Assembly: GCF_000317895.1 (NCBI RefSeq)
Contig: NC_019567.1
Coordinates: 1,302,001 to 1,366,000, forward strand
Direction: 5' to 3'
From: Bdellovibrio bacteriovorus str. Tiberius
GTDB taxonomy: Bacteria > Bdellovibrionota > Bdellovibrionia > Bdellovibrionales > Bdellovibrionaceae
DNA length: 64,000 nucleotides
Under the pieces are notes generated by a model. The model worked only from the letters and a program-made list of their open reading frames with translations. It had not been told where the DNA came from and ran no database searches. Positions 1 to 64,000 of this stretch are shown in pieces. The translations under genes and the position numbers were made by a program. Numbering within the stretch: position 1 is the stretch's first letter; every line of letters starts with the position of its first letter.

Positions 1-2
1 AC

Positions 3-497
3 TTCCGCAGTTCTCCACCGTCTCCGGGTTCCATCCCCAACAACACCGTGATCAACGTTGAGCACACGTGGCCACAAAGCCACTTCACTCGTCGTTTCCC
101 GGATGATGTTCAAAAATCCGATTTGCACCACTTGTTCCCAACTGATTCTCAATTGAATGCCATCCGTGGCAACCATCCGTTTGGTGAAGTCAGCAAAGAC
201 GTGATGGAACTGAAATGCCCGGATTCACGTTTCGGTATTGGCAGTTTCGGTTCGGACGAGGTGTTTGAGCCACCTCAAAACCACAAAGGAAATGTGGCTC
301 GTGCATTGTTCTATTTCTCTATGCGCTATGATCTTCCAATTGATCCACAAGAAGAAAACGTTCTTCGCAAGTGGAACCGCGAAGACCCGGTTGATCAAGA
401 CGAAATGAAACGTAATGTTGAGATCTTCAAGGCTCAGGGCAATAGAAATCCGTTCATTGATCACCCAGAACTAGCCGACCGCCTCTCCGACTTCTAA
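3..497 (+). CDS. Endonuclease I family nuclease, 5' end outside window
   Basis: The reading frame is open from the first complete codon at base 3, so the start lies upstream of the window; about 164 residues are visible. The motif EHTWPQSHF, followed by DLHHLFPTDSQLNAIRGN and HPFGEV, is the hallmark of the endonuclease I (EndA/NucM) family, whose His-metal active site cuts DNA and RNA without sequence specificity. Family members are normally exported to the periplasm or medium. Whether this one has a signal peptide cannot be seen because the N-terminus is missing. In a predatory bacterium such an enzyme would fit degradation of prey nucleic acid (inference). The stop codon is followed at once by an intergenic repeat element that can form a hairpin. 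Confidence 0.93.
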   Translation, partial: FRSSPPSPGSIPNNTVINVEHTWPQSHFTRRFPDDVQKSDLHHLFPTDSQLNAIRGNHPFGEVSKDVMELKCPDSRFGIGSFGSDEVFEPPQNHKGNVARALFYFSMRYDLPIDPQEENVLRKWNREDPVDQDEMKRNVEIFKAQGNRNPFIDHPELADRLSDF

Positions 498-500
498 GTC

Positions 501-623
501 GGTGGGTGAAAAAGGCCCATCTGACTGCGTTGTCGGGCCTTCTCCTTCTCTTCGACGTGCTTGGAGCACGCCTCCGTTTCGGAGAAAACCCTCCGCCTTG
601 CATCTGAACCTTTTTGACCCACC
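501..623 (+). repeat. Dispersed intergenic repeat, family A, copy 1
   Basis: This roughly 123-bp element lies four bases after the endonuclease stop codon. Its ends form an inverted repeat: GGTGGGTGAAAAAGG on the left against CCTTTTTGACCCACC on the right, 14 of 15 positions complementary. A second copy with the same order of blocks occurs at 24710-24830. Shared blocks include GGCCCATCTGACTGCG, TTCGACGTGC, GAGCACGCCT and TCCGCCTTGCATCTGAACC. Size, terminal inverted repeat and position right after a stop codon resemble REP/MITE-type elements. Confidence 0.8.
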
Positions 624-922
624 TTGAACTGGTGGGTTTTGTTTTTTTGGGGAGGGCGGCGTCGCTGCGCTGGCCTTGGGGAACTTTCTTGGATTGAAGT
701 TGCGGTTATAAACATAAAATAGTTTTTGGAGTTTTGGGTTTTGCTTAAGTACTTGGCATAAAATGGGGAAAATTGTAGGCCCCGGGCATAATTCTTAAAA
801 AATCTGTAATAAGTCTCTTGCAATCGTGTTTTTGTTATGCTGCAATCATTTTTACGGGAGGGGTGATACCAAGGAAGGTACTCGGGGAGCATGATGTTCT
901 CACCTCTATTTTAATTAGATTA
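624..922. other. Intergenic stretch without recognisable gene
   Basis: Between repeat copy A1 and the terminator at 925-955 there is a stretch with GC-rich patches at its left end and AT-rich sequence to the right. Small open frames exist on both strands but have no ribosome binding site, no family resemblance and low-complexity composition. I see no gene, RNA or clear promoter here. Confidence 0.5.
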
Positions 923-924
923 AG

Positions 925-955
925 AAAGGCCACTGGAAACAGTGGCCTTTTTCTT
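925..955. terminator. Bidirectional intrinsic terminator
   Basis: AAAGGCCACTG, GAAA loop, CAGTGGCCTTT followed by TTCTTTTTT forms an 11-bp stem with a T-rich tail. It ends 17 bases before the stop codon of the large minus-strand lipoprotein gene and has an A-rich flank on the other side, so it can also serve minus-strand transcription. Confidence 0.8.
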
Positions 956-971
956 TTTTCCGCTAAGACTT

Positions 972-3900
972 TTAGAATCGAGCTGCGCGAACCTGGTGCA
1001 GTATGTTCAGGCTGCTGCCGGCACCCCATGGGGTTCGGCAGTATAACTTGTTGGTCGTCGTCAAAGCACAGAACATGGAATTGCTGGTTCCGGAATAGTT
1101 GGTGGCGTTGAGTTTGGCGAAGCTGACTCCTGCGGATATCACTGTCGGTGGATTCATGTAATCGCTGATCTGCCAGAAGTGCACGGCACCACCGGTGGTC
1201 AGGGCAATCATTTCCCCGTTACCCATGACGACTTGCTGATAGCTGGCGCCGCCGTTTATTGCCACGGGCACGTTGCTGTAACCGTTACCCCAGCATTCCA
1301 GATGGGTGCCGGTGATACCACAGGCCGCAGAGTTCCCCAGCGCCAGTTGAGTATACACCCGGCCACCGTTGATCAGTGTGCCGGTGGAATCCGCCGTGCT
1401 GTTGTGACCCAGCTTTCCTAGTGAACCGCTGCCCCAGCAGCGCACTTGGCCGTTTTCCAGGATACCGCAGAAGCGGGCCGTACTTAACTGAATGTCGGTA
1501 TATCGATTGCCCGGGTCCACACTGATCGGGGTTGTGCTGTTACCGGTGCGCATAATCGATCCGGCCCCCCAGCAATACACCTCGTTATCCAAACTGAGTG
1601 CGCAACCTGCGGTTCCCACGCTTCGGATGATCGGCTTGAACTTCACACTGGTGGGCACCAGGGTCGGAGTCGTGGTCGTGCCCGTAGGGCAGCCAGAAGC
1701 CGACGTTGAACCCCATCTGTACAGATTCCCGGCGGTGTTAATGGCGTTGATACAATAGTTGTCGGCCGTCGCCATCGCCTGGATGGCAAGACCGCCAGTA
1801 TGCACCAGATCCACTTTGGTGCTGGTGCTGTTGTCTCCCAGAAGCGAGTTGGTGTTAACCCCAGTGCAGTAAGAGGAATCTGACAATCCCAGGCAGATGA
1901 CGCCCTTGTCGGACATGACCTTGCCGCTGCTGAAGTCCACGGACGGGTGCGCTCTTTTCAGAGGATGAATGGTATTGGAGCAATATGCGCCACCGTCGTT
2001 GCGAATGGCACAGACGGTGCCATAGGCCGTTGCCATGTCCTGATAAGAAGAATAGACATCCACGGCCTCCAGCATCGGAGTCGCCGTTTTCGGAACGTCC
2101 CCGTAGTTGGTACCATCGCCAAAGCAATAAGGCATGTCATCATCGGCAATACCGCAGACGGAACCGTCATTGGCCTGAATGGTTTTCCAGGCGATATTAG
2201 TGTTCAGCAACGTCGGTGTTGAGTAGGTGATGGCATCCTGAATACTTGTGTATCCGCCGCGGACCTGGGCACCCCAGCATTTCAGAGCATTGGTTTCAGT
2301 GATGGCACAGACATGGGTGTTGGAGCCGCTGATCTGCAGATATTTCGTCGCACCATCGATAACGGTAGGTGTTGGATTATTTACGATGGTGCCATTCCCC
2401 AGTTGGTAAAAGTCATTTCGGCCCCAACACTTGATCTGCTGGTCGTCACGGGTGATGCCACAGACATAAGTGTAAGAGGTGACGTCGCGATATTTCACAC
2501 CGGAATCCACTTGAGTCAGGACGTTGTAAGTGGCGGTGGCGTTGTTGGCGATTTGTTTGAACGAGTTGTTTCCATAACAGAATAAATCATCTGCCAGAGA
2601 AATCGCGCAGATGGTTGAAGACTGTGCTGCCACGACTTTTTTGAACTTGGTTACGCCATCATCAATATAATATGCCGTGATCGGTGAACCGGAAACATCC
2701 CAGCAGCGAACACGGTCGTCAGAGGTGATGCCGCAGGCGGTGTAGTATTTCAAATCAATCGACTTGTAAGTCACGCCTGTGTCAACTCCGGTGCCGCTGA
2801 GTCCACCAACACCACCACAGTAAACATGGTTGGTATCGGTCAGGGCGCAGAAATTCGTGCGTGTTCCAGTGACCTGTTTAAAGTTTAGAGCCGGCTGGCT
2901 GATGATAACCCCGGCGGTGGTGGCATTCGCCACCCCCCAGACCCGCAGTTTCCCGTCATCGGCCACAGCCATGAAGGAAGGTTGGGTGTAGTCGGAACCG
3001 TGGGCGATGCTCAGGATTTTTTTGTAACTGCTGGTAGTGTTTTTGATAATGAATCTTTGGCGTGCATTTGCACCGGCGATGTAGTCAGGCTGATTGGTAT
3101 GAGTGATATAGACATCCAAATCCTTGTCATTGGTGTCGAGCGCATTTGATAAAGTATCAAAAGTGATTTGCGCTGACAATTGGCCTGCCGGCACCTCGAC
3201 GTATCCCAAAGCAAGATTGTGATCTATCATATAGATCGCATCGCCGCTCAGATTGTAATACACCCGGACAGGGACTGCAGACACTGTATCCAGGGTCACG
3301 CCGACGGTGACGCCTGCTTGACCTTCCGTGAACTTTTTGCTGGCAGCGCTGAGGCTGGCATATTTCAGTGACGCCTTTTTCCAAGTGCGGGTCGTGGCCG
3401 CGGAATAGTCCTGCCACAGGCCATTAAGTCCATTCAGACCCACCACACAAAGCACCATGTCGTCGCCATCCACATTGGAATTTTGATTTATGAAAATACC
3501 CGTGGTCGAACTGATCTGGGCACTGTAGCCCGATGCGTTTGAGCACACGGCATCTTTGCCGAACTTGTATTTAAAGGCCGTGACACCAATGCCACTGACT
3601 GTCAGGGCATGATTGGCTTCGGGGGATTTTCCGGTAGGAGCTCCAAAGACAGTCGCCAGTGGGGGCTGCGTGGAAAGCGTGGTGGTAAAGGCGAAAGAGT
3701 CCTGCACGACAGAGTTGAACAGCAGATTTCCTGCGATGTTGACCGTGTCGTCATTGTTTCCCGTGACAGTTTGTACCGATTGCCATTGCCCATTGGTGCA
3801 GGTCACGCTGGTCGCATTGGGAGCCGTGATATTGATGATAGAGCCATTCGGAGAGCAGGTTCCGGTCATGGTGAAAGTCGGGCCAACATAGCCGTTGGCA

Positions 3901-5759
3901 ACCGGGAAGGACGGGGTGACAAAACGTTGAATGGTATAAGTGTCAGATATGGAATCTTCCACGCTGCCTGCAATTAATAGTTCTGCAGTGGCATTGATAA
4001 CGGTGTTGTTGGCAACGTTGCCTATGGAGAATGTCTTGCTCCATTGGTTATTACTTGAACAAGTGGTTTCGCCGGTGAAAGTGCCGGAAATTCGGATGAC
4101 GGCGTTAACCTCGGTACAAATTCCGGAAAGCACAAGGGTGGCGCCCATGTCTGCGGTGGTGATAAACAGGCCCACGCCGGGTGCCGCATATTGAATGGAG
4201 GCGGCAACACATTCGGACTCGTTGCCGAAGCTGTCACGGAAACGAGCGCGCAGGTTGATTGTGGGGTTGCTTGTTGTTGATGTGAACTGGACGGAAGGCG
4301 CCATGGATTTCCAGGTGCCGCCCGCAGTGCACGAAGTATCTTCTGTCAGATAGTATTCCTTCATGTGCGGTGGAACGTCGAAAGCCACGCGCAAGTTTTT
4401 CGAACTGGTCATGGTCGTGTTGTCGTTAATCACCATTTCCTGACGGAATGAATCTTTCGGCATCCAGTAAAGGACGAAGCCCGGTCCTGTATTCTGCGCA
4501 TCAGAAGAAAAATTAAATGTGAAGGAACCAGGTTGAGTGCTGGTAAACGGCTGCAATCCTAAAGGGGCCACGTTGCCCGAAGCTGAATACAGAGTCTGAC
4601 CATTTTGGCGGACCGACAGAATATCTTTGTCAAGTTCCGTTTCCAGTGGACTTGCCGGGGTGATGTCCATGGCGATGGTGGCGTTCACTGTGAATGAACA
4701 GTTTTCGTTATCGGAGTATCCCGGGTTTTGCATGGGCTTACTGCTGGCAATGACACCAAAGATTGCGCTGGAAGATCCGGCCGTACAAATATTGTGGACT
4801 GTGGCTGTATCGATGACAGGAATGTGATCGGTGAAGCATTGACTGATCAGGCCCGAGGCCGTGCGGAACTTTGCAGACACCGGATAAGACGCTGGCGTAG
4901 CGGACGGCAGCGTCCAGTTGTGGGCTCCGGCTGTGCGGTTTTGCCAGTTGGTTGCGCCGCTGCAGTCAGCATTATTGAATAAAGTGTATTCATTGAAGAT
5001 CTGCGGAATATAGAAACGCAAAGTCACGTTCTGGTCGATGGCCAGCTTCAGCTGAATTGGGTTGATCCAGATTCCCATGGTGCCGGAATAGACTTCGATT
5101 TTTTTGACCGATGAAAGATTTCCCGCAGCGTCTTTTGCTTGTAGGAATAGATAGCTTTTTCCATCCGGGAAATTCATGTCGCTTTTAACAGTGGTGTAGG
5201 GTTCTGCCGCGAACGCGAAAATATCTGTCGCGGAGATAAATGACCGGAAGGTGCACTTGTCATCGAGGTTCTGACAGTCCCAGCTGACAAAGCCCTTGTC
5301 ATTCAGGATGATATCCGGCATCGCCATCAACTGGGGAGCGGTTGTGTCCTTGTTCAGAGTCTTCGTTTCCGTTTTGATCTTGCTGGTGACATCCCCCAAT
5401 GCCGACTGGTCCACCGTTAATGTGGCTTCACCGTCAGCCAGAGACTGGACATCCAGCTGGTATTGCCAGACCCCGCCGACCGGACAGGCCATGTGAGTGG
5501 CTTCAGCGGCATTAATTTTTACGGTCAGTTCGCCTTCAGATTCATCGCAGAATCCCTGAAGAGTCAGCGTGGTGGTGTTGATATCCACATATTCATTGGC
5601 AGGGGCCGTAATCAGTTTTTTGTCTTCGGGAGTCAGAGATCCCACCGCTTCGATCAAGGTGTCGAGTGTACAACCCGGTAGGAGCACGGCACTCGTAATA
5701 AGGAGTGCATAGGAAATCACTTTTTTGATTTTCAAAGTTAACGTGCCGATAAACATCAT
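972..5759 (-). CDS. Giant multidomain lipoprotein (Ig-like, CUB, Calx-beta, RCC1-type repeats)
   Basis: The 1595-residue product begins with a lipoprotein signal peptide; the lipobox LLPGC puts the lipidated Cys near residue 30. Ig-like modules with a Cys pair and a G-x-W motif lie at about 55-117, 530-610 and 620-690. Residues about 325-432 resemble a CUB domain, and 800-905 a Calx-beta domain. From about 910 to 1585 there are some fifteen RCC1-like units of the type CGITxDDxxxCWG, most with a Cys pair. The product is probably surface or periplasmic, acting in adhesion or prey contact; no catalytic motif is visible. The start is uncertain: two ATGs at 5759 and 5756 lack a ribosome site, and a downstream TTG would give a more typical leader, LKIKKVISYALL. 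The start region sits in a palindrome at 5744-5774. Confidence 0.85.
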   Translation of the reverse strand: MMFIGTLTLKIKKVISYALLITSAVLLPGCTLDTLIEAVGSLTPEDKKLITAPANEYVDINTTTLTLQGFCDESEGELTVKINAAEATHMACPVGGVWQYQLDVQSLADGEATLTVDQSALGDVTSKIKTETKTLNKDTTAPQLMAMPDIILNDKGFVSWDCQNLDDKCTFRSFISATDIFAFAAEPYTTVKSDMNFPDGKSYLFLQAKDAAGNLSSVKKIEVYSGTMGIWINPIQLKLAIDQNVTLRFYIPQIFNEYTLFNNADCSGATNWQNRTAGAHNWTLPSATPASYPVSAKFRTASGLISQCFTDHIPVIDTATVHNICTAGSSSAIFGVIASSKPMQNPGYSDNENCSFTVNATIAMDITPASPLETELDKDILSVRQNGQTLYSASGNVAPLGLQPFTSTQPGSFTFNFSSDAQNTGPGFVLYWMPKDSFRQEMVINDNTTMTSSKNLRVAFDVPPHMKEYYLTEDTSCTAGGTWKSMAPSVQFTSTTSNPTINLRARFRDSFGNESECVAASIQYAAPGVGLFITTADMGATLVLSGICTEVNAVIRISGTFTGETTCSSNNQWSKTFSIGNVANNTVINATAELLIAGSVEDSISDTYTIQRFVTPSFPVANGYVGPTFTMTGTCSPNGSIINITAPNATSVTCTNGQWQSVQTVTGNNDDTVNIAGNLLFNSVVQDSFAFTTTLSTQPPLATVFGAPTGKSPEANHALTVSGIGVTAFKYKFGKDAVCSNASGYSAQISSTTGIFINQNSNVDGDDMVLCVVGLNGLNGLWQDYSAATTRTWKKASLKYASLSAASKKFTEGQAGVTVGVTLDTVSAVPVRVYYNLSGDAIYMIDHNLALGYVEVPAGQLSAQITFDTLSNALDTNDKDLDVYITHTNQPDYIAGANARQRFIIKNTTSSYKKILSIAHGSDYTQPSFMAVADDGKLRVWGVANATTAGVIISQPALNFKQVTGTRTNFCALTDTNHVYCGGVGGLSGTGVDTGVTYKSIDLKYYTACGITSDDRVRCWDVSGSPITAYYIDDGVTKFKKVVAAQSSTICAISLADDLFCYGNNSFKQIANNATATYNVLTQVDSGVKYRDVTSYTYVCGITRDDQQIKCWGRNDFYQLGNGTIVNNPTPTVIDGATKYLQISGSNTHVCAITETNALKCWGAQVRGGYTSIQDAITYSTPTLLNTNIAWKTIQANDGSVCGIADDDMPYCFGDGTNYGDVPKTATPMLEAVDVYSSYQDMATAYGTVCAIRNDGGAYCSNTIHPLKRAHPSVDFSSGKVMSDKGVICLGLSDSSYCTGVNTNSLLGDNSTSTKVDLVHTGGLAIQAMATADNYCINAINTAGNLYRWGSTSASGCPTGTTTTPTLVPTSVKFKPIIRSVGTAGCALSLDNEVYCWGAGSIMRTGNSTTPISVDPGNRYTDIQLSTARFCGILENGQVRCWGSGSLGKLGHNSTADSTGTLINGGRVYTQLALGNSAACGITGTHLECWGNGYSNVPVAINGGASYQQVVMGNGEMIALTTGGAVHFWQISDYMNPPTVISAGVSFAKLNATNYSGTSNSMFCALTTTNKLYCRTPWGAGSSLNILHQVRAARF

Positions 5760-5774
5760 GACTATTTATCGGCA
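5744..5774. promoter_or_regulatory. 10-bp perfect inverted repeat spanning the lipoprotein start codon
   Basis: TGCCGATAAA and TTTATCGGCA are perfect inverted arms separated by 11 bases, and the ATGs of the minus-strand lipoprotein gene lie between or at the edge of the arms. It may be an operator, or an mRNA hairpin holding the start codon in its loop. The arm contains GCCGATAA, which equals the consensus -10 box of sigma-28 promoters, but no matching -35 box is evident at the usual distance. Confidence 0.6.
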
Positions 5775-5857
5775 TTTACTGGCTTTTTTGTGAGCCGAAC
5801 AATAAAGAACTGTTCGGTGAAATCAGGGGAAAGTTCGTTTTTGATATGGGAACAGAC

Positions 5858-5878
5858 GGCGTCTTAATCTGAGACGCC
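5858..5878. other. Small hairpin downstream of secreted-protein gene
   Basis: GGCGTCT and AGACGCC form a perfect 7-bp stem with a 7-base loop, 15 bases beyond the stop codon of the minus-strand gene at 5893-6348. There is no T-run, so it is not a standard intrinsic terminator; it may act as a 3' end stabiliser. Confidence 0.4.
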
Positions 5879-5892
5879 AAGAATGAAATAAA

Positions 5893-6348
5893 TCAATTTT
5901 CAAACTGTTTGAAGAAATCCGGATCGTAAGACTGCAGTAACGGAGTGTCAGCATGAGGCATTTTACCGTTATTCATCCACTTCAAAATATCCTGAATCAA
6001 CATTACATCCATGACATACGCTTTCGTGTTCAGCAGGGTGCCGGTGACACCTTTGCGACCCAGTGGTGGGAAAAATACCGGGTAACATTTCAGATCGTTC
6101 GACACGGCTTCGGTAAACTGGGCGACGGTGATATCCGGAACAGATGCTGTTGCTGCGATCAGCAGAATCTGTTCATTGTTCAGAGCCTCGCAGTAAAGGC
6201 GCTTGCCAGTGGCAGCGCGCTTTTCATTGGTGACGTTCAACGTTCTTTGGGATTGCTCCAGAAAATCAAAAATAAAGCGGTCCGAGGTCACAGCCTGAGC
6301 CTGGGCCGTCAGCATGGTGGCAATAGCGAAAAGCAGAAGTTGCTTCAT
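5893..6348 (-). CDS. Small secreted protein of unknown function
   Basis: The 151-residue product starts MKQLLLFAIATMLTAQAQA, a clear Sec signal peptide with an Ala-x-Ala cleavage site. I chose the ATG at 6348 because the AAGG ribosome site lies six bases upstream; the ATG two codons earlier overlaps that site. The mature part has two Cys residues (near YCEAL and KCYPV) that could pair, and no recognisable enzyme motif. It stands between the giant lipoprotein and putA, all on the minus strand, with long enough gaps to suggest separate transcription. Function unknown. Confidence 0.75.
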   Translation of the reverse strand: MKQLLLFAIATMLTAQAQAVTSDRFIFDFLEQSQRTLNVTNEKRAATGKRLYCEALNNEQILLIAATASVPDITVAQFTEAVSNDLKCYPVFFPPLGRKGVTGTLLNTKAYVMDVMLIQDILKWMNNGKMPHADTPLLQSYDPDFFKQFEN

Positions 6349-6520
6349 ATACATCCTTGGTGATGGAAAGATTAAAAATCAATACCGCAAACAATGCAGG
6401 GGCCGGGCCAGCTCTATTGAATTTAGACAGGGATTGAAGCCGGGGGGCGTGAAGTCTTTGCCATGGGTTGTTTAAAGTATGGACGTTCCCTGACAAAGCA
6501 AAAGGGGAAGTTTAAAAAGC

Positions 6521-6551
6521 AAAAAGCCCTTGGGTTGAGCAAGGGCTTTTT
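6521..6551 (-). terminator. Intrinsic terminator after putA
   Basis: AAAAAGCCCTT and AAGGGCTTTTT form an 11-bp stem with a short loop, 27 bases downstream of the putA stop codon. The flanking A and T runs make it usable in both directions. Confidence 0.85.
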
Positions 6552-6577
6552 GGTGGTTTTCTTAATTTGGAGGAAGA

Positions 6578-9526
6578 CTATTCTTCCGCTGGAGCAAAGC
6601 CGCGACGAAGAGTGTTCTCGGTCACGCATGCCGGTTCCATGTACTGTTTCAAGTAATCAGGTCCACCGGTTTTGGAACCGATACCGGACATTTTGAAACC
6701 GCCGAATGGATGACGGTCGACCATCGCGCCCGTGATGCCACGGTTCACGTAAAGGTTTCCGACTTCCAGTTCCTCTTTCACACGGTTGATGTTGGCCGGG
6801 CTTCTGGAGAACACACCACCAGTCAGAGCGTACTCTGTGCTGTTGGCGATATCCAAAGCCTGATCCAGATTTTTCGCACGGATCACAGCCACAACCGGAC
6901 CGAAGATTTCGGCTTGAGCCAACTTTGCATCGCCCGGAACCTCACCAAAGATAGTAGGTGGCGCAAAGAACCCGCCGCCCGGCACAGAGCCTTTGAACAG
7001 CAGTTTGTGGTTCTTTTCAGCCTCCGCAATCGTTCCAAGGATGCGGTCGTAAGCTTCTTTGTCGACAACAGGCCCCATGTAAGCTTTTGGATTGTCAGCA
7101 GGGTGGATTTCGATGGATTTTGCTGTTTCAACCAGACGGTCCACGAAACGGTCGTAAACTTCATCAAGCACGATCACGCGGCTGGCAGCAGAACATTTCT
7201 GACCGCTGAAACCAAACGCAGAATAGATAACACCGTCAACTGCTTCATCCAGATCCGCATCGTTATCGATGATCACGGCGTTCTTGCCGCCCATTTCGAT
7301 GATACAACGTTTGACGTGCTGCTGGCCTGGTTGAACCACCGCTGCGCGGTTCATGATGTGCAGACCCACGGCTTTAGAGCCTGTGAATGCGATCGTCGTC
7401 GTGTACTTGTGGTTCACGATGTATTCACCAACTTCTTCACCATAACCCGGCAGGAAGTTGATTACACCTTGTGGGAATCCAGCTTCCTGGATCATTTTCA
7501 TCAAGCCCCAGGCAACCACTGTGGATTGTTCTGCAGGTTTCATCACCACGGTGTTCCCCGCAACAGCAGCTGCTGTCACCATACCGGCCAAAATCGCCAG
7601 AGGGAAGTTCCAAGGAGCAATCACCGCAGTCACACCGCGGGATTTGTAGATGTAGTGAGACAACTCACCCGGCAAGCCACCCACGCGCAGTGGTTTTTGT
7701 AGCTCACGCATGTGACGGGCATAGTAACGGCAGAAGTCGATGGCTTCACCGATGTCGCCATCAGCTTCAGCCCATGGTTTTCCAACTTCAAGGACTTGCG
7801 TCGCAATCAGCTTGAAACGGTCACGGGTCATGATGTCAGCAAGCTTATCCACCAGGGCAGCACGCTGTTCACACGGAACGTTCTTCCAGGTTTTGTAAGC
7901 GGTTTGTGCCGCCTGCATGGCCTGTTCAGCCTGCTCGGTCGTTGCCATCTGGATCTTACCCACGATCTGATCGGACTGGGACGGATTCACACGGTCAAAG
8001 ATTTTGCCGGATTGCAGATCCTTGTTGTTGATCACAACGTTCACGTTCACCGGCAAAGAGGCTTTCGCTTCCGCCAGAGCTTTTTGCATTTTTTCACGAT
8101 CGGCTTTCACTGCGAAATCCAACAGTGGTTCGTTATAGAACTTGCCTGGTTTTTTTGGAATGATCGGGGACGTTGGAGTCAAACCTTGCGCCGGATCTTT
8201 CAAAAGTTCCGCCATGGATTTGTTGTCCGCGAACTTGCCACGCAGCCAGGATTCATTGGATGTGTTTTCAAGAAGACGGCGAACCAGGTAAGCCATGCCC
8301 GGGATCAGTTCGCCGACCGGAGCGTATTCACGCATGCGATAGCCCATGTCCACGATGGTTTTCTTGATGGGTTCTGCCATTCCGTAAAGCATTTGGAATT
8401 CCAAAGCCTCTTTCGGGATGTTCAGTTTTTCTGCGTAAAGCATGCACGCTGCCAAAGTTCTGACGTTGTGGGATGCAAAAGCAGGGCGGATGAATTTGAT
8501 GTTTTCCAGAAGGTACTTCGCGCACAACTCGTAGTTGGCGTCGGATTCTGCCTTGTTGGTGTAAACTGGTACCGGCCATCCACGCTGTTCAGCTTCGATG
8601 GTTTCGTAATCCCAGTAAGCACCCTTAACAAGTCGAACCCAGAACGGAGTGCCGCGTTTTTGCGCGAACTCTGTCAGGGCTTTGACGTCTTCGAAGGAAT
8701 CGCGCAGGTAAGCCTGAATCACGATACCGAAGAACTTGTAATTTTTGAATTCAGGTTCATTGATCAGCTCTGTGAACACTTCCAGTGTCAGGTGTTTGAC
8801 CGAGTACTGTTCCATATCCAGATTTACGAACACGCCTTTTTCCATACCCAGACGGAACACGGAACGCAGGCGTTCTTTCAGGATTTTTTTGGATTCATCC
8901 CAAGCCGCATCTTTGATCTGGGAATAAAGTGCCGTCATCTTCACGGACACATTCACTTTAGGCAAAGCGCCTTCGTGATCGCGATCGATCTGCGGAACTT
9001 CGTCCCACTTTTCAGCGTCTTTCGCCAGCCAGGTCACCAGCTCCATATACTTGCTGCTGTAATCCTGCGCTTCTTTTTCAGAAAGTGTCGCTTCACCCAG
9101 GATGTCCACGGTGAAGGTCATTTTGTTTTTGCGGGCTTTTTTCAGTACCGGCAACGCTTCATCCGGGCTTTCGCCAGTGATGAACATTTTTGCCATACCC
9201 ATAACGTTCTTTTTGATCGCACCCGCCATCAGGCCCGGAGCCAAAGAACCCAAACCAAGTCCCACGTTGAATACCGGAGGCAGCGTGCCGCCGTCTTCAG
9301 AGAAGTATTCTTTCAGGTGGCGCGCAACTTCATCCCCTGAGTTGATGGATGGAAGCACGTCCACGAAACGGAACATGTTGGTTTTGAATTTTTCGTTTTT
9401 CATGCTCCATTCCATGATGGAGCCATACCAGAAGTCTTTGGAGAAAATAGAAGCCTTGGACTGGCTTTCCATGCGTTTCAGAATCTCTTCACCACGGGAG
9501 ACAATTTGCGACTGAATGTCGTTCAT
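6578..9526 (-). CDS. putA: Bifunctional proline dehydrogenase / pyrroline-5-carboxylate dehydrogenase
   Basis: PutA oxidises proline to glutamate in two steps, passing electrons from FAD to the quinone pool and then reducing NAD. This 982-residue copy is of the short type without an N-terminal ribbon-helix-helix repressor domain. The proline dehydrogenase barrel covers about 130-440, with the substrate-binding segment YLVRRLLENTSNES near 413-426. The aldehyde dehydrogenase part covers about 490-980, with APWNFP at 637-642, the general base Glu near 744 in EMGGKNA and the catalytic Cys near 778 in SGQKCSA. The start ATG follows AGAGGTAAAAGC, a good ribosome site. It stands alone on the minus strand with its own terminator. 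It would let a predator burn proline taken from digested prey protein (inference). Confidence 0.97.
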   Translation of the reverse strand: MNDIQSQIVSRGEEILKRMESQSKASIFSKDFWYGSIMEWSMKNEKFKTNMFRFVDVLPSINSGDEVARHLKEYFSEDGGTLPPVFNVGLGLGSLAPGLMAGAIKKNVMGMAKMFITGESPDEALPVLKKARKNKMTFTVDILGEATLSEKEAQDYSSKYMELVTWLAKDAEKWDEVPQIDRDHEGALPKVNVSVKMTALYSQIKDAAWDESKKILKERLRSVFRLGMEKGVFVNLDMEQYSVKHLTLEVFTELINEPEFKNYKFFGIVIQAYLRDSFEDVKALTEFAQKRGTPFWVRLVKGAYWDYETIEAEQRGWPVPVYTNKAESDANYELCAKYLLENIKFIRPAFASHNVRTLAACMLYAEKLNIPKEALEFQMLYGMAEPIKKTIVDMGYRMREYAPVGELIPGMAYLVRRLLENTSNESWLRGKFADNKSMAELLKDPAQGLTPTSPIIPKKPGKFYNEPLLDFAVKADREKMQKALAEAKASLPVNVNVVINNKDLQSGKIFDRVNPSQSDQIVGKIQMATTEQAEQAMQAAQTAYKTWKNVPCEQRAALVDKLADIMTRDRFKLIATQVLEVGKPWAEADGDIGEAIDFCRYYARHMRELQKPLRVGGLPGELSHYIYKSRGVTAVIAPWNFPLAILAGMVTAAAVAGNTVVMKPAEQSTVVAWGLMKMIQEAGFPQGVINFLPGYGEEVGEYIVNHKYTTTIAFTGSKAVGLHIMNRAAVVQPGQQHVKRCIIEMGGKNAVIIDNDADLDEAVDGVIYSAFGFSGQKCSAASRVIVLDEVYDRFVDRLVETAKSIEIHPADNPKAYMGPVVDKEAYDRILGTIAEAEKNHKLLFKGSVPGGGFFAPPTIFGEVPGDAKLAQAEIFGPVVAVIRAKNLDQALDIANSTEYALTGGVFSRSPANINRVKEELEVGNLYVNRGITGAMVDRHPFGGFKMSGIGSKTGGPDYLKQYMEPACVTENTLRRGFAPAEE

Positions 9527-9632
9527 ATGCTTTTACCTCTACAGAAGGGCCGCATATTCTCACGGGGATATAAAAATTCAAGCGATTAGTGTTCCGGGAA
9601 TAGGGGTGGAAACAGGGGATTGACGCAAATGG

Positions 9633-10220
9633 CTAGCGAGCCAGCCATTGGTGTTTCATTTTTCCCACGATTTCGGCTTCCAGATTGTCGCCACGGCGAA
9701 TAGGGCCGACCCCGGCCGGAGTGCCGGTCAAAAGCAGGTCACCGGGTTCGACCGGGAAGTGCTGACGCACGAATTCGATCAATTGTTCAAACCCGAAAAT
9801 CATCAGGTTGGTGTTCCCCATCTGACGGGTTTCGCCGTTGATTTTTAGAATAATTTCAAGGTTCTTTAGCTCTTCCAGATCATCCACCGGAAAGAACGCC
9901 GAAAGGGGAGTCGCCCCTTTGAAGCTTTTCGCCAAAGTCCAAGGGTGTCCCTTGGATTTCAACTGATTTTGCTTGTCCCGGTCGGTCAGATCCAGAGCGA
10001 TGCAAGCTTCATCGATTTGCAGGTTTTCATCAAACTGCAACGCCAGTTCCACCTCGTGATGAACCTCTTTCATCCAGGCGGGAACGACCAATTCTTTGGC
10101 GGCCAAAGTGGCGGTGCTTCCGGCTTTCAAAAAGATCATCGGTTCAGTCGGAACTTCGTTACCCAGTTCTTTGGCGTGTTCAGCATAGTTGCGGCCGACA
10201 GCCCAGATATTGCGAATCAT
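9633..10220 (-). CDS. Fumarylacetoacetate hydrolase family protein
   Basis: The 195-residue product begins with RNIWAVGRNYAEHAKELG and contains HHEVELALQ, DLTDRD and KSFKGATPLSAF, then GDLLLTGTPAGVGP near the C-terminus. These are signatures of the FAH catalytic domain (YcgM/FAHD1 type). The Glu pair in HHEVELA and the later Asp in DLTDRD are the usual metal ligands. Family members act as acylpyruvate hydrolases, oxaloacetate decarboxylases or related C-C hydrolases; the exact substrate cannot be read from sequence. The gene overlaps the upstream phosphatase gene by four bases (ATGA type), so the two are translationally coupled. Confidence 0.9.
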   Translation of the reverse strand: MIRNIWAVGRNYAEHAKELGNEVPTEPMIFLKAGSTATLAAKELVVPAWMKEVHHEVELALQFDENLQIDEACIALDLTDRDKQNQLKSKGHPWTLAKSFKGATPLSAFFPVDDLEELKNLEIILKINGETRQMGNTNLMIFGFEQLIEFVRQHFPVEPGDLLLTGTPAGVGPIRRGDNLEAEIVGKMKHQWLAR

Positions 10221-10711
10221 AGTTGAATCCTTTTCAGTTCGATGAATTCAAAAACGCCGTCGGAATTCACATGAAAACCAACGTGCTGGCAGGGACTCCA
10301 ATGGGAAAAATCAGCATCCGAAGAAAGATCCTTGTCAGCCGGTGCCACACCCATGGCTTCAACCACCCAGTCATAGTGGGAGCACATGAAAATGGTCGCC
10401 TCAGATTTGGTGGCGGCATTTTCCAGAAGCTTGCTGATGCGGTTGCGAAAATCACTCAGGGTTTCGTCGCCTTTTTGTTCTAGCAGTGCGTCCTGAGTGA
10501 TCAGGGGCAGGCCCAGATGTTGGGATAGGGGACGGAAGGTGCTGTGGGTGCGCTTTTTAGGGGAAACCCAAAGCTCCGTAGGACGCGGTAATTCCTCTTT
10601 AAGCACCTTGTCGAGCAGTTTGGAGGCTTGAGCATGTCCCTCGGCCGTGAGATCGGGGTCTCCGGAAAAATCCATGGCTTTCTGGGCGTGTCTAAAGACG
10701 TAGATCTTCAT
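10217..10711 (-). CDS. SixA-like histidine phosphatase
   Basis: The 164-residue protein starts MKIYVFRHAQKAMD, where RHA is the histidine phosphatase (phosphoglycerate mutase-like) motif in the shortened SixA form. The second catalytic His lies in MCSHYDWVVEAMG. SixA removes phosphate from phosphohistidine on HPt domains or PTS proteins; here the target is unknown. It is the first gene of a two-gene unit with the FAH-family gene, and is divergent from hslO with about 77 bases between the start codons, a space that should hold both promoters. Confidence 0.87.
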   Translation of the reverse strand: MKIYVFRHAQKAMDFSGDPDLTAEGHAQASKLLDKVLKEELPRPTELWVSPKKRTHSTFRPLSQHLGLPLITQDALLEQKGDETLSDFRNRISKLLENAATKSEATIFMCSHYDWVVEAMGVAPADKDLSSDADFSHWSPCQHVGFHVNSDGVFEFIELKRIQL

Positions 10712-10788
10712 TGCGGCGGGCTCTCTTCTGCTTGAAATTAAGGTCGTGCTTTGTTAGGGTCATTTTCCATAAAGTCCGGGAGTTTGTC

Positions 10789-11688
10789 ATGAGTAAAGAA
10801 CGAGTTCATCGCTTCGTATCCAAAGATCTGACTGTGCGTATTGCCGCAGTGAATGCGACTGAAGTCGTTCGACACATGCAGGGTCTGCAAAATACCTATC
10901 CATTGGCCACGGTGGCTGTGGGTCGCAGCATGGTGGGAGCTCTTTTGATGGCGGCTCAGCTTAAGGACGATCAAATGGTCGGCTTGCTTTTCCGCGGCAA
11001 CGGCCCGTTGGGAAGCATCTATGCCGAAGCGTCCTACAACGGACACGTGCGTGGTTACACCGCAAACCCGCAATATCAACCAGCTAACTATGACAATGGC
11101 TTGTCTTTGAAAGACGCCATCGGTATTGGGCTTTTGAGTGTGGCCCGACATCAGCCATTCCAAAAACAACCATTCCAGGGAACGGTTGAACTGGTCAGCG
11201 GAGAAATCGGGCAGGACATCGCCCACTATCTGCACCAGTCCCATCAAATCCGTTCTTTGGTTTCTTTGGGTGTATATCTGGACACTTACGGCAAAGTCCG
11301 TTCTGCTGGCGGCGTACTAATTGAAGTCATGCCCGGCGTGGACGAAGCCGTCGTGGAAAGAATCCAGAAAAACTACGAAGACAAAAAACCAAACATTTCC
11401 CAAATGCTTTTGGATGGCGCGACTGCCGAACAACTGCTGGCCCCGTTCATGGATGGCATCCCGTTTGAAGAAATCGAACACAAACCCGAAGTTGAATACT
11501 TCTGCCCATGCACCAAAGACCGCGTGATGCGCGCTTTGGAACTTTTGACGGTGGAAGACTTTGAAGACATGATCAAAAAAGCCGAACCAGTTCACGTGAC
11601 TTGTCAGGTTTGTGGTCGTCCTTACGAGGTTTCCATTCCAGAAGTGCAGGAGCTTAAAGACAAGCTTCACAAGGAATCCCTGCACTAG
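10789..11688 (+). CDS. hslO: Hsp33 redox-regulated chaperone
   Basis: Hsp33 is a cytoplasmic holdase switched on by oxidation and unfolding. The 299-residue protein has the usual N-terminal substrate domain (GNGPLGSIYAEA, NPQY, SGEIGQDIAHYL) and the C-terminal zinc switch, CPC in FCPCTKDRV and CQVC in CQVCGRPYEV, about thirty residues apart. I chose the ATG at 10789, which gives MSKERVHRFVSKD, the normal family N-terminus. An in-frame ATG at 10711 would add 26 residues with no family counterpart and overlaps the divergent gene. No strong ribosome site precedes 10789 (GTCCGGGAG is the nearest purine block). Confidence 0.96.
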   Translation: MSKERVHRFVSKDLTVRIAAVNATEVVRHMQGLQNTYPLATVAVGRSMVGALLMAAQLKDDQMVGLLFRGNGPLGSIYAEASYNGHVRGYTANPQYQPANYDNGLSLKDAIGIGLLSVARHQPFQKQPFQGTVELVSGEIGQDIAHYLHQSHQIRSLVSLGVYLDTYGKVRSAGGVLIEVMPGVDEAVVERIQKNYEDKKPNISQMLLDGATAEQLLAPFMDGIPFEEIEHKPEVEYFCPCTKDRVMRALELLTVEDFEDMIKKAEPVHVTCQVCGRPYEVSIPEVQELKDKLHKESLH

Positions 11689-11712
11689 TTTTTTTCGGGT
11701 GTCGCGGGGTTT

Positions 11713-11854
11713 GCCGGGCAGTAAGGCCTTGCCCGGCGCTACGGGCGGCACGGCATCCTGCCTCGTCGCTTCCACCTACGCCTTCGGCTACGGCGGAGGG
11801 CCATCCAGGCCCCGCGAAGGCCGCCCTCCGGCCAGGCAATTCCTTACTGCCCGA
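11713..11854. repeat. GC-rich palindromic repeat, family B, copy 1
   Basis: This roughly 142-bp element has terminal inverted repeats, GGGCAGTAAGG on the left and CCTTACTGCCC on the right. It contains two blocks of 28 bases, at 11746-11773 and 11795-11822, that occur in reverse complement at 12207-12234 and 12168-12195. It follows the hslO stop by about 25 bases. Family B is unrelated in sequence to family A. Confidence 0.75.
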
Positions 11855-12131
11855 CAAATCGGCTTCGATCAATTAGGGCAGGGGAACTTGGGAAGCTTCT
11901 CTTCAAGATCCACGCTTCAAAAACAAAACTTCAAAAGAAGAATTTCCACAAACTGACAATCGACGTCTGCGCCGCGAAGAAAAATTCAGTACAAACATAT
12001 TCAATGACTTCTTCCGCGCGAATGCGCATCTGCAAATAGAAAAGAATCTTAGAAATTAACGACGAACCCTTTCGAGGTCGCGCAGCGACTCTTCGAATTC
12101 TTTTTCTTAAATGTTCCTTGGTAGTTACGAA
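11855..12131. other. Spacer between two inverted family B repeats
   Basis: This 277-base stretch between the two inverted repeat copies has no supported gene. On the minus strand a short open frame near 12060-12110 reads EFEESLRDLERVRR and then stops; it could be decayed coding sequence, but it is too short to call. Longer open frames here run into the GC-rich repeats and are compositional artefacts. Confidence 0.4.
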
Positions 12132-12270
12132 ATTGGGAACAAGGCCGGGGAAGCCCGGCCGGAGTTCGGCCTTCGCGGGGCCTGGATGGCCCTCCCACCG
12201 CAGGTGGGAAGCGACGAGGCAGGATGCCGTGCCGAACGGAGCGCCGGGATTCACCGGCCTTGCTCCCAAT
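12132..12270. repeat. GC-rich palindromic repeat, family B, copy 2 (inverted)
   Basis: The ends ATTGGGAACAAGGCCGG (12132-12148) and CCGGCCTTGCTCCCAAT (12254-12270) are inverted repeats with one mismatch in 17. The core is the reverse complement of copy 1, with two exact 28-base blocks flanking a short variable hairpin, CCCACCGCAGGTGGG. The terminal repeats differ from those of copy 1, so the element looks modular: a conserved core with exchangeable ends. Confidence 0.75.
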
Positions 12271-12310
12271 CCCCGCATCCCGCACGGACCATCACCAGAA
12301 CGAAAAGGAA

Positions 12311-14506
12311 TTAGAAGAGCGAATCTCCCCAGTCGATGAGCGTGGAGTTGATCCACCCAATCTTTTCCTGGGCCGTGATTCTTCGGCCTTTACTGATATA
12401 GTCCAGGGCTTCTTTGCGCATTTCTAGTGCGGTGGGGCCATGCAAAATCAACACTCCGCTTTCGGTGTCGTGAATGAAGCTTCGGCGGTTCATGTTGACG
12501 CTGCTGATGAAGCTTAGCTTTTTGTCGATCACCAGGATTTTCGAGTGCATGATCGAATTTGGCTGAGTCCACTCGAAGATTTCCACGTTTTTCAAATGGC
12601 GGTTGATGCCTTGTTTGTTCACGTCTTCGGCGATCTTTGGTGTGCCATCGCCCGCCAGATGAATACGGGTGATGATCTTTACTTTTACTTTGCGTTGAAC
12701 GGCGCGGTCCAACGCTGCGCTGATTGCCACGGACGGGCGGAAGTAGGGCGTGGTCAACAGCAGTTCAGACTGGGCTGAATCAATCATGTCGATATAGAAT
12801 TTTTCCAGCTGATAGCCGTCAAAGTAAGGCATCGAAGTGATGTGTCGAACCAGAGGTGCGGCATAAGGAAGTGAGCGCAGGCGCGTGACCTGATCTGCGG
12901 TGGCTTCTTTAGGCACGTTGATGTTTGTGGATCGGTGGCGCTGGGTTTCTGGATCACGCATCCAGAAGGCCAGCATCTGGGCCATCACGGATTTTACGAA
13001 TGCATAACCGCGGATTTCGATTTCGAAATCGTCATAGTAAACATAAGCCTCTTCGCCGTCGCCGTAGTTCTTCAGGTATTTGTAGGCCTTATAGAAAGGC
13101 GTGTCGCTGAAGATATAGGAATCACGAATGTTGCGACCACCGGTGATCAGGAAGCTGTCTTTGGTGTTGGTGCTGGAATGACCAATGATCAGTTTCGTGT
13201 GATTCACACGGTGGAACTTGTCAAACCAGCCGCCGTTGTTTTCATCAGACAGTACATATTTATAATACTGCACTTTGATGTTCGGAAGGCCCTGTTGCAA
13301 GCGATCCAGAATCGCTTTGTCTTTTTTAGTCATGGTCACTTCAGGAACCAGAATGCGAATTTGTGTTCCTTGCTGCCCGTGATAGCGTAGAGCGCTGGAC
13401 AGCACCATGCCATAGAAATCCGCCGAGAAATTCAAAGAAGAAACCCAGATGATGTCAAACTTCGGAGCTTTCGAAAAATCCAGCTCTGCCAACGGGTTCT
13501 TGTTGTTGAAGTCCTTGCGGCTCAGCGGGGAGCCGGTCAGTGCCAGGATCTTTTGATTGATCGACACATAGGGATCACGCAAGTTCACAAGTTTATCGAA
13601 AGTCTGCGGGCAGGTTGTATAGTTGAAATCCTGCTTCCAGAAGAACGCGGTCGCGTCGTTACCGAAGTTTCCGTCGGGACGAGCACAGATGTCGATCTGA
13701 TTTGTCAGTTTGATCCACTCTTTAGAGGCGCGCCCCAGATCCACCAGTTGTACACCGTTGGTCCACGTTTTTGATTTTTCTGGATCGTAGAAGGACAGTC
13801 GGCAATAGTTTACTCGGGGAGTGAACTTCACCCGTACCCTCTGGCCGTTTTCCTGATTGTAGTACCAGTTGAATTCATAGACGCGGCTTTGCTGTTCACT
13901 TGAAAAGATCCAGCCTCCCGGGTGAATGATGTCACCATCGCATTCAAGGCGTGCCTTCAGAAACTTCTTTCGTGTGTTTTTTTCTTCGCGGAAAGGAGAG
14001 TCCGGTACGGGAATATCATTTTCAAAACGCAAGATATAGGTGCCATAAAACTGATGTTCGATGGGAAATGATCCTTGATGTGATGATCCGAACTTAAAAT
14101 CATCCATCGAACGGATTCTTAGAACCTCTTCTTTTTCAAACAGACGCGGGCGGAAGGTGGCTTCAAACCACGGACCCAGGCCGGACCATTCACGCAGATA
14201 AAGTTTTGAGGACAGCTGGCTGATTTCGGCGTTGCGTTCACTGAGCAAGGCTTCTACGCGGGGCCAGTTTTCATTGGCGTGATCGAGGTCTTTTTGGAAT
14301 TTCGCGTTTTGCTGGCCTTTTTGGAAAAGTTCCTGGTTGTATTTCCAGTCCTTGTTCCAATAACGGGAAAGCTCGACGTCGATTTCCTGAATGCGGTTGG
14401 CGCGTTCATCGTCATACATAACAGAGCTCGGTGCGCGCTGCGGGCCCGTGCATGAAGTCAGTAATGTTATGGCCAGTGCAAGGCCTCCCAAGAGCTTATT
14501 CATCAA
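12311..14506 (-). CDS. Phospholipase D-like lipoprotein (cardiolipin synthase-like)
   Basis: The 731-residue product has a lipoprotein signal peptide, MMNKLLGGLALAITLLTSC, with lipidation near Cys19. The C-terminal half carries two HKD-type motifs of the phospholipase D superfamily. The second, MHSKILVIDKKLSFISSVN, is canonical (H-x-K-x4-D). The first, NHTKLIIGH continuing to KDSFLITGGRN, has the His and Lys but about seven extra residues before the Asp, an unusual spacing. The closest named relatives are ClsC/YmdC-like enzymes that transfer phosphatidyl groups; nuclease or lipase activity is also possible in this superfamily. A membrane-anchored enzyme of this kind could act on self or prey lipids (inference). 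No terminator is obvious downstream, where the family B repeats begin. Confidence 0.88.
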   Translation of the reverse strand: MMNKLLGGLALAITLLTSCTGPQRAPSSVMYDDERANRIQEIDVELSRYWNKDWKYNQELFQKGQQNAKFQKDLDHANENWPRVEALLSERNAEISQLSSKLYLREWSGLGPWFEATFRPRLFEKEEVLRIRSMDDFKFGSSHQGSFPIEHQFYGTYILRFENDIPVPDSPFREEKNTRKKFLKARLECDGDIIHPGGWIFSSEQQSRVYEFNWYYNQENGQRVRVKFTPRVNYCRLSFYDPEKSKTWTNGVQLVDLGRASKEWIKLTNQIDICARPDGNFGNDATAFFWKQDFNYTTCPQTFDKLVNLRDPYVSINQKILALTGSPLSRKDFNNKNPLAELDFSKAPKFDIIWVSSLNFSADFYGMVLSSALRYHGQQGTQIRILVPEVTMTKKDKAILDRLQQGLPNIKVQYYKYVLSDENNGGWFDKFHRVNHTKLIIGHSSTNTKDSFLITGGRNIRDSYIFSDTPFYKAYKYLKNYGDGEEAYVYYDDFEIEIRGYAFVKSVMAQMLAFWMRDPETQRHRSTNINVPKEATADQVTRLRSLPYAAPLVRHITSMPYFDGYQLEKFYIDMIDSAQSELLLTTPYFRPSVAISAALDRAVQRKVKVKIITRIHLAGDGTPKIAEDVNKQGINRHLKNVEIFEWTQPNSIMHSKILVIDKKLSFISSVNMNRRSFIHDTESGVLILHGPTALEMRKEALDYISKGRRITAQEKIGWINSTLIDWGDSLF

Positions 14507-14666
14507 GTACTAAAACGGCTCGTCACAGCGAAAAGTTAACGATTTTCCTTAAGAAATTTCCAAAAATTAACAACGACCCGGTTTCGTCTCCTGTTAAAAG
14601 TTTATACAGGTCCCTGGGGGTTTTGGTTGAGGGCAGGGCGGACCGGGCTTTGCTTGTGTTTAAGGT

Positions 14667-15863
14667 ATGGAAAACACAAGAGCTTCGTCTCAAAATGAGA
14701 TCCCCGTGAAATGGCTGTCGGTCTTTGTGATCGTAAGTCTGGTGGTCGCCGTACTTAGTTTCGGCTACGAAGTTCATCGTGCCAAGGATTCTGTCCGTCA
14801 GTATGTTGGGATCTGGGAAGACGACATCGCCCGCGCCAAATTATTCCAAGGCGACCCAACCCTGCAAAATAAGATTCTGAAGCAGCTTAAAGAAGTTCAC
14901 ACCGCTGTTGTGAAAAGTGAAGTTCAGAACCCTGAATCTTTGCAGTGTCTGGTTTCCACTGAAGTTCCAATCACTTTGAATTCTTTGCCGGCCGGTAAAA
15001 TGGCGGTGTGTTTTGGTCCGTCTGAACTGGCGGTCAAAGCGCTGACTTCACCGGTCTTCATGCTGGGTGTGGTGCTGGGTTTGATCCTGCTGGGCTTTGG
15101 CTATCGCCGTGAATTCCTGGCAAGATTGCACGAACAAAAACTTGAATCCGAACTGGCTCGCAATAAGGAAATTTCTGAGATCTCGCGCCAGGTGGCCCAT
15201 GACATCCGTGGTCCTTTGATGGCTCTGACGACTTTAAGTCAGTTGTCCCATGATATGAGCTCTGAAAAGAAAGAACTGTTTGATCACGCTGTGGCTCGCA
15301 TCAAGGGCATTGCCGAAGACCTGCTGGCCAAGGGCCGCAAACAAAATGCAGGATCCAGTGTTCCCGCCGTTAAAACATCACAGCAGGATCTGACGACCTT
15401 GATGGATTCTTTGTTGAAAGAATATCGTTTCTCGCATCCTTCTGTGAATTTCACATGGCACAAGCACATTCATTCCGATACGGTGAAAGTGAATCTGGAA
15501 TCCGTGAAAGTCCAGCGTGTGGTCAGCAACCTGCTGAACAATGCCCTGGAAGCGTTGCCGGAATCAGAGGCCTCGATCAATCTGACATTGATGGAGCGTC
15601 AGGATCACTGGCTGCTTCAGATCATGGACAATGGCAGTGGCATTCCAGAGGACATTTTGCCAAAACTGGCTCAAGAAGGCGTGAGCTTCGGCAAAGACAA
15701 CGGCAATGGACTGGGTCTGTATGATGCCAAGAAAACCCTGGAATCTGTGGGCGGTGACCTGCAGATTCGTTCCCGCGTCGGTGTGGGGACCCAGGTGATT
15801 CTGCGATTCCCCAAGACGGTCGAGGCGGGGCTTGACCGCGCGGTGGCGACTCATCATCCTTAA
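14667..15863 (+). CDS. Membrane-bound sensor histidine kinase
   Basis: The 398-residue protein has a transmembrane segment at about 14-33, a periplasmic part of about 95 residues and a second transmembrane segment at about 130-146. The H-box is SRQVAHDIRGPLMAL with the phospho-accepting His near 178. The N-box is VVSNLLNNALEALP, followed by DNGSGIP and GNGLGLY of the ATP-binding domain. There is no HAMP or PAS domain and no response regulator next door, so it is an orphan kinase in this window. It is followed after three bases by a second plus-strand gene, which suggests cotranscription. An AAGG lies only two bases before the ATG, so the ribosome site is poor. Confidence 0.93.
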   Translation: MENTRASSQNEIPVKWLSVFVIVSLVVAVLSFGYEVHRAKDSVRQYVGIWEDDIARAKLFQGDPTLQNKILKQLKEVHTAVVKSEVQNPESLQCLVSTEVPITLNSLPAGKMAVCFGPSELAVKALTSPVFMLGVVLGLILLGFGYRREFLARLHEQKLESELARNKEISEISRQVAHDIRGPLMALTTLSQLSHDMSSEKKELFDHAVARIKGIAEDLLAKGRKQNAGSSVPAVKTSQQDLTTLMDSLLKEYRFSHPSVNFTWHKHIHSDTVKVNLESVKVQRVVSNLLNNALEALPESEASINLTLMERQDHWLLQIMDNGSGIPEDILPKLAQEGVSFGKDNGNGLGLYDAKKTLESVGGDLQIRSRVGVGTQVILRFPKTVEAGLDRAVATHHP

Positions 15864-15866
15864 TCC

Positions 15867-16532
15867 ATGTACCGCACATGGAAATATCTCGTCGTAAAAA
15901 ATGAACAGGATTTGAAAAACTGGGCGCGCCTGCAACGGCTGGCAAGGCATCGCGGGCTTCCGGGCTTTTTGATGGTCGTTGTTTTTGCGGCCTGTGCCCT
16001 GATCAGTCTGGGACTGGCCGGTTTCTTTGGGATGATGGCTTATTCCCATCAGCTGCCGATGTGGTCTTCGGTGGGAAGTGCGCTGGCGATGCTGCTTTTG
16101 GCGGGAACTTTCGTGTTTGGCTCTCGCGTGTTTTTGCGCGAGCGGCAGATGGATGTTTTAAGAAAATTTCTGCGTCATCCGGACAGTGGCAGCTTCGTTG
16201 TCGGCAAACTGACTTCTTTCAATTATGTGGCGGGCGATAGCCGCAAGCTTTCGCGCTATTTCGTGGAAGGGGAAGCGGAAGGCCCACAAGGGCAGACTTT
16301 GTTTGTCGGGGAATTCTTTGATGCCGACATCTGGCCCTTCACCACGGAAGAAGGCGACCGTCAGATTCAAAAAGACGATGACTGGTATGACCTGAAGGGC
16401 AAACGCAGAACTTTGCCGATTCCTGCTTATTTTATCTGTGAGACGAATGATCCCAAAATCGGGGTGTTGGTGGGCATCGATCAGGCGTTGCTGAATGATG
16501 CCCTGAAGCGCAGTGAAATGAAGACTGTCTAG
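15867..16532 (+). CDS. Membrane protein of unknown function
   Basis: The 221-residue product begins MYRTWKYLVVKNEQDLKNW. Two hydrophobic segments lie at about 34-58 and 66-85, followed by a soluble domain of some 130 residues with no motif I recognise. The gene starts three bases after the kinase stop codon and is probably in the same operon, so a role as accessory to the kinase is possible but not shown. Its stop codon overlaps by a few bases the stop codon of the convergent gene at 16529. Confidence 0.75.
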   Translation: MYRTWKYLVVKNEQDLKNWARLQRLARHRGLPGFLMVVVFAACALISLGLAGFFGMMAYSHQLPMWSSVGSALAMLLLAGTFVFGSRVFLRERQMDVLRKFLRHPDSGSFVVGKLTSFNYVAGDSRKLSRYFVEGEAEGPQGQTLFVGEFFDADIWPFTTEEGDRQIQKDDDWYDLKGKRRTLPIPAYFICETNDPKIGVLVGIDQALLNDALKRSEMKTV

Positions 16533-17434
16533 TTGTCGATCTCGATTCCCAGAACATTTTCGATGGTCTTTTCGTAAATGTCTTTTTTCTTGGCTTTGAC
16601 CGGAGCCGTTTCGCGACGGCGTTCGCTGCCAGCACTTGTCGGGAAGGCTGCAAACAGATCGCGCTCTTTGCCGTCCGCGGTGATTTCAAACTTAAATTCA
16701 CGGTCTTTGCAAATTGCCACCAAGGAAGCGCTGCCACTGAAGGTTTTTGCCGCCGTGATTTGCAGTTCGCTGATATTTAAAGTCGTGATTTTGATTTTCA
16801 GATCCTGTTCGCGCGGGTTTTCGATGTTTTCAATCGCGCAGGGGAAGGTCAGCAAAGTCGGATTCTGATGACTTGCAAACACCCGGGCAGGGAAGGACGG
16901 TTCTTGTGGATTGGTGCCGGTGAATTTCATTTCACTGACCACCAGGCCCCACGGGTTTTCCAAACTGCGTTCCGTGGTGTTCAGACGGATCTGAGTTGTG
17001 GCGAACAGTTGGTTTTTTTGCGTGTCTTCGGTGATCTGAAGTTGCAGCAGGGCCTTATAGCTGCCATCCGCCAGCAATTTCAAGCTGATCAGGCGTCCGA
17101 TCTGGGACATGTTTTTCTGCTGCACTTTTTCACGCAGACGGCTGACTTCGCGGATGCGTTCTTCGCCCAGTTTAGGTGCCATCAAAAACGCCAGCGACGT
17201 TTGCGATTGCCAGAAGTTGTTAGAGTCATAGTTGAAGAAGCGTTCCAGGTACTGGCGCAGGAAGGTCATGCGTTCCATTTCGCCCATCTGGATATTCTGC
17301 AGGGATTCTTTCCCGGCATCAATGGTCACGGCAACAACACGCGGATTGTTCTTAAGCTGCCAGTATAGATAAGTGACGACTGAAGCCCATATCACTGAAG
17401 TGGCCAGCAGTACCGACAAGACCCGCGTTTTCAT
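16529..17434 (-). CDS. TraE/VirB8-like single-pass membrane protein
   Basis: The 301-residue protein has one N-terminal membrane anchor (about 5-27) and a periplasmic domain. The segment FLRQYLERFFNYDSNNFWQS, then LREKVQQKNMSQ, then WGLVVSEMKFT, resembles in layout the TraE family of F-type conjugation proteins and the VirB8 fold. This is pattern recognition, not a proven match. A basic C-terminal tail follows (RRRETAPVKAKKKD). Its start codon shares one base with the stop codon of the lipoprotein gene upstream (TAATG), so the two are coupled. No other type IV secretion genes are in the window. Confidence 0.6.
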   Translation of the reverse strand: MKTRVLSVLLATSVIWASVVTYLYWQLKNNPRVVAVTIDAGKESLQNIQMGEMERMTFLRQYLERFFNYDSNNFWQSQTSLAFLMAPKLGEERIREVSRLREKVQQKNMSQIGRLISLKLLADGSYKALLQLQITEDTQKNQLFATTQIRLNTTERSLENPWGLVVSEMKFTGTNPQEPSFPARVFASHQNPTLLTFPCAIENIENPREQDLKIKITTLNISELQITAAKTFSGSASLVAICKDREFKFEITADGKERDLFAAFPTSAGSERRRETAPVKAKKKDIYEKTIENVLGIEIDN

Positions 17435-17898
17435 TATTCACCTTTTTCCAAAGGGAGGATTTCGATCATCTGATCGCGGTGGTATTTTTTGTTTGGGCCT
17501 TCATCAACCCACTGGTCGATTTTGTAAAGTTTGATTTTGGCTTTGCCGCTTTGGAAGTATTTTTTGTCGGCTTTGCCGGTGGTTTCTTTCAGCAACGTCG
17601 CAGGCCCGTTCTGGAAGAAATCCAGTTGTGCCTTCATCTTTTCAGTTTCAAGGCGCATCAGTTCCATGTCTTTTTCGTCGTTATAATAGTAATTGGCAGC
17701 CACAGCCGAAACGACACCCAAAATCCCACCCCAGTAAAGGGCATGCAGTTCAGGACGTTCATCTTCAGGGGCGGTGGCAGCACCCAGCGCGGCACCCACA
17801 CCGATACCGACACCGGTGGCAGCCAGACGGCTTTTTTGGTTGGTGGCACAGGCAGACATCAGCAGGCAGAATCCAAGAAGCAAACACATTGATTTCAT
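17434..17898 (-). CDS. Small lipoprotein with glycine-rich segment
   Basis: Starting at the ATG at 17898 the product has 154 residues and a lipoprotein signal MKSMCLLLGFCLLMSAC, lipidated near Cys17. An upstream in-frame start would push the signal peptide inward and is less likely. A hydrophobic Gly/Ala segment follows (VGIGVGAALGAATAP), then a second hydrophobic stretch and a charged helix (MRLETEKMKAQLDF). The stop codon overlaps the start of the TraE-like gene, suggesting that the two form an envelope complex (inference). Function not recognised. Confidence 0.7.
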   Translation of the reverse strand: MKSMCLLLGFCLLMSACATNQKSRLAATGVGIGVGAALGAATAPEDERPELHALYWGGILGVVSAVAANYYYNDEKDMELMRLETEKMKAQLDFFQNGPATLLKETTGKADKKYFQSGKAKIKLYKIDQWVDEGPNKKYHRDQMIEILPLEKGE

Positions 17899-17937
17899 GT
17901 AACCAATGTTAAGTTTAAAACCGGGATCAGGCAAACC

Positions 17938-18660
17938 CTACTTCATGAGATGTTTGTAAAGAGGCAGGTACATGTCGTCTTCCGGAGCAAACTGCAGATC
18001 CTCACGACGGGGATTTTCGTTGAAGGTCACCGGAGCATTATAGATCAGGGCCAGCGGACAGCGTTCAGCGGCTTCACCCATCATCAGGACTGCTGAAACA
18101 GCCAGACTGTCGGCGAGATTGATCTGGGTCATTTTCAGCTCTCGACCAAAGATGTCTTTTTCACCCACCATGCTGCGAACTGGATCAAAGCCTGCAAAAG
18201 ACAGCGCAATCCCGGTCACTCCATTACGCAAAGGACTGGTGTGTGAATCCGTCACGATGATACCCAGGTTTTTAAGTCCTGTGCGCTCGCAAAGGGACTG
18301 GCGCAGTTTTTCGGCAGAAAGATACGGATCATGCGGGTACAGGATATAATCGCCGTTTTCAGAATTGGATTCATCAATGCCGGCAGCTGGTAAAAGCAGA
18401 CCTTCTTTGATGGTCAGGGACACGCCGTGACCGATTTCACCCAAATAGTGATCAGCCTCGCGGCGGATCAGGTCTTTTTTGTCGATGCTGTTTAAAGGCA
18501 CCAGGCGGTTTTCCGCCAAAGAGATGATCTTGGAAGTGATGGCAAGAAGGATCCCTTCCTGCCATTGGGATTTTTCGACATGAGCCAGGATGAACTCCGC
18601 CAGATTCCCACCTTGATGGAAGATCGCTGTGCGAACTGGAGAGATCACCAACTGTGTCAT
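17938..18660 (-). CDS. CofE-like gamma-glutamyl ligase family protein
   Basis: From the ATG at 18660 the product has 240 residues. Motifs LLAITSKIISLAENRL, READHYLGE, VTDSHTSPLRNGVTGIALSFAG and NLADSLAVSAVLMMGEA are typical of the coenzyme F420-0:L-glutamate ligase (CofE) superfamily. F420 is not a general cofactor of this bacterial group, so the substrate may differ; CofE-fold proteins occur widely in bacteria without F420. The start codon lies one base after the stop codon of the isocitrate dehydrogenase gene, so the two are coupled. Confidence 0.85.
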   Translation of the reverse strand: MTQLVISPVRTAIFHQGGNLAEFILAHVEKSQWQEGILLAITSKIISLAENRLVPLNSIDKKDLIRREADHYLGEIGHGVSLTIKEGLLLPAAGIDESNSENGDYILYPHDPYLSAEKLRQSLCERTGLKNLGIIVTDSHTSPLRNGVTGIALSFAGFDPVRSMVGEKDIFGRELKMTQINLADSLAVSAVLMMGEAAERCPLALIYNAPVTFNENPRREDLQFAPEDDMYLPLYKHLMK

Positions 18661-18661
18661 A

Positions 18662-19663
18662 TTAGTGGCCCAGGCGCTGGATGATAGCGTCGGTGAAGGA
18701 TACAGTCGTACCTTTACCACCCAAGTCACCAGTTCTTGCATTAACGTCAGAAAGAGCAGCGATCAAAGCCTTCATGATTGCATCGGCTTTGGCATTTTCG
18801 CCCACGTGCTGAAGCATCATCACAGCAGATTGCAGCAACGCAGTTGGATTGGCTTTGTTTTGACCGGCGATATCCGGTGCAGAACCGTGAACCGCTTCAA
18901 AGATCGCGTGATTCGCACCGATGTTTGCACCCGGAACCACGCCCAAGCCGCCGACAAGGCCCGCGCACAAGTCAGACAAAATGTCGCCGTAAAGGTTTTC
19001 AGTCACGATCACGTCAAACTGCTGAGGTTTGGTCACCAGCTGCATGCAGGCGTTATCAACGATAACGTCTTTGGTCGTGATGGTTGGATACTGCCAGCCC
19101 ACTTCCTGCGCCACTTTCAGGAACAGACCATCAGAAAGTTTCATGATATTGGCTTTATGAACGATCGCCATGCGAGGTTTGCCGGTTTTCTGAGCCAGAT
19201 CATAAGCGTAACGGGCAATGCGCTCAGAACCTTTGCGCGTGATGCGTTTGATGCTTTCCGCAGTGTCTTCATCGACCATGCGTTCGATACCCGCGTAAAG
19301 GTCTTCGGTGTTTTCGCGCACGATGGTCAAATCCACGTCAGAACAAACACACTGAACACCAGGCAAAGAGCGAACCGGGCGCACGTTGGCGTACAGGTCG
19401 AACTTTTGTCTCATGGTCACGTTGATGGATTTGTGACCGCCGCCCACCGGAGTGGTCGTTGGGCCTTTGATTGCCAGTTTGGTTTTGTTGATGGAATCAA
19501 TGGTGGTCTGAGGCAGCAATTCGCCCAAAGAATTCAGAGCCACTTCGCCAGCTTGGTGCTCTTCGTATTCAAACGGAGCGTGTACGTGTTTAAGAACGCG
19601 AATGACCTGAGCCATAATCTCAGGGCCGATACCATCACCGGGAATCACTGTCAGTTTCATCAT
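18662..19663 (-). CDS. NAD-type isocitrate dehydrogenase family protein
   Basis: The 333-residue protein begins MMKLTVIPGDGIGPEIMAQV, the N-terminus of the isocitrate/isopropylmalate dehydrogenase family. HKSINVTMRQKFDLYANVRP, VRENTEDLYAG, VHKANIMKLSDG, ENLYGDILSDL and GSAPDIAGQNKANP carry the substrate, metal and cofactor contacts. The Ser of HKSINVTMRQ is the residue that distinguishes isocitrate enzymes; the short length fits the NAD-dependent class. It would run the oxidative step of the TCA cycle. The ribosome site AAGGTTCCCC is modest. It is the first gene of a two-gene unit with the CofE-like gene. Confidence 0.9.
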   Translation of the reverse strand: MMKLTVIPGDGIGPEIMAQVIRVLKHVHAPFEYEEHQAGEVALNSLGELLPQTTIDSINKTKLAIKGPTTTPVGGGHKSINVTMRQKFDLYANVRPVRSLPGVQCVCSDVDLTIVRENTEDLYAGIERMVDEDTAESIKRITRKGSERIARYAYDLAQKTGKPRMAIVHKANIMKLSDGLFLKVAQEVGWQYPTITTKDVIVDNACMQLVTKPQQFDVIVTENLYGDILSDLCAGLVGGLGVVPGANIGANHAIFEAVHGSAPDIAGQNKANPTALLQSAVMMLQHVGENAKADAIMKALIAALSDVNARTGDLGGKGTTVSFTDAIIQRLGH

Positions 19664-20158
19664 TGGGGAACCTTTCTGGTTGAAAGGTTTTTACTTATCA
19701 AAGATGCGGTCTTTTTCCAAGGATTGAACGTCGCGCGCGCGGCTGGCGGGAGGAGCTTTTCTTCAGCTCACCACCAGGGAAGGTAGGATGTGGGATGTGT
19801 TGTGTGGACCACTAAGGTTTCCCCGATTGGGGTGGGGTCCGATTGTCTCTATTTGAGACATACTTCCTACTAAAGCAATCGGCGGGCCAGTTTGTTTGGG
19901 ATCCTTTTGCACCACACTTTGCGGCGAAGGGGTGTTCAAAGCTTTTACAGAGAAAACTGCATATAAAATCAAGCACTTAGGCTAAATCCAAGGACCTGTC
20001 GCTAAACCTGACGGCTTTTCCTTGGCGTTGGGTGGTTTTAAGGCTGATTCCTGACTCCATTGAATAGGTCAATAAAAGCAGCGGCTTAGGGTGATTCTTC
20101 GGTGCCGGCCAAGGTGGCCCTTTCCTTGTAATAGATCAAGGCAGAGGAGGTCGCTCGC
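19664..20158. other. 495-bp divergent intergenic region
   Basis: This is the upstream region of both the isocitrate dehydrogenase gene (minus) and the matrixin gene (plus). It holds no supported open frame. A perfect 6-bp inverted repeat TGTCTC-TATTT-GAGACA lies at 19844-19860, and related TTGAGACA or CGAGACA sites occur at 35849-35863 and 43113-43127. The segment CCAAGG...CCTTGG at about 19989-20026 could fold and may belong to an untranslated RNA, but no known RNA family is recognisable. Confidence 0.45.
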
Positions 20159-20800
20159 ATGTGGAAGTGGCTTGGGACCGCATTGGTCCTATCAATAGCA
20201 TTAGTAGTACAAGCCTGTGCGCCGAAATCCCAGGAAGACTGTGGTTTCGTGCAAAACGTGTATGGCGAACGAATCTCCTGGAAAAGCGATGCTCCAGTGA
20301 CGATGCAACTGCATACCTCTATTCCGGATTCAATGGTGCCAGCGATCATGCGTGCAGCAGAAACCTGGGAACGCACCGCCGGACGTAAACTTATCAATAT
20401 CATTCAATACCCGCGCTATAGCGGACCGATTGTTCCCCACAAAGACGGACAGAACATCATCTATTTGATGGATGCATGGGAAAGCAACCGCGCTTCGGAA
20501 CAGGGCCGGACAAGTGTTTACTGGATCGGGGACCTGATCAAGGAAGCCGACATTCGTTTGAACGGCTATGACTTTAATTTCTATTGGAATAATCAACGTC
20601 TGACGACGGCTGTAAACCCAGCACGAAAGTCATCTGGCGAGGTCAATATTGAAGCCCTGGTGCTTCACGAGATGGGACACGTCCTGGGCCTGAAACACAA
20701 GGACGGCGCGGGTTCTGTGATGGCGACCTATCTGTCCAGTGGTGATGATCGGGTGAATCTGGCTGAGGTGGATTCGTCAGCCCTGCAGTGCGAGTACTAG
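20159..20800 (+). CDS. Matrixin-like zinc metalloprotease lipoprotein
   Basis: The 213-residue product has a lipoprotein signal MWKWLGTALVLSIALVVQAC with lipidation at Cys20. The metzincin zinc motif HEMGHVLGLKH lies at about 170-180 and a Met-turn candidate (SVM) follows near 188. The upstream domain (ETWERTAGRKL, LMDAWES) matches the matrixin fold. The enzyme would be a small peptidase tethered to the outer membrane or exposed on the surface, acting on periplasmic or prey protein (inference). GAGGAGG precedes the ATG by nine bases, a strong ribosome site. Confidence 0.9.
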   Translation: MWKWLGTALVLSIALVVQACAPKSQEDCGFVQNVYGERISWKSDAPVTMQLHTSIPDSMVPAIMRAAETWERTAGRKLINIIQYPRYSGPIVPHKDGQNIIYLMDAWESNRASEQGRTSVYWIGDLIKEADIRLNGYDFNFYWNNQRLTTAVNPARKSSGEVNIEALVLHEMGHVLGLKHKDGAGSVMATYLSSGDDRVNLAEVDSSALQCEY

Positions 20801-20908
20801 CGCCGAGCAGTGTAAAATGTCCATGTAAGTTTATTTAAGTTGTTGGAATTGAAAGAAGCTAACTAGACTTTGATTTCGCGCCTGAGAACGCAGGTGAAGG
20901 AGAACAAG

Positions 20909-21139
20909 ATGAGAGTGATCACATTGGATAAAAACGCACAAGTTGAAGCTGTGGTGACTGAGTCTGTTGTTGAATCCTTCTCTCCTGTGGCTCACAAGGC
21001 TTACCATGAAATGGCGGATAAACCGGTTGTTGAAGTCGATGCTTTGACTCAGTTGCACGCCAATCTTGAAATGCTTCAGGATCTGCAAACACGTCTTGCG
21101 TTTGTGATGCGTGAAGTTCGTTATTTGATGAAAGTCTAA
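20909..21139 (+). CDS. Small conserved-looking protein of unknown function
   Basis: The 76-residue product starts MRVITLDKNAQVEAVV at the ATG at 20909, preceded by GAAGGAGAACAAG, a strong ribosome site. No signal peptide, membrane segment or known motif is visible. It is acidic and probably helical in the second half (LTQLHANLEMLQDLQTRL). It lies between the matrixin gene and a LuxR-type regulator on the same strand. Function unknown. Confidence 0.65.
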   Translation: MRVITLDKNAQVEAVVTESVVESFSPVAHKAYHEMADKPVVEVDALTQLHANLEMLQDLQTRLAFVMREVRYLMKV

Positions 21140-21254
21140 GGAACACCCGTTCCAGCTGATTCCTTCTCTCCACCCCGGGGAGAAGAAAATATAATTTCGT
21201 ACTGCGTACTTCTGTATGATGACAGTTTAAACAAATTCCGATTAAATTTCGGAT

Positions 21255-21548
21255 ATGAAACAACATCCTGAAGAATTTCAAGCTTACTTCAAAACTCATT
21301 TCGATAAATGGGGACTTACCAAAACTGAATGTGAAGTCGGTGGTTTGATTCTTCTTGGCCTCAGCCTGCGTGAAATCGCGGACAGAAGGGGCACTTCTGA
21401 AACGACAACTCGTCAACAAGCACTGAGCCTTTATAAAAAAGCTTCAGTGGAAGGACGTCATCAGTTGTCGGCTTATTTCCTGGAAAATCTGCTGGCGGCG
21501 CAAACGATTGTTAAGCCTTACGTTGAAAGCGGGTCGGGATCCCTTTAG
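21255..21548 (+). CDS. Single-domain LuxR-type HTH regulator
   Basis: The 97-residue product consists almost only of a LuxR/GerE-type helix-turn-helix: WGLTKTECEVGGLILLGLS, LREIADRRGTSETTTRQQAL, then a recognition-helix continuation LYKKASVEGRHQL. There is no receiver or ligand-binding domain. The ATG lies directly after a small inverted repeat TCCGA-TTAAATT-TCGGA (21237-21253) that may be an autoregulatory site or occlude initiation; no ribosome site is visible. The last 38 bases overlap the end of the convergent coiled-coil gene, so the two transcripts are complementary at their 3' ends. Confidence 0.85.
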   Translation: MKQHPEEFQAYFKTHFDKWGLTKTECEVGGLILLGLSLREIADRRGTSETTTRQQALSLYKKASVEGRHQLSAYFLENLLAAQTIVKPYVESGSGSL

Positions 21549-22794
21549 GGATGTGATAGACAACCCAGTCACCATCGCGCTGGCGGGTCATGCCCTCGGT
21601 GATGACGGGCTTGTCGAAAGCAAACTCTTCCCGGAATGTCTGGAAGTTAGAGCTGCTGACACTTTTGTTATCTTCTTCAATCTTGTCCTTGAAAGAACGC
21701 TGACCTGAAACGGTCGCGCGATCATTCTGAATCGTGACCTTTACGGAATCCTTTTCATGCTCTGGCACAAAGGCGCGCAGAATATAGAAATCAGGATTTT
21801 CCTTCATCTGACTGCCACGGTCTTCAACCTTGTAGAACGGGTCAGCTTCTTTTGTCGAATACTTGCTGGCGGCCTTCACAAAGTCTTTGCGGGTTTCAGC
21901 CAGTTCACGCACATAGCGTTGCTTTTGAATGTTCAAGGATTCGCGGTTGGCATCTTCCGTGTGCTGGTAAGTGCTTTGGAAGCGGTCGTTCTGGTTGTCC
22001 AGAGCGTTTTCGTAAGCGACTTTCTGGTGTTGCAGACGGGAAGAGTACTGCTTGTTCAGATTCCCTTCGCGGGATTCCCATTGGGTCTGCTGCTGGTCAT
22101 AGCGTTTGGCATAATCACTGTCCTGACGAGCCAGTTGTTTTTGCTGCTTTTCATTTTCAACAACCAGAGCCTTTTCACCGCGCGCACGCAGTTCGCCGTA
22201 TTCTTTTTCATTGCGGGTGCGCACGCGCTCTTGCACGTTGCGGCCACGATCCACTTCGTTTTTCAGGCTGGCATCGTTCTGGGTGCGCTGCTGCTCCAGG
22301 CGGCGGTCGCTGAATTCATTCAGCTGGGACATGTCCTGGTTGTATTTTTCTTTGGCGCCTTTGATGTCATCAGCACTTTTGGTGCGGATGTATTCCACGC
22401 GTTCGCTGGCATCTTTTTCAATGCTGGCCACTTTCTGACGGGAATCGGTCTGAGCCTGGGCAATCTGTTCGGTGCGCTTGTTGCGGGTGGAGTTCAGTTT
22501 GTCGTCATAGCTCTTTGCCAGTGCCTGGGTTTTGGAATTGTATTTATCAGTCAGGCGCTGGCGGTCTTCCACGGCTTCGGCGGCGGCCTCTTGCTGGCTT
22601 TTGCGAATGTGATTGATAGCGGCGTTGTTTTGTTCTTGCAGACCGGACTTCTTGTCGTTGTAGTAGTCTTTAAGATCAGCAAGCTGGGCTTCATTCTCTT
22701 TCACGAGCTGCTTTTTTTTGCGCGCGTGATCGGCTTGAAGTTCACTCAAATCCGCTTGCTGGGCTTTTCTCGTGGAATTGTCAATTGACGACAT
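21511..22794 (-). CDS. Long coiled-coil protein with Hsp20-like C-terminal domain
   Basis: The 427-residue protein has no signal peptide. Residues about 10-320 are an almost unbroken charged, Gln-rich coiled coil (AQQADLSELQADHARKKKQL and similar heptads). From about 330 on the sequence changes to beta-rich: YILRAFVPEHEKDSVKVTIQ, RATVSGQR, then FREEFAFDKPV and GDWVVYHIPKG. This layout matches the alpha-crystallin (Hsp20) fold. I know of no characterised protein with this combination. It might be a scaffold or chaperone-like cytoskeletal factor (inference). The gene ends within the LuxR-type gene on the other strand. Confidence 0.8.
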   Translation of the reverse strand: MSSIDNSTRKAQQADLSELQADHARKKKQLVKENEAQLADLKDYYNDKKSGLQEQNNAAINHIRKSQQEAAAEAVEDRQRLTDKYNSKTQALAKSYDDKLNSTRNKRTEQIAQAQTDSRQKVASIEKDASERVEYIRTKSADDIKGAKEKYNQDMSQLNEFSDRRLEQQRTQNDASLKNEVDRGRNVQERVRTRNEKEYGELRARGEKALVVENEKQQKQLARQDSDYAKRYDQQQTQWESREGNLNKQYSSRLQHQKVAYENALDNQNDRFQSTYQHTEDANRESLNIQKQRYVRELAETRKDFVKAASKYSTKEADPFYKVEDRGSQMKENPDFYILRAFVPEHEKDSVKVTIQNDRATVSGQRSFKDKIEEDNKSVSSSNFQTFREEFAFDKPVITEGMTRQRDGDWVVYHIPKGIPTRFQRKA

Positions 22795-22825
22795 GAAATC
22801 AGTGTATCAAATCGACACACAGGTT

Positions 22826-23143
22826 TTAAGGTGCCGGGTTGGGCTCGGCAGGAATCTGGCCTTTCGGGTTGGGGCAGTGGGGCTGGAAATCACTGGTGCG
22901 CCCATAACAGCGCCAAGTATCGATGTAAGTGACCTCTTCATCGGCGGCCACCGGATAGTAATAGCGGTATTGGACGTGATCCAGGGTGCTTTCGACTAGA
23001 CGGAAGTCTTGCGTCTCGGGTTGTTGTGCCTGAGGGTTGGCGGATCTTTTTGTGATCTTCAGAACAAAGACCCGGTACTCGGCCTGTGCAAAGGCCGGCA
23101 GCAGAACAAATAAGAAAGCCGATAAGAAGATCCGATATTTCAC
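22826..23143 (-). CDS. Small secreted protein with hairpin-enclosed GTG start
   Basis: The GTG at 23143 gives a 105-residue product starting VKYRIFLSAFLFVLLPAFAQA, a clear signal peptide. AGGAAG lies five bases upstream of the GTG. Starts further upstream would bury the signal peptide inside the protein. The mature part contains EYRVFVLKITKR, YYYPVAADEEVTYIDTWRC and a proline-rich tail, with two Cys that could pair. The ribosome site and start codon lie within a 16-bp inverted repeat at 23115-23162, so translation may be controlled by RNA structure. Function unknown. Confidence 0.7.
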   Translation of the reverse strand: MKYRIFLSAFLFVLLPAFAQAEYRVFVLKITKRSANPQAQQPETQDFRLVESTLDHVQYRYYYPVAADEEVTYIDTWRCYGRTSDFQPHCPNPKGQIPAEPNPAP

Positions 23144-23162
23144 AGTTCTTCCTATCGGCTTT
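23115..23162 (-). promoter_or_regulatory. 16-bp inverted repeat enclosing ribosome site and start codon
   Basis: On the minus strand AAAGCCGATAGGAAGA and TCTTCTTATCGGCTTT are inverted arms: 15 of 16 are Watson-Crick pairs and the remaining pair is G-U in RNA. The ribosome site is in the stem and the GTG start codon is in the 16-base loop. An alternative reading is a sigma-28 type promoter: TCAAGATT, 11 bases, GCCGATAG at 23178-23152, close to the TAAAGTTT-N11-GCCGATAA consensus. In that case transcription would start close to the GTG. Confidence 0.65.
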
Positions 23163-23336
23163 GCGGTGGGAATCTTGAAAGACACCAAATCCGACCTCTT
23201 CAGAATAGCACTCTGTCGGCACATCGCATTAAATAAGCGCGGTGATGTCGAATTAATACTCTAAGCTTTAGACGAAATATCGAAGATCCCAAATTGGCCG
23301 AAGCAAGTCGGGGAAAGTGTGCAAACTTTAAACGAA

Positions 23337-23364
23337 AAAACGGGAATTTTTAGTTCCCGTTTTC
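23337..23364 (-). terminator. Intrinsic terminator
   Basis: AAACGGGAA and TTCCCGTTT flank a short loop, with T-runs on the minus strand. It ends at the stop codon of the minus-strand gene that begins at 23683. Confidence 0.7.
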
Positions 23365-23365
23365 G

Positions 23366-23683
23366 TTAGTGTGCGTGTTCGTGATTGGCGCGGACCGTGT
23401 TTTCCACGATGTGGAAGTAGGCCCTGACCAGCATCTGGTAGGAATCCTGATCCAGTGCCTGCAAATAGGCCATTTTTTCGAAGTAGGTTTTCTTGGCAAT
23501 CAGCTCTGTCATGACATCCTGGACCTTCTTCATCTTATCAAAGCTGTAGAAGTCCTTATCGTCTGCCACTTCCTTAAGGACCGTGGCGATAGACTTGTTG
23601 TCAAAAAGAACATGAACACCCATGGCGGAATGAGACAGCAAAGCTTCCATTCGTTCCAGACTTGTTTCTTCTATGTTGACCAA
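23366..23683 (-). CDS. Small helical cytoplasmic protein of unknown function
   Basis: The 105-residue product uses a TTG start at 23683, supported by AGGAGG five bases upstream. It has no signal peptide and looks fully helical (LERMEALLSHSAMGVHVLF, FDKMKKVQDVMTELIAKKT, YQMLVRAYFHIVENTV), ending in a His-rich tail HEHAH. Family not recognised. It is divergent from the acidic protein gene that starts at 23845. Confidence 0.7.
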   Translation of the reverse strand: MVNIEETSLERMEALLSHSAMGVHVLFDNKSIATVLKEVADDKDFYSFDKMKKVQDVMTELIAKKTYFEKMAYLQALDQDSYQMLVRAYFHIVENTVRANHEHAH

Positions 23684-23844
23684 GAGCGCCTCCTGCTGAC
23701 GTCTTAAGTTGAATGGTGAGGAATATTGTCCACAGTTGCAAGACCAAAAATGCTTCTATGACAGGGGCCGTCGAGAGTGTCTTTTTTCTAGTTGTTGGCA
23801 GAACGGATTGTCTCAATAATAAAAAGGTGAAGGATACGAAACGA

Positions 23845-24708
23845 ATGGCGAAAACAAAGACCCGCGCAAAGAAGAAACCAAGCACCTCCTCTGAAAAAGA
23901 ACTCATCTTGGTTGATGAGGCTGCTGGACTGATTTTTGAGAATGAAAAAGACCTGTTTGGCTATTTCCAAAGCGCCATCGATAAGCTGGAAGAAGAGTAT
24001 ATTGCTCTGCGTTCGGCCGAGGATTTCACTGACGAAGAGCAAATTGAACGCGAGCATTATTTGGAGTCCACATTGGACGAACCAGATGAAGTTTGGATGG
24101 ATGACAAGACTTTCGAAGATTTTGCCATCTATCACTTCATTAAAAGTTTCGAAGAAGGTGTAGATGCCTTCAAATATGTCGCTGTAGCTTACGTATCCAG
24201 TGAAGACGAGTACCCTTCATTCGTGTTCATCCATTTCCCATCCAAAGACAGCCGCGTGTGGCAGAACTATCAGCGCGGTGAAATGGTTTACGATAAAACC
24301 TTTGAAGAAGTTTCCGCTGGATCCGTCGAAGGCGATGCGATGGGCGAGGGAGATCCTTTGGCCATGGGTCTTTACTCCGCCATGCTGAAAGTGCGTGGCG
24401 AAAAAGACATTCCGCAGGAAAATTTCAAGGACTTCGCTGAGCTTCGTGAAGAAACCATCGAAAGCGCGGATGAAATCTGGCGCAAGAACGATCTGGATGG
24501 AAACATCCTGGTCAGCTTCATCCGCGAATTCCCGGATCACGAAACCACCAAGGATTTGATCTATATCGCGGTCACTCAGGAAGACGAAGACTCCAATGTT
24601 CATTCATTGCTGTTCTCGTTCCCAACGACCGACAAGACGCTGGCCGACCGCTACCGCCAAGGCGAAAACCTACAGGCCGAAGAAGTCAGCCAGGAATCCG
24701 CCCACTGA
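23845..24708 (+). CDS. Acidic two-repeat protein (PBECR-like motif, uncertain)
   Basis: From the ATG at 23845 the product has 287 residues: a basic N-terminus (MAKTKTRAKKKPSTSSEK) then a very acidic body. Two similar units are visible: TLDEPDEVWMDDKTFEDFAI followed by FKYVAVAYVSSEDEYPSFVF, and ESADEIWRKNDLDGNILVSF followed by LIYIAVTQEDEDSNVHSLLF. Both end in FPSKDSRVWQNYQRGE or FPTTDKTLADRYRQGE. The PDE(V/I)W element resembles that of PBECR-type nuclease-fold domains, but the match is weak and catalytic residues are not evident. The ribosome site (GAAGGA) is 12 bases upstream. The stop codon is followed immediately by repeat copy A2. Confidence 0.75.
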   Translation: MAKTKTRAKKKPSTSSEKELILVDEAAGLIFENEKDLFGYFQSAIDKLEEEYIALRSAEDFTDEEQIEREHYLESTLDEPDEVWMDDKTFEDFAIYHFIKSFEEGVDAFKYVAVAYVSSEDEYPSFVFIHFPSKDSRVWQNYQRGEMVYDKTFEEVSAGSVEGDAMGEGDPLAMGLYSAMLKVRGEKDIPQENFKDFAELREETIESADEIWRKNDLDGNILVSFIREFPDHETTKDLIYIAVTQEDEDSNVHSLLFSFPTTDKTLADRYRQGENLQAEEVSQESAH

Positions 24709-24709
24709 C

Positions 24710-24830
24710 GGTCGGTGAAAAAGGCCCATCTGACTGCGTTGTCGGCGGGGCTTCTCGCTTCGACGTGCAGGAGCACGCCTGCGCTGCGAGGACCCACCTC
24801 CGCCTTGCATCTGAACCTTTTTGACCAACC
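24710..24830 (+). repeat. Dispersed intergenic repeat, family A, copy 2
   Basis: The ends GGTCGGTGAAAAAGG and CCTTTTTGACCAACC are inverted repeats. The internal blocks match copy A1 at 501-623 in order and orientation, with differences clustered in the middle, where compensating changes keep a small GTGC-GCAC hairpin. Like copy A1, it begins within a few bases of the stop codon of a plus-strand gene. Confidence 0.8.
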
Positions 24831-24855
24831 GTTAAAATTGCCGTTTTTAAAAACG

Positions 24856-24889
24856 AAAAAAGCCACTCTGGGGGAAGAGTGGCTTTTTT
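24856..24889. terminator. Bidirectional intrinsic terminator
   Basis: AAAAAAGCCACTCT and GAGTGGCTTTTTT form a 12-bp or longer stem with A and T runs on both sides, between the convergent genes ending at 24708 and 24911. Confidence 0.85.
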
Positions 24890-24910
24890 GCGTTTGGGGG
24901 TGGGGTCTAA

Positions 24911-25660
24911 TTAGAAGCAGTAGTTGTTTGCCATGGACTGGAACTGGGAAGTTGTGAACTGACCAGACTTGCCATAGAACGGGTGCAGCTTCTGCAGAAC
25001 ACCGGCGCGGGTAGAGCCGCCGTCGTTAGCGTAGTCTGCTGGGTTTGCAGAGAACAGTGGCAACAGACCGTCAACTGTGTTGATCGCTTTGTTGGTGGAA
25101 GCATCGTAGTTAGAGATCTTCAAAGCATCGTATTCACCATTTGGATCTTTCAGATCAACCAGGATGTTTACATTGTTGAAGAAAGTCTGTGGATCGGTGT
25201 AGCCCATGCCGGAAGCAACAGTCACAACATCAGACCATTTCAAAGTCGTCTTCCAGCCAGTCAGGTATTGACCGTTAGCCGGGTTCATCAAAGCGAAGTT
25301 CAAAGCGGAAGTGTCCAGGTTTGTGTAACCGGATGGGTTCGCCAGCCATTTCCACAAAGAGATATAAGAGCCACCAGTTTTGAAAGTCGCTGGCAGTGAA
25401 GTCAGGCGAAGGTAAACGTATTCCATGCGAACATAGTTGCTGGAATCAACGAAGACCTTCATTTTACCGATGATGTCGTTGCCCGAAGCCTGATTGCAAT
25501 AAGCCAAAGCTTTAGAAGATGCAGAACCAATATCTGTTACCGGTGTGCGGCTGGAAGAATCCGTAGAGCCTGCTACCTGCTGGCTGGATCCGCAAGCTGT
25601 CAACATGGACAGTGCACCGAGTGTAAGAAGAGTTGTGAAGATTTGTTTCGCATTTTTCAT
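24911..25660 (-). CDS. Lipoprotein of unknown function
   Basis: From the ATG at 25660, preceded by GGGGGC, the product has 249 residues and begins MKNAKQIFTTLLTLGALSML with lipobox LTAC (Cys23). A Ser/Thr-rich linker follows. The body contains YVRMEYVYLRLTSLPATFK, SYISLWKWLANPSG, FFNNVNILVDLKDPNGEYDA and a C-terminal FQSMANNYCF. No enzyme motif is recognised; the beta-rich middle and tryptophan-rich patch suggest a binding domain. Similar lipoproteins of unknown role are common in predatory deltaproteobacteria. Confidence 0.75.
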   Translation of the reverse strand: MKNAKQIFTTLLTLGALSMLTACGSSQQVAGSTDSSSRTPVTDIGSASSKALAYCNQASGNDIIGKMKVFVDSSNYVRMEYVYLRLTSLPATFKTGGSYISLWKWLANPSGYTNLDTSALNFALMNPANGQYLTGWKTTLKWSDVVTVASGMGYTDPQTFFNNVNILVDLKDPNGEYDALKISNYDASTNKAINTVDGLLPLFSANPADYANDGGSTRAGVLQKLHPFYGKSGQFTTSQFQSMANNYCF

Positions 25661-25726
25661 AAAGCCCCCTGATGCCAATCTATAAAGCAACAGCGGTGCC
25701 ATAGGTCAGACTGAGACAAAATAAAA

Positions 25727-25748
25727 AACCACCTGATTTCAGGTGGTT
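25727..25748 (-). terminator. Intrinsic terminator
   Basis: AACCACCTGA and TCAGGTGGTT make a perfect 10-bp stem with a two-base loop. On the minus strand it is followed by TTTTATTTT. It lies about 125 bases beyond the end of the lipase maturation factor gene and about 65 bases before the start of the next minus-strand gene, so it separates them. Confidence 0.75.
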
Positions 25749-25871
25749 GCAGATTCCATCATTCTCATGCTGAAACGTTCCCAGAGTGAAACGTCAAACT
25801 TCTAAGGGGGTGCCGCGCAACGCGTGTCACTTTGCGCGCACAAATCTCAATTTAATTCAGAGTTACGGTCC

Positions 25872-27329
25872 CTAAGCAGGTTCGCCGGTTCCATCATCCC
25901 TGCCAAATACGGGGCCGTAGGATCCTGAGTGAACGCGTTCCCACCACTGGCCATTTTGGCGCAGGTCTTTGAATTCGCTGAAGCGGTATTCGTATCGTTC
26001 AAAACGCAGGTATCTTGGTGAGGTTCCTTTGAAGGGATCCTTGCTGAACAAGGCCATCACGTCGGGGGATTGTTCAAATACGCGGGTTGCGAGGTTCTGC
26101 AGCCACATGTTTTCGTTGAAATTTTCAAGAGCTGCAAACCACATCTGCCAGTCCATGCGCGGCTGGTGTGGGGCACACACCGGGGGGGCTTTTTTAAGGC
26201 CGCCAGGTTTGAACTGGAATTCATAGTCTTCCCAGTGAAGTCCGTCGTTACTTCCCTGCAGAACCACTTCCGGACGGGTCTTTGTCATCACGGCGAACAA
26301 ACCATAAGGATTGTTGATGCGGAAAGGGTAAAAGAAGCGCATGTACGGAAGCATGAAGTTTAGCTTCGTGCTGTTTTCAGAAAGTGTTTTTAAAATCCAG
26401 AACAGCGATGACGGAACCAAGATCAGAGCCGGAATCACCATTATTGCTGTCGGCAGGGTGGTGGCTTCAACCCAGTTAATTCTGAACCCCCACTCAGAAT
26501 CCGGCAGTACTGACAGACACAGCCCCAAAGTCAGCAGGTTAAAGAAACCATAGTTGCCCGTCAGTATGATTAAAAACTGCAGAAACAACAAAAGGCCGAC
26601 AGCGACGATCTGGGTCTTTCCGGGCACCAACATCAGGAACGGGCAGGCTAGCTCGATAAAGAACATGATCACAGTGCTCATTTTTTGGAACCAGCGGGGC
26701 ATCTTGTGGGCGAAGTAAGCCACGGGTGTTGGCAGCGGCTGTGTCCAGTAATGATAGGTCAAAGCCGTCAGATCCTTCCAGCTGCCATCCTTATGTGTAA
26801 GCTTCACTACGCCAGACAAGAACATCAGTTTGAACAACAGGAAAATCACCAGCCCCAGCATGATCGGGTGCAGATTGTGCGCCGCCAGCGGAATCCATTC
26901 CCACTGCCACGGAGCGAAGAACAATCCCAGGAAACCAAGTTCCAGCAGCAGACTGTCCCACTGGTAACTTAAAAAAATCTGTCCGCAGCTGACAAAAGAA
27001 AGATAACAAATGAAACAGGTCAGAAACATGAAGCTTTGGGAAAACCCCAGAAACGCCAGTGAAGACGCCGTCATGCCGACAAAGCAGAAAAATTTCAAAG
27101 TCAGATCGCCAGAAGAAAACCAGAACAGACTGGGAACATGATAGAAGCGTTCGGCTTTTAGTTCTTTGTCCAAAAGATTTAAAAGATGATCAATCGACAA
27201 AATGCCTTGTGAACCATAAAGGCCCAACACCTGCGGCAGCAAAGACAAAAAGGCGACAAAGTAAGACAGCGCCAGTGTCTTTGAAATGATCCAGCTTGCG
27301 ATGTTGTAGTCTTCAATTAACATATTCAT
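25872..27329 (-). CDS. Lipase maturation factor family membrane protein
   Basis: From the ATG at 27329 the product has 485 residues with about eight hydrophobic segments in the first 330. Two signatures fix the family: YQWDSLLLELGFLGLFFAPW in the membrane part, and CAPHQPRMDWQMWFAALENF in the C-terminal soluble part, as in LMF1-like proteins. In animals LMF1 helps dimeric lipases fold in the ER; the role of bacterial homologues is not settled. A function in maturing exported lipases would fit this organism (inference). An upstream in-frame ATG would add about 31 unrelated residues. AGAAAG precedes the chosen start. Confidence 0.88.
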   Translation of the reverse strand: MNMLIEDYNIASWIISKTLALSYFVAFLSLLPQVLGLYGSQGILSIDHLLNLLDKELKAERFYHVPSLFWFSSGDLTLKFFCFVGMTASSLAFLGFSQSFMFLTCFICYLSFVSCGQIFLSYQWDSLLLELGFLGLFFAPWQWEWIPLAAHNLHPIMLGLVIFLLFKLMFLSGVVKLTHKDGSWKDLTALTYHYWTQPLPTPVAYFAHKMPRWFQKMSTVIMFFIELACPFLMLVPGKTQIVAVGLLLFLQFLIILTGNYGFFNLLTLGLCLSVLPDSEWGFRINWVEATTLPTAIMVIPALILVPSSLFWILKTLSENSTKLNFMLPYMRFFYPFRINNPYGLFAVMTKTRPEVVLQGSNDGLHWEDYEFQFKPGGLKKAPPVCAPHQPRMDWQMWFAALENFNENMWLQNLATRVFEQSPDVMALFSKDPFKGTSPRYLRFERYEYRFSEFKDLRQNGQWWERVHSGSYGPVFGRDDGTGEPA

Positions 27330-27441
27330 TCTTTCTGTCGCTGATTTCCGGCACGCCGATCTGAAATCAATAGCAAGTCCAAGGTGCTTCCTTTTAGCCT
27401 GATCCCGGATCGCATACATCAATCATAACCCAGGAGAATAT

Positions 27442-27717
27442 ATGAAAGCATTCGTTCTATCTCTCTTTGCAGTGGTGGCCTTGTCAAGTGCCACGTCTTT
27501 TGCTGCTGAGGAAGTGGTCAATCTTCAGGAAACTCAAGAAAACTTCGTGGTGGAGCCTATTTTTGAGGCCAATCGCCTTAGCTGCCCATCCGACATGATG
27601 CCGATTGCGAAATACTGCTGGAACACCGGCCGGGGCTGTTTTGTGAAGTGTGGAGTGGTCTGTCATCCCAAGCGTGAAACTCCGCCACCAGTTCCAGAGC
27701 CTAACTTTGTTGAATAA
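27442..27717 (+). CDS. Small secreted cysteine-rich protein
   Basis: The 91-residue product starts MKAFVLSLFAVVALSSATSF, a typical signal peptide, with CAGGAG seven bases before the ATG. The mature part has five Cys within about 30 residues (SCPSD, KYCW, GCFVKCGVVCHP), then a Pro-rich tail PPPVPEPNF. The Cys spacing suggests a disulfide-bonded or metal-binding mini-domain. It stands alone, divergent from the lipase maturation factor gene. Function unknown. Confidence 0.72.
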   Translation: MKAFVLSLFAVVALSSATSFAAEEVVNLQETQENFVVEPIFEANRLSCPSDMMPIAKYCWNTGRGCFVKCGVVCHPKRETPPPVPEPNFVE

Positions 27718-27726
27718 ATAAAAAAA

Positions 27727-27752
27727 AAGCGCGCCTTTTAAGGGGCGCGCTT
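27727..27752. terminator. Bidirectional intrinsic terminator
   Basis: AAGCGCGCC and GGCGCGCTT form a 9-bp GC-rich stem. The A-run on the left makes a strong T-tail for minus-strand transcription coming from the yeaQ-like gene; it also follows the plus-strand gene ending at 27717. Confidence 0.8.
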
Positions 27753-27781
27753 AAGTTGCGTCAATAAAGCCGACGTATCGG

Positions 27782-28075
27782 CTAGGATCTTGTGACGACC
27801 CGGTTCACCAGAACCAGAATCACGGCGCCACCAATGCCGATGGCGATGCCTTCCCAACTGAAGGCGTTGTACTTGGGCCAGTGAAAAACCTTGGGCGTCA
27901 GGAAGTTCCCAATGAAAGATCCCGCCAGCCCCAAAAGAATTGTCCGAATCCATCCCATGTTTTCGCTGCCGGGGATGATGATCTTGGCAATCACGCCCAC
28001 ACCCAGTCCCAACAGGGACCAAAGCACAAACAGATTAAACCAAGGGTGATTCAAAACCATATTCACGTATGTCAT
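27782..28075 (-). CDS. GlsB/YeaQ/YmgE family membrane protein
   Basis: The 97-residue product has three hydrophobic helices. The signature LGLGVGVIAKIIIPG, then TILLGLAGSFIGNFL, then GIAIGIGGAVILVLV, is that of the small stress-associated membrane proteins once called transglycosylase-associated. Their exact function is unknown. It lies nine bases after mutS2 and has an AAGGA ribosome site, so it is the last gene of the lnt-mutS2 operon. Confidence 0.88.
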   Translation of the reverse strand: MTYVNMVLNHPWFNLFVLWSLLGLGVGVIAKIIIPGSENMGWIRTILLGLAGSFIGNFLTPKVFHWPKYNAFSWEGIAIGIGGAVILVLVNRVVTRS

Positions 28076-28084
28076 AAAAGGTCC

Positions 28085-30415
28085 TTATGCTTCGCCGATT
28101 TCAACCCACGTGATGCCGTCGCCGCCACCTTCTGGTGAACCTGCCTTCCATTTTTTTACGTAAATGGAACGGGACAGGTACGTGCGCACAGCTTTCTTCA
28201 AGGCTTCGGTGCCGTGACCGTGGATGATCTTAATACGATCTTCGCGGGCCTGAGCGGCTTTGTCCAATGCCAATTCAAGTTCCTGCAAGGCATCCTCGAC
28301 CGTGCGACCGCGCAGATCCAGCGTGCGATCATCGTCAGCCAAAGCCACGGTGATGTTGGAACTTTGACGGATCAGCTGGGACGTCGGATTGGACGGTTTA
28401 CCCGCAGGCTTCAGGATAGTCCATGGCAGTTGCAAGCGCACAGAGCCTGACAAAATCATGACCTCGCCCTTGGAATTTGGCGTGCTCTGAATAATGCCGT
28501 CCTGATTTAAGGTCGGCACATACACTTTGGATCCCGGTGGGAACTTCTTGCCAAATTCTTCGGCGGTTTCCGGGGCGCCTGGTTGCGTGATCGGTTTTGC
28601 TTTTACGATCTCTGGCAGTTTGTATTTGATCTCCTGCAAAGCGGTGTGACGTTTGAAGGTCTCATCGGCTTTGGCGTGGGCAATGGCTTCTTCCACTTTG
28701 CGTTCGGCTTTTTTCACCGTGCGCTGCAACCATTCGTCCTTGTCCTTGTTGAATTGCTCAAGCATGCCTTCATACTTGCGCCTCATCTCGGTGGCTTTCT
28801 TGGTTTCTTTTTTCAGGTGGTCCTGCAAAAGATTGATGTCAGCCTTCAGTTGTTCGATCTGTTCAAGACCTTCCAGACGCGCCCGCGTGGCTGGAGCCAG
28901 CACATCCAAAGCGCGCTGAACGATGGTCTGTGCAACGCCCACGCGTTTCGCGGTCTGAATCGCCATGGAATCACCGGGGATACCCGCCAGGAATGAATAA
29001 GTCGGACGGCCGGTTTTCGGGTCGTATTCCAGGCTTCCGTTGTAAACACGGCTTTGCTCGTCCCAGCCGGATTTCAACGGCCCCAAGTGGGACGTGATCA
29101 CAGCAAAGACGTCGTTGTTAGAGAACTCTTCGATGAAGGCGCGTCCCAGGGCGCTGCCTTCTTCCGGATCGGTGGATCCGCAGATCTCATCAATCAGAAT
29201 CAGGTTGTCGCGGCCTTTGACAGACGCGGCTTTGCCTAAAATTTTCAAGTGTGCCGCAAAGGTGGAAAGCTCTTCATCCACACTTTGCGCATCCCCGATG
29301 CCGATCAGAACATTTTTAAAGAACGGCAGTTTGGAGGTTTCGCTGGCACAAATCGGCAGACCACAGCGGGCCATTTGCGCCGCCAGACCGATGGATTTCA
29401 ATAGCACGGTTTTACCGCCGGCATTGGGACCACTTAAAAGCAAAATACTTTTGTGACCTTCTAGCAGCACCGTATTGGCGATCACTTTTTTGCCAGACAG
29501 TTGCAGCAGCGGATGGCGAACTTCGATCAGCTCCATGCTGTCATCAGAAAACTCAATCGGGTGGGCTTCCACCTGATTGGCAAACTGGGCTTGGGCAAAA
29601 CGCACGTCGGCGTCTTTCATCAGCACTTGCGAGCTTTCAATGTCCAAAGACTTGGAAGACAGATAACGGGAAAGTTCCGTCAAAAGTCTTTCGATCTCGT
29701 CTTCAATTTCCACCTCGATCTGGCGCAGGCGGTTGTTGGACGGGATTACTTTTTCCGGTTCAATGAACACGGTCTGCTTGGTTTGTGAAGACCCGTGGAT
29801 CACGCCCGGCAGGTGGTGCTGCATGCCGCTTCGAACCGGCAAAACCCAGCGACCGTCGCGGGTGGTGACGTACTTGTCCTGAAGCACGTTTTCCATCTGA
29901 TGATCTTTCACCAGACGATCCAAAGTGCTTTGCACTTCGCGCGCCAGACGTTCTTTTTCGCGGAAAAGTCGGAACAGGGTTTCGCTGGCGTCAGATCTGA
30001 TGTCTCCGCTTGGGGTCAGAATCTGGTCAATGGCGGATACGGGTTCCTCGGCCTTCATCAGGCTTTGGTGAATGCGCTGGGCCCAGTCGTTTTGCACCGG
30101 GTGCAGGGCTTCTTTCAAAGCCAGCGCTTCCAAACAGAAGCTTCTGACGTCTTTCATTTCCAAAGTTTTTAGGACCGCATTTTTTTTCAGGCGCAGAATC
30201 CAGGTCGAATAAAGATCCAGACTGGTCATGAACGGGCGGATGCCTTGGTTTAAGACTTCCGTGGCGTTGTTGATTTCCTGAAAGCTTGCGTGAGCCTCTT
30301 GCGGAGTTTTTAGCGGCTCCGTCTGCATGATGGCTTCACGACCCATGTCACTGGTGGCGTGGGATTTGATTTTTTCTAGAATTTCTATCCAGTCAAGAAC
30401 GACGAGATCTTGCAT
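28085..30415 (-). CDS. mutS2: MutS2 family endonuclease/ATPase
   Basis: The 776-residue protein has a MutS-like core and clamp (about 1-300), the ATPase with Walker A GPNAGGKT and Walker B LILIDEICGSTDPEEG, a long charged coiled coil (about 500-620) and a C-terminal Smr domain with LDLRGRTVEDAL and IIHGHGT. MutS2 proteins suppress recombination or rescue collided ribosomes, depending on species; the Smr domain is the nuclease part. I chose the ATG at 30415 because GAGGAG lies seven bases upstream. The start overlaps the end of lnt by 23 bases, so the two are coupled. Confidence 0.95.
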   Translation of the reverse strand: MQDLVVLDWIEILEKIKSHATSDMGREAIMQTEPLKTPQEAHASFQEINNATEVLNQGIRPFMTSLDLYSTWILRLKKNAVLKTLEMKDVRSFCLEALALKEALHPVQNDWAQRIHQSLMKAEEPVSAIDQILTPSGDIRSDASETLFRLFREKERLAREVQSTLDRLVKDHQMENVLQDKYVTTRDGRWVLPVRSGMQHHLPGVIHGSSQTKQTVFIEPEKVIPSNNRLRQIEVEIEDEIERLLTELSRYLSSKSLDIESSQVLMKDADVRFAQAQFANQVEAHPIEFSDDSMELIEVRHPLLQLSGKKVIANTVLLEGHKSILLLSGPNAGGKTVLLKSIGLAAQMARCGLPICASETSKLPFFKNVLIGIGDAQSVDEELSTFAAHLKILGKAASVKGRDNLILIDEICGSTDPEEGSALGRAFIEEFSNNDVFAVITSHLGPLKSGWDEQSRVYNGSLEYDPKTGRPTYSFLAGIPGDSMAIQTAKRVGVAQTIVQRALDVLAPATRARLEGLEQIEQLKADINLLQDHLKKETKKATEMRRKYEGMLEQFNKDKDEWLQRTVKKAERKVEEAIAHAKADETFKRHTALQEIKYKLPEIVKAKPITQPGAPETAEEFGKKFPPGSKVYVPTLNQDGIIQSTPNSKGEVMILSGSVRLQLPWTILKPAGKPSNPTSQLIRQSSNITVALADDDRTLDLRGRTVEDALQELELALDKAAQAREDRIKIIHGHGTEALKKAVRTYLSRSIYVKKWKAGSPEGGGDGITWVEIGEA

Positions 30416-32003
30416 TAAGGGCTCCTCGGCCAATCACTGCTCCCAGCACAAGCAAAATAACAATCCAGTCCCAATGACCCCATTGGACAAAGAAAGTAAG
30501 GGGAGCGTTTTTAAGATACTTTATCACGAACTGTCCGCTCCATTCTTCATGGAGTGGTGATTTTTGTAGAACGTCACCGTTTGCCAAAACAGCGGTGCTG
30601 ACCCCGGTGTTAGTTGAACGCACCAAAGGACGGCGCACTTCAATCGCACGAGCCAGAGTCATGTACAGGTGCTGTTGCGGCTCAAAGGTTTTTCCAAACC
30701 ACGAGTCGTTGGTCACGTTCACCAGAATATCAGCGCCTTTTTCAGCAAGGCCGCGGGTGAAGGACGGGTAAAGGCCTTCATAGCAGATCTGCCCACCCCA
30801 ACGAATTGAACCTTGTGCAGTTTCCCACTTCATCACTTCCGGGCCATGGCCGCGGCCGAAGTTTGAAACAAACGGCAAAAGCTTCAGCAGGAACGGGAAC
30901 TGCTCGCTCAGTGGCAGATATTCGCCAAACGCCAAAAGCTCGGTCTTGCGGTAAGGTTTGTCCAGATTGTTACCCAGTGGATCCACCAGGAAAAGGGCGT
31001 TGTAAGTGGACGTGTCTTGTTTTTCATCGGCCTTGGGATCTTTGGAATAAGCGCCGGTAATCAATGGACGGCCCAGCGGCTGCAGCCCTGAAATCAGGAT
31101 CTGTGCGTGTTTGCGGTCCAAAAGATGCTGATCCAGATAATCCGGGAAAGCCGTTTCCGGCCAGATCAGGATGTCGGTTTGCGGGTGCTTTTGCATAGCA
31201 GCAAAAGACAGATCCAGGAACTTGCGGGTGATGACTTCCTGATAGGCGCGGCCCTGTTCCGCATAGATCTTTTCCAGATTGCCGATGTTGGCCTGAACCA
31301 CGGTGGCCTTGGTTTCGCCGTCAAACTTGTTCCAGGCTTTGCCGTGCCAGAAGCCCCAGCCCACCAAAGCAGCAAAAGTCAGCGCCAGCAGTGACAGGTG
31401 ACTTAAGGCTTTTTTGACAAAGCTTTGTTTCAGCCACACGTAACCCATCCAGGCGTTAAAAAGCAATACCACAGCGGAAAGCCCGTGGAAGCCGACCAGA
31501 TCCGCCAGATGATATATCGGAATTTTCGACCAGATCAGAGTGTAGCCAAGATGCCACTCAAAGATCACCGGCCAGGTTCGCTCCAAAAGTGCATGCAAAA
31601 GAGCGATCGTAAACAGCGTCTGTCCGCCGGAAAGCTTGAATCTGAGGCGCAGCCAGGTTCCCGCGGCCACGGCCACCGGGATATACAAATGCATAAACGC
31701 ACAAAAAAGCAGCAGCGCCAGATAGGACACAGCCCACGGAAGCTGACCGAATTCATGCGCAGTGTAGGCAATCCAATGAAAGCCGATCAAGGTCAGAATG
31801 AATTGTGTGATCCATCCGGCCCAGAAAGATTTCTTCACCGACGAGGATTCTTCGGTCACGTAAATCCACAGAGGCGTGTAGCAGAAGATCAACGCCCAAG
31901 GAGGAAACGGAATGTAACTTGTGCCGACGAGAATTCCGGAGAGAATCGCCCAACGAAAATCGTAGGCTTTATGCTTGAAAAATTGAAACCATCTCTTCAT
32001 CAT
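30393..32003 (-). CDS. lnt: Apolipoprotein N-acyltransferase
   Basis: Lnt adds the third acyl chain to lipoproteins in the inner membrane. The product of about 536 residues has six or more N-terminal membrane helices and a periplasmic nitrilase-like domain. The catalytic triad is visible: Glu in WPETAFPDYL, Lys in YRKTELLAFGEYLP and Cys in GGQICYEGLYP. A final membrane helix ends the protein. Two adjacent ATGs (32003, 32000) are possible starts, with no clear ribosome site. The many lipoproteins in the window are its likely substrates. It leads the lnt-mutS2-yeaQ operon. Confidence 0.95.
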   Translation of the reverse strand: MMKRWFQFFKHKAYDFRWAILSGILVGTSYIPFPPWALIFCYTPLWIYVTEESSSVKKSFWAGWITQFILTLIGFHWIAYTAHEFGQLPWAVSYLALLLFCAFMHLYIPVAVAAGTWLRLRFKLSGGQTLFTIALLHALLERTWPVIFEWHLGYTLIWSKIPIYHLADLVGFHGLSAVVLLFNAWMGYVWLKQSFVKKALSHLSLLALTFAALVGWGFWHGKAWNKFDGETKATVVQANIGNLEKIYAEQGRAYQEVITRKFLDLSFAAMQKHPQTDILIWPETAFPDYLDQHLLDRKHAQILISGLQPLGRPLITGAYSKDPKADEKQDTSTYNALFLVDPLGNNLDKPYRKTELLAFGEYLPLSEQFPFLLKLLPFVSNFGRGHGPEVMKWETAQGSIRWGGQICYEGLYPSFTRGLAEKGADILVNVTNDSWFGKTFEPQQHLYMTLARAIEVRRPLVRSTNTGVSTAVLANGDVLQKSPLHEEWSGQFVIKYLKNAPLTFFVQWGHWDWIVILLVLGAVIGRGALNARSRRS

Positions 32004-32036
32004 GGTATTAGTAACATAAAGAGTGAGTGAGTCCAC

Positions 32037-32858
32037 GTGAAATTGAAGATCAGATGCCCATCATGCGCGAAATTGTACGAGGTTGAAAACGACGACATCC
32101 AGACGGAGTCGCCGCTGTTTCAGTGCATTTCCTGCGAGGGCAGATTTAGTTTCGAATATCCTCCTCAGGATCCGGCGAATGTGATCTGTTTTGCAGTTTC
32201 TCTTGAAGCTGAAGAGGCATCACCTGTCGAATCCGCTCCAGAATTGGAGAAAAGCGAGCTCGTTCTTGCTGCTAAGCGACAAGATGACATGGCGATGGAG
32301 CCGGGTGCTCAAGAGATGAAGGGCTGCCCGAAGTGTGGGGCTTTGAACGGTCGTCGTGCGAAAGAGTGTTACTCTTGCCATGTGATCTTTGAAAAGCTGG
32401 AAGGCCTGCCAAAGGACCCTTCCCTGAAAGCTCAGCCAAGCCTTGTGCGCAAGTGGAAGAACCTGGTTGAAAACTTCGACAACGAAGAGCTTCATGACGA
32501 GTTCATCCGTTCCTGTCATGAGCTGGATGCTTTGCGCTTTGCTATTTTGAAGTACGAAGATCTAAAGACCGCGCAAGGCGGGGATCCACAGTGCGATCAG
32601 ATGATCGCGCGTATCAATTCTTTGATGATGGTGGGTTTGAGCCAAAAGCCGACGGCGAAAGATGCTGGCGTGAAGCCAAAATGGAACAAGTACATGTACT
32701 GGGGTCCGTTTGGTCTGAGCGCACTTTTGATTTTGTTGGGCATGATCAATCTTGGTCACCGCAACCTGATTGGGGTGGGCGTGGCGCTGGCGTGTATGGC
32801 GGCCGGCCTCATTGTAATGATTAAGGGAAAGATTTCCGCATCCGATTTCTTGGATTAA
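32037..32858 (+). CDS. Zinc-ribbon membrane protein
   Basis: The 273-residue product, from a GTG start, begins with an MJ0042-type zinc finger: IRCPSCAKLYEVENDDI then FQCISCEGRF. A second four-Cys site, GCPKCGALNGRRAKECYSCH, lies near 97-116. Two hydrophobic helices occupy the C-terminus (about 222-265). Such proteins are common in deltaproteobacteria and probably link a zinc-binding head to the membrane; the function is unknown. It is divergent from lnt with only 33 bases between the starts, so the promoters overlap. Confidence 0.82.
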   Translation: MKLKIRCPSCAKLYEVENDDIQTESPLFQCISCEGRFSFEYPPQDPANVICFAVSLEAEEASPVESAPELEKSELVLAAKRQDDMAMEPGAQEMKGCPKCGALNGRRAKECYSCHVIFEKLEGLPKDPSLKAQPSLVRKWKNLVENFDNEELHDEFIRSCHELDALRFAILKYEDLKTAQGGDPQCDQMIARINSLMMVGLSQKPTAKDAGVKPKWNKYMYWGPFGLSALLILLGMINLGHRNLIGVGVALACMAAGLIVMIKGKISASDFLD

Positions 32859-32863
32859 AAAAC

Positions 32864-32889
32864 AAAAGGCTCCCATCGGGAGCCTTTTT
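32864..32889 (+). terminator. Intrinsic terminator
   Basis: AAAAGGCTCCC, ATC loop, GGGAGCCTTTTT: an 11-bp stem with a T-tail, six bases after the zinc-ribbon gene stop and 21 bases before the convergent gene end. Confidence 0.88.
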
Positions 32890-32909
32890 AGTTTTTCTTT
32901 ATCAATTAA

Positions 32910-33485
32910 TTAAAGGCAGTAGTTGTTTTCGTTGAAGTAACGGCGACACATTGATGTGCCGTTTTGGCAGTCGGACGGCATGTTGGATGTGTAGCTGCCG
33001 TTTCTGGAGCAGTTTTTTGTGCCGCCGTCTTTGATTTCGGCGATGAATTCCCCAGAGGCTGTCACTTTGCCGTTGGATGTGATTTTGTATCTGACAGTGT
33101 TTGTGCCCGGATCCAGAAGCGGGCGTTGTAGTAAGGTTGCGATCCACAGATTGATGGATTTCTTGCTTTGGCCTTTGGCGCTGTCGTAATCAACAGTTTT
33201 AGTTCTTTGAGAACCATCCTGGTGCAGGGCTGTCAGTGTGACCGAGTCACCTTTAACTCCCGCAGGGCCAACGAAGAAGTCATATTCCCCGGCTGTTAGA
33301 ATCTCTTCGCGGCAGACGAAGGAACCATAAGAAGGTCCTCCGGGATTGGAGCCATTGCCGAAGCAGTGGACGACGATTCGGCCTTGAGCAAGAACAGCTG
33401 TTTTTTGATTTCCGTTTTTGAAGCCGACTTCGGCGTGGGCAGACAGACCTAGCAAGAAAATGAATACTGAAAATACCGATTTCAT
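32910..33485 (-). CDS. Secreted protein of unknown function
   Basis: From the ATG at 33485 the product has 191 residues with a signal peptide MKSVFSVFIFLLGLSAHA. The mature part is beta-rich (RIVVHCFGNG, FVCREEILTAGEYDFFVGPA, TVRYKITSNGKVTASGEFIAE). It ends in a Cys-rich tail with CSRNGSYTS, CQNGTSMCRRYF and a terminal NNYCL. The six Cys of the mature part could make three disulfides. No enzyme motif is seen. It stands next to another exported protein gene on the same strand. Confidence 0.75.
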   Translation of the reverse strand: MKSVFSVFIFLLGLSAHAEVGFKNGNQKTAVLAQGRIVVHCFGNGSNPGGPSYGSFVCREEILTAGEYDFFVGPAGVKGDSVTLTALHQDGSQRTKTVDYDSAKGQSKKSINLWIATLLQRPLLDPGTNTVRYKITSNGKVTASGEFIAEIKDGGTKNCSRNGSYTSNMPSDCQNGTSMCRRYFNENNYCL

Positions 33486-33550
33486 AAAGTTCCCCCTGTG
33501 CAATCAAGTCTGGCACGATCCAGACTTGAAATGCAAGGCAGGAGAGACTT

Positions 33551-34123
33551 TTACGGCACAGGGCAGAGATTGTCTTTTTGGCAGTGGATGATTCTGTCGC
33601 GCAACTGGGTCATTTCATCCAAGTTGTGCTCAAGCTCTACATCAAAGCCCACGGCCTTTCCGCCTTTTTGCGATACAGAGATGAAATCACGCACATATTG
33701 GAATTTGTCATAAGCGTACTTTTCACCAGTGGAAGTGTTGATGAACTCCAAAGGTGCGCCGGATCCCAAATGAGTCAGGAAGCGTTTGCGCTGTTGTTTG
33801 GCTTTGGTCAGGCCGTTCTTCAGGTTGCTGTAACATTTTACTTCGCCCACCATCGCAACTTTTTGCGTATTGTGATCCATCAAAACCATGTCCAGTTCGC
33901 CCACGGTGCGACCTTTCAGGTTGTAGGCAATTCCCACGATCACTTCGTATTGGGGCGCAGGGTATTTTTCAGAAAACTCAGCACGAGCGACCTCTTCGCA
34001 AACCGCACCGGGGTCACGATAGTGGCGGGCCTGATTGCGGATTTTTTCGAAAGTTCCATCCAGGTCCGCAAAGGCAGAGACTGAGGAAAGAAGAAGAACA
34101 GCTAAAATAACAAATTTATTCAT
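33551..34123 (-). CDS. Exported protein with predicted PD-(D/E)XK nuclease core
   Basis: From the ATG at 34123 the product has 190 residues and a signal peptide MNKFVILAVLLLSSVSAFA. The mature part shows the order Glu in a helix (VCEEVARAEF), a strand with GELDMVLMD, a strand with VAMVGEVKCYSN and then a basic helix (GLTKAKQQRKRFL). D and ExK in these positions match the active site of the PD-(D/E)XK nuclease fold, as in YraN and restriction-like enzymes. A signal peptide on such a core is unusual. Three Cys remain in the mature protein. An exported nuclease would fit prey DNA digestion (inference). Confidence 0.7.
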   Translation of the reverse strand: MNKFVILAVLLLSSVSAFADLDGTFEKIRNQARHYRDPGAVCEEVARAEFSEKYPAPQYEVIVGIAYNLKGRTVGELDMVLMDHNTQKVAMVGEVKCYSNLKNGLTKAKQQRKRFLTHLGSGAPLEFINTSTGEKYAYDKFQYVRDFISVSQKGGKAVGFDVELEHNLDEMTQLRDRIIHCQKDNLCPVP

Positions 34124-34277
34124 GGAATGCCCCCGAATGGCGGGGAGTGTGCCACAAGGTAGGGGCTTTTCCCAGCAGCGCAAGACCCCTGGGAAAAACC
34201 GACAGGTCTGTCAAGATTCTAGACAGCGGCAGAAGGGCTGGCTTGTGTTTAATTCTTTCTATTGCCGTTTTAAGATC

Positions 34278-34314
34278 AACGCACTCCGCCCTCGTAGCGA
34301 GGGCGGAGTGCGTT
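34278..34314. repeat. 17-bp perfect palindrome with three-base loop
   Basis: AACGCACTCCGCCCTCG, TAG, CGAGGGCGGAGTGCGTT: every base of the arms pairs. There is no T-run after it, so it is not a normal terminator. It lies between the exported nuclease-like gene and the subtilase terminator, in a region without genes. Confidence 0.8.
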
Positions 34315-34354
34315 AGTTGAGCAGTTCGTTTTGACCTATTTTTTTGGATAAAAA

Positions 34355-34382
34355 AAAGAGCCTTTGCGGCTCTTCTTTTTTA
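34355..34382 (-). terminator. Intrinsic terminator after subtilase gene
   Basis: AAGAGCC, TTTGC, GGCTCTT forms a stem with long A and T runs on either side. It follows the subtilase stop codon by about 20 bases on the minus strand. Confidence 0.8.
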
Positions 34383-34401
34383 ACAGATGGGAAGGTTTGT
34401 A

Positions 34402-35778
34402 TTAGAAGCCTTCGTTCTCTTGTTTTGTACCGAGTTTGCTTGGGCGAACTTTGGTGCCCATGGCATCGATCAGAGACCGGCCAAAGTGGCTCATCTCTTT
34501 GGCGGTGGCGTCAACGCCGTCTTCCGCCGCGCGGGAATTCTTGTCGTTAGGGTCCCCACTGAAACTTTTCATATTCGCCGTATTCACGGCAATCACACCT
34601 GTGGCGCCCACACCCTGATCCAAGATGGTCAGTGCTTTGTACAGATTCAACTGACGGGAGGTGCGGGTTTTGGAAGCCAGCTGAGACTGGGCATCACCTG
34701 TTGCCAGGATGTATTTTTTCACATCGCCCGCCATAAAGGACTGCTTGTGGGCCATCACCAGGGCGGCGGCACCGGTTACAAACGCCGTGGCTTGGGAAGT
34801 CCCGGTCATATAACCGTAAGAGTTCCCCGGTAGACAGGACAGAATGTTCTGGCCCGGAGCCGCGATATCCACGGTCTCGACACCATAGTTGGAAGACGCC
34901 AGGACTTGCGTGCTTGGGTCAATCGCGGTGACCGAGATAATATTGCTCAGTTTATAATCGGCCGGGTAGTAGTGATGCTGATCCGAGTTCGATCTTTCAT
35001 TCCCCGCAGCCGCGACAAAAAGGATGCCCTTTTTCTCGGCTTCGGCGATGGCATCATGTTCTTCCTGTGAAAATTCGGTACCACCACCGGAATAGTTGAT
35101 GATGTGGGCGCCCATTTTCACCGCATAGCGAATGGAGGCGACAGTGTTTTTCAAGTTGTCTGTGCCTGGAACCTTTGGGTCATAGTATTTCAGAATCATC
35201 AGGCTGACTTCCGGAGCAATACCAGTGATGCCTTTGCCGTTTCCAGCTTCTGCACCAATAATACCGGCGATATGCGTGCCGTGTCCGTGGTTGTCATCCA
35301 GTTTTGGATTGTTGGAAACAAAGTTCCAGCCATAGACGTCATCGACGAAGCCATTGCCGTCATCGTCGATGCCATTGGTGGCTTTGTCGCGGCCCTTGGA
35401 ATCTTTGCCGGTTTCGCCAGGGTTGCGCCAAAGGTTGCTGGCCAAGTCTTCGTGTTTGATGTCGATGCCGGTGTCGATCACGGCAATCACGATATCACGA
35501 CTGCCTTTGGTGACGGACCACGCGCGGGCCGCATCGGATTTTTTCAAACCCCAGGCCTGACTGATTGCGGGGTCGTTGAAAAGAGCACTGGGTTCATCGA
35601 TGACTTTGTCAGTCTGGGAAGTGATGAAGGATTTTTCCAAGGCACGCGTACTGTCTTTTTTGGAGCTTTGAGAACGGGAAGGGGAATGTTCTTCAGAGGA
35701 ATACAGGTATAGACCCAGTCCACCAAAAAACACCAAACCGGAACAGCCAGCTGCAACAATCATCTTGCGAGAAAACAT
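34402..35778 (-). CDS. Subtilisin-like serine protease (S8 family)
   Basis: The 458-residue product starts at 35778 (AAAGGGG upstream) with an N-terminal signal or anchor (about 5-28). The catalytic triad is complete: Asp in AVIDTGID, His in NHGHGTHIAGIIGA and Ser in MTGTSQATAFVTG. The oxyanion Asn lies in FVAAAGNERS. A short propeptide-like stretch precedes the domain and a tail of about 75 residues follows. The protein is exported and likely digests periplasmic or prey protein. It is divergent from a lipoprotein gene at 35954. Confidence 0.94.
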   Translation of the reverse strand: MFSRKMIVAAGCSGLVFFGGLGLYLYSSEEHSPSRSQSSKKDSTRALEKSFITSQTDKVIDEPSALFNDPAISQAWGLKKSDAARAWSVTKGSRDIVIAVIDTGIDIKHEDLASNLWRNPGETGKDSKGRDKATNGIDDDGNGFVDDVYGWNFVSNNPKLDDNHGHGTHIAGIIGAEAGNGKGITGIAPEVSLMILKYYDPKVPGTDNLKNTVASIRYAVKMGAHIINYSGGGTEFSQEEHDAIAEAEKKGILFVAAAGNERSNSDQHHYYPADYKLSNIISVTAIDPSTQVLASSNYGVETVDIAAPGQNILSCLPGNSYGYMTGTSQATAFVTGAAALVMAHKQSFMAGDVKKYILATGDAQSQLASKTRTSRQLNLYKALTILDQGVGATGVIAVNTANMKSFSGDPNDKNSRAAEDGVDATAKEMSHFGRSLIDAMGTKVRPSKLGTKQENEGF

Positions 35779-35848
35779 GAAGTATTCCCCTTTCTCCACA
35801 AACACTTATCGGAATTTAAAGGGCTAGCATAAGCACGAAAGGGTTTGA

Positions 35849-35863
35849 TCTCATCTTGAGACA
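35849..35863. promoter_or_regulatory. TCTC-ATCTT-GAGACA site between divergent genes
   Basis: TCTC-ATCTT-GAGA is a small inverted repeat followed by CA, between the subtilase and lipoprotein starts. Similar sites with GAGACA preceded by a T/C-rich arm occur at 19844-19860 and 43113-43127, also between divergent genes. This may be a shared regulatory motif; support is only three sites. Confidence 0.3.
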
Positions 35864-35953
35864 GTCGGTCGGGCCAGTGTAGGCATACATTATATAGATA
35901 CTGCCGGAATGGTTTAAACTAAAGCCTGGAGGCCCTTAACCGAAGAGAAGAAC

Positions 35954-36463
35954 ATGAAAAAGTTTAGAATGTTTCTGACCTTCAGCGCTTTGTTCCTGAT
36001 CTCGTGCAACCAGACCGTGGGATCGGGCGAATTGGATTTGGGAAGCCTGAGCGAAGACGCCACCTTCCACAATCAAACCGAAACCGGTACTGACACCGGC
36101 AGCGAATTTCATTACGTTAAAATGGATCTGAAAGCCAACGGCGACTTTGAACAAACCGAGGCCTTGTTTGACCAGGCCGGTGTCGGCACAAGTTGCGTGA
36201 TTAAAGGCACTTGGGCCATAGAGCCGGGCGCCGTGGATTCCGAAGTCGGCAACGAACTGGTTGTCACAGTGACTGAGCTGAATGGCGGGGCGGTGACGCT
36301 GGAAAAGCGTTACGATCTGCGCGAGCTGAGCTATCAGAGTCTGAAATACAAATGGAATGAAAATTCCGACCTGTTGGATTTGACTAATACCATCTACGCA
36401 GACTATCCCGAATACACAGCAGCCCAAGCCGGTCTTGTGGCCAACACATTCTGCAATCGCTAA
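35954..36463 (+). CDS. Lipoprotein of unknown function
   Basis: The 169-residue product begins MKKFRMFLTFSALFLISC with lipidation at Cys18. The mature protein is acidic, with a short Thr/Asp/Ser-rich linker (TETGTDTGSEF) and beta-strand-like segments (YVKMDLKANGDFEQTE, NELVVTVTELNGGAVTLE). Two Cys in the mature part (TSCVIKG, FCNR) could pair. The ribosome site is GAAGAGAAG. It is divergent from the subtilase gene, and the pair may be co-controlled. Function not recognised. Confidence 0.75.
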   Translation: MKKFRMFLTFSALFLISCNQTVGSGELDLGSLSEDATFHNQTETGTDTGSEFHYVKMDLKANGDFEQTEALFDQAGVGTSCVIKGTWAIEPGAVDSEVGNELVVTVTELNGGAVTLEKRYDLRELSYQSLKYKWNENSDLLDLTNTIYADYPEYTAAQAGLVANTFCNR

Positions 36464-36501
36464 GTAATTATCAATCTACGATCCTAAGACGGGCGGCACA
36501 G

Positions 36502-37047
36502 ATGTTTTCAAAAGACCTTGGGGATGGCTTTTCGGTGAAAGAGGTTTCTGCGGCGGAGCTAAACGCCTGCTTGGATCAGCACTTTGCTTCGGTCTATTCG
36601 AACAGGCATGACTCGGGTGCGGTGCCTTTTGATGATCCCCACGCGCAGGTGAAAATAGATGAGCGTCGCAAGTCGGATCAGAGGTACAGACTTCGCTTGG
36701 CTGTTTTCTTTGAGGGAAGTATCGTGGGGTGGCATTATGGTCACGCGACTGATGCTGAAACCTATTATATGCAAAATTCAGCGGTGCTGTCATCCTTCCG
36801 GGGTAAGGGTCTTTATTCTCAACTCCTGACATGCACGCTTGATAAGCTTCGCGAGGAGGGGTTTCAGGTTATTACAAGCATTCATCACCCCAACAATCCG
36901 TCAGTCCTGATTCCGAAATTAAAGGCGGGATTCATCGTAACGGGAATGCAATTTCATGAGCGATTTCGTTCATTGATAGAACTGAAATACATTTTTAGTC
37001 CGGAACGCCGAAAGCTGTTTTGTCGGAGCTTGGGATTGGATATCTAA
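36502..37047 (+). CDS. GNAT family N-acetyltransferase
   Basis: The 181-residue protein has the GNAT acetyl-CoA loop in SSFRGKGLYSQLLTCTLDKL (motif R-G-x-G). The strand before it is YYMQNSAVL and the later strand is VITSIHHPNN. The substrate is unknown; the closing segment ELKYIFSPERRKLF and the overall layout suggest small-molecule or protein N-acetylation. It lies 38 bases after the lipoprotein gene on the same strand and is followed by a terminator at 37051-37080. Confidence 0.82.
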   Translation: MFSKDLGDGFSVKEVSAAELNACLDQHFASVYSNRHDSGAVPFDDPHAQVKIDERRKSDQRYRLRLAVFFEGSIVGWHYGHATDAETYYMQNSAVLSSFRGKGLYSQLLTCTLDKLREEGFQVITSIHHPNNPSVLIPKLKAGFIVTGMQFHERFRSLIELKYIFSPERRKLFCRSLGLDI

Positions 37048-37050
37048 ATA

Positions 37051-37080
37051 AAAAAAAGCCACCTTGTTGGGGGGCTTTTT
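37051..37080. terminator. Intrinsic terminator between convergent genes
   Basis: AAAAAGCC and GGCTTTTT with flanking A and T runs, between the acetyltransferase stop and the lytic transglycosylase stop. The stem is short, so efficiency may be modest. Confidence 0.6.
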
Positions 37081-37089
37081 TATTTTAAG

Positions 37090-39252
37090 CTATTTGGAAA
37101 GCTTCAGCAGTTCTTCCGGGAACAGCGAGCCTTTGTCCTGATGAAGCAGTCTTTGATAGAAGACGTAATTTCGCATCGTCAGTTTGATATAAGACCTTGT
37201 CTCTTCGTACGGGACCTCTTCAATAAATTCGACAGAATCATCACGGTAGCGGGTTTTTAGCCAGCCGCGGATCGCACTGTCATTGGCGTTGTAGCCGGAC
37301 ACTGCCAGAATGTACTGATCCTTATATTTGCGCATAAGGTTTTTTAATTCAAAAGCGCCCAGCGGGACGTTGATTTCAGGCTTGTACAGATCAAGAGCTT
37401 CTCCATAAGGCAGGCCGTTTTGTTTCGCCAGTTGCTTGGCTACGCTTGGCAGAAGCTGCATCAAACCGAAAGCGTCGACAGGACTGCGTGCTTCCGGATT
37501 GAATGCGGATTCTTGGCGGATGATCGAGAAAATAAATTCCTGCGGCACGCCACTTTTCTTTGAAGCTGTAGCTATGATATCGCCGTAGGCTTGAGGGAAC
37601 AGCAGATCCGGGTGGTCGTTCAAAAGACGATCCTTCACCTGCGGTTCCAAGGCCCCTATGGCCGAGAACAAAGGCAGGTAAAGGCCTGAGCGGGCATAGC
37701 CTGAAGATACCGCAAGCCAGGTCTTTTCAGCAGTGACATTACGTTTTTTAAGATCATCCACGGCGATGTTCAGGATCTTTTCCGCAAAGGGCTTTTCGTT
37801 CACCGCAATCAGCCATTCGGTTGTCATGCGTGTTTGCACATCCAGTTCTTCAATCGAAAACAGGCTTAAACCCTGCAACTCGTTCACATCCACTTTTAGT
37901 GGGGGGAATTCCCAACCCAGTTCGCGGTAAGCCAAGACACCATAGTAACCCAGCGGATCTTCTTTGATCAGGGTTTGCAGTTCGACTTGGGCTTCCGGGG
38001 CTTGATCAAGCTTCTTCAGCGTTCGAGCCAGCCAGAAACGGGCGCGCGCCTTGTCGGAAGAATCCTTCACCAGGTCCTTCATTTGCTCAAGACTGCTTTT
38101 GGCCTCAGGCCATTGGGAAAGTTTGTAGTAGTTCCAGGATTTCAGCCACGCAATCTTGTCGCGTAATCCAGCAAAGCTGACGGGCTGCTGATAGCTGGCT
38201 TCGAAATATTCCAGGGCTTTTTTGAAATCACCTTTTTCTTCGTCGATGCGGCCCAGGATGAAGTAAACCTCATCCATCGGGTAGGACCCACGAAGCAGGC
38301 GGTGAGTTTCATTCAATACTTTCACCGCACGCGATGTTTGATCCTCCGTCCACAGGGTTTTTGCAAACAGCACTTGAGAATCATGGAAGCGAGCAATCGA
38401 ACGGCGGTCTTTTTTGTTTTTCTGGAACTGAGTTTTGGACCAGTTTACAACATCCGCCGTCGCGTTGATGTATTCTGTGCGACGCTGGGCCACCTTGTAG
38501 GTTTGGCGGATGTTTTTCAAAGCCTGAAACTGTTCGTCTGCCGTGGCTTCTTTGGACGCTAGAATTTTTTTGTAGGTCGCAAGAGCCTGATCAAATTCAC
38601 GGTGGAAACGATAATCCGAAGCTACTGCACTGAGATCCTTGTAAGCCGGCAGCGGGTTCAGGCGCGGAGAGTTTTTATATAATTGTGTCTGAATGCTTTG
38701 AATGTCCTCTTTTAATTCGAGCTTTTGCGCGATCAAAAGGGCTTTCATGTAGTATTCTTCTTTTTTCTTTTTATTGCTTTCCGCGCGGGCTTTTTCAATG
38801 TACGCCGGCAGATCATCCTGAAGTTCTTCGGAAGCCAAAGCCTGTTTCAGTTTGATGTCGATATAAAGCTCGCGGTACCACGGCGCCACGTTTGCGGGAA
38901 GTTCTGCCAGGGTGTTAATGCGTTCACAGGACTCGTAGGCACGTAGCAAAGCCAGATCATGCAAGGGGAATTCCGGAATCAAAGAAAGGCGCGTGAAGCC
39001 GGCGCAGGCCTGTTGGGGCTGTTTTTCTTTTTTGGCCATGGAAACGGTGTAGGTCTTCCACCACAGAATGTTGTTTTCGTTGGAACCAACTTCCAGTTTT
39101 TCCAGGTCTGAAACAGGAGCAGATCTCCATTTAGCCATAAAGTTCGGCAATGGCGGAGTCAGACGCTTGTCGATACGGGAATCAAAACGCGAGGTGGTCG
39201 CGCAACCAAGAATCACAGAGAAGAATGTCAGGGCTAGTACTATACGAGGCAT
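37090..39252 (-). CDS. Soluble lytic transglycosylase lipoprotein
   Basis: The 720-residue protein starts MPRIVLALTFFSVILGC, a lipoprotein signal with lipidation near Cys17. Residues about 60-530 are helical, TPR-like repeats (IDEEKGDFKKALEYFEASY). The C-terminal domain carries the Slt signature FIFSIIRQESAFNPEARS, with the catalytic Glu in RQES, then GLMQLLPSVAKQLA and VSGYNANDSAIRGW. Slt enzymes cleave peptidoglycan, giving 1,6-anhydro muropeptides. This copy may serve wall turnover or entry into prey (inference). It is about 100 bases downstream of htpX on the same strand. Confidence 0.93.
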   Translation of the reverse strand: MPRIVLALTFFSVILGCATTSRFDSRIDKRLTPPLPNFMAKWRSAPVSDLEKLEVGSNENNILWWKTYTVSMAKKEKQPQQACAGFTRLSLIPEFPLHDLALLRAYESCERINTLAELPANVAPWYRELYIDIKLKQALASEELQDDLPAYIEKARAESNKKKKEEYYMKALLIAQKLELKEDIQSIQTQLYKNSPRLNPLPAYKDLSAVASDYRFHREFDQALATYKKILASKEATADEQFQALKNIRQTYKVAQRRTEYINATADVVNWSKTQFQKNKKDRRSIARFHDSQVLFAKTLWTEDQTSRAVKVLNETHRLLRGSYPMDEVYFILGRIDEEKGDFKKALEYFEASYQQPVSFAGLRDKIAWLKSWNYYKLSQWPEAKSSLEQMKDLVKDSSDKARARFWLARTLKKLDQAPEAQVELQTLIKEDPLGYYGVLAYRELGWEFPPLKVDVNELQGLSLFSIEELDVQTRMTTEWLIAVNEKPFAEKILNIAVDDLKKRNVTAEKTWLAVSSGYARSGLYLPLFSAIGALEPQVKDRLLNDHPDLLFPQAYGDIIATASKKSGVPQEFIFSIIRQESAFNPEARSPVDAFGLMQLLPSVAKQLAKQNGLPYGEALDLYKPEINVPLGAFELKNLMRKYKDQYILAVSGYNANDSAIRGWLKTRYRDDSVEFIEEVPYEETRSYIKLTMRNYVFYQRLLHQDKGSLFPEELLKLSK

Positions 39253-39350
39253 ACGAAAAGGGTATGCGCATTCAGAGGAAGAAACAACCCCGCAGGGCGG
39301 AAAGCCATTCTAAAGTTGGCCTTCCGCTGCAGGCGGTCTTGCTGGTCGTC

Positions 39351-40247
39351 TTAGAAGCGACCGCGCTGAAGAGCTTCGATACGAACTTCCAGCGGAGGGT
39401 GAGTCATGAACAATTTGGCGATTCCACCTTTGTCGCGGTTGGAAATCATCAAAGTGGCAGTCTGACCTTCTTCCGGTGGAATTGGCAGATCATACACAGA
39501 ACGCAGTTTTTGCAAAGCTGCAACCATGCTGTCGCGGGAAGAATACTTCGCGCCCCCGGCATCCGCACGGAACTCACGTTTGCGAGAGTAGTAATTCACC
39601 ACGATGGAGCCCAGCATAGTGAAGGCAATATCACCCAGGATCGTCACGGCAAAACGAACGATCTCGCGGTACTTCTCATCCACGTTGGCAGCCACAAGGC
39701 CCGCCAGGATACGGGAGAAGAACATCGCAAAGGCATTCACGATACCCTGGATCAGAGTCATGGTCACCATGTCACCGTTGGCGATGTGGGCCACTTCGTG
39801 GGCCAGAACGCCGTCGATTTCTTTTTCATTCATTCTTTGCAGAAGGCCTGTGGAAACCGCAACCAAAGAGTTCTTTTTGGAAGGACCTGTCGCAAAAGCG
39901 TTGATGTCCACGGATTCGTAGATACCAACCTCTGGCATTTTAGGGAGTTGAGCGCGTCTTGCGAACTCATGAACCTTGTTAACCAGATTGCGAAGTTCCG
40001 GATTTGGATTGTTGGCGTCGATGATTTTCACGCCATGGAACATCTTCGCCATCCACTTGGACATCAGCAAAGAAATGAACGCGCCACCCATACCCCAAAC
40101 GGCACAGAAAGCCATCAGGAACGGAATATAGGAATTCAATCCCGCCATACCCAGGAAGCGGCTGACGATAGACCAAACAATCCCGATCGTGACGATCACA
40201 AGGACGTTCGTTAGAACAAATAGACCAATACGTTTCAAAAATGCCAT
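39351..40247 (-). CDS. htpX: Membrane zinc protease HtpX
   Basis: HtpX degrades misfolded inner-membrane proteins. The 298-residue protein has two N-terminal membrane helices (about 7-27 and 37-60), the zinc motif in GVLAHEVAHIANGD, two more helices and the third ligand region EFRADAGGAKYS. The ribosome site AGAAGGAG sits seven bases before the ATG. Just upstream is an 11-bp near-perfect inverted repeat (40262-40290) that may regulate it. It follows clpA on the same strand, so two protein-quality genes are neighbours. Confidence 0.95.
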   Translation of the reverse strand: MAFLKRIGLFVLTNVLVIVTIGIVWSIVSRFLGMAGLNSYIPFLMAFCAVWGMGGAFISLLMSKWMAKMFHGVKIIDANNPNPELRNLVNKVHEFARRAQLPKMPEVGIYESVDINAFATGPSKKNSLVAVSTGLLQRMNEKEIDGVLAHEVAHIANGDMVTMTLIQGIVNAFAMFFSRILAGLVAANVDEKYREIVRFAVTILGDIAFTMLGSIVVNYYSRKREFRADAGGAKYSSRDSMVAALQKLRSVYDLPIPPEEGQTATLMISNRDKGGIAKLFMTHPPLEVRIEALQRGRF

Positions 40248-40261
40248 TTATGCACTCCTTC

Positions 40262-40290
40262 TAGAGTCATCACTAATAATGATAACTCTA
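40262..40290 (-). promoter_or_regulatory. Inverted repeat upstream of htpX
   Basis: TAGAGTCATCA and TGATAACTCTA are inverted arms with 10 of 11 positions matching and a 7-base AT spacer (CTAATAA). It lies between the clpA stop and the htpX ribosome site, 15 bases before the htpX start. There is no T-run, so an operator or mRNA hairpin is more likely than a terminator. Confidence 0.5.
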
Positions 40291-40308
40291 AAAGGAATGT
40301 CAATGCCA

Positions 40309-42639
40309 TCACGTTGTGACAGGTTGTTTTTGATTTTTTTGACCGCTGCCGCCAGTAGGGGTGGTGCTAAAATGGAACTTGAGCAAATCCTTTTCTAGTT
40401 CAACACTTACGCGTCCACCGTCAACAAGACGGCCGAAAAGAAGTTCGTCCACCAAGGCTTTCTTCAGATTTTCGTCCACGCAACGAGCCAAAGGACGCGC
40501 TCCGTAAACCTTGTCATAGCCCTTTTTCATTAGCCACTTAATGACATCTTGAGAAACGTTCAGTTCCACTTTTTTCTCAAGCAAAGTCATCTTCAGTTCG
40601 TCCACAAATTTCTGAGTGATACGGATGACCATATCTTCAGACAGATCGCGGAAGGCCACCACGGCATCCAAACGGTTGATGAATTCTGGTGCAAACGCTT
40701 TTTTGATCGCATCCATCGACAAAGACCCGCGGTTTTCATCGATCAACCCAATCGTGCCACGGGAAGTTTCAAGCGCGCCGGCGTTGGAAGTCATCACCAA
40801 TACCACGTTTTTGAAATCAGCCACGCGACCATTGCTGTCGGTCAAACGACCCGCATCCATCACTTGCAACAAAATGTTGGTGATGTCCGGATGCGCTTTT
40901 TCGATTTCGTCCAGCAACAGAACGCAGTAAGGATGCTTGTTCACGGCTTCCGTCAACAAACCACCTTCTTCATAACCCACGTATCCCGGAGGCGCGCCGA
41001 CCATACGGGCGACGGCGTGTTTTTCCATGTATTCGCTCATGTCAAAGCGTTCAAAGTGAACACCCATGATCGTCGCCAGCTGTCGACAGACTTCGGTTTT
41101 ACCGACACCCGTAGGGCCTGTGAACAGGAAGCTTCCGATCGGCTTGTTCGGACGACCCAGGCCGCTGCGCGCGTACTTGATGTTCGCGACCAGGCGGTCA
41201 ATGGCTTCGTCCTGACCAAAGATAAGGGCTTTTAGTTTTTTATCCAGATCACGCAACTGCGTTTTTTCACTGGAAGAAATGCTTGCCACCGGAAGACCGG
41301 TCATTTTGGCAATGACTTCTTCGATTTCAGGGACGCCGATTTTGATGTCTTCCGCATTTTCGTATTTCAGGCGGAAGTACGCCCCAGCTTCGTCCAAAAC
41401 GTCGATGGCTTTATCTGGAAGCAGTTTTCCGTGAATATGTTTCTGGGAAAGTTCCACAGAGGCCTGAATGGCTTCATCCGAATAAGAAACCTGATGGAAT
41501 TCTTCATAGGATTTGCGCAGGCCTTTCAGGATTTTCACGCAGTCTTCTTTAGACGGTTCGTGAATGTCGATTTTTTGGAAGCGACGGTTCAGCGCACGGT
41601 CCTTTTCAAAGTACTGGCGGTATTCCGTGTGGGTGGTGGAGCCAATGCAGCTGATATCCCCACTGGCTAAAGCGGGCTTCAATAGATTGGAAGCATCCAT
41701 CGAACCGCCACTGGTCGCGCCGGCACCCACGATGGTGTGGATTTCGTCGATGAACAAGATGGCGTTGGGGTGTTTTTCGATTTCTTTCACGACGGCTTTC
41801 AGGCGTCCTTCAAAGTCACCGCGGAATTTGGTTCCCGCAAGCAGGCCGCCCAGATCCAAAGAGTAAATAACGGCATTTTTCAGCTTTTCAGGAACCTGGT
41901 TTTGCACGATTTTTTGCGCCAAACCTTCCGCGATCGCGGTTTTGCCCACACCGGGTTCGCCGATCAAAAGCGGATTGTTTTTCGTGCGACGGCAAAGGAC
42001 CTGAATGGTTCTTTCAATGACGTCTTCACGGCCAATCAAAGGATCTAACTTTCCTTGTTTGGCGCGTTCGTTCAGGTTCACGCAGAAACTTTCAAGCGGG
42101 GAGCCACGGGTTTCATCCATGCCCTCGGCCTGATATTCGCCTGAACGTGGAGCCGAAGCCGGTGGGATCTCGTGATCTTTGCCGTCTTTGGTGATCCCGT
42201 GCGAGATAAAGTTGATGATGTCAAACTGGGTCAGGCCCTGTCTGGCCAGAGCGAAGGCTGCGTGGGAATCTTGTTCATAGAACAAAGACACCAGCAGGCT
42301 GCCTTCAGAGATCTGATTGCGTCCGGCGCTTTTCATTTGGATAGCCGCACGCTGAATCAGTCGGTGGCAGGCGAGGGTGAACTCAGGGGTCCAGGATTCA
42401 AAACCTCCATAGGATCCCAATTGTTCATCGGTGATTTGCGGGATGCCGACCTTCAGGTGATCTCGTAAATCCTGTTTTAGTTTCTGCACATTGACTGCGC
42501 AGGCTTCCAGGATTTCCACCATGACCGGGGATTCGGACAGAATCAGAAGTATATGTTCCAGAGTCACAAATTCGTGTCGGTTGCGTTTGGCGAGTTCAGT
42601 GGCTTCGGCGAGCTTGCGCTCAAGTTCTCGGCTCATCAT
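40309..42639 (-). CDS. clpA: ATP-dependent Clp protease ATP-binding subunit ClpA
   Basis: ClpA unfolds substrates and feeds them to ClpP. The 776-residue protein has an N-domain (about 1-150) with the ClpS-binding surface, a first AAA module with GEPGVGKT near 227-234 and [14 protein letters not shown], and a second with [15 protein letters not shown] and [12 protein letters not shown]. An IGL/VGL-type ClpP loop is not evident from reading alone. Two ATGs (42639, 42636) follow GGAGGAGG. The first overlaps the clpS stop codon, so clpS and clpA are coupled. No clpP is in the window. Confidence 0.96.
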
Positions 42640-42980
42640 GCTTCCTCCTCCAGTGTGCTCTTTAGGGGGTACTGATTGAGTTGCGCGAATTGGTTGACCT
42701 GCATCACCTTCATCTCGGCAATCTCAAGGCTGAAGACCCCTGCGACACCTGCACCCTTCTTATGAACATCTAACATTATTTCAGTGGCTTGCTCTTCTGT
42801 TTTCGCAAAAAAGCGACGCAATACAAGGACGACAAAGTCCATGGGCGTATAGTCATCGTTAAGTAGGATCACCTTATACATCTTCGGAGTGTCCAGTTTT
42901 GGGACAAGCTGGACGCCCGCTTCCCCCTCGGGAGATGCAAAAGGATAGTTGCTGTTGCTGTCTTTTTTATTGTTACCCAT
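42636..42980 (-). CDS. clpS: ClpS adaptor protein
   Basis: ClpS delivers N-degron substrates to ClpAP. The 114-residue protein has the core [20 protein letters not shown], where the Asn-Asp and Met residues form the N-degron pocket, and [20 protein letters not shown]. An N-terminal flexible extension of about 30 residues precedes it. Its TGA overlaps the clpA start. It is divergent from pilA, with about 220 bases between the starts. Confidence 0.95.
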
Positions 42981-43112
42981 GTGTTTATTCTACCTTATGA
43001 CTCAATTTGAGCACTCTTTCGTATCTGGCAAGTCTAGCAGAGGGAAAAAAGCTGGTAATAGGTCGAGAGTGCTATGTGTCCCTTACATAATAAACATGAA
43101 ACAAATTAGACC

Positions 43113-43207
43113 GTCTTATTCGAGACAGGACCTTGCAATACTAATTCACTTTTGACACACTTATGTGGGTAAACAGTTAGTAAAAGAACCATGGAGGTCT
43201 TTAAATG
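43113..43207 (+). promoter_or_regulatory. Putative pilA promoter region and ribosome site
   Basis: TTGACA at 43152-43157 is a perfect -35 box, but the -10 region (AGTTAG or GTTAGT at 17-18 bases) is poor, so the assignment is weak. A GTCT-TATTCG-AGAC inverted repeat lies upstream at 43113-43126. TGGAGGT six bases before the pilA ATG is a strong ribosome site, in keeping with a highly expressed pilin. No sigma-54 box was found. Confidence 0.35.
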
Positions 43208-43798
43208 TTTTCAGTTAAAAGAAAATCTCAAAGCGGTTTCTCGCTTGTAGAGTTGATGGTCGTTGTTGCGATCATTGGTATCCTGGCATCTATCGCCATT
43301 CCGTCTATCAACAAGTACATGGCGAAAGCTCGTCAGTCTGAGGCGAAGACAAACTTGTCTTCTATCTACACTGCGGAGAAAGCTTTCTTCACAGAGTACA
43401 ATACATATGACGGTCGTTTTGCTGCCGTTGGTTACACACCAGAAGGTAAACTGAGATACAATGTTGGTTTTGCTGGTGTGGGTGTTACTGCTGGTGCTGG
43501 TGATGGTTATGCGACTGCTCCATCCAACTTGTCATTTGATGCTCGTGGTTACTGCGGTACTACAGCAGGTACATTCCAGAATGGTTGTACTCTGTTGAAT
43601 GGTGCTTCTGGTGGTTTGCCAGTTGCTCTTGCAGCAGCACACTGTACAGCGGTAGCGGGTGTAACACCTGCTGGTTGTGCAACAGCTAAAACTACTTTCC
43701 AGGCTGGTGCCGTAGCAATTATTCAAGGTACTGCAACTGATGCTTGGGCTATCGATCAGGCGAAAAACTTGAGAAATACCGTAAACGGTATCAACTAA
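43205..43798 (+). CDS. pilA: Type IV major pilin
   Basis: The 197-residue prepilin has an 11-residue basic leader MFSVKRKSQSG, cleaved before Phe, and the conserved N-terminal helix FSLVELMVVVAIIGILASIA with Glu at position 5 of the mature protein. The globular head is rich in Gly, Ala and Thr and has several Cys (YCGTTA, GCTLL, HCTAV, GCATA) that could form disulfides. Type IV pili drive twitching and, in Bdellovibrio, prey entry. The codon choice (many GGT, GCT, ACT) differs from its neighbours and suggests strong expression. A TPR membrane protein follows on the same strand. Confidence 0.96.
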   Translation: MFSVKRKSQSGFSLVELMVVVAIIGILASIAIPSINKYMAKARQSEAKTNLSSIYTAEKAFFTEYNTYDGRFAAVGYTPEGKLRYNVGFAGVGVTAGAGDGYATAPSNLSFDARGYCGTTAGTFQNGCTLLNGASGGLPVALAAAHCTAVAGVTPAGCATAKTTFQAGAVAIIQGTATDAWAIDQAKNLRNTVNGIN

Positions 43799-43803
43799 GT
43801 TTA

Positions 43804-44481
43804 ATGACTCAATTGAAAGTATTCTTTCACGACGGGATCCCAAGCATACTGCTTGGGATCTTTGCGTTTTTGGCGGTAGTAGTAACCAGCCAAAGTAATA
43901 ACGGATATTCTACGGCTCAAAAACAGCTGATTGCACCACCTCCGATGATCGAGAGAATGACATCTGGGTACGGTGAGGTGATTGCGGATCTTTTATGGAT
44001 TCGTGCAGTTCAGGATTTTGACTATTGTGACCAGCAAATTGCAGACAATGTCTGTCGTAATAACTCGTGGCTTTTCCTGATGCTTGATGCAGTAACAACG
44101 TTGTCACCAAACTTCCGCGTTCCCTATGCGGCCGGAGCCTTGGCATTAACTGTTATTATCTCTGATATTGATGGCGCCACAAAAATCTTCGACAAAGGTG
44201 CTAAAGCCTTTCCCAATGACTGGCCGATTCTGTATCGCGCAGCCTACCACTATATGTACGAAGTTAAAGACAACAAGCGTGCCGCCGAACTGCTGATCCA
44301 AGCAGGAAAGAACGGTGCTCCGCCGTGGGTGTTCACCTTGGCCGGTCGTTTGTATTCAGATGCAGGTAATTTAGAGCTTGCAGAGTCAGTCCTTCAGGAC
44401 ATGATCAACACTGAACAAGATCCGGTTCTGATCAAGCGCCTTCAAGATAAAATTCAGTCAATGAAAAGCAAATCCAATTAG
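43804..44481 (+). CDS. TPR-like membrane protein downstream of pilA
   Basis: From the ATG at 43804 the product has 225 residues: one membrane segment (SILLGIFAFLAVVVTSQS, about 12-30), then helical repeats of TPR type (KAFPNDWPILYRAAYHYMYE, AELLIQAGKNGAP, AESVLQDMINTEQ). It follows pilA by five bases and is probably cotranscribed, so a role in pilus assembly or gliding is likely; some genomes name the gene at this position pilG. I leave the symbol blank because the sequence itself does not establish it. Confidence 0.8.
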   Translation: MTQLKVFFHDGIPSILLGIFAFLAVVVTSQSNNGYSTAQKQLIAPPPMIERMTSGYGEVIADLLWIRAVQDFDYCDQQIADNVCRNNSWLFLMLDAVTTLSPNFRVPYAAGALALTVIISDIDGATKIFDKGAKAFPNDWPILYRAAYHYMYEVKDNKRAAELLIQAGKNGAPPWVFTLAGRLYSDAGNLELAESVLQDMINTEQDPVLIKRLQDKIQSMKSKSN

Positions 44482-44572
44482 TTTTAATCTATAAACAGTA
44501 TTCAGTCTAGATTTTCCAATCTGGATTGCCTCTTTTTTCTAAAAACAATACTTTGTTTTTCTGGAGGACGGG

Positions 44573-46282
44573 ATGAGAGCTGTTTTTGTTTTAGCTGTTT
44601 TAACTAATATCTTTTGTGTGCGGAACGTAAGTGCGCAAACTTGTGAAGAAACTAGGGCAGTCACGTTGAAGGGCACGATCGATTCCTGTGGTCCAAACAA
44701 ATGTGATTACTTCCAGTATGAAACGATATGTTGGTCCTATCGAACAACTCTCAAGTCAATCAGCGCCGGCGGACTAACAGGTGTGGAAGGTATATGCGGA
44801 CAGACTGTCGTCCAAGATAAGTTTTATCCAGATTCACCACCGTGGCACTCGAGTGACTATTCAGAGGCTTCGTGGGGGATCGTTTATGATTGTGAGAAAA
44901 TGATAGTAAATCCTCCAGCATCTGGTGGCGGGGCGGGCGGGGGGAGTGGTGGCCCGCCAGGAGGTTGTCCGATTGATGGTTCGATCGTATATGCTGAGGA
45001 TGGAACTCTTACAGAAGAGGTTGGCGTAGTTGGGGGCATGTCCCTAGCTTATCATTCGGGTTTTCAAGCTGGCAAAAACGGTGATTTTGAGCTTGAAGTA
45101 GTGCTCTCTGGTGCAAGTGTACGGGACCACATTACGTCTTTTTCTCTTGAAACAAGAAGAAGTGGTGTTTTGGTCGATACGGCATCATTTTTGAACAATG
45201 TGGTCAATCAAAGTTATACATATATCTGGGATGGGTTAGATACGCTTGGTTCAGAGAAGGCACTGTCAGCAGAGTTTGAGGTTAAATTAACGGAAAACTC
45301 TCCGACCGGAAGTTTTACGTCAATAATTCAGAAAACACTGGGGCACTTGGATGCAAAGGGCTATGGGTTGGGAGGGTGGTTACCAAAACAGTTGAAGGTT
45401 TATGATGCTGCTACGAAACGTTTGTATAATGCGATGGGTGGTTATGTAAATGTTGAAGCAAAGCCTTATGGAACCTCTGGCAATGTAATGGTTGCAGATG
45501 GCGACGGGCATGAGGTGTATATTTTTGATGGTAGCGGGAGACATTTATCGACGAAAACATCTCTTACGGGGTCGAATAAATATACTTTTACCTATGATCT
45601 TCAAAAACGCCTTACGGAAATTTCTGAACCCTTTGGGAGAGTTATTGCTTTCAATAGGAACTCTTCCGGTGATCTCCTGTCTATTACGGCACCTAACGGA
45701 CAGATTACTAGCATTGCTCTTGATGTAAATGGGTATGTGTCTTCTTTCGCGAATCCTGGAGGTGAAGTCTTTTCAGTTACCTACTTCGGTACAAAAGGTT
45801 TGCTTCATACATTCCAGAAACCTAATGGGGAGGTGAGTACATTTGAGTATTCCAGTAAAGGGGTAGTGACCAAAGATACCCACTCTGGTGGATACTTCTT
45901 CGAATTGGTGAGGAACTTAAATTCAAGCTACTCTTTCGACGTTAACGTAGTGTCAGCCGAGGGACGTGTCGCCCAGATTATTTCTTCATTATCGGAAGAT
46001 GGAGCTGTGAACAGAACATCAACAGCCCCAAGTGGGGTCGTACAGACTTCTTCTTATAGCCAATCAAGTGGTGCCTACTATCGTAATGATATTTATCATG
46101 GAGTTAACCATTCTATTAGCTCAATCGACGATCAGCGATTTGGGAATATGGTTAGATTCCCGCAAAGTGTATCCACAGTATTCAATGGGGGGAGCTCGAG
46201 GACTTTAGAGCAAAGTCAAAATGTTACCCTGTCTGATCCGAATGATCCTTTTTCTATTCTCACCTGGCAGGAATGTTCCTGA
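44573..46282 (+). CDS. Rhs/YD-repeat protein, N-terminal part, cut by IS element
   Basis: The 569-codon frame starts MRAVFVLAVLTNIFCVRNVS, a Sec signal peptide, with GGAGGACGGG upstream. A Gly-rich linker (SGGGAGGGSGGPPGG) follows, then YD-type repeats (YTFTYDLQKRLTEISEPFGR, VIAFNRNSSGDLLSITAPNG). The frame ends at a TGA that lies inside the left end of the IS element at 46274-47555. Removing the IS and one copy of the GGAA target duplication joins codon 567 in frame to the sequence at 47560. The original gene would encode about 1307 residues. A truncated, exported stump may still be made. AT content looks higher than in neighbouring genes. Confidence 0.85.
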   Translation: MRAVFVLAVLTNIFCVRNVSAQTCEETRAVTLKGTIDSCGPNKCDYFQYETICWSYRTTLKSISAGGLTGVEGICGQTVVQDKFYPDSPPWHSSDYSEASWGIVYDCEKMIVNPPASGGGAGGGSGGPPGGCPIDGSIVYAEDGTLTEEVGVVGGMSLAYHSGFQAGKNGDFELEVVLSGASVRDHITSFSLETRRSGVLVDTASFLNNVVNQSYTYIWDGLDTLGSEKALSAEFEVKLTENSPTGSFTSIIQKTLGHLDAKGYGLGGWLPKQLKVYDAATKRLYNAMGGYVNVEAKPYGTSGNVMVADGDGHEVYIFDGSGRHLSTKTSLTGSNKYTFTYDLQKRLTEISEPFGRVIAFNRNSSGDLLSITAPNGQITSIALDVNGYVSSFANPGGEVFSVTYFGTKGLLHTFQKPNGEVSTFEYSSKGVVTKDTHSGGYFFELVRNLNSSYSFDVNVVSAEGRVAQIISSLSEDGAVNRTSTAPSGVVQTSSYSQSSGAYYRNDIYHGVNHSISSIDDQRFGNMVRFPQSVSTVFNGGSSRTLEQSQNVTLSDPNDPFSILTWQECS

Positions 46283-46320
46283 CCCCGATTTTATTTGGAC
46301 ACCCAACCCAGGGGGTCTTT

Positions 46321-46698
46321 ATGGAAACAACGTCTAACAGACGGAAAGTATTTACACAGGAAAAGAAGCAATTAATCATCAAAGAGCACAATTCCCAGGG
46401 AATTTCTATCCCAGTGCTTGCCAGGAAATACGGGGTTCATGCTATCACTCTTTATAGTTGGAAGAGGCAAATGAACCACAAAAAAGACGAATCCCCAATC
46501 AGTGCGGAATACATTCAAAAGTTGATCGAAGAAAACGACAAACTCAAGGCTGAGAATCAGAATCTCAAAGCTAAAGTTGGCGATTTGACGATCAAGAATG
46601 ACATCTTAAAAGATGGCCTGGAGATCGTTCAAAAAAAAGCGATATTAAAAGCACTTCAACCGCCAAAGAAGTCAAAGCGCTTAATCGGTATGAAGTAA
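46321..46698 (+). CDS. IS3-family transposase OrfA
   Basis: The 125-residue product has an N-terminal helix-turn-helix of the transposase OrfA family (RRKVFTQEKKQLIIKEHNS, SIPVLARKYGVHAITLYSWK) followed by a leucine-zipper-like helix (LIEENDKLKAENQNLKAK). It binds the IS ends. GGGGGT precedes the ATG. An A8-G run at 46631-46639 near the end of the frame is the likely -1 slip site that fuses OrfA to OrfB. Confidence 0.92.
   Translation: METTSNRRKVFTQEKKQLIIKEHNSQGISIPVLARKYGVHAITLYSWKRQMNHKKDESPISAEYIQKLIEENDKLKAENQNLKAKVGDLTIKNDILKDGLEIVQKKAILKALQPPKKSKRLIGMK
46631..46639 (+). promoter_or_regulatory. Probable -1 programmed frameshift site
   Basis: A8-G in frame context C-AAA-AAA-AAG-C. A one-base backward slip turns the OrfA reading (caa aaa aaa gcg) into the OrfB reading (aaa aaa agc), which then stays open through OrfB. 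Such A-runs are the standard slip site in this IS family. Confidence 0.75.
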
Positions 46699-46772
46699 GT
46701 CAGATCGCAGAAGTTTTCGAAATCAGCCGAAGTTCAATTTATTACGAACCAGTTTCTCAGGAGGAAATTGGC

Positions 46773-47525
46773 ATGCCTCGCCATTACCAAAAATCAGACG
46801 ATCAAATAATTTTAGAAGAAATCAAAGCCGTTATTGCAATTAGAGCCACCTATGGCTACCGCCGGGTGACAACGATGGTGAATCGCCAAAGATCCCTTGA
46901 TGGTCGCAATAAGATCAATCGCAAGCGTGTTCAAAGAATCATGCGCATGAATGGTCTTTCATTGCCACAAACAATGCCACAGCCAAAAAGGCCACATACG
47001 GGAGTTGTTATGACTATGTTCCCGAATCTGCGTTGGTGTTCAGATGGCATGGAAATCCGCTGTTTTAACGGCGACAAAGTTTTCGTGGCGTTTGCTTTGG
47101 ATTGTTGTGATCGCGAAGCATTTGCTTACGTCGCTAGGACTGAGCCGCTATCAGCTACCGACATAGAGGAATTGATGGTTAAAGCTGTTGAAGCGAGATT
47201 TGGTGAGTCATTGAGATGTCCTCGCGAAATTCAGTGGTTGTCAGATCGAGGGTCAATTTACCGTGCGAAGTCCGTGAAGGATCTTGGCAAAGAGTTAAAT
47301 CTGAATTGCTGTTACACCAGAGCCTACAGCCCAGAATCCAACGGCATGGCTGAAGCATTCGTTAAAACAATCAAAAGGGATTACGTTTATCAGGCTGACT
47401 GTGACAGCGCAGAGACGGTTCTCAAGCTTTTGCCGCAGTGGTTTGCAGATTATAACAATATTGCTCCGCACTCAGCACTTGGCATGAAGAGCCCGGTCGA
47501 GTACAAAGGGTCCGTGAACTTTTAA
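46773..47525 (+). CDS. IS3-family transposase OrfB (integrase core)
   Basis: The 250-residue frame has an HTH_21-like N-terminus (YGYRRVTTMVNRQ, NRKRVQRIMRMNGL) and a DDE integrase core. The Asp residues are in RWCSDGMEIRC and WLSDRGSIYRA; the Glu is expected in the segment NGMAEAFVKTIKRDYVY. The frame is -1 relative to OrfA and stays open upstream to the A-run, so the active enzyme is probably the OrfAB fusion. A separate start at 46773 is possible because AGGAGG lies nine bases upstream. The stop is just before the right inverted repeat. Confidence 0.92.
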   Translation: MPRHYQKSDDQIILEEIKAVIAIRATYGYRRVTTMVNRQRSLDGRNKINRKRVQRIMRMNGLSLPQTMPQPKRPHTGVVMTMFPNLRWCSDGMEIRCFNGDKVFVAFALDCCDREAFAYVARTEPLSATDIEELMVKAVEARFGESLRCPREIQWLSDRGSIYRAKSVKDLGKELNLNCCYTRAYSPESNGMAEAFVKTIKRDYVYQADCDSAETVLKLLPQWFADYNNIAPHSALGMKSPVEYKGSVNF

Positions 47526-47616
47526 ACCGTGTCCAAAAAATCGGGGTTCACTCCAGGAAACTAGTCAGCTGTCTGGCGCAAATACACAAGTCACCACCGT
47601 CTATAATCCAAGTACA

Positions 47617-49782
47617 ATGAGGTTCACCGCAACAACGTATCTAGGGAAAACGAACGAATGGGGCCTCGATAGCTACGAGCGCCTTGTTTCCACAAAGCGG
47701 GGCGCTTTGAATGCGACAGCCTTCAATTATACTAACGAAAACTTAACTTCAATTACCCAAGGTACTCGCACGATGGGCCTGGCTTATAACACGCTAGGTC
47801 TTCTTGAAAGTATAATAAACCCGTTAAGTCAAACGACGTCTTATGTGTACAACTCTGCAAATAGACTTGTGACTCAAGTTCTTCCAGATAGTCGGGTAGT
47901 GGGTTACTCTTATGATGGTGTTGGAAATCTGACATCTATTACCCCGCCTGGCCGACCGGCTCACAACTTTTTACTGAATGGTCACGGACTGGTGGGCGTG
48001 TATCAGGCGCCTACCTTGTCGGGTGTTGCTGTAGTGAATACTACCTACACTTATAATTTGGATAAACAATTAACAGCAATTGTTCGACCTGATGGTGGAT
48101 TTGTTAATTACAACTACAATGCGACCACTGGGGTGCTCGAGAGCGTTGAAACGCCAGCAGGTATCTATTATCATTCTTTTGATACTACGGTAGGTTTGCC
48201 TTCCTATATTAGCGATCCTTTTGGGAATGGCATTCACATCGGGTATGTGGGTAGAGCCCCTGCGTCGTACTCTATGAGTAATGCAATAGGTAGCTTTATT
48301 TACACGCCAACTTTTGGCGCTGCCAATCGCCTTGAGTCCGACACTGTCACCGGACCTCTTGGCACAACATCGGTAATTTCGTATTTGTATAACGACGACG
48401 AAGACCTAAGAAAAGCCGGCGACGTCAACCTAACCTACAACGTTCCAAACGGCCAGTTGACGGGCACTACCATGGGTTCAGGAACCACAGGCTTCACTGA
48501 CACTTATACATACAACAACTACGGCGAAGTCACTGGCTATCAGGCAAAACGCGGAACCACGGTCATCTATGATTTGACCCTGAACCGCGATGCCATGGGA
48601 CGCATTGACGGTAAAACCCAGGTGATGAACGCGGTCACTGACAATTACGTTTATACCTTTGATAGCACCGGTCGTCTGACTCAAACTAATAAGAACTCTG
48701 CGACAGTTGCCACCTACGGCTATGACAGCAATAGCAACCGTAACGGCGGAACTATCGGAGCACAACCAACCACAGCTACTTACGACGACCAGGACCGACT
48801 GCTGACCTATAACACCTTGTCGTTCACCTACAACGCAAACGGTGACTTGCTGACTAAAACCAACAGTGCCACAAGTACGACAACTCAATACGTTTACGAC
48901 GTGTTCGGCAATTTGACGCAAGTGACCCTGCCTTCGGGGGCCGTGATCACCTACGAAATCGATGCCTTGAATCGCAGAACTGGGAAGCTTGTAAACGGAG
49001 TCGTGCAAAAACGCTGGATCTATATGGATCAGTACCGAATCGCTGCCGAGCTGAATGCCACAGGTACTATTACAAAGCGCTTCATCTATGGTTCAAAAGG
49101 CAATATCCCTGACTACATGATCGCATCCGGAGTGAAATACAGAATCATTTCCGATCACCTCGGTTCACCACGTCTAGTGGTCAAGCAATCCGATGGCACA
49201 GTAATCCAAAGGATGGACCACGATGAATACGGCCGAGTGATCGCCGACACCAACCCAGGCTATCTGCCGTTTGGCTTCGCCGGGGGATTGTACGACCATC
49301 AAACGAGCCTAGTAAGATTTGGAGCTCGTGATTATGATCCGGAGACGGGGAGATGGACGAGTAAGGATCCGATTCTATTTAACGGTGGGGACGTTAATCT
49401 GTTTGGGTATGTTTTCAACGATCCAGTGAATTTTATTGATAGCAATGGCTTGAGCGCGAAAGATGTAAGTCGCTTTAGAGGTAGCTTCAATGACCTTGTC
49501 AGTACAATGAACAATCTCGGTTATAGACGTCCTGGTACCGGTAGTTTAAATGGCTGGTTGGGCAACGTAAGCTATCATAAAGAGTATATGGGCTGTGTGG
49601 ATCAGGCAGGGGTGGCTCAGCGTCAAATGGGCGGAATGAGTACCGACGACAAATGGACATTTTCAATTAACCAGGAGTCTCTTGGACTTCATAAAAACGT
49701 GATAGGAATTTCTTCAAACCCAAATGATCCAATGCTAATAATTGATACTTGGAGAAATAGCTTTGAAGAGAGACCTAGATAA
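47617..49782 (+). CDS. Rhs/YD-repeat protein, C-terminal part with variable tip
   Basis: The frame is open from the right edge of the IS (47560), with a first ATG at 47617, giving 721 codons. Multiple YD repeats (MGLAYNTLGLLESIINPLSQ, VGYSYDGVGNLTSITPPG) lead to the Rhs core boundary, YDPETGRWTSKDPI then NLFGYVFNDPVNFID. After that an unrelated tip of about 110 residues begins. In the tip, Cys in YMGCVDQAGVAQRQ, His in GLHKNVIGI and Asp in LIIDTWRN have the order and spacing of a papain-like protease or deamidase triad. Cut off from its signal peptide by the IS, the C-terminal half is probably not exported. Confidence 0.85.
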   Translation: MRFTATTYLGKTNEWGLDSYERLVSTKRGALNATAFNYTNENLTSITQGTRTMGLAYNTLGLLESIINPLSQTTSYVYNSANRLVTQVLPDSRVVGYSYDGVGNLTSITPPGRPAHNFLLNGHGLVGVYQAPTLSGVAVVNTTYTYNLDKQLTAIVRPDGGFVNYNYNATTGVLESVETPAGIYYHSFDTTVGLPSYISDPFGNGIHIGYVGRAPASYSMSNAIGSFIYTPTFGAANRLESDTVTGPLGTTSVISYLYNDDEDLRKAGDVNLTYNVPNGQLTGTTMGSGTTGFTDTYTYNNYGEVTGYQAKRGTTVIYDLTLNRDAMGRIDGKTQVMNAVTDNYVYTFDSTGRLTQTNKNSATVATYGYDSNSNRNGGTIGAQPTTATYDDQDRLLTYNTLSFTYNANGDLLTKTNSATSTTTQYVYDVFGNLTQVTLPSGAVITYEIDALNRRTGKLVNGVVQKRWIYMDQYRIAAELNATGTITKRFIYGSKGNIPDYMIASGVKYRIISDHLGSPRLVVKQSDGTVIQRMDHDEYGRVIADTNPGYLPFGFAGGLYDHQTSLVRFGARDYDPETGRWTSKDPILFNGGDVNLFGYVFNDPVNFIDSNGLSAKDVSRFRGSFNDLVSTMNNLGYRRPGTGSLNGWLGNVSYHKEYMGCVDQAGVAQRQMGGMSTDDKWTFSINQESLGLHKNVIGISSNPNDPMLIIDTWRNSFEERPR

Positions 49783-49793
49783 AGGAAGTTCTT

Positions 49794-50228
49794 ATGGTTA
49801 GAAAAATTGCCTGGGCTATAGTGGGTATTGGTGTCGCCGTCGTGGGTTTTGGTAAGAGCGGTGTTTCCGATACCTCTTTGGGTATCTTATTAGCAGCGGG
49901 AGCCTGCGTCGGAGTTTTGTATTCAATCGTCCTGGACCGCTTTAAGGCGCAAACAAATAAAATCATTTGGTTGACGCTCGCTATTTCGACGTTTGTCTTC
50001 ATGTTTTTTGGTCCCGACGCGAAGTTAGTCTCTTACTACGGTATTATGCTCTTTTCTTTTCCTGTATCGTTGATAGTAGACGGCGTAAATTATGTGGCCT
50101 TTCCAATGCCTATTAATGATTTTATGCCTTTATTTTGGGTTGCTGCCTTTGTCTTGGGATATCTACAGTGGTTTGTGCTCGTGCCTCGAATCAAATCTCG
50201 GCATGCGGTTAAAAACAAGTATTTCTGA
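49794..50228 (+). CDS. Small membrane protein, candidate immunity protein of the Rhs tip
   Basis: The 144-residue product is predicted to have four membrane segments (AWAIVGIGVAVVGFG, LLAAGACVGVLYSIV, IWLTLAISTFVFMFFG, LFWVAAFVLGYLQWFVL). It begins 11 bases after the Rhs stop with AAGGAAG as ribosome site, so it is coupled to the Rhs tip. Immunity genes commonly occupy this position. No family was recognised, so this is positional inference. Composition is AT-rich like the tip. Confidence 0.65.
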   Translation: MVRKIAWAIVGIGVAVVGFGKSGVSDTSLGILLAAGACVGVLYSIVLDRFKAQTNKIIWLTLAISTFVFMFFGPDAKLVSYYGIMLFSFPVSLIVDGVNYVAFPMPINDFMPLFWVAAFVLGYLQWFVLVPRIKSRHAVKNKYF

Positions 50229-50468
50229 TTTTATAGTGCCTAAAGCGTGCCAATAAAATTCAGAAAATCCGGAAAATTTGGACAAAAACAGCCAGAAAAA
50301 ATTAGCTATTTGAACTAAAGATTCGTATGGTTTCAAAAACGTTCGCGTGCCCCATAAGCTTTTGCAAGGCGTTCATAGAAGCACCATTGCTAGAAAGTTC
50401 ACGCCGAACGAGTGGCGAAGGTCCAAGAGATTCCAATTTTTTTCGGCCCCGTGCAATTTAAGGGAGCT

Positions 50469-50720
50469 CTAAAGAGCTTTCTTAAAAACCGCTTTTTCAA
50501 TCGCCGACAGTCGACTTTCAATCGAAGGTTTGCTCATGACTTCACGCAGATACTTGTTCATTAGTGTCTGGTAGGGAATGTGCTGTCTTTCAGCCTCGGC
50601 TTGCAGCCAAAGGAAAATATCACCATCAATTCTGACGCTGGTTTGAATCTTGGTTTCTTTGGGATTCAGTGCAGGCTTTTTTCGAACTTTGCCTTTGGTA
50701 AGATCATATTCTTTCTTCAT
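50469..50720 (-). CDS. BrnA-like antitoxin
   Basis: From the ATG at 50720 the product has 83 residues. KETKIQTSVRIDGDIFLWLQ followed by AEAERQHIPYQTLMNKYLRE is the ribbon-helix-helix DNA-binding signature of BrnA-type antitoxins. Its start overlaps the end of the BrnT-like gene by 17 bases (same strand), and GAGG lies nine bases upstream. It should bind and neutralise the toxin and repress the operon. The C-terminal tail SRLSAIEKAVFKKAL is helical. Confidence 0.87.
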   Translation of the reverse strand: MKKEYDLTKGKVRKKPALNPKETKIQTSVRIDGDIFLWLQAEAERQHIPYQTLMNKYLREVMSKPSIESRLSAIEKAVFKKAL

Positions 50721-50967
50721 AAACTTTAGCCTCATTTTTTGTCGCTTTTCGCGCATAGATAATTCTAATTTCGTCTTCGTGTCGGTGGGCGTAAACCACA
50801 GATGATGCCTCTTCGAAGGAAACACCATGTTTTTTGATATTACTTGCTGCCTTCCTCGGGTCCCACCGAACAACGACATGTGATACATTGTAATACAACG
50901 TATTTATATTTTCAAGGTCTTTGGATTCACTCAAATGGACTGTATTGGTTTTGGGTTTGTTTTGCAT
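50704..50967 (-). CDS. BrnT-like toxin with internal deletion
   Basis: From the ATG at 50967 (GAGG upstream) the product has 87 residues. RWDPRKAASNIKKHGVSFEE is the BrnT N-terminal motif and IRIIYARKATKNEAKVYEE the C-terminal one, so this is the BrnT (RelE-like) family. In normal BrnT about 30 residues with two strands separate these motifs; here EEASSVVYAHRHEDEIRII joins them directly. The central strands and residues often linked to catalysis are missing, so the protein may be inactive as a toxin. The N-terminus is also extended by about 35 residues compared with usual BrnT. Confidence 0.75.
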   Translation of the reverse strand: MQNKPKTNTVHLSESKDLENINTLYYNVSHVVVRWDPRKAASNIKKHGVSFEEASSVVYAHRHEDEIRIIYARKATKNEAKVYEERI

Positions 50968-51310
50968 AAGACCTCGGTTAGTTTCCGGATCCCCCATGCA
51001 AAACTCACCAACCGCAATTCTAACAATTACTCAAAACCCACTCCCACCAAGTGACGCCCCACGGACACGTCCCTAGACGCCCCGCGCACCCGAAAAACTC
51101 CCTTCAGGGCCCTTGGCGCGGAGCTTAGCCCTTGCGCAAGTTCCGCAGCCGAAGGCGAGGACTGTCCGAAGCGAAAGGGCTAAGCTCCTCCCCCAAGGGA
51201 CCGCCTGCCCAGGAAGTTTTTTCGAGGAAGCCTTGACGGGCGTGGTTTTGACACCCTATTTTGTCATATTCATCACGAAAAATAGCGCACAACGTTAGGT
51301 TCCATAAACT
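50968..51310. other. Intergenic region between BrnT-like gene and dnaJ
   Basis: No gene is supported. The region contains a palindromic GC-rich repeat (51111-51197). The segment just before dnaJ (51240-51310) is the likely dnaJ promoter region but has no clear -35/-10 pair, and no sigma-32-type or CIRCE sequence. Confidence 0.5.
51111..51197. repeat. GC-rich palindromic element (family C)
   Basis: GGAGCTTAGCCCTT at 51120-51133 and AAGGGCTAAGCTCC at 51175-51188 are perfect 14-base inverted arms. Outer arms CCTTGG and CCAAGG extend the pairing after a small mismatch. The spacer of about 40 bases contains further small palindromes (CTTGCGCAAG). Its style is like family B, but the sequence is different. 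Confidence 0.65.
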
Positions 51311-52420
51311 ATGGCTGGCAAAAGAGATTACTACGAAATTCTGGGCGTCGAAAAAGGCGCTGATCAGGACACCATCAAAAAAGCTTATCGCAAACTGGCG
51401 ATGCAGCTGCATCCCGACAAAAACCCCGGCAACAAAGAGGCCGAGGAAAAGTTCAAGGAAGCCGCAGGGGCTTATGAAGTTCTGAGCGACGCACAAAAAC
51501 GCGCGCAGTACGATCGCTTTGGTCATGATGCCTTCACCCGTGGTGGTGGCGGCGGTGGTTTCACGGATGCGGAAGACATCTTCTCGCACTTCGGGGATAT
51601 TTTCGGTGATCTGTTTGGTGGCGGCGGTCAGCAAAGACAGCGCCGAAACCGCAATGAACCGCGCCGTGGTTCTGACCTTCGTTATGTGACCGAGATCACG
51701 TTGAAAGACGTCATCACCGGCATTGAAAAAGAAATCGAATTTGATACCGACAAAAACTGTGACGAGTGCAAAGGCACGGGCGCCGAAAAAGGCTCGCAAG
51801 TCAGCACTTGCGGTACGTGCGGCGGCTCTGGTCAGGTCGTGCGTCAGCAGGGCTTCTTTGCGATGGCTTCCACATGCCCAACCTGTCATGGGCAGGGCAC
51901 GGTGATCAAAAATCCATGCAAGCCGTGCAAAGGCAAGGGCCGCGTGGCTGAACACCGCAAGATCCGTCTGAACATCCCGGCAGGGGTGGACACCGGCACG
52001 CGTCTGCGTGTGGCGACGGAAGGTGAGGGCGGTTATATGGGTGGTCCCGCGGGCGACCTGTATGTTGAAATCCGCGTAAAACAACACAACAACTTCGAAC
52101 GTCGCAACGAAGATCTTTTCGCCGAGCTGTCACTGCCGTACGTGCAGATGCTTCTGGGCGCGGAAATCGAAGTGCCGACCGTCACTGGCAAAGCCAAGCT
52201 GGAAGTCCCTAAGGGCACTCACAATGGTGACAACGTGAAACTTGCGGGTGAAGGGTTGCCATCACTAAGAGGCAACCGTCGCGGTGATATCTACTTCACT
52301 GTGAACGTGCAGTTCCCCGAGAAATTACATAAAGACGAAGAGAAGCTTTTGCGAGAAATTGCTAAGGCACGCGGTCTGAATGTGACATCGGAAGGTGGCT
52401 TCTTCGGCAAGAAGAAATAG
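51311..52420 (+). CDS. dnaJ: Chaperone protein DnaJ
   Basis: DnaJ presents unfolded substrates to DnaK and stimulates its ATPase. The 369-residue protein has the J domain with [11 protein letters not shown] and the HPD motif in LHPDKNPG, then a Gly/Phe-rich linker ([12 protein letters not shown]). Four zinc-finger repeats follow ([32 protein letters not shown]), then the C-terminal substrate domain. dnaK follows after about 260 bases on the same strand. dnaJ before dnaK is the reverse of the order in many bacteria. No CIRCE element or sigma-32 promoter is evident. Confidence 0.97.
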
Positions 52421-52679
52421 GATCCCGCAAAAAATTGCGGCCCCGGCGCAGAAGGGTTACGCCAGGGCCTAGAGGGGTCTTGTTTTTGTTTTGTTTTAAG
52501 AGAGGAGCGAGGTCACATCATGCCTTCAGCTGCCTCATAACACGAGTTAAAACCCTGTAAGATATTGATATTATTCGTTAAATAATTGTCATAAAAAAGT
52601 GAGCCCGTAAGCTTGACGAAATCAGGGTCGGACACACATTTAAATTGCTGAAAACAGCTAATTTTAAGGAGATTTAGGT

Positions 52680-54593
52680 ATGGGTAAAATTATTGGTATC
52701 GACTTAGGAACGACGAACTCATGCGTCGCGATTATGGAAGGCGGAGAGCCTAAAGTACTCGTGAACGAAGAGGGCGCTCGTACCACTCCTTCAGTTGTCG
52801 CGTACACCAAAGACGGTGACCGCTTGGTTGGTCAAATTGCCAAACGTCAGGCTGTAACCAATCCTGAGAACACAATCTATTCTGCGAAACGTTTCATCGG
52901 TCGCAGATTCGAAGAGATTTCTGAAGAAATCAAACTGGTTCCTTACACTGTTGTTGCCAAAGGCAATGACTGTGCGTTCAAGGTTCAGGGCAAAACCGCT
53001 TCTCCGGAAGAGATCGGTGCGGCGGTTCTTGCGAAACTGAAAAAAGTGGCAGAAGACTATTTGGGTGAACCGGTGACTGAAGCCGTTGTCACCGTTCCAG
53101 CTTACTTCAACGATGCGCAAAGACAGGCGACAAAAGATGCCGGTCGTATCGCTGGTTTGGAAGTAAAACGTATCATCAATGAGCCGACAGCGGCGGCATT
53201 GGCGTACGGTATGGATAAAAAGAAAGACGAAAAAATCGTTATCTACGATTTCGGTGGTGGTACGTTCGACGTTTCCATCCTGGAAGTGGGCGACGGTGTT
53301 GTTGAAGTTCGCGCGACCAACGGTGACACTCACCTGGGTGGTGACAACTTCGATACAGTGATCCTTGAGTGGCTGATCACAGAGTTCAAAAAAGATCAGG
53401 GTATTGATCTTAAGAACGACAAAATGGCTTTGCAGCGTCTGAAAGAAGCCGCTGAAAAAGCGAAGATCGAACTTTCTTCCGCTCAGGAAACTGAAATCAA
53501 TCTTCCGTTCATCACGGCGGATCAATCCGGTCCTAAGCACTTGCAGACTCGTCTGTCTCGCGCGAAATTTGACCAGATGACTGAAGATCTTGTGAAACGC
53601 TCTATGGAGCCTTGCCGTAAAGCTTTGGCCGATTCCGGTTTGAAAGCTTCTGAAATCGACGAGGTTGTCCTGGTGGGTGGTTCCACTCGTATCCCGGCGA
53701 TCCAGAAAGCCGTTAAAGACTTCTTCGGTAAAGAGCCAAACCGCTCTGTGAATCCGGATGAAGTTGTGGCGATCGGTGCCGCAGTTCAGGGTGGCGTTCT
53801 TGCCGGTGACGTGAAAGACGTTCTGTTGCTTGACGTGACTCCACTTAGCCTGGGGATTGAAACCCTGGGTGGCGTGATGACGACTTTGATCGAAAGAAAC
53901 ACGGCGATTCCTTCCAAGAAATCCCAGGTGTTCTCGACGGCTGCTGACAATCAACCTGCTGTGGACATCCACGTATTGCAGGGCGAGCGTAAAATGGCTG
54001 GCGACAACAAAACTCTGGGCCGTTTCGAATTGGTAGGCATCCCACCAGCTCCACGTGGTGTTCCGCAAGTTGAAGTTACTTTCGACATCGACGCCAACGG
54101 TATCCTGCACGTATCTGCGAAAGACATGTCTTCGGGCAAAACTCAGCAGATCAAGATCACAGCTCAGTCTGGTATGTCTGAGGACGAGATCAAACGCGCA
54201 GTGAACGATGCTGAAGGTCACGCAGAGGAAGATAAACGCAAGGCCGAGGCGGCAACACAAAGAAACAACCTCGACAACCTGGTTTATCAGACTGAAAAGC
54301 TGATCAAAGATTCCGGTGCTCAGTTGCCAGAATCTGAAGTGAAGTCTGCGAACGAAGCGGTTGCTGAAGCCAAGAAGATCCTTGAAAACAAAGCCGCTTC
54401 TGGCGACGAGTTGAAAGGTGCTTTCGAAAGACTTCAGAACCTGACGCACAAGCTGACTTCTGAGCTTTACAAAAAGCAAGGTGGCCAGCCAGGTGCTGAA
54501 GGTCAACAAGCTGATGCTGGTCAAGAAGGCGAAGCTTCTGCCAACAAAGGCGGCGACGACGTGATCGACGCTGACTACAAAGACGTAAACTAA
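52680..54593 (+). CDS. dnaK: Chaperone protein DnaK (Hsp70)
   Basis: The 637-residue protein starts [20 protein letters not shown] and has all Hsp70 signatures: [26 protein letters not shown] and [15 protein letters not shown]. The ATPase domain covers about 1-385, the substrate domain 390-510 ([16 protein letters not shown]), and the helical lid runs to a Gln/Gly-rich tail. AAGGAGATTTAGGT gives a strong ribosome site. The long leader (52421-52679) is AT-rich and has no recognised heat-shock motif. A terminator follows at 54612-54645. Confidence 0.98.
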
Positions 54594-54611
54594 TCAGGGA
54601 TTCCTGAAACT

Positions 54612-54645
54612 AAAAAGCCGGGTTGGAAACAGCCCGGCTTTTTTT
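54612..54645. terminator. Bidirectional intrinsic terminator
   Basis: AAAAGCCGGG, then about ten loop bases, then CCCGGCTTTTTTT, between the convergent dnaK and hydrolase genes. The stem is 8-10 bp and GC-rich. Confidence 0.88.
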
Positions 54646-54656
54646 ATGTCCAAAAT

Positions 54657-55508
54657 TTACTTCACCGGAACTTTTAAGTATCGCGCGCCGTTGTCCTCAG
54701 GATCAGGCAGACGGCCTCCGCGGATGTTAACCTGAATGCTTGGCAATAACAGCTTGGGCGCAGCCAGCGTGGCATCACGTGCGGTGCGGAACTTTACGAA
54801 ATCCTCTTTCGTTGTCTGACCTTTTAGCTGAATGTTCTGGGATTTTTCTTCAGCCACCGTGGTCTGACATTTCAGTTCGCGCCCATTGGGTTGGTAATCA
54901 TGCCCAACAAAGATACGGGTTGTGTCGGGCAGGGAATAAATCTTCATCACGGATTCATAAAGTTTTTCAGCACTGCCAGCAGGGAAGTCACAGCGGCCGG
55001 TGCCGGAATCAGGCATAAACAGCGCATCACCTGAAAACAGCGCATCCTCAATAAGGTACGAAGCACACGCCGGCGTGTGCCCCGGAGTGAACAGCACGCG
55101 GATTTTCAAAGATCCGGCCTGCAGTTCCTGATTTTCTTTCAGCAGCAGATCAAAGTCCTCGCCGGTGGCGGAAAATTCCATGTTGAAGATGCCTTTAAAG
55201 GTTTTTTGCACTTCGGTGATGCGTTCGCCGATGGCGACCTTGATATCCGGGAAAAAGTTTTTAAACAGTTGCGAGCTTGAAAGGTGATCTGCATGGGCGT
55301 GGGTTTCCATGACATAATGCGGGCGCAAGTTGTTGATTTTGATGAAATCAATCACCGGCTGCATGGATTGGGTGGAAAGGGCCCCTGATGCTGCATCAAA
55401 ATCCCACACCGGATCAATCACCACGGCATCGCGGGTGTCCTGATCAAACACCACATAAGTCAGTGTCGAAGTGCCGGCATCAAAAAAATGCTGAATCTGC
55501 AGTTTCAT
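54657..55508 (-). CDS. MBL-fold hydrolase, persulfide dioxygenase-like
   Basis: From the ATG at 55508 (AAGGGA upstream) the product has 283 residues. The metal motif THAHADHLSSS, the downstream ligands in TPGHTPACASYLIED and LFSGDALFMPDSGTGRCDFP, and GHDYQPNGRE are those of the ETHE1/Blh subgroup of the glyoxalase II-like family. These enzymes oxidise glutathione persulfide to sulfite. The gene is divergent from two YeeE/YedE-type transporter genes. That neighbourhood is typical of sulfide and persulfide handling, so the assignment is well supported by context though not proven. Confidence 0.85.
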   Translation of the reverse strand: MKLQIQHFFDAGTSTLTYVVFDQDTRDAVVIDPVWDFDAASGALSTQSMQPVIDFIKINNLRPHYVMETHAHADHLSSSQLFKNFFPDIKVAIGERITEVQKTFKGIFNMEFSATGEDFDLLLKENQELQAGSLKIRVLFTPGHTPACASYLIEDALFSGDALFMPDSGTGRCDFPAGSAEKLYESVMKIYSLPDTTRIFVGHDYQPNGRELKCQTTVAEEKSQNIQLKGQTTKEDFVKFRTARDATLAAPKLLLPSIQVNIRGGRLPDPEDNGARYLKVPVK

Positions 55509-55607
55509 TCGTTTCCCTTCAAAAGCGGTGGCCATCCCAGCGAGGATAGCGTTAGGATCAGGTTCTTGGAAGGGAAATTTCCCGACCCCAAACCTGGAGG
55601 TCAACCG

Positions 55608-56033
55608 ATGGTGGACAGCATTTTAATGGCACTTCTTGGCGGCGCGCTGATCGGGGTGGCGGCTTCGATCATGCTGATTTTCAACGGCCGGGTGACCGGA
55701 ATCAGTGGCATTCTGAATGGCTTTTTAGGCGGAGTTTCTGCCGAACGCCTGTGGCGCGGGGCTTTTTTGCTGGGACTTTTGGTCGGCGGATTTTTCATGG
55801 GCCTTTTGCGGCCAGATCTGTTCCTGAACACATCGGCAAGGTCTTTGACGTTGATTGTGATAGCCGGTCTTTTTGTGGGCTTTGGCACGGTCATGGGAAG
55901 TGGCTGCACCAGTGGCCACGGGGTATGCGGGATCTCACGCTTTTCGGTTCGCTCCATCCTTGCGACAGTTGTTTTCATCGTGACCGGAATGATGGTCGCC
56001 ACGGGGCTTAAATTTTTGGCGGGAGGTCTTTAG
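55608..56033 (+). CDS. YeeE/YedE family sulfur-compound transporter, part 1
   Basis: From the ATG at 55608, preceded by TGGAGG, the product has 141 residues and about four membrane helices. GSGCTSGHGVCGISRFSVRS is the conserved Cys-containing motif of the YeeE/YedE (DUF395) family, thought to pass thiosulfate or sulfane sulfur across the inner membrane. The 3' end overlaps the GTG start of the next gene by one base. The pair forms a split transporter, as in PmpA/PmpB systems. Confidence 0.88.
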   Translation: MVDSILMALLGGALIGVAASIMLIFNGRVTGISGILNGFLGGVSAERLWRGAFLLGLLVGGFFMGLLRPDLFLNTSARSLTLIVIAGLFVGFGTVMGSGCTSGHGVCGISRFSVRSILATVVFIVTGMMVATGLKFLAGGL

Positions 56034-56470
56034 TGAAACACTATCCAAGTCAGGCCGTGATGGCCTTTGTTGCCGGAGTGATTTTTGCTGTGGGGTTGGC
56101 GCTTTCAGGCATGACTCAGCCGCAGAAAGTGATCGGTTTTTTGCAGCTGGGTGAAGGCTGGGATCCCAGTTTGATGTTTGTGATGCTTGCGGCAATTCCG
56201 GTGCACATGCTGAGCTATCGCTGGATTCGTGGACGCAGATCTCCGCTATTAGATACGCGCTGGCACATTCCTGAAACCAAGGATGTCACCAAGTCGTTAA
56301 TTGCAGGCAGTTTGCTATTCGGAATCGGCTGGGGTTTGGGCGGCTTCTGTCCGGGGCCCGCGTTAACTTCGCTGGGCGCAGGTCATTTCACGGCGGTGGT
56401 TTTTGTCGTGGCCATGCTTGCCGGAATGGGCCTGCACGCGGTGTATGTGCGCGTTTCTGGTAAGAATTAA
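56033..56470 (+). CDS. YeeE/YedE family sulfur-compound transporter, part 2
   Basis: From a GTG at 56033 the product has 145 residues and about four helices. ALSGMTQPQKVIGFLQLGEG and GIGWGLGGFCPGPALTSLGA are the half-family motifs (DUF6691-type), with the Cys in FCPGPA likely to meet the substrate. The gene is translationally coupled to part 1 through a TAGTG overlap. It presumably works with the divergent persulfide dioxygenase-like hydrolase. Confidence 0.88.
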   Translation: MKHYPSQAVMAFVAGVIFAVGLALSGMTQPQKVIGFLQLGEGWDPSLMFVMLAAIPVHMLSYRWIRGRRSPLLDTRWHIPETKDVTKSLIAGSLLFGIGWGLGGFCPGPALTSLGAGHFTAVVFVVAMLAGMGLHAVYVRVSGKN

Positions 56471-56553
56471 TTAACACTTTTAAACACTTCCCTTGGCGTT
56501 AGTGTTTGACCTCATTCTCAGTTGATTTACGATTATGTCATCGTGAGGTGAGT

Positions 56554-58491
56554 ATGCACAAAGATCTTTATCCCGTAGACGCTGAAGTCGCGAAAAACGC
56601 CCTGATCAACGAAGCAAAGTACAAAGAAATGTATGAGCGTTCGATCAAGGACAACGAAGCCTTCTGGGCCGAACAAGCTGAGCGACTGGATTGGATCAAA
56701 AAGTGGGACAAGGTCAAAGAAGTCAGTTTCAAGAAGCCTGTCAGCATCAAGTGGTACCTGGGTGGAAAGCTCAATGTTTCAGTTAACTGCGTGGATCGTC
56801 ATTTAAAAACCCGCGGCGATAAGACGGCTTTGTTGTGGGAAGCTGACAACCCATCCACACCTTCACGCAAAATCACTTACAAAGAACTGCATCTTGAGGT
56901 TTGCCGCTTTGCCAATGTCCTGAAAAAAATGGGCGTGAAAAAAGGCGACGTGGTCACGATCTATATGCCGATGATTCCGGACACGGCCGTGGCGATGCTG
57001 GCTTGTGCGCGCATCGGGGCCGTTCATTCCGTGGTGTTTGCCGGTTTTTCTCCGGATTCTATTTCGGATCGTATTTTGGACGGGCAGTGCAAATTTGTTA
57101 TCACCGGTGATGCCGGCTATCGCGGCAGCAAAGTGGTGGCGCTGAAAGAAAACATCGACAAAGCGCTGGTGAAAACACCGGACGTGGAAAAAGTTCTGGT
57201 GGTGAAATACGCTGGCACCTCTGTTGATATGAAGCCGGGCCGTGATCTTTGGTATCACGAGGAAGTAAAAACCGTCAGCGATCAGTGTGAACCAGAGCCA
57301 ATGGATGCGGAAGATCCATTGTTTATTTTGTACACGTCCGGATCCACAGGAAAACCCAAAGGCGTGATGCACACCACGGGTGGTTATCTGGTTTATGCCA
57401 GCATGACCCATCAGTATGTTTTTGATTATCACGAAAACGATATTTACTGGTGTTCAGCGGACGTGGGTTGGGTCACCGGGCACAGTTACATTGTCTATGG
57501 TCCACTGGCGAATGGCGCGACCACCTTGTTCTTTGAAGGGGTGCCGAATTATCCGACACCGTCCCGTTTCTGGGAAGTGGTTGATAAACACAAAGTTACA
57601 ATCTTCTATACTTCACCCACTGCGATTCGTTCCCTGATGCGTGAAGGGGATGGCCCGGTGAAATCCACTTCAAGAAAGTCCTTGCGCTTGTTGGGCTCTG
57701 TCGGTGAACCGATCAATCCCGAAGCTTGGGCATGGTATCACGACGTTGTCGGTGAAGGACGCTGTCCTATTGTGGATACGTGGTGGCAGACAGAAACCGG
57801 TGGTATTTTGATCACTCCGCTGCCGGGCGCGATTGCGCAAAAACCGGGTTCGGCGACCTTGCCATTCTTTGGTGTGCAGCCAAAGCTTCTGACCAACGAA
57901 GGTCAGGAAATTCAAGGGGCAGGCGAAGGCGTGCTGGTAATTGCGGATTCCTGGCCGGGCCAGATGCGCACGGTGTATCGCAACCACGAACGTTTTGAAG
58001 ACACTTATTTCTCGAACTATCCAGGATACTATTTCACCGGCGACGGCTGTCGTCGCGATCAGGACGGGTACTATTGGATCACGGGCCGCGTGGATGATGT
58101 GATTAATGTTTCCGGGCACCGCCTGGGAACGGCAGAAATTGAATCCGCGCTGGTGGCTCATCACAAGGTGGCTGAAGCCGCGGTGGTGGGATACCCGCAT
58201 GATATCAAAGGGCAGGGGATCTATGCCTTTGTAACCTTGAAGGCCGGGGAAACCGCTACGGACGAGCTTAGAAAAGAACTGATTCAGACCGTGCGTAAAG
58301 AGATCGGCCCTATTGCGACTCCGGATCTGATTCAGTGGGCGCCACGCCTGCCGAAGACCCGGTCGGGTAAGATTATGCGCCGAATCCTGCGTAAAATCGC
58401 CGAGAACCACCCGGATCAACTGGGGGATACGACAACCTTGTCAGAGCCAGCGGTGGTCCAAGAACTGGTGGACAACCGAATGAACCGGTGA
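56554..58491 (+). CDS. acs: Acetyl-CoA synthetase
   Basis: Acs makes acetyl-CoA from acetate, ATP and CoA. The 645-residue enzyme has the adenylation motifs [29 protein letters not shown] and [20 protein letters not shown], the hinge [20 protein letters not shown] and the catalytic Lys region [16 protein letters not shown], which is a target of regulatory acetylation in other bacteria. The ATG at 56554 follows GTGAGGTGAG. It allows growth on acetate released during prey lipid breakdown (inference). A small membrane protein gene follows at 58505. Confidence 0.97.
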
Positions 58492-58504
58492 TAGCTTGCG
58501 CGTC

Positions 58505-59023
58505 ATGAACACACGTATGATGACCCTGATTTTGATGGTAGTTGCAGCGGCTTTCAGCCGTTTGATCCCTCATCCTTGGAACTTCACCGCGATTGGTGCG
58601 ATGGCTTTGTTTGGTGGGGCTTACTTCCCATCCAAAAAACAATCTTTGTTGATCCCGCTGGCAGCGCTGTTCATCAGTGACTTGGCTTTGGGTTTCCATA
58701 ACACCATGTTGTTTGTGTACCTGGGCTTCACTTTGGTGGTGATGCTGGGTTGGGCTTTGCGCGATCAAAGAAGCGTTTTCAAAGTGGGCACTTCCGCTTT
58801 GGTGACAAGCTCTGTGTTCTTCCTGGTTTCTAACTTCGGTGTTTGGGTGATGGGTACAATGTACGCTCCGACCTTCAACGGTCTGGTGCAGTGCCTGGTT
58901 GCTGGTATCCCTTTCTTTGACAACCAGATTTACGGAGACTTGTTCTTCTCTGGTTTGTTGTTCGGTGGCTATGAAGCCGTCAAAAAATACGCGCCTGAAT
59001 TCGTGGGCGCGGCTGTAAAATAA
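58505..59023 (+). CDS. DUF6580-like membrane protein, possible transporter S-component
   Basis: From the ATG at 58505 the product has 172 residues and five or six hydrophobic helices. FSRLIPHPWNFTAIGAMALF followed by GGAYFPSKKQSLLIPLAALF, then FISDLALGFH, is the signature of a small family related in layout to ECF transporter substrate-binding subunits. Substrate unknown. A TTG three codons upstream is an alternative start. It lies between acs and dus on the same strand, with nine bases to dus, so cotranscription is likely. Confidence 0.8.
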   Translation: MNTRMMTLILMVVAAAFSRLIPHPWNFTAIGAMALFGGAYFPSKKQSLLIPLAALFISDLALGFHNTMLFVYLGFTLVVMLGWALRDQRSVFKVGTSALVTSSVFFLVSNFGVWVMGTMYAPTFNGLVQCLVAGIPFFDNQIYGDLFFSGLLFGGYEAVKKYAPEFVGAAVK

Positions 59024-59031
59024 ATAAACCA

Positions 59032-60090
59032 GTGAAACTGGGTCTGCATCGTCCGGTTCTGGACGGTAAAGTGAACTTCCCGTTGTGTCTGGCCCCGATG
59101 GTGGGCCTGACTCACGTGGCTTTGCGCGAAGTCATGCGCGACTATCTTCCGGCGGATGCTTACACCATCTGGCCGACCGAGATGCTGAACTCCCGCCGTA
59201 TTCCTGGCGAAAATCTGCAAACAACTCCTGAAACCATGCGCGCGGCTTACGAGCCGGGCCTGGTTCCTCAAATTCTGGGTAACGAAGAAGACGCCATCAC
59301 CGAAAGTGTGAAACGTCTGGTGGAATGGGGTGCGGAAGCCATCGACATCAACATGGGCTGTCCGGTACAAAAAGCTTTGAAGCACAATTACGGTGTGGCG
59401 TTGATGGGGGATCCGGCGTATGCCGCCGAAGTGGTGCGCATGACCGTCAAAAATTCCACGGTGCCTGTCAGTGTAAAACTGCGCGCCGTGGGCAGCACCA
59501 AAGAGTTCGACGAACTATTGACGTTTGTTTCGGGGCTTCGCAACTCGGGCGCGGCCTGGGTGTGTCTGCATCCCAGAACAGCGGCGCAAAAACGCCGGGG
59601 CGCTGCGGACTGGGAACAGATCAAACAACTGCATAAGGCCGTCGACTTTCCGGTCATTGGTAACGGAGATGTTCAGACAGTGGAAGACGCCATCAACATG
59701 CTGAAAGAAACCGGCTGTGATATGGCGATGGCGGGTCGTGGCCTTGCTGCTCGTCCGTGGATGATGTGGCAGTTGGGTGAAGAGCTGGGCTTTGCTGCTC
59801 CGGCTGGTAAAGAGGGCCAGAAGGCTCCACGCACGTCTGAAGAAGAGGGCGCTGAATACGGTAAATGTCTTTTGAAACTGATTGAACGCTGTCGTTTTTA
59901 TTTTGGTGATGATCTGGCGATGCGCAAAGTGCGTTTCTATGTGCGCACGACAAGTGTGTGGCTGCCATTTGGTAACACGCTGGTTGGTGTTTGCGCCAAA
60001 GCCCGCACGGCGGATGAAATGGTCGAAGGGGTTGCAAAGTTCTTCGAAGGCTCCGTCGAGATGAGTCTGCGCACGGAGCTTCGACAGTAA
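59032..60090 (+). CDS. tRNA-dihydrouridine synthase family protein
   Basis: The 352-residue product, from a GTG start, has the Dus fold: FMN site in LAPMVGLTHVALREVM, substrate-binding segment NMGCPVQKALKHNYGVAL with the catalytic Cys of MGCP, then KLRAVGS, CLHPRTAAQKRRG, GNGDVQT and MAGRGLAARPWMMWQ. It reduces uridine in tRNA D-loops using NADPH and FMN. The subfamily (DusA, B or C) cannot be fixed by eye. It is the last gene of a plus-strand run from acs. Confidence 0.93.
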   Translation: MKLGLHRPVLDGKVNFPLCLAPMVGLTHVALREVMRDYLPADAYTIWPTEMLNSRRIPGENLQTTPETMRAAYEPGLVPQILGNEEDAITESVKRLVEWGAEAIDINMGCPVQKALKHNYGVALMGDPAYAAEVVRMTVKNSTVPVSVKLRAVGSTKEFDELLTFVSGLRNSGAAWVCLHPRTAAQKRRGAADWEQIKQLHKAVDFPVIGNGDVQTVEDAINMLKETGCDMAMAGRGLAARPWMMWQLGEELGFAAPAGKEGQKAPRTSEEEGAEYGKCLLKLIERCRFYFGDDLAMRKVRFYVRTTSVWLPFGNTLVGVCAKARTADEMVEGVAKFFEGSVEMSLRTELRQ

Positions 60091-60093
60091 TTC

Positions 60094-60519
60094 TTACGGA
60101 CGCCCTGGGAATGGCGGCGTCGGTGGACGAGGGATGTTTCTGAACGGATCTTCCTCACCCCAGGCAGACACCTGCACTTTATAATTCTTGTCAGAAGTCC
60201 ATACTTTCAAAGTTCCGCTGGCAGGGCCCGGGAACGTATTCCAGTAAGTCACAAAGATTTTGCAGGCTTTGCCCGGAACAAGCTCTTTCGGGCAGTTGTC
60301 CTGAGCGCTGAAACCCATACCAGAAATATCCCAAACAATTTTAGTCAGGTTTTTTTCGCCGGTGTTTTTCAATTCCAGTGAACCACGAGTCACACCGTTG
60401 TAAGGTGCGCGGCCCAAAGACATATAGATGATTTCATCCTGAGGGATGGCGGCATCGATGACTTCCGCTTGTGCGGCAAATCCGGTGAACAGTAAAGCAG
60501 TCAGTACCAAAAGCTTCAT
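60094..60519 (-). CDS. Secreted protein with choice-of-anchor-D-like domain
   Basis: From the ATG at 60519 (AAAGGAG upstream) the product has 141 residues with a signal peptide MKLLVLTALLFTGFAAQA. The beta-rich body reads GSLELKNTGEKNLTKIVWDI, DNCPKELVPGKACKIFVTYW and GTLKVWTSDKNYKVQVSAWG, the pattern of ASH/choice-of-anchor-D Ig-like domains. Two Cys of NCPKELVPGKAC probably pair. A Pro-rich tail ends the protein. It is exported, with no enzymatic motif. Confidence 0.8.
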   Translation of the reverse strand: MKLLVLTALLFTGFAAQAEVIDAAIPQDEIIYMSLGRAPYNGVTRGSLELKNTGEKNLTKIVWDISGMGFSAQDNCPKELVPGKACKIFVTYWNTFPGPASGTLKVWTSDKNYKVQVSAWGEEDPFRNIPRPPTPPFPGRP

Positions 60520-60557
60520 GAGGACTCCTTTTATTAACTTTATCAAGTGAAAGGGGC

Positions 60558-60812
60558 TTACTCTGCCAGCATGGGCATCAGTTTGCCTTCTTCATCCAAA
60601 GCTTTCAAATCCGTGTAACCACCGATCAGTTTGCCATTGATCATGATGATAGGGACGGTTCTCCAGCCGGTTTCGTTTTTGATTTTTTCAATCTCTTCAG
60701 GTTTGTCGGTCAGATCGACGATATCAAAGGCAATGCCTTTGTCTTCCATAAAGTGGATCGCGCGATCGCAATAAGGACACGGGTTTTTCTTGTAGATTAA
60801 TACTTTTGCCAT
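60558..60812 (-). CDS. Glutaredoxin
   Basis: The 84-residue protein has the dithiol active site CPYC in YKKNPCPYCDRAIHFMED, then TVPIIMINGKLIGGYTDLKA with the cis-Pro and GG motif. It reduces disulfides with glutathione. Starting at 60812 gives the standard glutaredoxin N-terminus MAKVLIYKK; an upstream in-frame start adds 14 unrelated residues. It is of the GrxC type and divergent from the methyltransferase gene. Confidence 0.95.
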   Translation of the reverse strand: MAKVLIYKKNPCPYCDRAIHFMEDKGIAFDIVDLTDKPEEIEKIKNETGWRTVPIIMINGKLIGGYTDLKALDEEGKLMPMLAE

Positions 60813-60859
60813 AATTCTTTTTGACATAGCTGGGTGGGGGAGACAAGGTTTCATCTAAG

Positions 60860-61516
60860 ATGAACTGCCTGCTCTGTCATTCACCTCATTCAGCGCCCTT
60901 CAAAGTGGATAAAAAGCCTGTCCGCAGCTATTTTCATTGCGCAGAGTGTGATTTGATCTTTATGGATCCCGCAGAGCGTCTTGGCCCGCAGGAAGAAAAA
61001 GCGCGTTACGACGAACATGACAATTCTCCGACGCCGGCTTATCTGGCTTTCTTCGAACCCCTGATCAGTGGCATCGAACAGCACTTCAAAGCTGCCGGTG
61101 TGATGAATCAGCCGCTGACATCTTTGGATTTCGGTTGTGGTCCCACTGCAGTTCTGTCGCAGCTGCTGACGATGCGTGGATTTAAAACTCACGATTACGA
61201 TTTGTACTATCGTCCGAATCAGGATGAACTTCGGAAGACTTATCATCTGGTGACTAGCACCGAAGTGTGGGAGCACTTGTATAGTCCTCGTACCGAAATC
61301 GAACGAATGCTGCGCCTTTTGAAGCCCGGAGGACTGCTTGGAGTGATGACTTCCGGTCATCGTGGTGAAGCTGTCTTCCATGATTGGCACTATCGCCGGG
61401 ATACGACTCACGTCGTATTTTTCTCAGAGCAGACCATGAACTGGATTGCCCAGACTTATAAAATGCAGTTGATAAAATCCCGAAGCCCGTACTGGATATT
61501 CCAGAAATTGTTCTAG
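60860..61516 (+). CDS. Class I SAM-dependent methyltransferase with zinc-binding N-terminus
   Basis: The 218-residue protein has an N-terminal four-Cys knuckle (MNCLLCHSP and FHCAECDLIF), then the SAM-binding motif LDFGCGPTAVLSQLLTMRG and the downstream SPRTEIERMLRLLKPGGLLG typical of small-molecule methyltransferases. HDWHYRRDTTHVVFFSEQTM is a further conserved segment. The substrate is unknown. Similar proteins in deltaproteobacteria stand alone. Confidence 0.9.
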   Translation: MNCLLCHSPHSAPFKVDKKPVRSYFHCAECDLIFMDPAERLGPQEEKARYDEHDNSPTPAYLAFFEPLISGIEQHFKAAGVMNQPLTSLDFGCGPTAVLSQLLTMRGFKTHDYDLYYRPNQDELRKTYHLVTSTEVWEHLYSPRTEIERMLRLLKPGGLLGVMTSGHRGEAVFHDWHYRRDTTHVVFFSEQTMNWIAQTYKMQLIKSRSPYWIFQKLF

Positions 61517-61617
61517 CCTTAACGGGTGATACAATAGTTGCCGACTCAAAATGAGAATTTTTTGATCGGCTTTTGACCAAAGACCCATATTCCGAAGAGT
61601 TAGGTGAGGAATATGAG

Positions 61618-63972
61618 TTGGGTCTTCACATAATTGTCACCATCTTAACAATAATCTGGGCCAGTCCTGGCAAAGCGATGCCGAATGTGGCTTTGGCGAT
61701 GGCTTGTATTAATCAGTCGCAATGCACTGATCAGATAAAAAAAATCCAAAATCAACTGCAGTGGAACTGTGAAGTTGAAACCAAATCCCAAAACTGTGTG
61801 AAGCTTTCTGAAGAACATCCTGACTGGGCGCCGTTGATGCGCAAGTGTGATCTGGCTTCGCAGTGTCAGGAACAAAAAGAGTACATGCAAAAAAAATCCC
61901 TGGCCTGTCTGCGCGGATATAAAAACGCGATGGTGGATCTGGGAATTTCCTTGAAAGACATGACCGTGTCACTGGCGGGTTTGGTTGAAGACAGCTGGGA
62001 ATCCATCAAGAAAAACAGTCGTGAGCGTGCAGCGTTCCTCAAACAATGCAACAGCTCCATAGACTGCAAAAAAGATCTGGTGAAAGACGATCACCGCTAC
62101 AACAAGCTTTCCGATGAAGACCTGAATAAGTTACCGGCGTCCTTCCTGTATGTGCAGGCTCAGGATATGAAGGCTTACATGTCCACGCTGGAACGTATGC
62201 GCCCGAAACCTTATGTGCCCATCGCTGAGCGCGCTCGTGATGAGGTCACGCTGACCCCCGAGCAGACGCAGAAGCTGCAAAGTCTGATGAGCATTGCGGG
62301 CTCCAAAATCAAAGAGCAGTACGATCGCTACATGTGTTACAACGCTTTGGCGCGCGAAGAGCTGGAGTGTTACGCGGTCGGCACCGTCGTGGATCCGACC
62401 CTGCTTGCGGGCTACTTCGTTAAAGGCGCCAGAGCCGCCACGGCGGCCGGTCGATTGATGAAGGCTGAAAAAGAAGTTCAAGCCGGGGCGGAAGTTGCGG
62501 CAGCTTCGGCAAAGATTTCCCGCAGTGAGCTGACGGGCCGTTATATCAGTTATTCGCCGACCAGTGTGGAGCAGAACACGGCGTGGATGGCACGGGCTGA
62601 AAAAGGGGCTGATTCCAAGGTCACTTTCCTGGATGTTGAAAACAGCCAGATGAAATATCTGAATGACAGCTTGAAAGACAAAAACCTTGTGACGGGACTG
62701 ACCAACTATCACAAGGAATTGCTGTTTGATAATATCAAGGCGCTGGAAGCCGCGAATCCGGGGCTGGTCATTGATAAGTATTCGGACTTTAAATCCTCGC
62801 GTTTTGCGTTCTCGGGGAAGGTGCCGAAGGATATTGATGCTCAGCTGAAAGCCGTTTTTGATAAAACCAACGCCGATTTCAATAAAAAGCTGAAAGAGTC
62901 TGACGCCCTGGCGGCAGGTACAAAGACCGAAGACTGGTTCCGGGCCGGAATCGGGAATTCAGCGGATGAAGCCAATATGGCGGCACGGTATTCCAGGCAG
63001 CTGGATAAAAATGAAATGCAAAGTTTCAGTCAGGGCGGTTTAAAAACAACCATGCAGCAGAAACTGACAGGCCTTGAAAAACAACGTGTCGAACTGCGAC
63101 GTGAAGTTGGTGGCACATCCATGGTGGATGGAAACACCTTTGATCAGGATGTGTTTGATATCGTCCGTAAAGGTAAGGGCGACACGGCTCAAGTGCAGCA
63201 GGCGCTGAAGAACCGCTATGCTTTAAGTGAAGTTTCCACAGGCACTGTGCAAAAACTGCAGTCCTATGTGAATGCGACAGACGAGTTTTCGCCGGGAATC
63301 TATATCGCCAAACGCGAGATCGCGCACTTAAACGCCGCCGATCAGGGTGGTTTGTCGGTGGATATCATCGGACTTGGTTCGGCCAACTTAAAAGGCACGG
63401 CCGAAGCTTTGGCCTCCTCATCCAACGTGAACAAAGCCCTTGAGTCCACGCGTGCGGCGGAAAAAGCCGTCACCAGGAAATTCAATGATCAGAAAAAACA
63501 GTTCGAAGATGTGCTGACAAGGGCTGTACCATCCGGAAAGCTGAAATCCCTGTGTTCCGGGGATGACTGCGTGGCGGTGGCGGTGAAGCCGCTGAATCAG
63601 GCGGAAAAGCAGGACATCCTAAAAGGTCTGGCGAATACAGATTATTCGGGCAGTTACCGACTGGCATTCATCCCGGATGGCGTGCAGAATGTGTCTGCCC
63701 GCAATGCTTTGGCCAATCACGGGGAATCGGTTGAAAAAATCCTGCGCCAGTCCTTGGGCTCTGAAATGGAGCCACGAAAACTCAAAGGCCTGACATTCGG
63801 CGTGGACATGCGGACTCAGAACTTGAACGAAGGCAGTGTCAAATTGCTGATGGGCGAAGCCAATGGCGTCAACCTGACTGCCCACGAACGCAAACGCATC
63901 CAGGAAGCCTTCAAAGCAGCCATCCAAAAATTCAACACCACCACCTCCACCAACTACAACGCCCTCCCTTAA
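61618..63972 (+). CDS. Large exported protein of unknown function
   Basis: From a TTG at 61618, preceded by GTGAGGAATATGAG, the product has about 784 residues and a signal peptide LGLHIIVTILTIIWASPGKA; a TTG at 61573 would add 15 residues. The first 200 residues have many Cys in pairs (CINQSQCTDQ, CDLASQCQEQ, CNSSIDCKKD), then a hydrophobic Gly/Ala stretch (AGYFVKGARAATAAGRLMKA) and a long helical, Lys-rich region. No enzyme motif is seen near the C-terminus (ALPSTOP region). Its size, export and Cys clusters suggest an envelope or surface role. The gene ends 28 bases before the window end. Confidence 0.75.
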   Translation: MGLHIIVTILTIIWASPGKAMPNVALAMACINQSQCTDQIKKIQNQLQWNCEVETKSQNCVKLSEEHPDWAPLMRKCDLASQCQEQKEYMQKKSLACLRGYKNAMVDLGISLKDMTVSLAGLVEDSWESIKKNSRERAAFLKQCNSSIDCKKDLVKDDHRYNKLSDEDLNKLPASFLYVQAQDMKAYMSTLERMRPKPYVPIAERARDEVTLTPEQTQKLQSLMSIAGSKIKEQYDRYMCYNALAREELECYAVGTVVDPTLLAGYFVKGARAATAAGRLMKAEKEVQAGAEVAAASAKISRSELTGRYISYSPTSVEQNTAWMARAEKGADSKVTFLDVENSQMKYLNDSLKDKNLVTGLTNYHKELLFDNIKALEAANPGLVIDKYSDFKSSRFAFSGKVPKDIDAQLKAVFDKTNADFNKKLKESDALAAGTKTEDWFRAGIGNSADEANMAARYSRQLDKNEMQSFSQGGLKTTMQQKLTGLEKQRVELRREVGGTSMVDGNTFDQDVFDIVRKGKGDTAQVQQALKNRYALSEVSTGTVQKLQSYVNATDEFSPGIYIAKREIAHLNAADQGGLSVDIIGLGSANLKGTAEALASSSNVNKALESTRAAEKAVTRKFNDQKKQFEDVLTRAVPSGKLKSLCSGDDCVAVAVKPLNQAEKQDILKGLANTDYSGSYRLAFIPDGVQNVSARNALANHGESVEKILRQSLGSEMEPRKLKGLTFGVDMRTQNLNEGSVKLLMGEANGVNLTAHERKRIQEAFKAAIQKFNTTTSTNYNALP

Positions 63973-64000
63973 AAGGTGCCTGGTTGTTTTTTCTGGCTAC

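What the first reader, a model, noticed from the sequence alone, without database searches (positions are those of the whole stretch)
11713..12270. Family B repeats: conserved core with different terminal inverted repeats, in inverted pair
Two 28-base blocks are identical (in reverse complement) in the two copies, while the terminal repeats differ (GGGCAGTAAGG against ATTGGGAACAAGGCCGG) and the hairpin between the blocks differs. A modular element with swappable ends is unusual and may reflect repeated insertion or gene conversion. The inverted pair could also form a large cruciform or promote inversion of the spacer.
Basis: seen in the sequence. Interest (0 to 1): 0.55.

Follow-up and report, generated by a model that had tools for sequence, protein, structure and literature searches.

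The report
Palindromes with fixed head, changing stems
The two repeats belong to a widespread family of DNA palindromes in predatory Bdellovibrio bacteria, in which the tip is kept while both arms of the stem change together and stay complementary, which looks more like copying at the level of DNA than like selection on an RNA.

Summary
In detail: both copies share two identical blocks of 28 and 29 bases and have different self-complementary ends. Different ends are the family's rule, not decay. A covariance model of the ~86-nt head matches 23 of 24 genomes of the genus (331 matches, 13 in the window's genome) and few genomes elsewhere. 134 of 135 copies have a self-complementary stem, mostly private to the locus (mispaired controls 25 of 379). 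Between orthologues both arms often change together, though adjacent noncoding DNA often changes as much. Isolated arm mismatches show no G·T excess over A·C (68:81), unlike SRP RNA (40:3). The head is mixed: 7:7 in its 17 well-paired positions, 42:12 over all 23. Copies favour convergent gene ends and avoid divergent regions. All 16 close pairs found have the same inverted arrangement. An IS1-like insertion sequence in four genomes carries the element. Best reading: a mobile REP/MITE-like palindrome whose stem evolves in concert, perhaps by template switching. Mechanism and mode of spread are inferred; spacer inversion has no support.

The parts
11710..11858 (+). copy A of the palindromic element, between the hslO stop codon and the spacer
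   Evidence: head model R1 match 11737-11830, 88.5 bits
12132..12270 (-). copy B, same element in opposite orientation, 3' of the PLD-domain gene
   Evidence: head model R1 match 12160-12243, 91.1 bits
11746..11773 (+). head block 1 of copy A (first small hairpin, loop with TCC), identical to rc of 12207-12234
   Evidence: helix 2
11795..11823 (+). head block 2 of copy A (second small hairpin, loop ATCCA), identical to rc of 12167-12195
   Evidence: helices 3 and 5
12207..12234 (-). head block 1 of copy B
12167..12195 (-). head block 2 of copy B
11774..11794 (+). variable central hairpin of copy A
12196..12206 (-). variable central hairpin of copy B
11710..11737 (+). left (5') stem arm of copy A, pairs with 11831-11858
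   Evidence: (I4)
11831..11858 (+). right (3') stem arm of copy A
   Evidence: (I4)
12243..12270 (-). 5' stem arm of copy B, pairs with 12132-12159
   Evidence: (I3)
12132..12159 (-). 3' stem arm of copy B
   Evidence: (I3)
11859..12131 (.). spacer between the copies; fast diverging, no gene recognised
10711..11688 (+). hslO (Hsp33) gene; translation start uncertain (10711 TTG or 10786 ATG)
   Evidence: PF01430, 1.4e-75
12311..14506 (-). PLD-domain gene whose 3' end faces copy B
   Evidence: PF13091, 4.5e-24

Best explanation
The pair is one member locus of a Bdellovibrio family of short (about 150-200 bp) palindromic DNA elements. SHOWN: each element is a conserved ~86-nt head (two small hairpins, mostly with TCC loops, and a variable hairpin) on a stem whose sequence is mostly private to the locus but nearly self-complementary; between orthologues both stem arms change together while the head changes less; isolated stem mismatches are not G·T-biased; elements sit mostly 3' of genes, best between convergent genes, and avoid divergent regions; one IS1-like insertion sequence lineage carries the element beside its transposase. 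INFERRED: the element is a mobile or formerly mobile DNA palindrome that works as DNA (a hairpin extruded or formed on single strands), like REP/BIME elements; the stem is kept complementary by copying of one arm onto the other during replication (template switching), so it drifts freely in sequence; the head is the part recognised by a protein; 3' positions are those where selection tolerates it. At this locus the whole A-spacer-B block, about 620 bp, entered between the overlapping stop codons of hslO and the PLD gene in the lineage of the window's genome.
For: Family: 23 of 24 genus genomes, 331 matches at E<=0.01 (a lower bound, 150 candidates scored per genome); 13 in the own genome. Private stems: 134 of 135 copies with >=15 matched arm bases, median 51; left arm against right arm of a copy from another genome 25 of 379, from the same genome 262 of 1274. 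Head helices: 456 cells with changes on both sides against 137.5 in shuffles, covariation score 0.479 against 0.156 (100 of 130 loci, alignment fitted to the model). Concerted change: orthologues with recent arms show 5 double pair-keeping and 5 single changes in 313 compared pairs; diverged ones 71 double kept, 21 double broken, 71 single of 547. Clearest locus: G001_117003/G018_121398, next 65 nt 0.90 and 0.91 identical, head 0.82, arms 0.62 and 0.65 (unrelated arms average 0.50), 38 of 45 paired in both. DNA more than RNA: isolated arm mismatches G·T 68, A·C 81, other 206, SRP RNA of nine genomes G·U 40, A·C 3. Position: convergent 54 of 124 regions against 9 of 103 controls, divergent 6 of 124 against 40 of 103. 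Mobility: four G012 copies in a repeat of up to 1.23 kb with an IS1-like transposase, ends AACTGATCC and, at one copy, a 10-bp duplication TTAAAGAATC; also G009, G013, G010. Locus history: in G015 and G020 the hslO and PLD stops overlap at CTAG.
Against: Over all 23 head pairs G·T exceeds A·C, 42 to 12; 35 of the 42 lie in six poorly paired positions that I had left out, chiefly two of them. This allows an RNA role for the head. Adjacent noncoding DNA on the 3' side often differs as much as the arms (next 65 nt 0.40-0.94), so arms are not in general faster than their surroundings. 129 of 136 copies lack the IS terminal repeat, so how solitary units move is unknown, and no clean empty site with target duplication was shown for one. 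Loss of the block in G015 and G020 instead of gain was not excluded. Convergent copies lie with the 5' end nearer the stop of their gene in 55 of 57, a rule a DNA parasite need not show. Loci kept in 6-9 species suggest function or very slow loss. In one search the number of pair types is hardly higher than in shuffles (48 against 45.3; 69 of 500 as high). Template switching was not traced event by event. Only 136 of 331 matches were analysed for context.
Confidence: 0.57

Rival explanations
1. An RNA element of 3' untranslated regions: the hairpin ends or protects transcripts of the gene before it (and, in the inverted pair, of both convergent genes).
For: In 55 of 57 convergent cases the 5' end is nearer the stop codon of the co-oriented gene; co/co copies start a median 60.5 nt from the stop. 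Copies within 85 nt of a co-oriented stop mostly have no T-run before them (4 of 58 have one). Over all 23 head pairs G·T 42, A·C 12. Loci after prpD, after fusA and beside SRP RNA are kept in many species.
Against: No G·U tolerance in the stems (G·T 33 against A·C 46 in copies within 80 nt of a co-oriented stop), unlike SRP RNA. 32 of 136 copies lie in antisense between co-directional genes, against 36 in sense. Of co-oriented copies 86-180 nt from the stop, 29 of 33 already have a run of six or more T before them. The scan found no terminator-like site at copies A or B, though its loop limit of 8 would miss a large head. No Rfam match in the window.
Confidence: 0.26
2. The head is a binding site for a cellular protein on DNA (nucleoid, supercoiling or replication-transcription conflict control at convergent gene ends), kept by selection; mobility is historical only. 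This overlaps with the main reading.
For: Conserved head, enrichment between convergent genes, retention at orthologous loci.
Against: Copy number differs from 0 to 32 among species of the genus, odd for a needed site; no binding protein identified.
Confidence: 0.3
3. The two copies are decayed versions of one repeat with a fixed pair of ends.
For: A and B ends keep some likeness; recent copies in G012 do share arms; in the same-genome control 262 of 1274 mispaired arms still match, so some copies have related stems.
Against: 134 of 135 copies have self-complementary stems; decay would break pairing, not change it on both sides.
Confidence: 0.03

Closest known systems
REP / BIME / REPIN elements with RAYT transposases
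   Same: Short palindromic extragenic repeats, many per genome, often in inverted pairs; confined to some lineages.
   Different: REP stems are the conserved part and are 20-40 bp (PMC3733652, abstract). Here the tip is conserved and the stem mostly private. RAYT genes exist in 18 of 24 genomes, but none of 30 RAYT loci (about 1.5 kb each side) had a head match. One G004 RAYT at 1181412 has a head about 1.8 kb away, outside that range. G012 has 20 heads and no RAYT match.
CGTC-tagged palindromic repeats (PMC3733652)
   Same: Small palindromes without a dedicated transposase; the head contains CGTC and ATCCA.
   Different: Those have one stem with a CGTC tag at one end; CGTC here is inside a multi-hairpin head. 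Bdellovibrio does not occur in the main text of that paper.
MITEs and IS1-like insertion sequences
   Same: One IS lineage with an IS1-like transposase carries the element, with terminal repeats and one clear target duplication.
   Different: 129 of 136 copies lack the IS terminal repeat; no target duplication shown for solitary units; the variable stem is not the IS terminal repeat.
Template-switch hairpins (Monttinen and Loytynoja, PMC8794818; abstract and passages seen)
   Same: Multibase compensatory change and perfect stems from copying one arm onto the other.
   Different: Described for RNA genes; here a repeated DNA family with one head and many stems.

Membership tests
REP/BIME | conserved palindromic stem with tetranucleotide tag (GTAG or CGTC) at one end | tested here: not met
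   stems mostly private to the locus; CGTC lies inside the head; definition from PMC3733652 abstract and passages
REP/BIME | RAYT gene flanked by the repeat | tested here: not met
   0 of 30 fetched RAYT loci has a head match at E<=0.1; loci were given for 30 of 61 RAYT matches
REP/BIME | extragenic, many copies, inverted dimers | tested here: met
   4 of 136 lie inside a called gene, the rest between genes
MITE of an IS | shares terminal inverted repeats with an autonomous IS | tested here: not met
   AACTGATCC (one mismatch allowed) 30-130 nt 5' of the head in 7 of 136 copies: G008 two, G012 four, G013 one
MITE of an IS | target-site duplication | tested here: inconclusive
   clear for one IS copy (G012 1821519); by eye a near match for 1650353 and none for 2010528; not seen for solitary G004 copies (by eye)
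IS1 family (the carrier) | IS1 transposase | tested here: inconclusive
   NCBIfam transpos_IS1 2.1e-11, 44 bits, below the cut-off of 100; Pfam DDE_Tnp_IS1 0.0099, below cut-off
Structured RNA family | match to an Rfam family | tested here: not met
   no match in the window at gathering score
Structured RNA family | G-U pairs tolerated in helices | tested here: inconclusive
   stems not met (68 G·T, 81 A·C); head 7 and 7 in 17 pairs but 42 and 12 in all 23; SRP control 40 and 3
Intrinsic terminator | stem-loop followed by T-run at copies A/B | tested here: not met
   two sites, both in the PLD gene end, number as in shuffles; the scan allows loops of 3-8 only

The most novel reading that the evidence does not exclude
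A class of bacterial DNA element in which the hairpin tip is under sequence selection, while the stem is maintained purely for being complementary as DNA and is rewritten on both arms by a copying process, at some loci faster than the DNA on either side. It would be a natural record of template switching, perhaps with a head-binding enzyme that promotes it.
Probability: 0.3. Interest if true: 0.82.

Novelty: new variant of a known kind. Interest (0 to 1): 0.6.

Why it matters
How long hairpins stay paired while their sequence changes is an old question. Here are hundreds of copies with one head and many stems, some at orthologous places in several species. They give a ready test of selection on pairing against copying between arms, with SRP RNA as an internal RNA control. 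They also mark a mobile or regulatory DNA family in predatory bacteria that my literature searches did not bring up.

Tried and rejected
Rfam scan of the window: nothing. RAYT as mover: no head match beside 30 RAYT loci. Crude longest-ORF gene calls gave many antisense genes and were replaced by a codon-model caller. Arms as copies of other genomic DNA: one 17-base match outside elements among fetched loci, a weak test because only about 4.4-kb surroundings were searched. A second hairpin on the 3' side: 26 of 115 windows score >=14, many of them known partners; 5' side 0 of 56, but those windows are shorter. CsrA-type GGA loops on the reverse strand were considered (recalled motif) and set aside, because some loops are TCG and there is no strand preference between co-directional genes.

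Mended on re-check: arm identities are lowered for some pairs by unequal arm lengths (for example G005_1191856/G023_2598634, 0.74/0.61 with fixed 45-nt arms; G011_3927216/G022_3766638, 0.98/0.98), so fixed-length values and one search are preferred. The head G·T count had left out six of 23 pairs.

Rows dropped: of the listed matches I left out those of G007 and G009 and most of G013 (short contigs) before the context counts; 136 of 331 matches were used. In one search, 1 of 136 was dropped (contig edge); the one of 135 without a stem is G008_86396. In one search, 94 positions unpaired in the first member and 43 gaps were set aside. Orthologous copies, and pairs that reuse a genome, are not independent, so the P values are too small.

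Literature: none of the papers listed was seen to describe this family; the listings were capped. PMC3627812 was seen by passages only: it reports 8 attack-phase sRNAs, and the word repeat does not occur in its main text. PMC3733652 (abstract and passages) and PMC12306157 (start of abstract and a term search) do not name Bdellovibrio in the main text.

Full report
WHAT IS THERE. Window 11710-11858 and 12132-12270 hold two copies of a GC-rich palindrome in opposite orientation. The copies share two identical blocks (11746-11773 and 11795-11823; reverse complements at 12207-12234 and 12167-12195) and differ in the outer arms and in the small hairpin between the blocks. Each folds by itself into the same shape: a long stem, then a head with two small hairpins whose loops hold TCC and a variable hairpin (z -4.1 and -7.5). 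The genes on both sides converge: hslO (Hsp33) and a PLD-domain gene.

WHERE IT COMES FROM. The window lies in a 3,988,594-base genome. By length I recall this as B. bacteriovorus Tiberius, and G005 (3,782,950) as HD100; neither name comes from a call. G015 has the length of the record of B. bacteriovorus strain kdesi. A narrow head pattern scanned over the GTDB contigs gave 6 stretches: 5 Bdellovibrio and 1 Microbacterium (the window's own genome may be left out there, and most head variants would not fit that pattern).

FAMILY. A covariance model of the head (22 sequences) finds matches in 23 of 24 genomes of the genus, 331 in all, from 0 to 32 per genome. In 140 genomes of the order 28 match, of which 23 are of the genus, 4 of the same family and 1 of another family. 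In 240 genomes of the phylum 22 match, one of them outside the family, at 6e-5. Thirteen copies are in the window's genome; nine of them have 21-55 matched arm bases, and the other four are in the set.

THE ENDS. For 135 copies I aligned the left arm, reverse-complemented, with the right arm. 134 have at least 15 matched bases, median 51. Left arms set against right arms of copies from other genomes reach 15 in 25 of 379 cases, and from the same genome in 262 of 1274; the latter shows that some copies in a genome are related in the stem too. Head helices covary: 456 cells changed on both sides against 137.5 in shuffles, but the number of pair types, 48, is near the shuffled 45.3. Outer ends are loosely alike (GCGGGGATTTG..CAAATTTTGCCTTCGA, by eye; its output was cut).

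HOW THE STEMS CHANGE. The 136 copies fall into 85 groups by flanking DNA. Three loci are shared by 9, 8 and 6 genomes: between prpD and a PEP-mutase-family (prpB-like) gene; upstream of the SRP RNA gene (Rfam match in four loci; five more by BLAST); and after fusA. The own genome also has the SRP copy (L200). With fixed 45-nt arms, both arms are below 0.70 identical in 8 of 29 orthologous pairs, where unrelated arms average 0.50 and the heads of those 8 are 0.78-0.92. The clearest is G001_117003/G018_121398: arms 0.62/0.65, next 65 nt 0.90/0.91. In many other pairs the noncoding DNA on the 3' side differs as much as the arms (0.40-0.94), so a faster rate in arms is not general. What is general is pairing: recent pairs show 5 double pair-keeping and 5 single changes of 313; with about 2.4% change per base, independent change would give about 0.2 doubles (my arithmetic). 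Diverged pairs show 71 double kept, 21 double broken and 71 single of 547.

DNA OR RNA. Isolated mismatches in arms are G·T 68, A·C 81, other 206. In copies within 80 nt of a co-oriented stop they are 33 and 46. SRP RNA from nine of these genomes, folded by alignment, gives G·U 40 and A·C 3 of 306 cells (the folding step favours G·U somewhat). So the stem does not look kept as RNA. The head is less clear: in 17 of 23 pairs G·T 7 and A·C 7, but over all 23 pairs 42 and 12, with 30 of the 42 in two poorly paired positions. Pyrimidine-pyrimidine mismatches in arms exceed purine-purine ones (170 against 36); I have no explanation.

POSITION. Of 136 copies, 57 lie between convergent genes, 36 and 32 in sense and antisense between co-directional genes, 8 between divergent genes, and 3 have one neighbour missing; 4 of the 136 lie within a called gene. 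Against intergenic regions of at least 100 bp in the same loci, convergent regions are enriched (54 of 124 against 9 of 103) and divergent ones depleted (6 of 124 against 40 of 103). In convergent regions the 5' end is nearer the co-oriented stop than the 3' end is to the other in 55 of 57. Co-oriented copies fall in two groups: within 85 nt of the stop, mostly without a T-run before them (4 of 58 have one), and 86-180 nt away, mostly after a T-run (29 of 33). All 16 close pairs found (heads within about 640 bp) are plus-then-minus, at about ten independent loci by my count. Second hairpins occur on the 3' side in 26 of 115 windows and on the 5' side in 0 of 56 shorter windows.

MOBILITY. In G012 four copies lie in a repeat of up to 1.23 kb with a 290-aa transposase that is IS1-like below curated cut-offs, inverted ends AACTGATCC and, at one copy, a 10-base duplication. 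Head matches stand beside 10 of 30 transposase loci fetched (several overlap: four G012 copies, two G009, one G013, one G010); 20 have none. The element lies between transposase stop and IS end, in antisense. An AACTGATCC-like end lies 5' of 7 of the 136 copies. RAYT transposases are common (18 of 24 genomes), but 0 of 30 RAYT loci has a head; one G004 RAYT lies about 1.8 kb from a head, outside the searched range.

THIS LOCUS. In G015 and G020 the hslO stop overlaps the stop of the PLD-type gene at CTAG, with no DNA between (translated ends). The window's genome, G005 and G023 have the A-spacer-B block there. Gain of the whole block in that lineage is the simplest reading. The block is bounded by CTAG and TTAG, which may be a duplicated target or just the two needed stop codons.

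VERDICT. It is most likely a mobile DNA palindrome of the REP/MITE kind in a new form. The steps from pattern to mechanism (template switching, head-binding protein, way of spread) are inference.

Noticed in passing
window 500-628 and 24709-24835: A second repeat family (D1/D2); a similar stretch lies downstream of a RAYT gene in L289 (by eye).
   Followed up: no
L267, L268, L274, L275: RAYT genes in Bdellovibrio are flanked by inverted stretches such as GGTGCCTGC or GGTACCTGC and their reverse, a separate repeat family (by eye).
   Followed up: partly
L192 2201-2461, L200, L141, L176: The element lies upstream of the SRP RNA gene in nine genomes (four by Rfam, five by BLAST); six of the eight divergent cases are at this locus.
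   Followed up: partly
L239: A G019 insertion sequence has a long hairpin in the same place but no head match at its tip.
   Followed up: no
L175 (G020 3139009), L089 (G004 809131), L172 (G020 1449253): The inverted likeness of the flanks runs on into the T-run of the upstream gene's terminator (by eye).
   Followed up: no
G012, G009, G013, G010 IS loci: IS1-like transposase relatives in 14 of 24 genomes; the palindrome was found only beside those of four genomes.
   Followed up: partly
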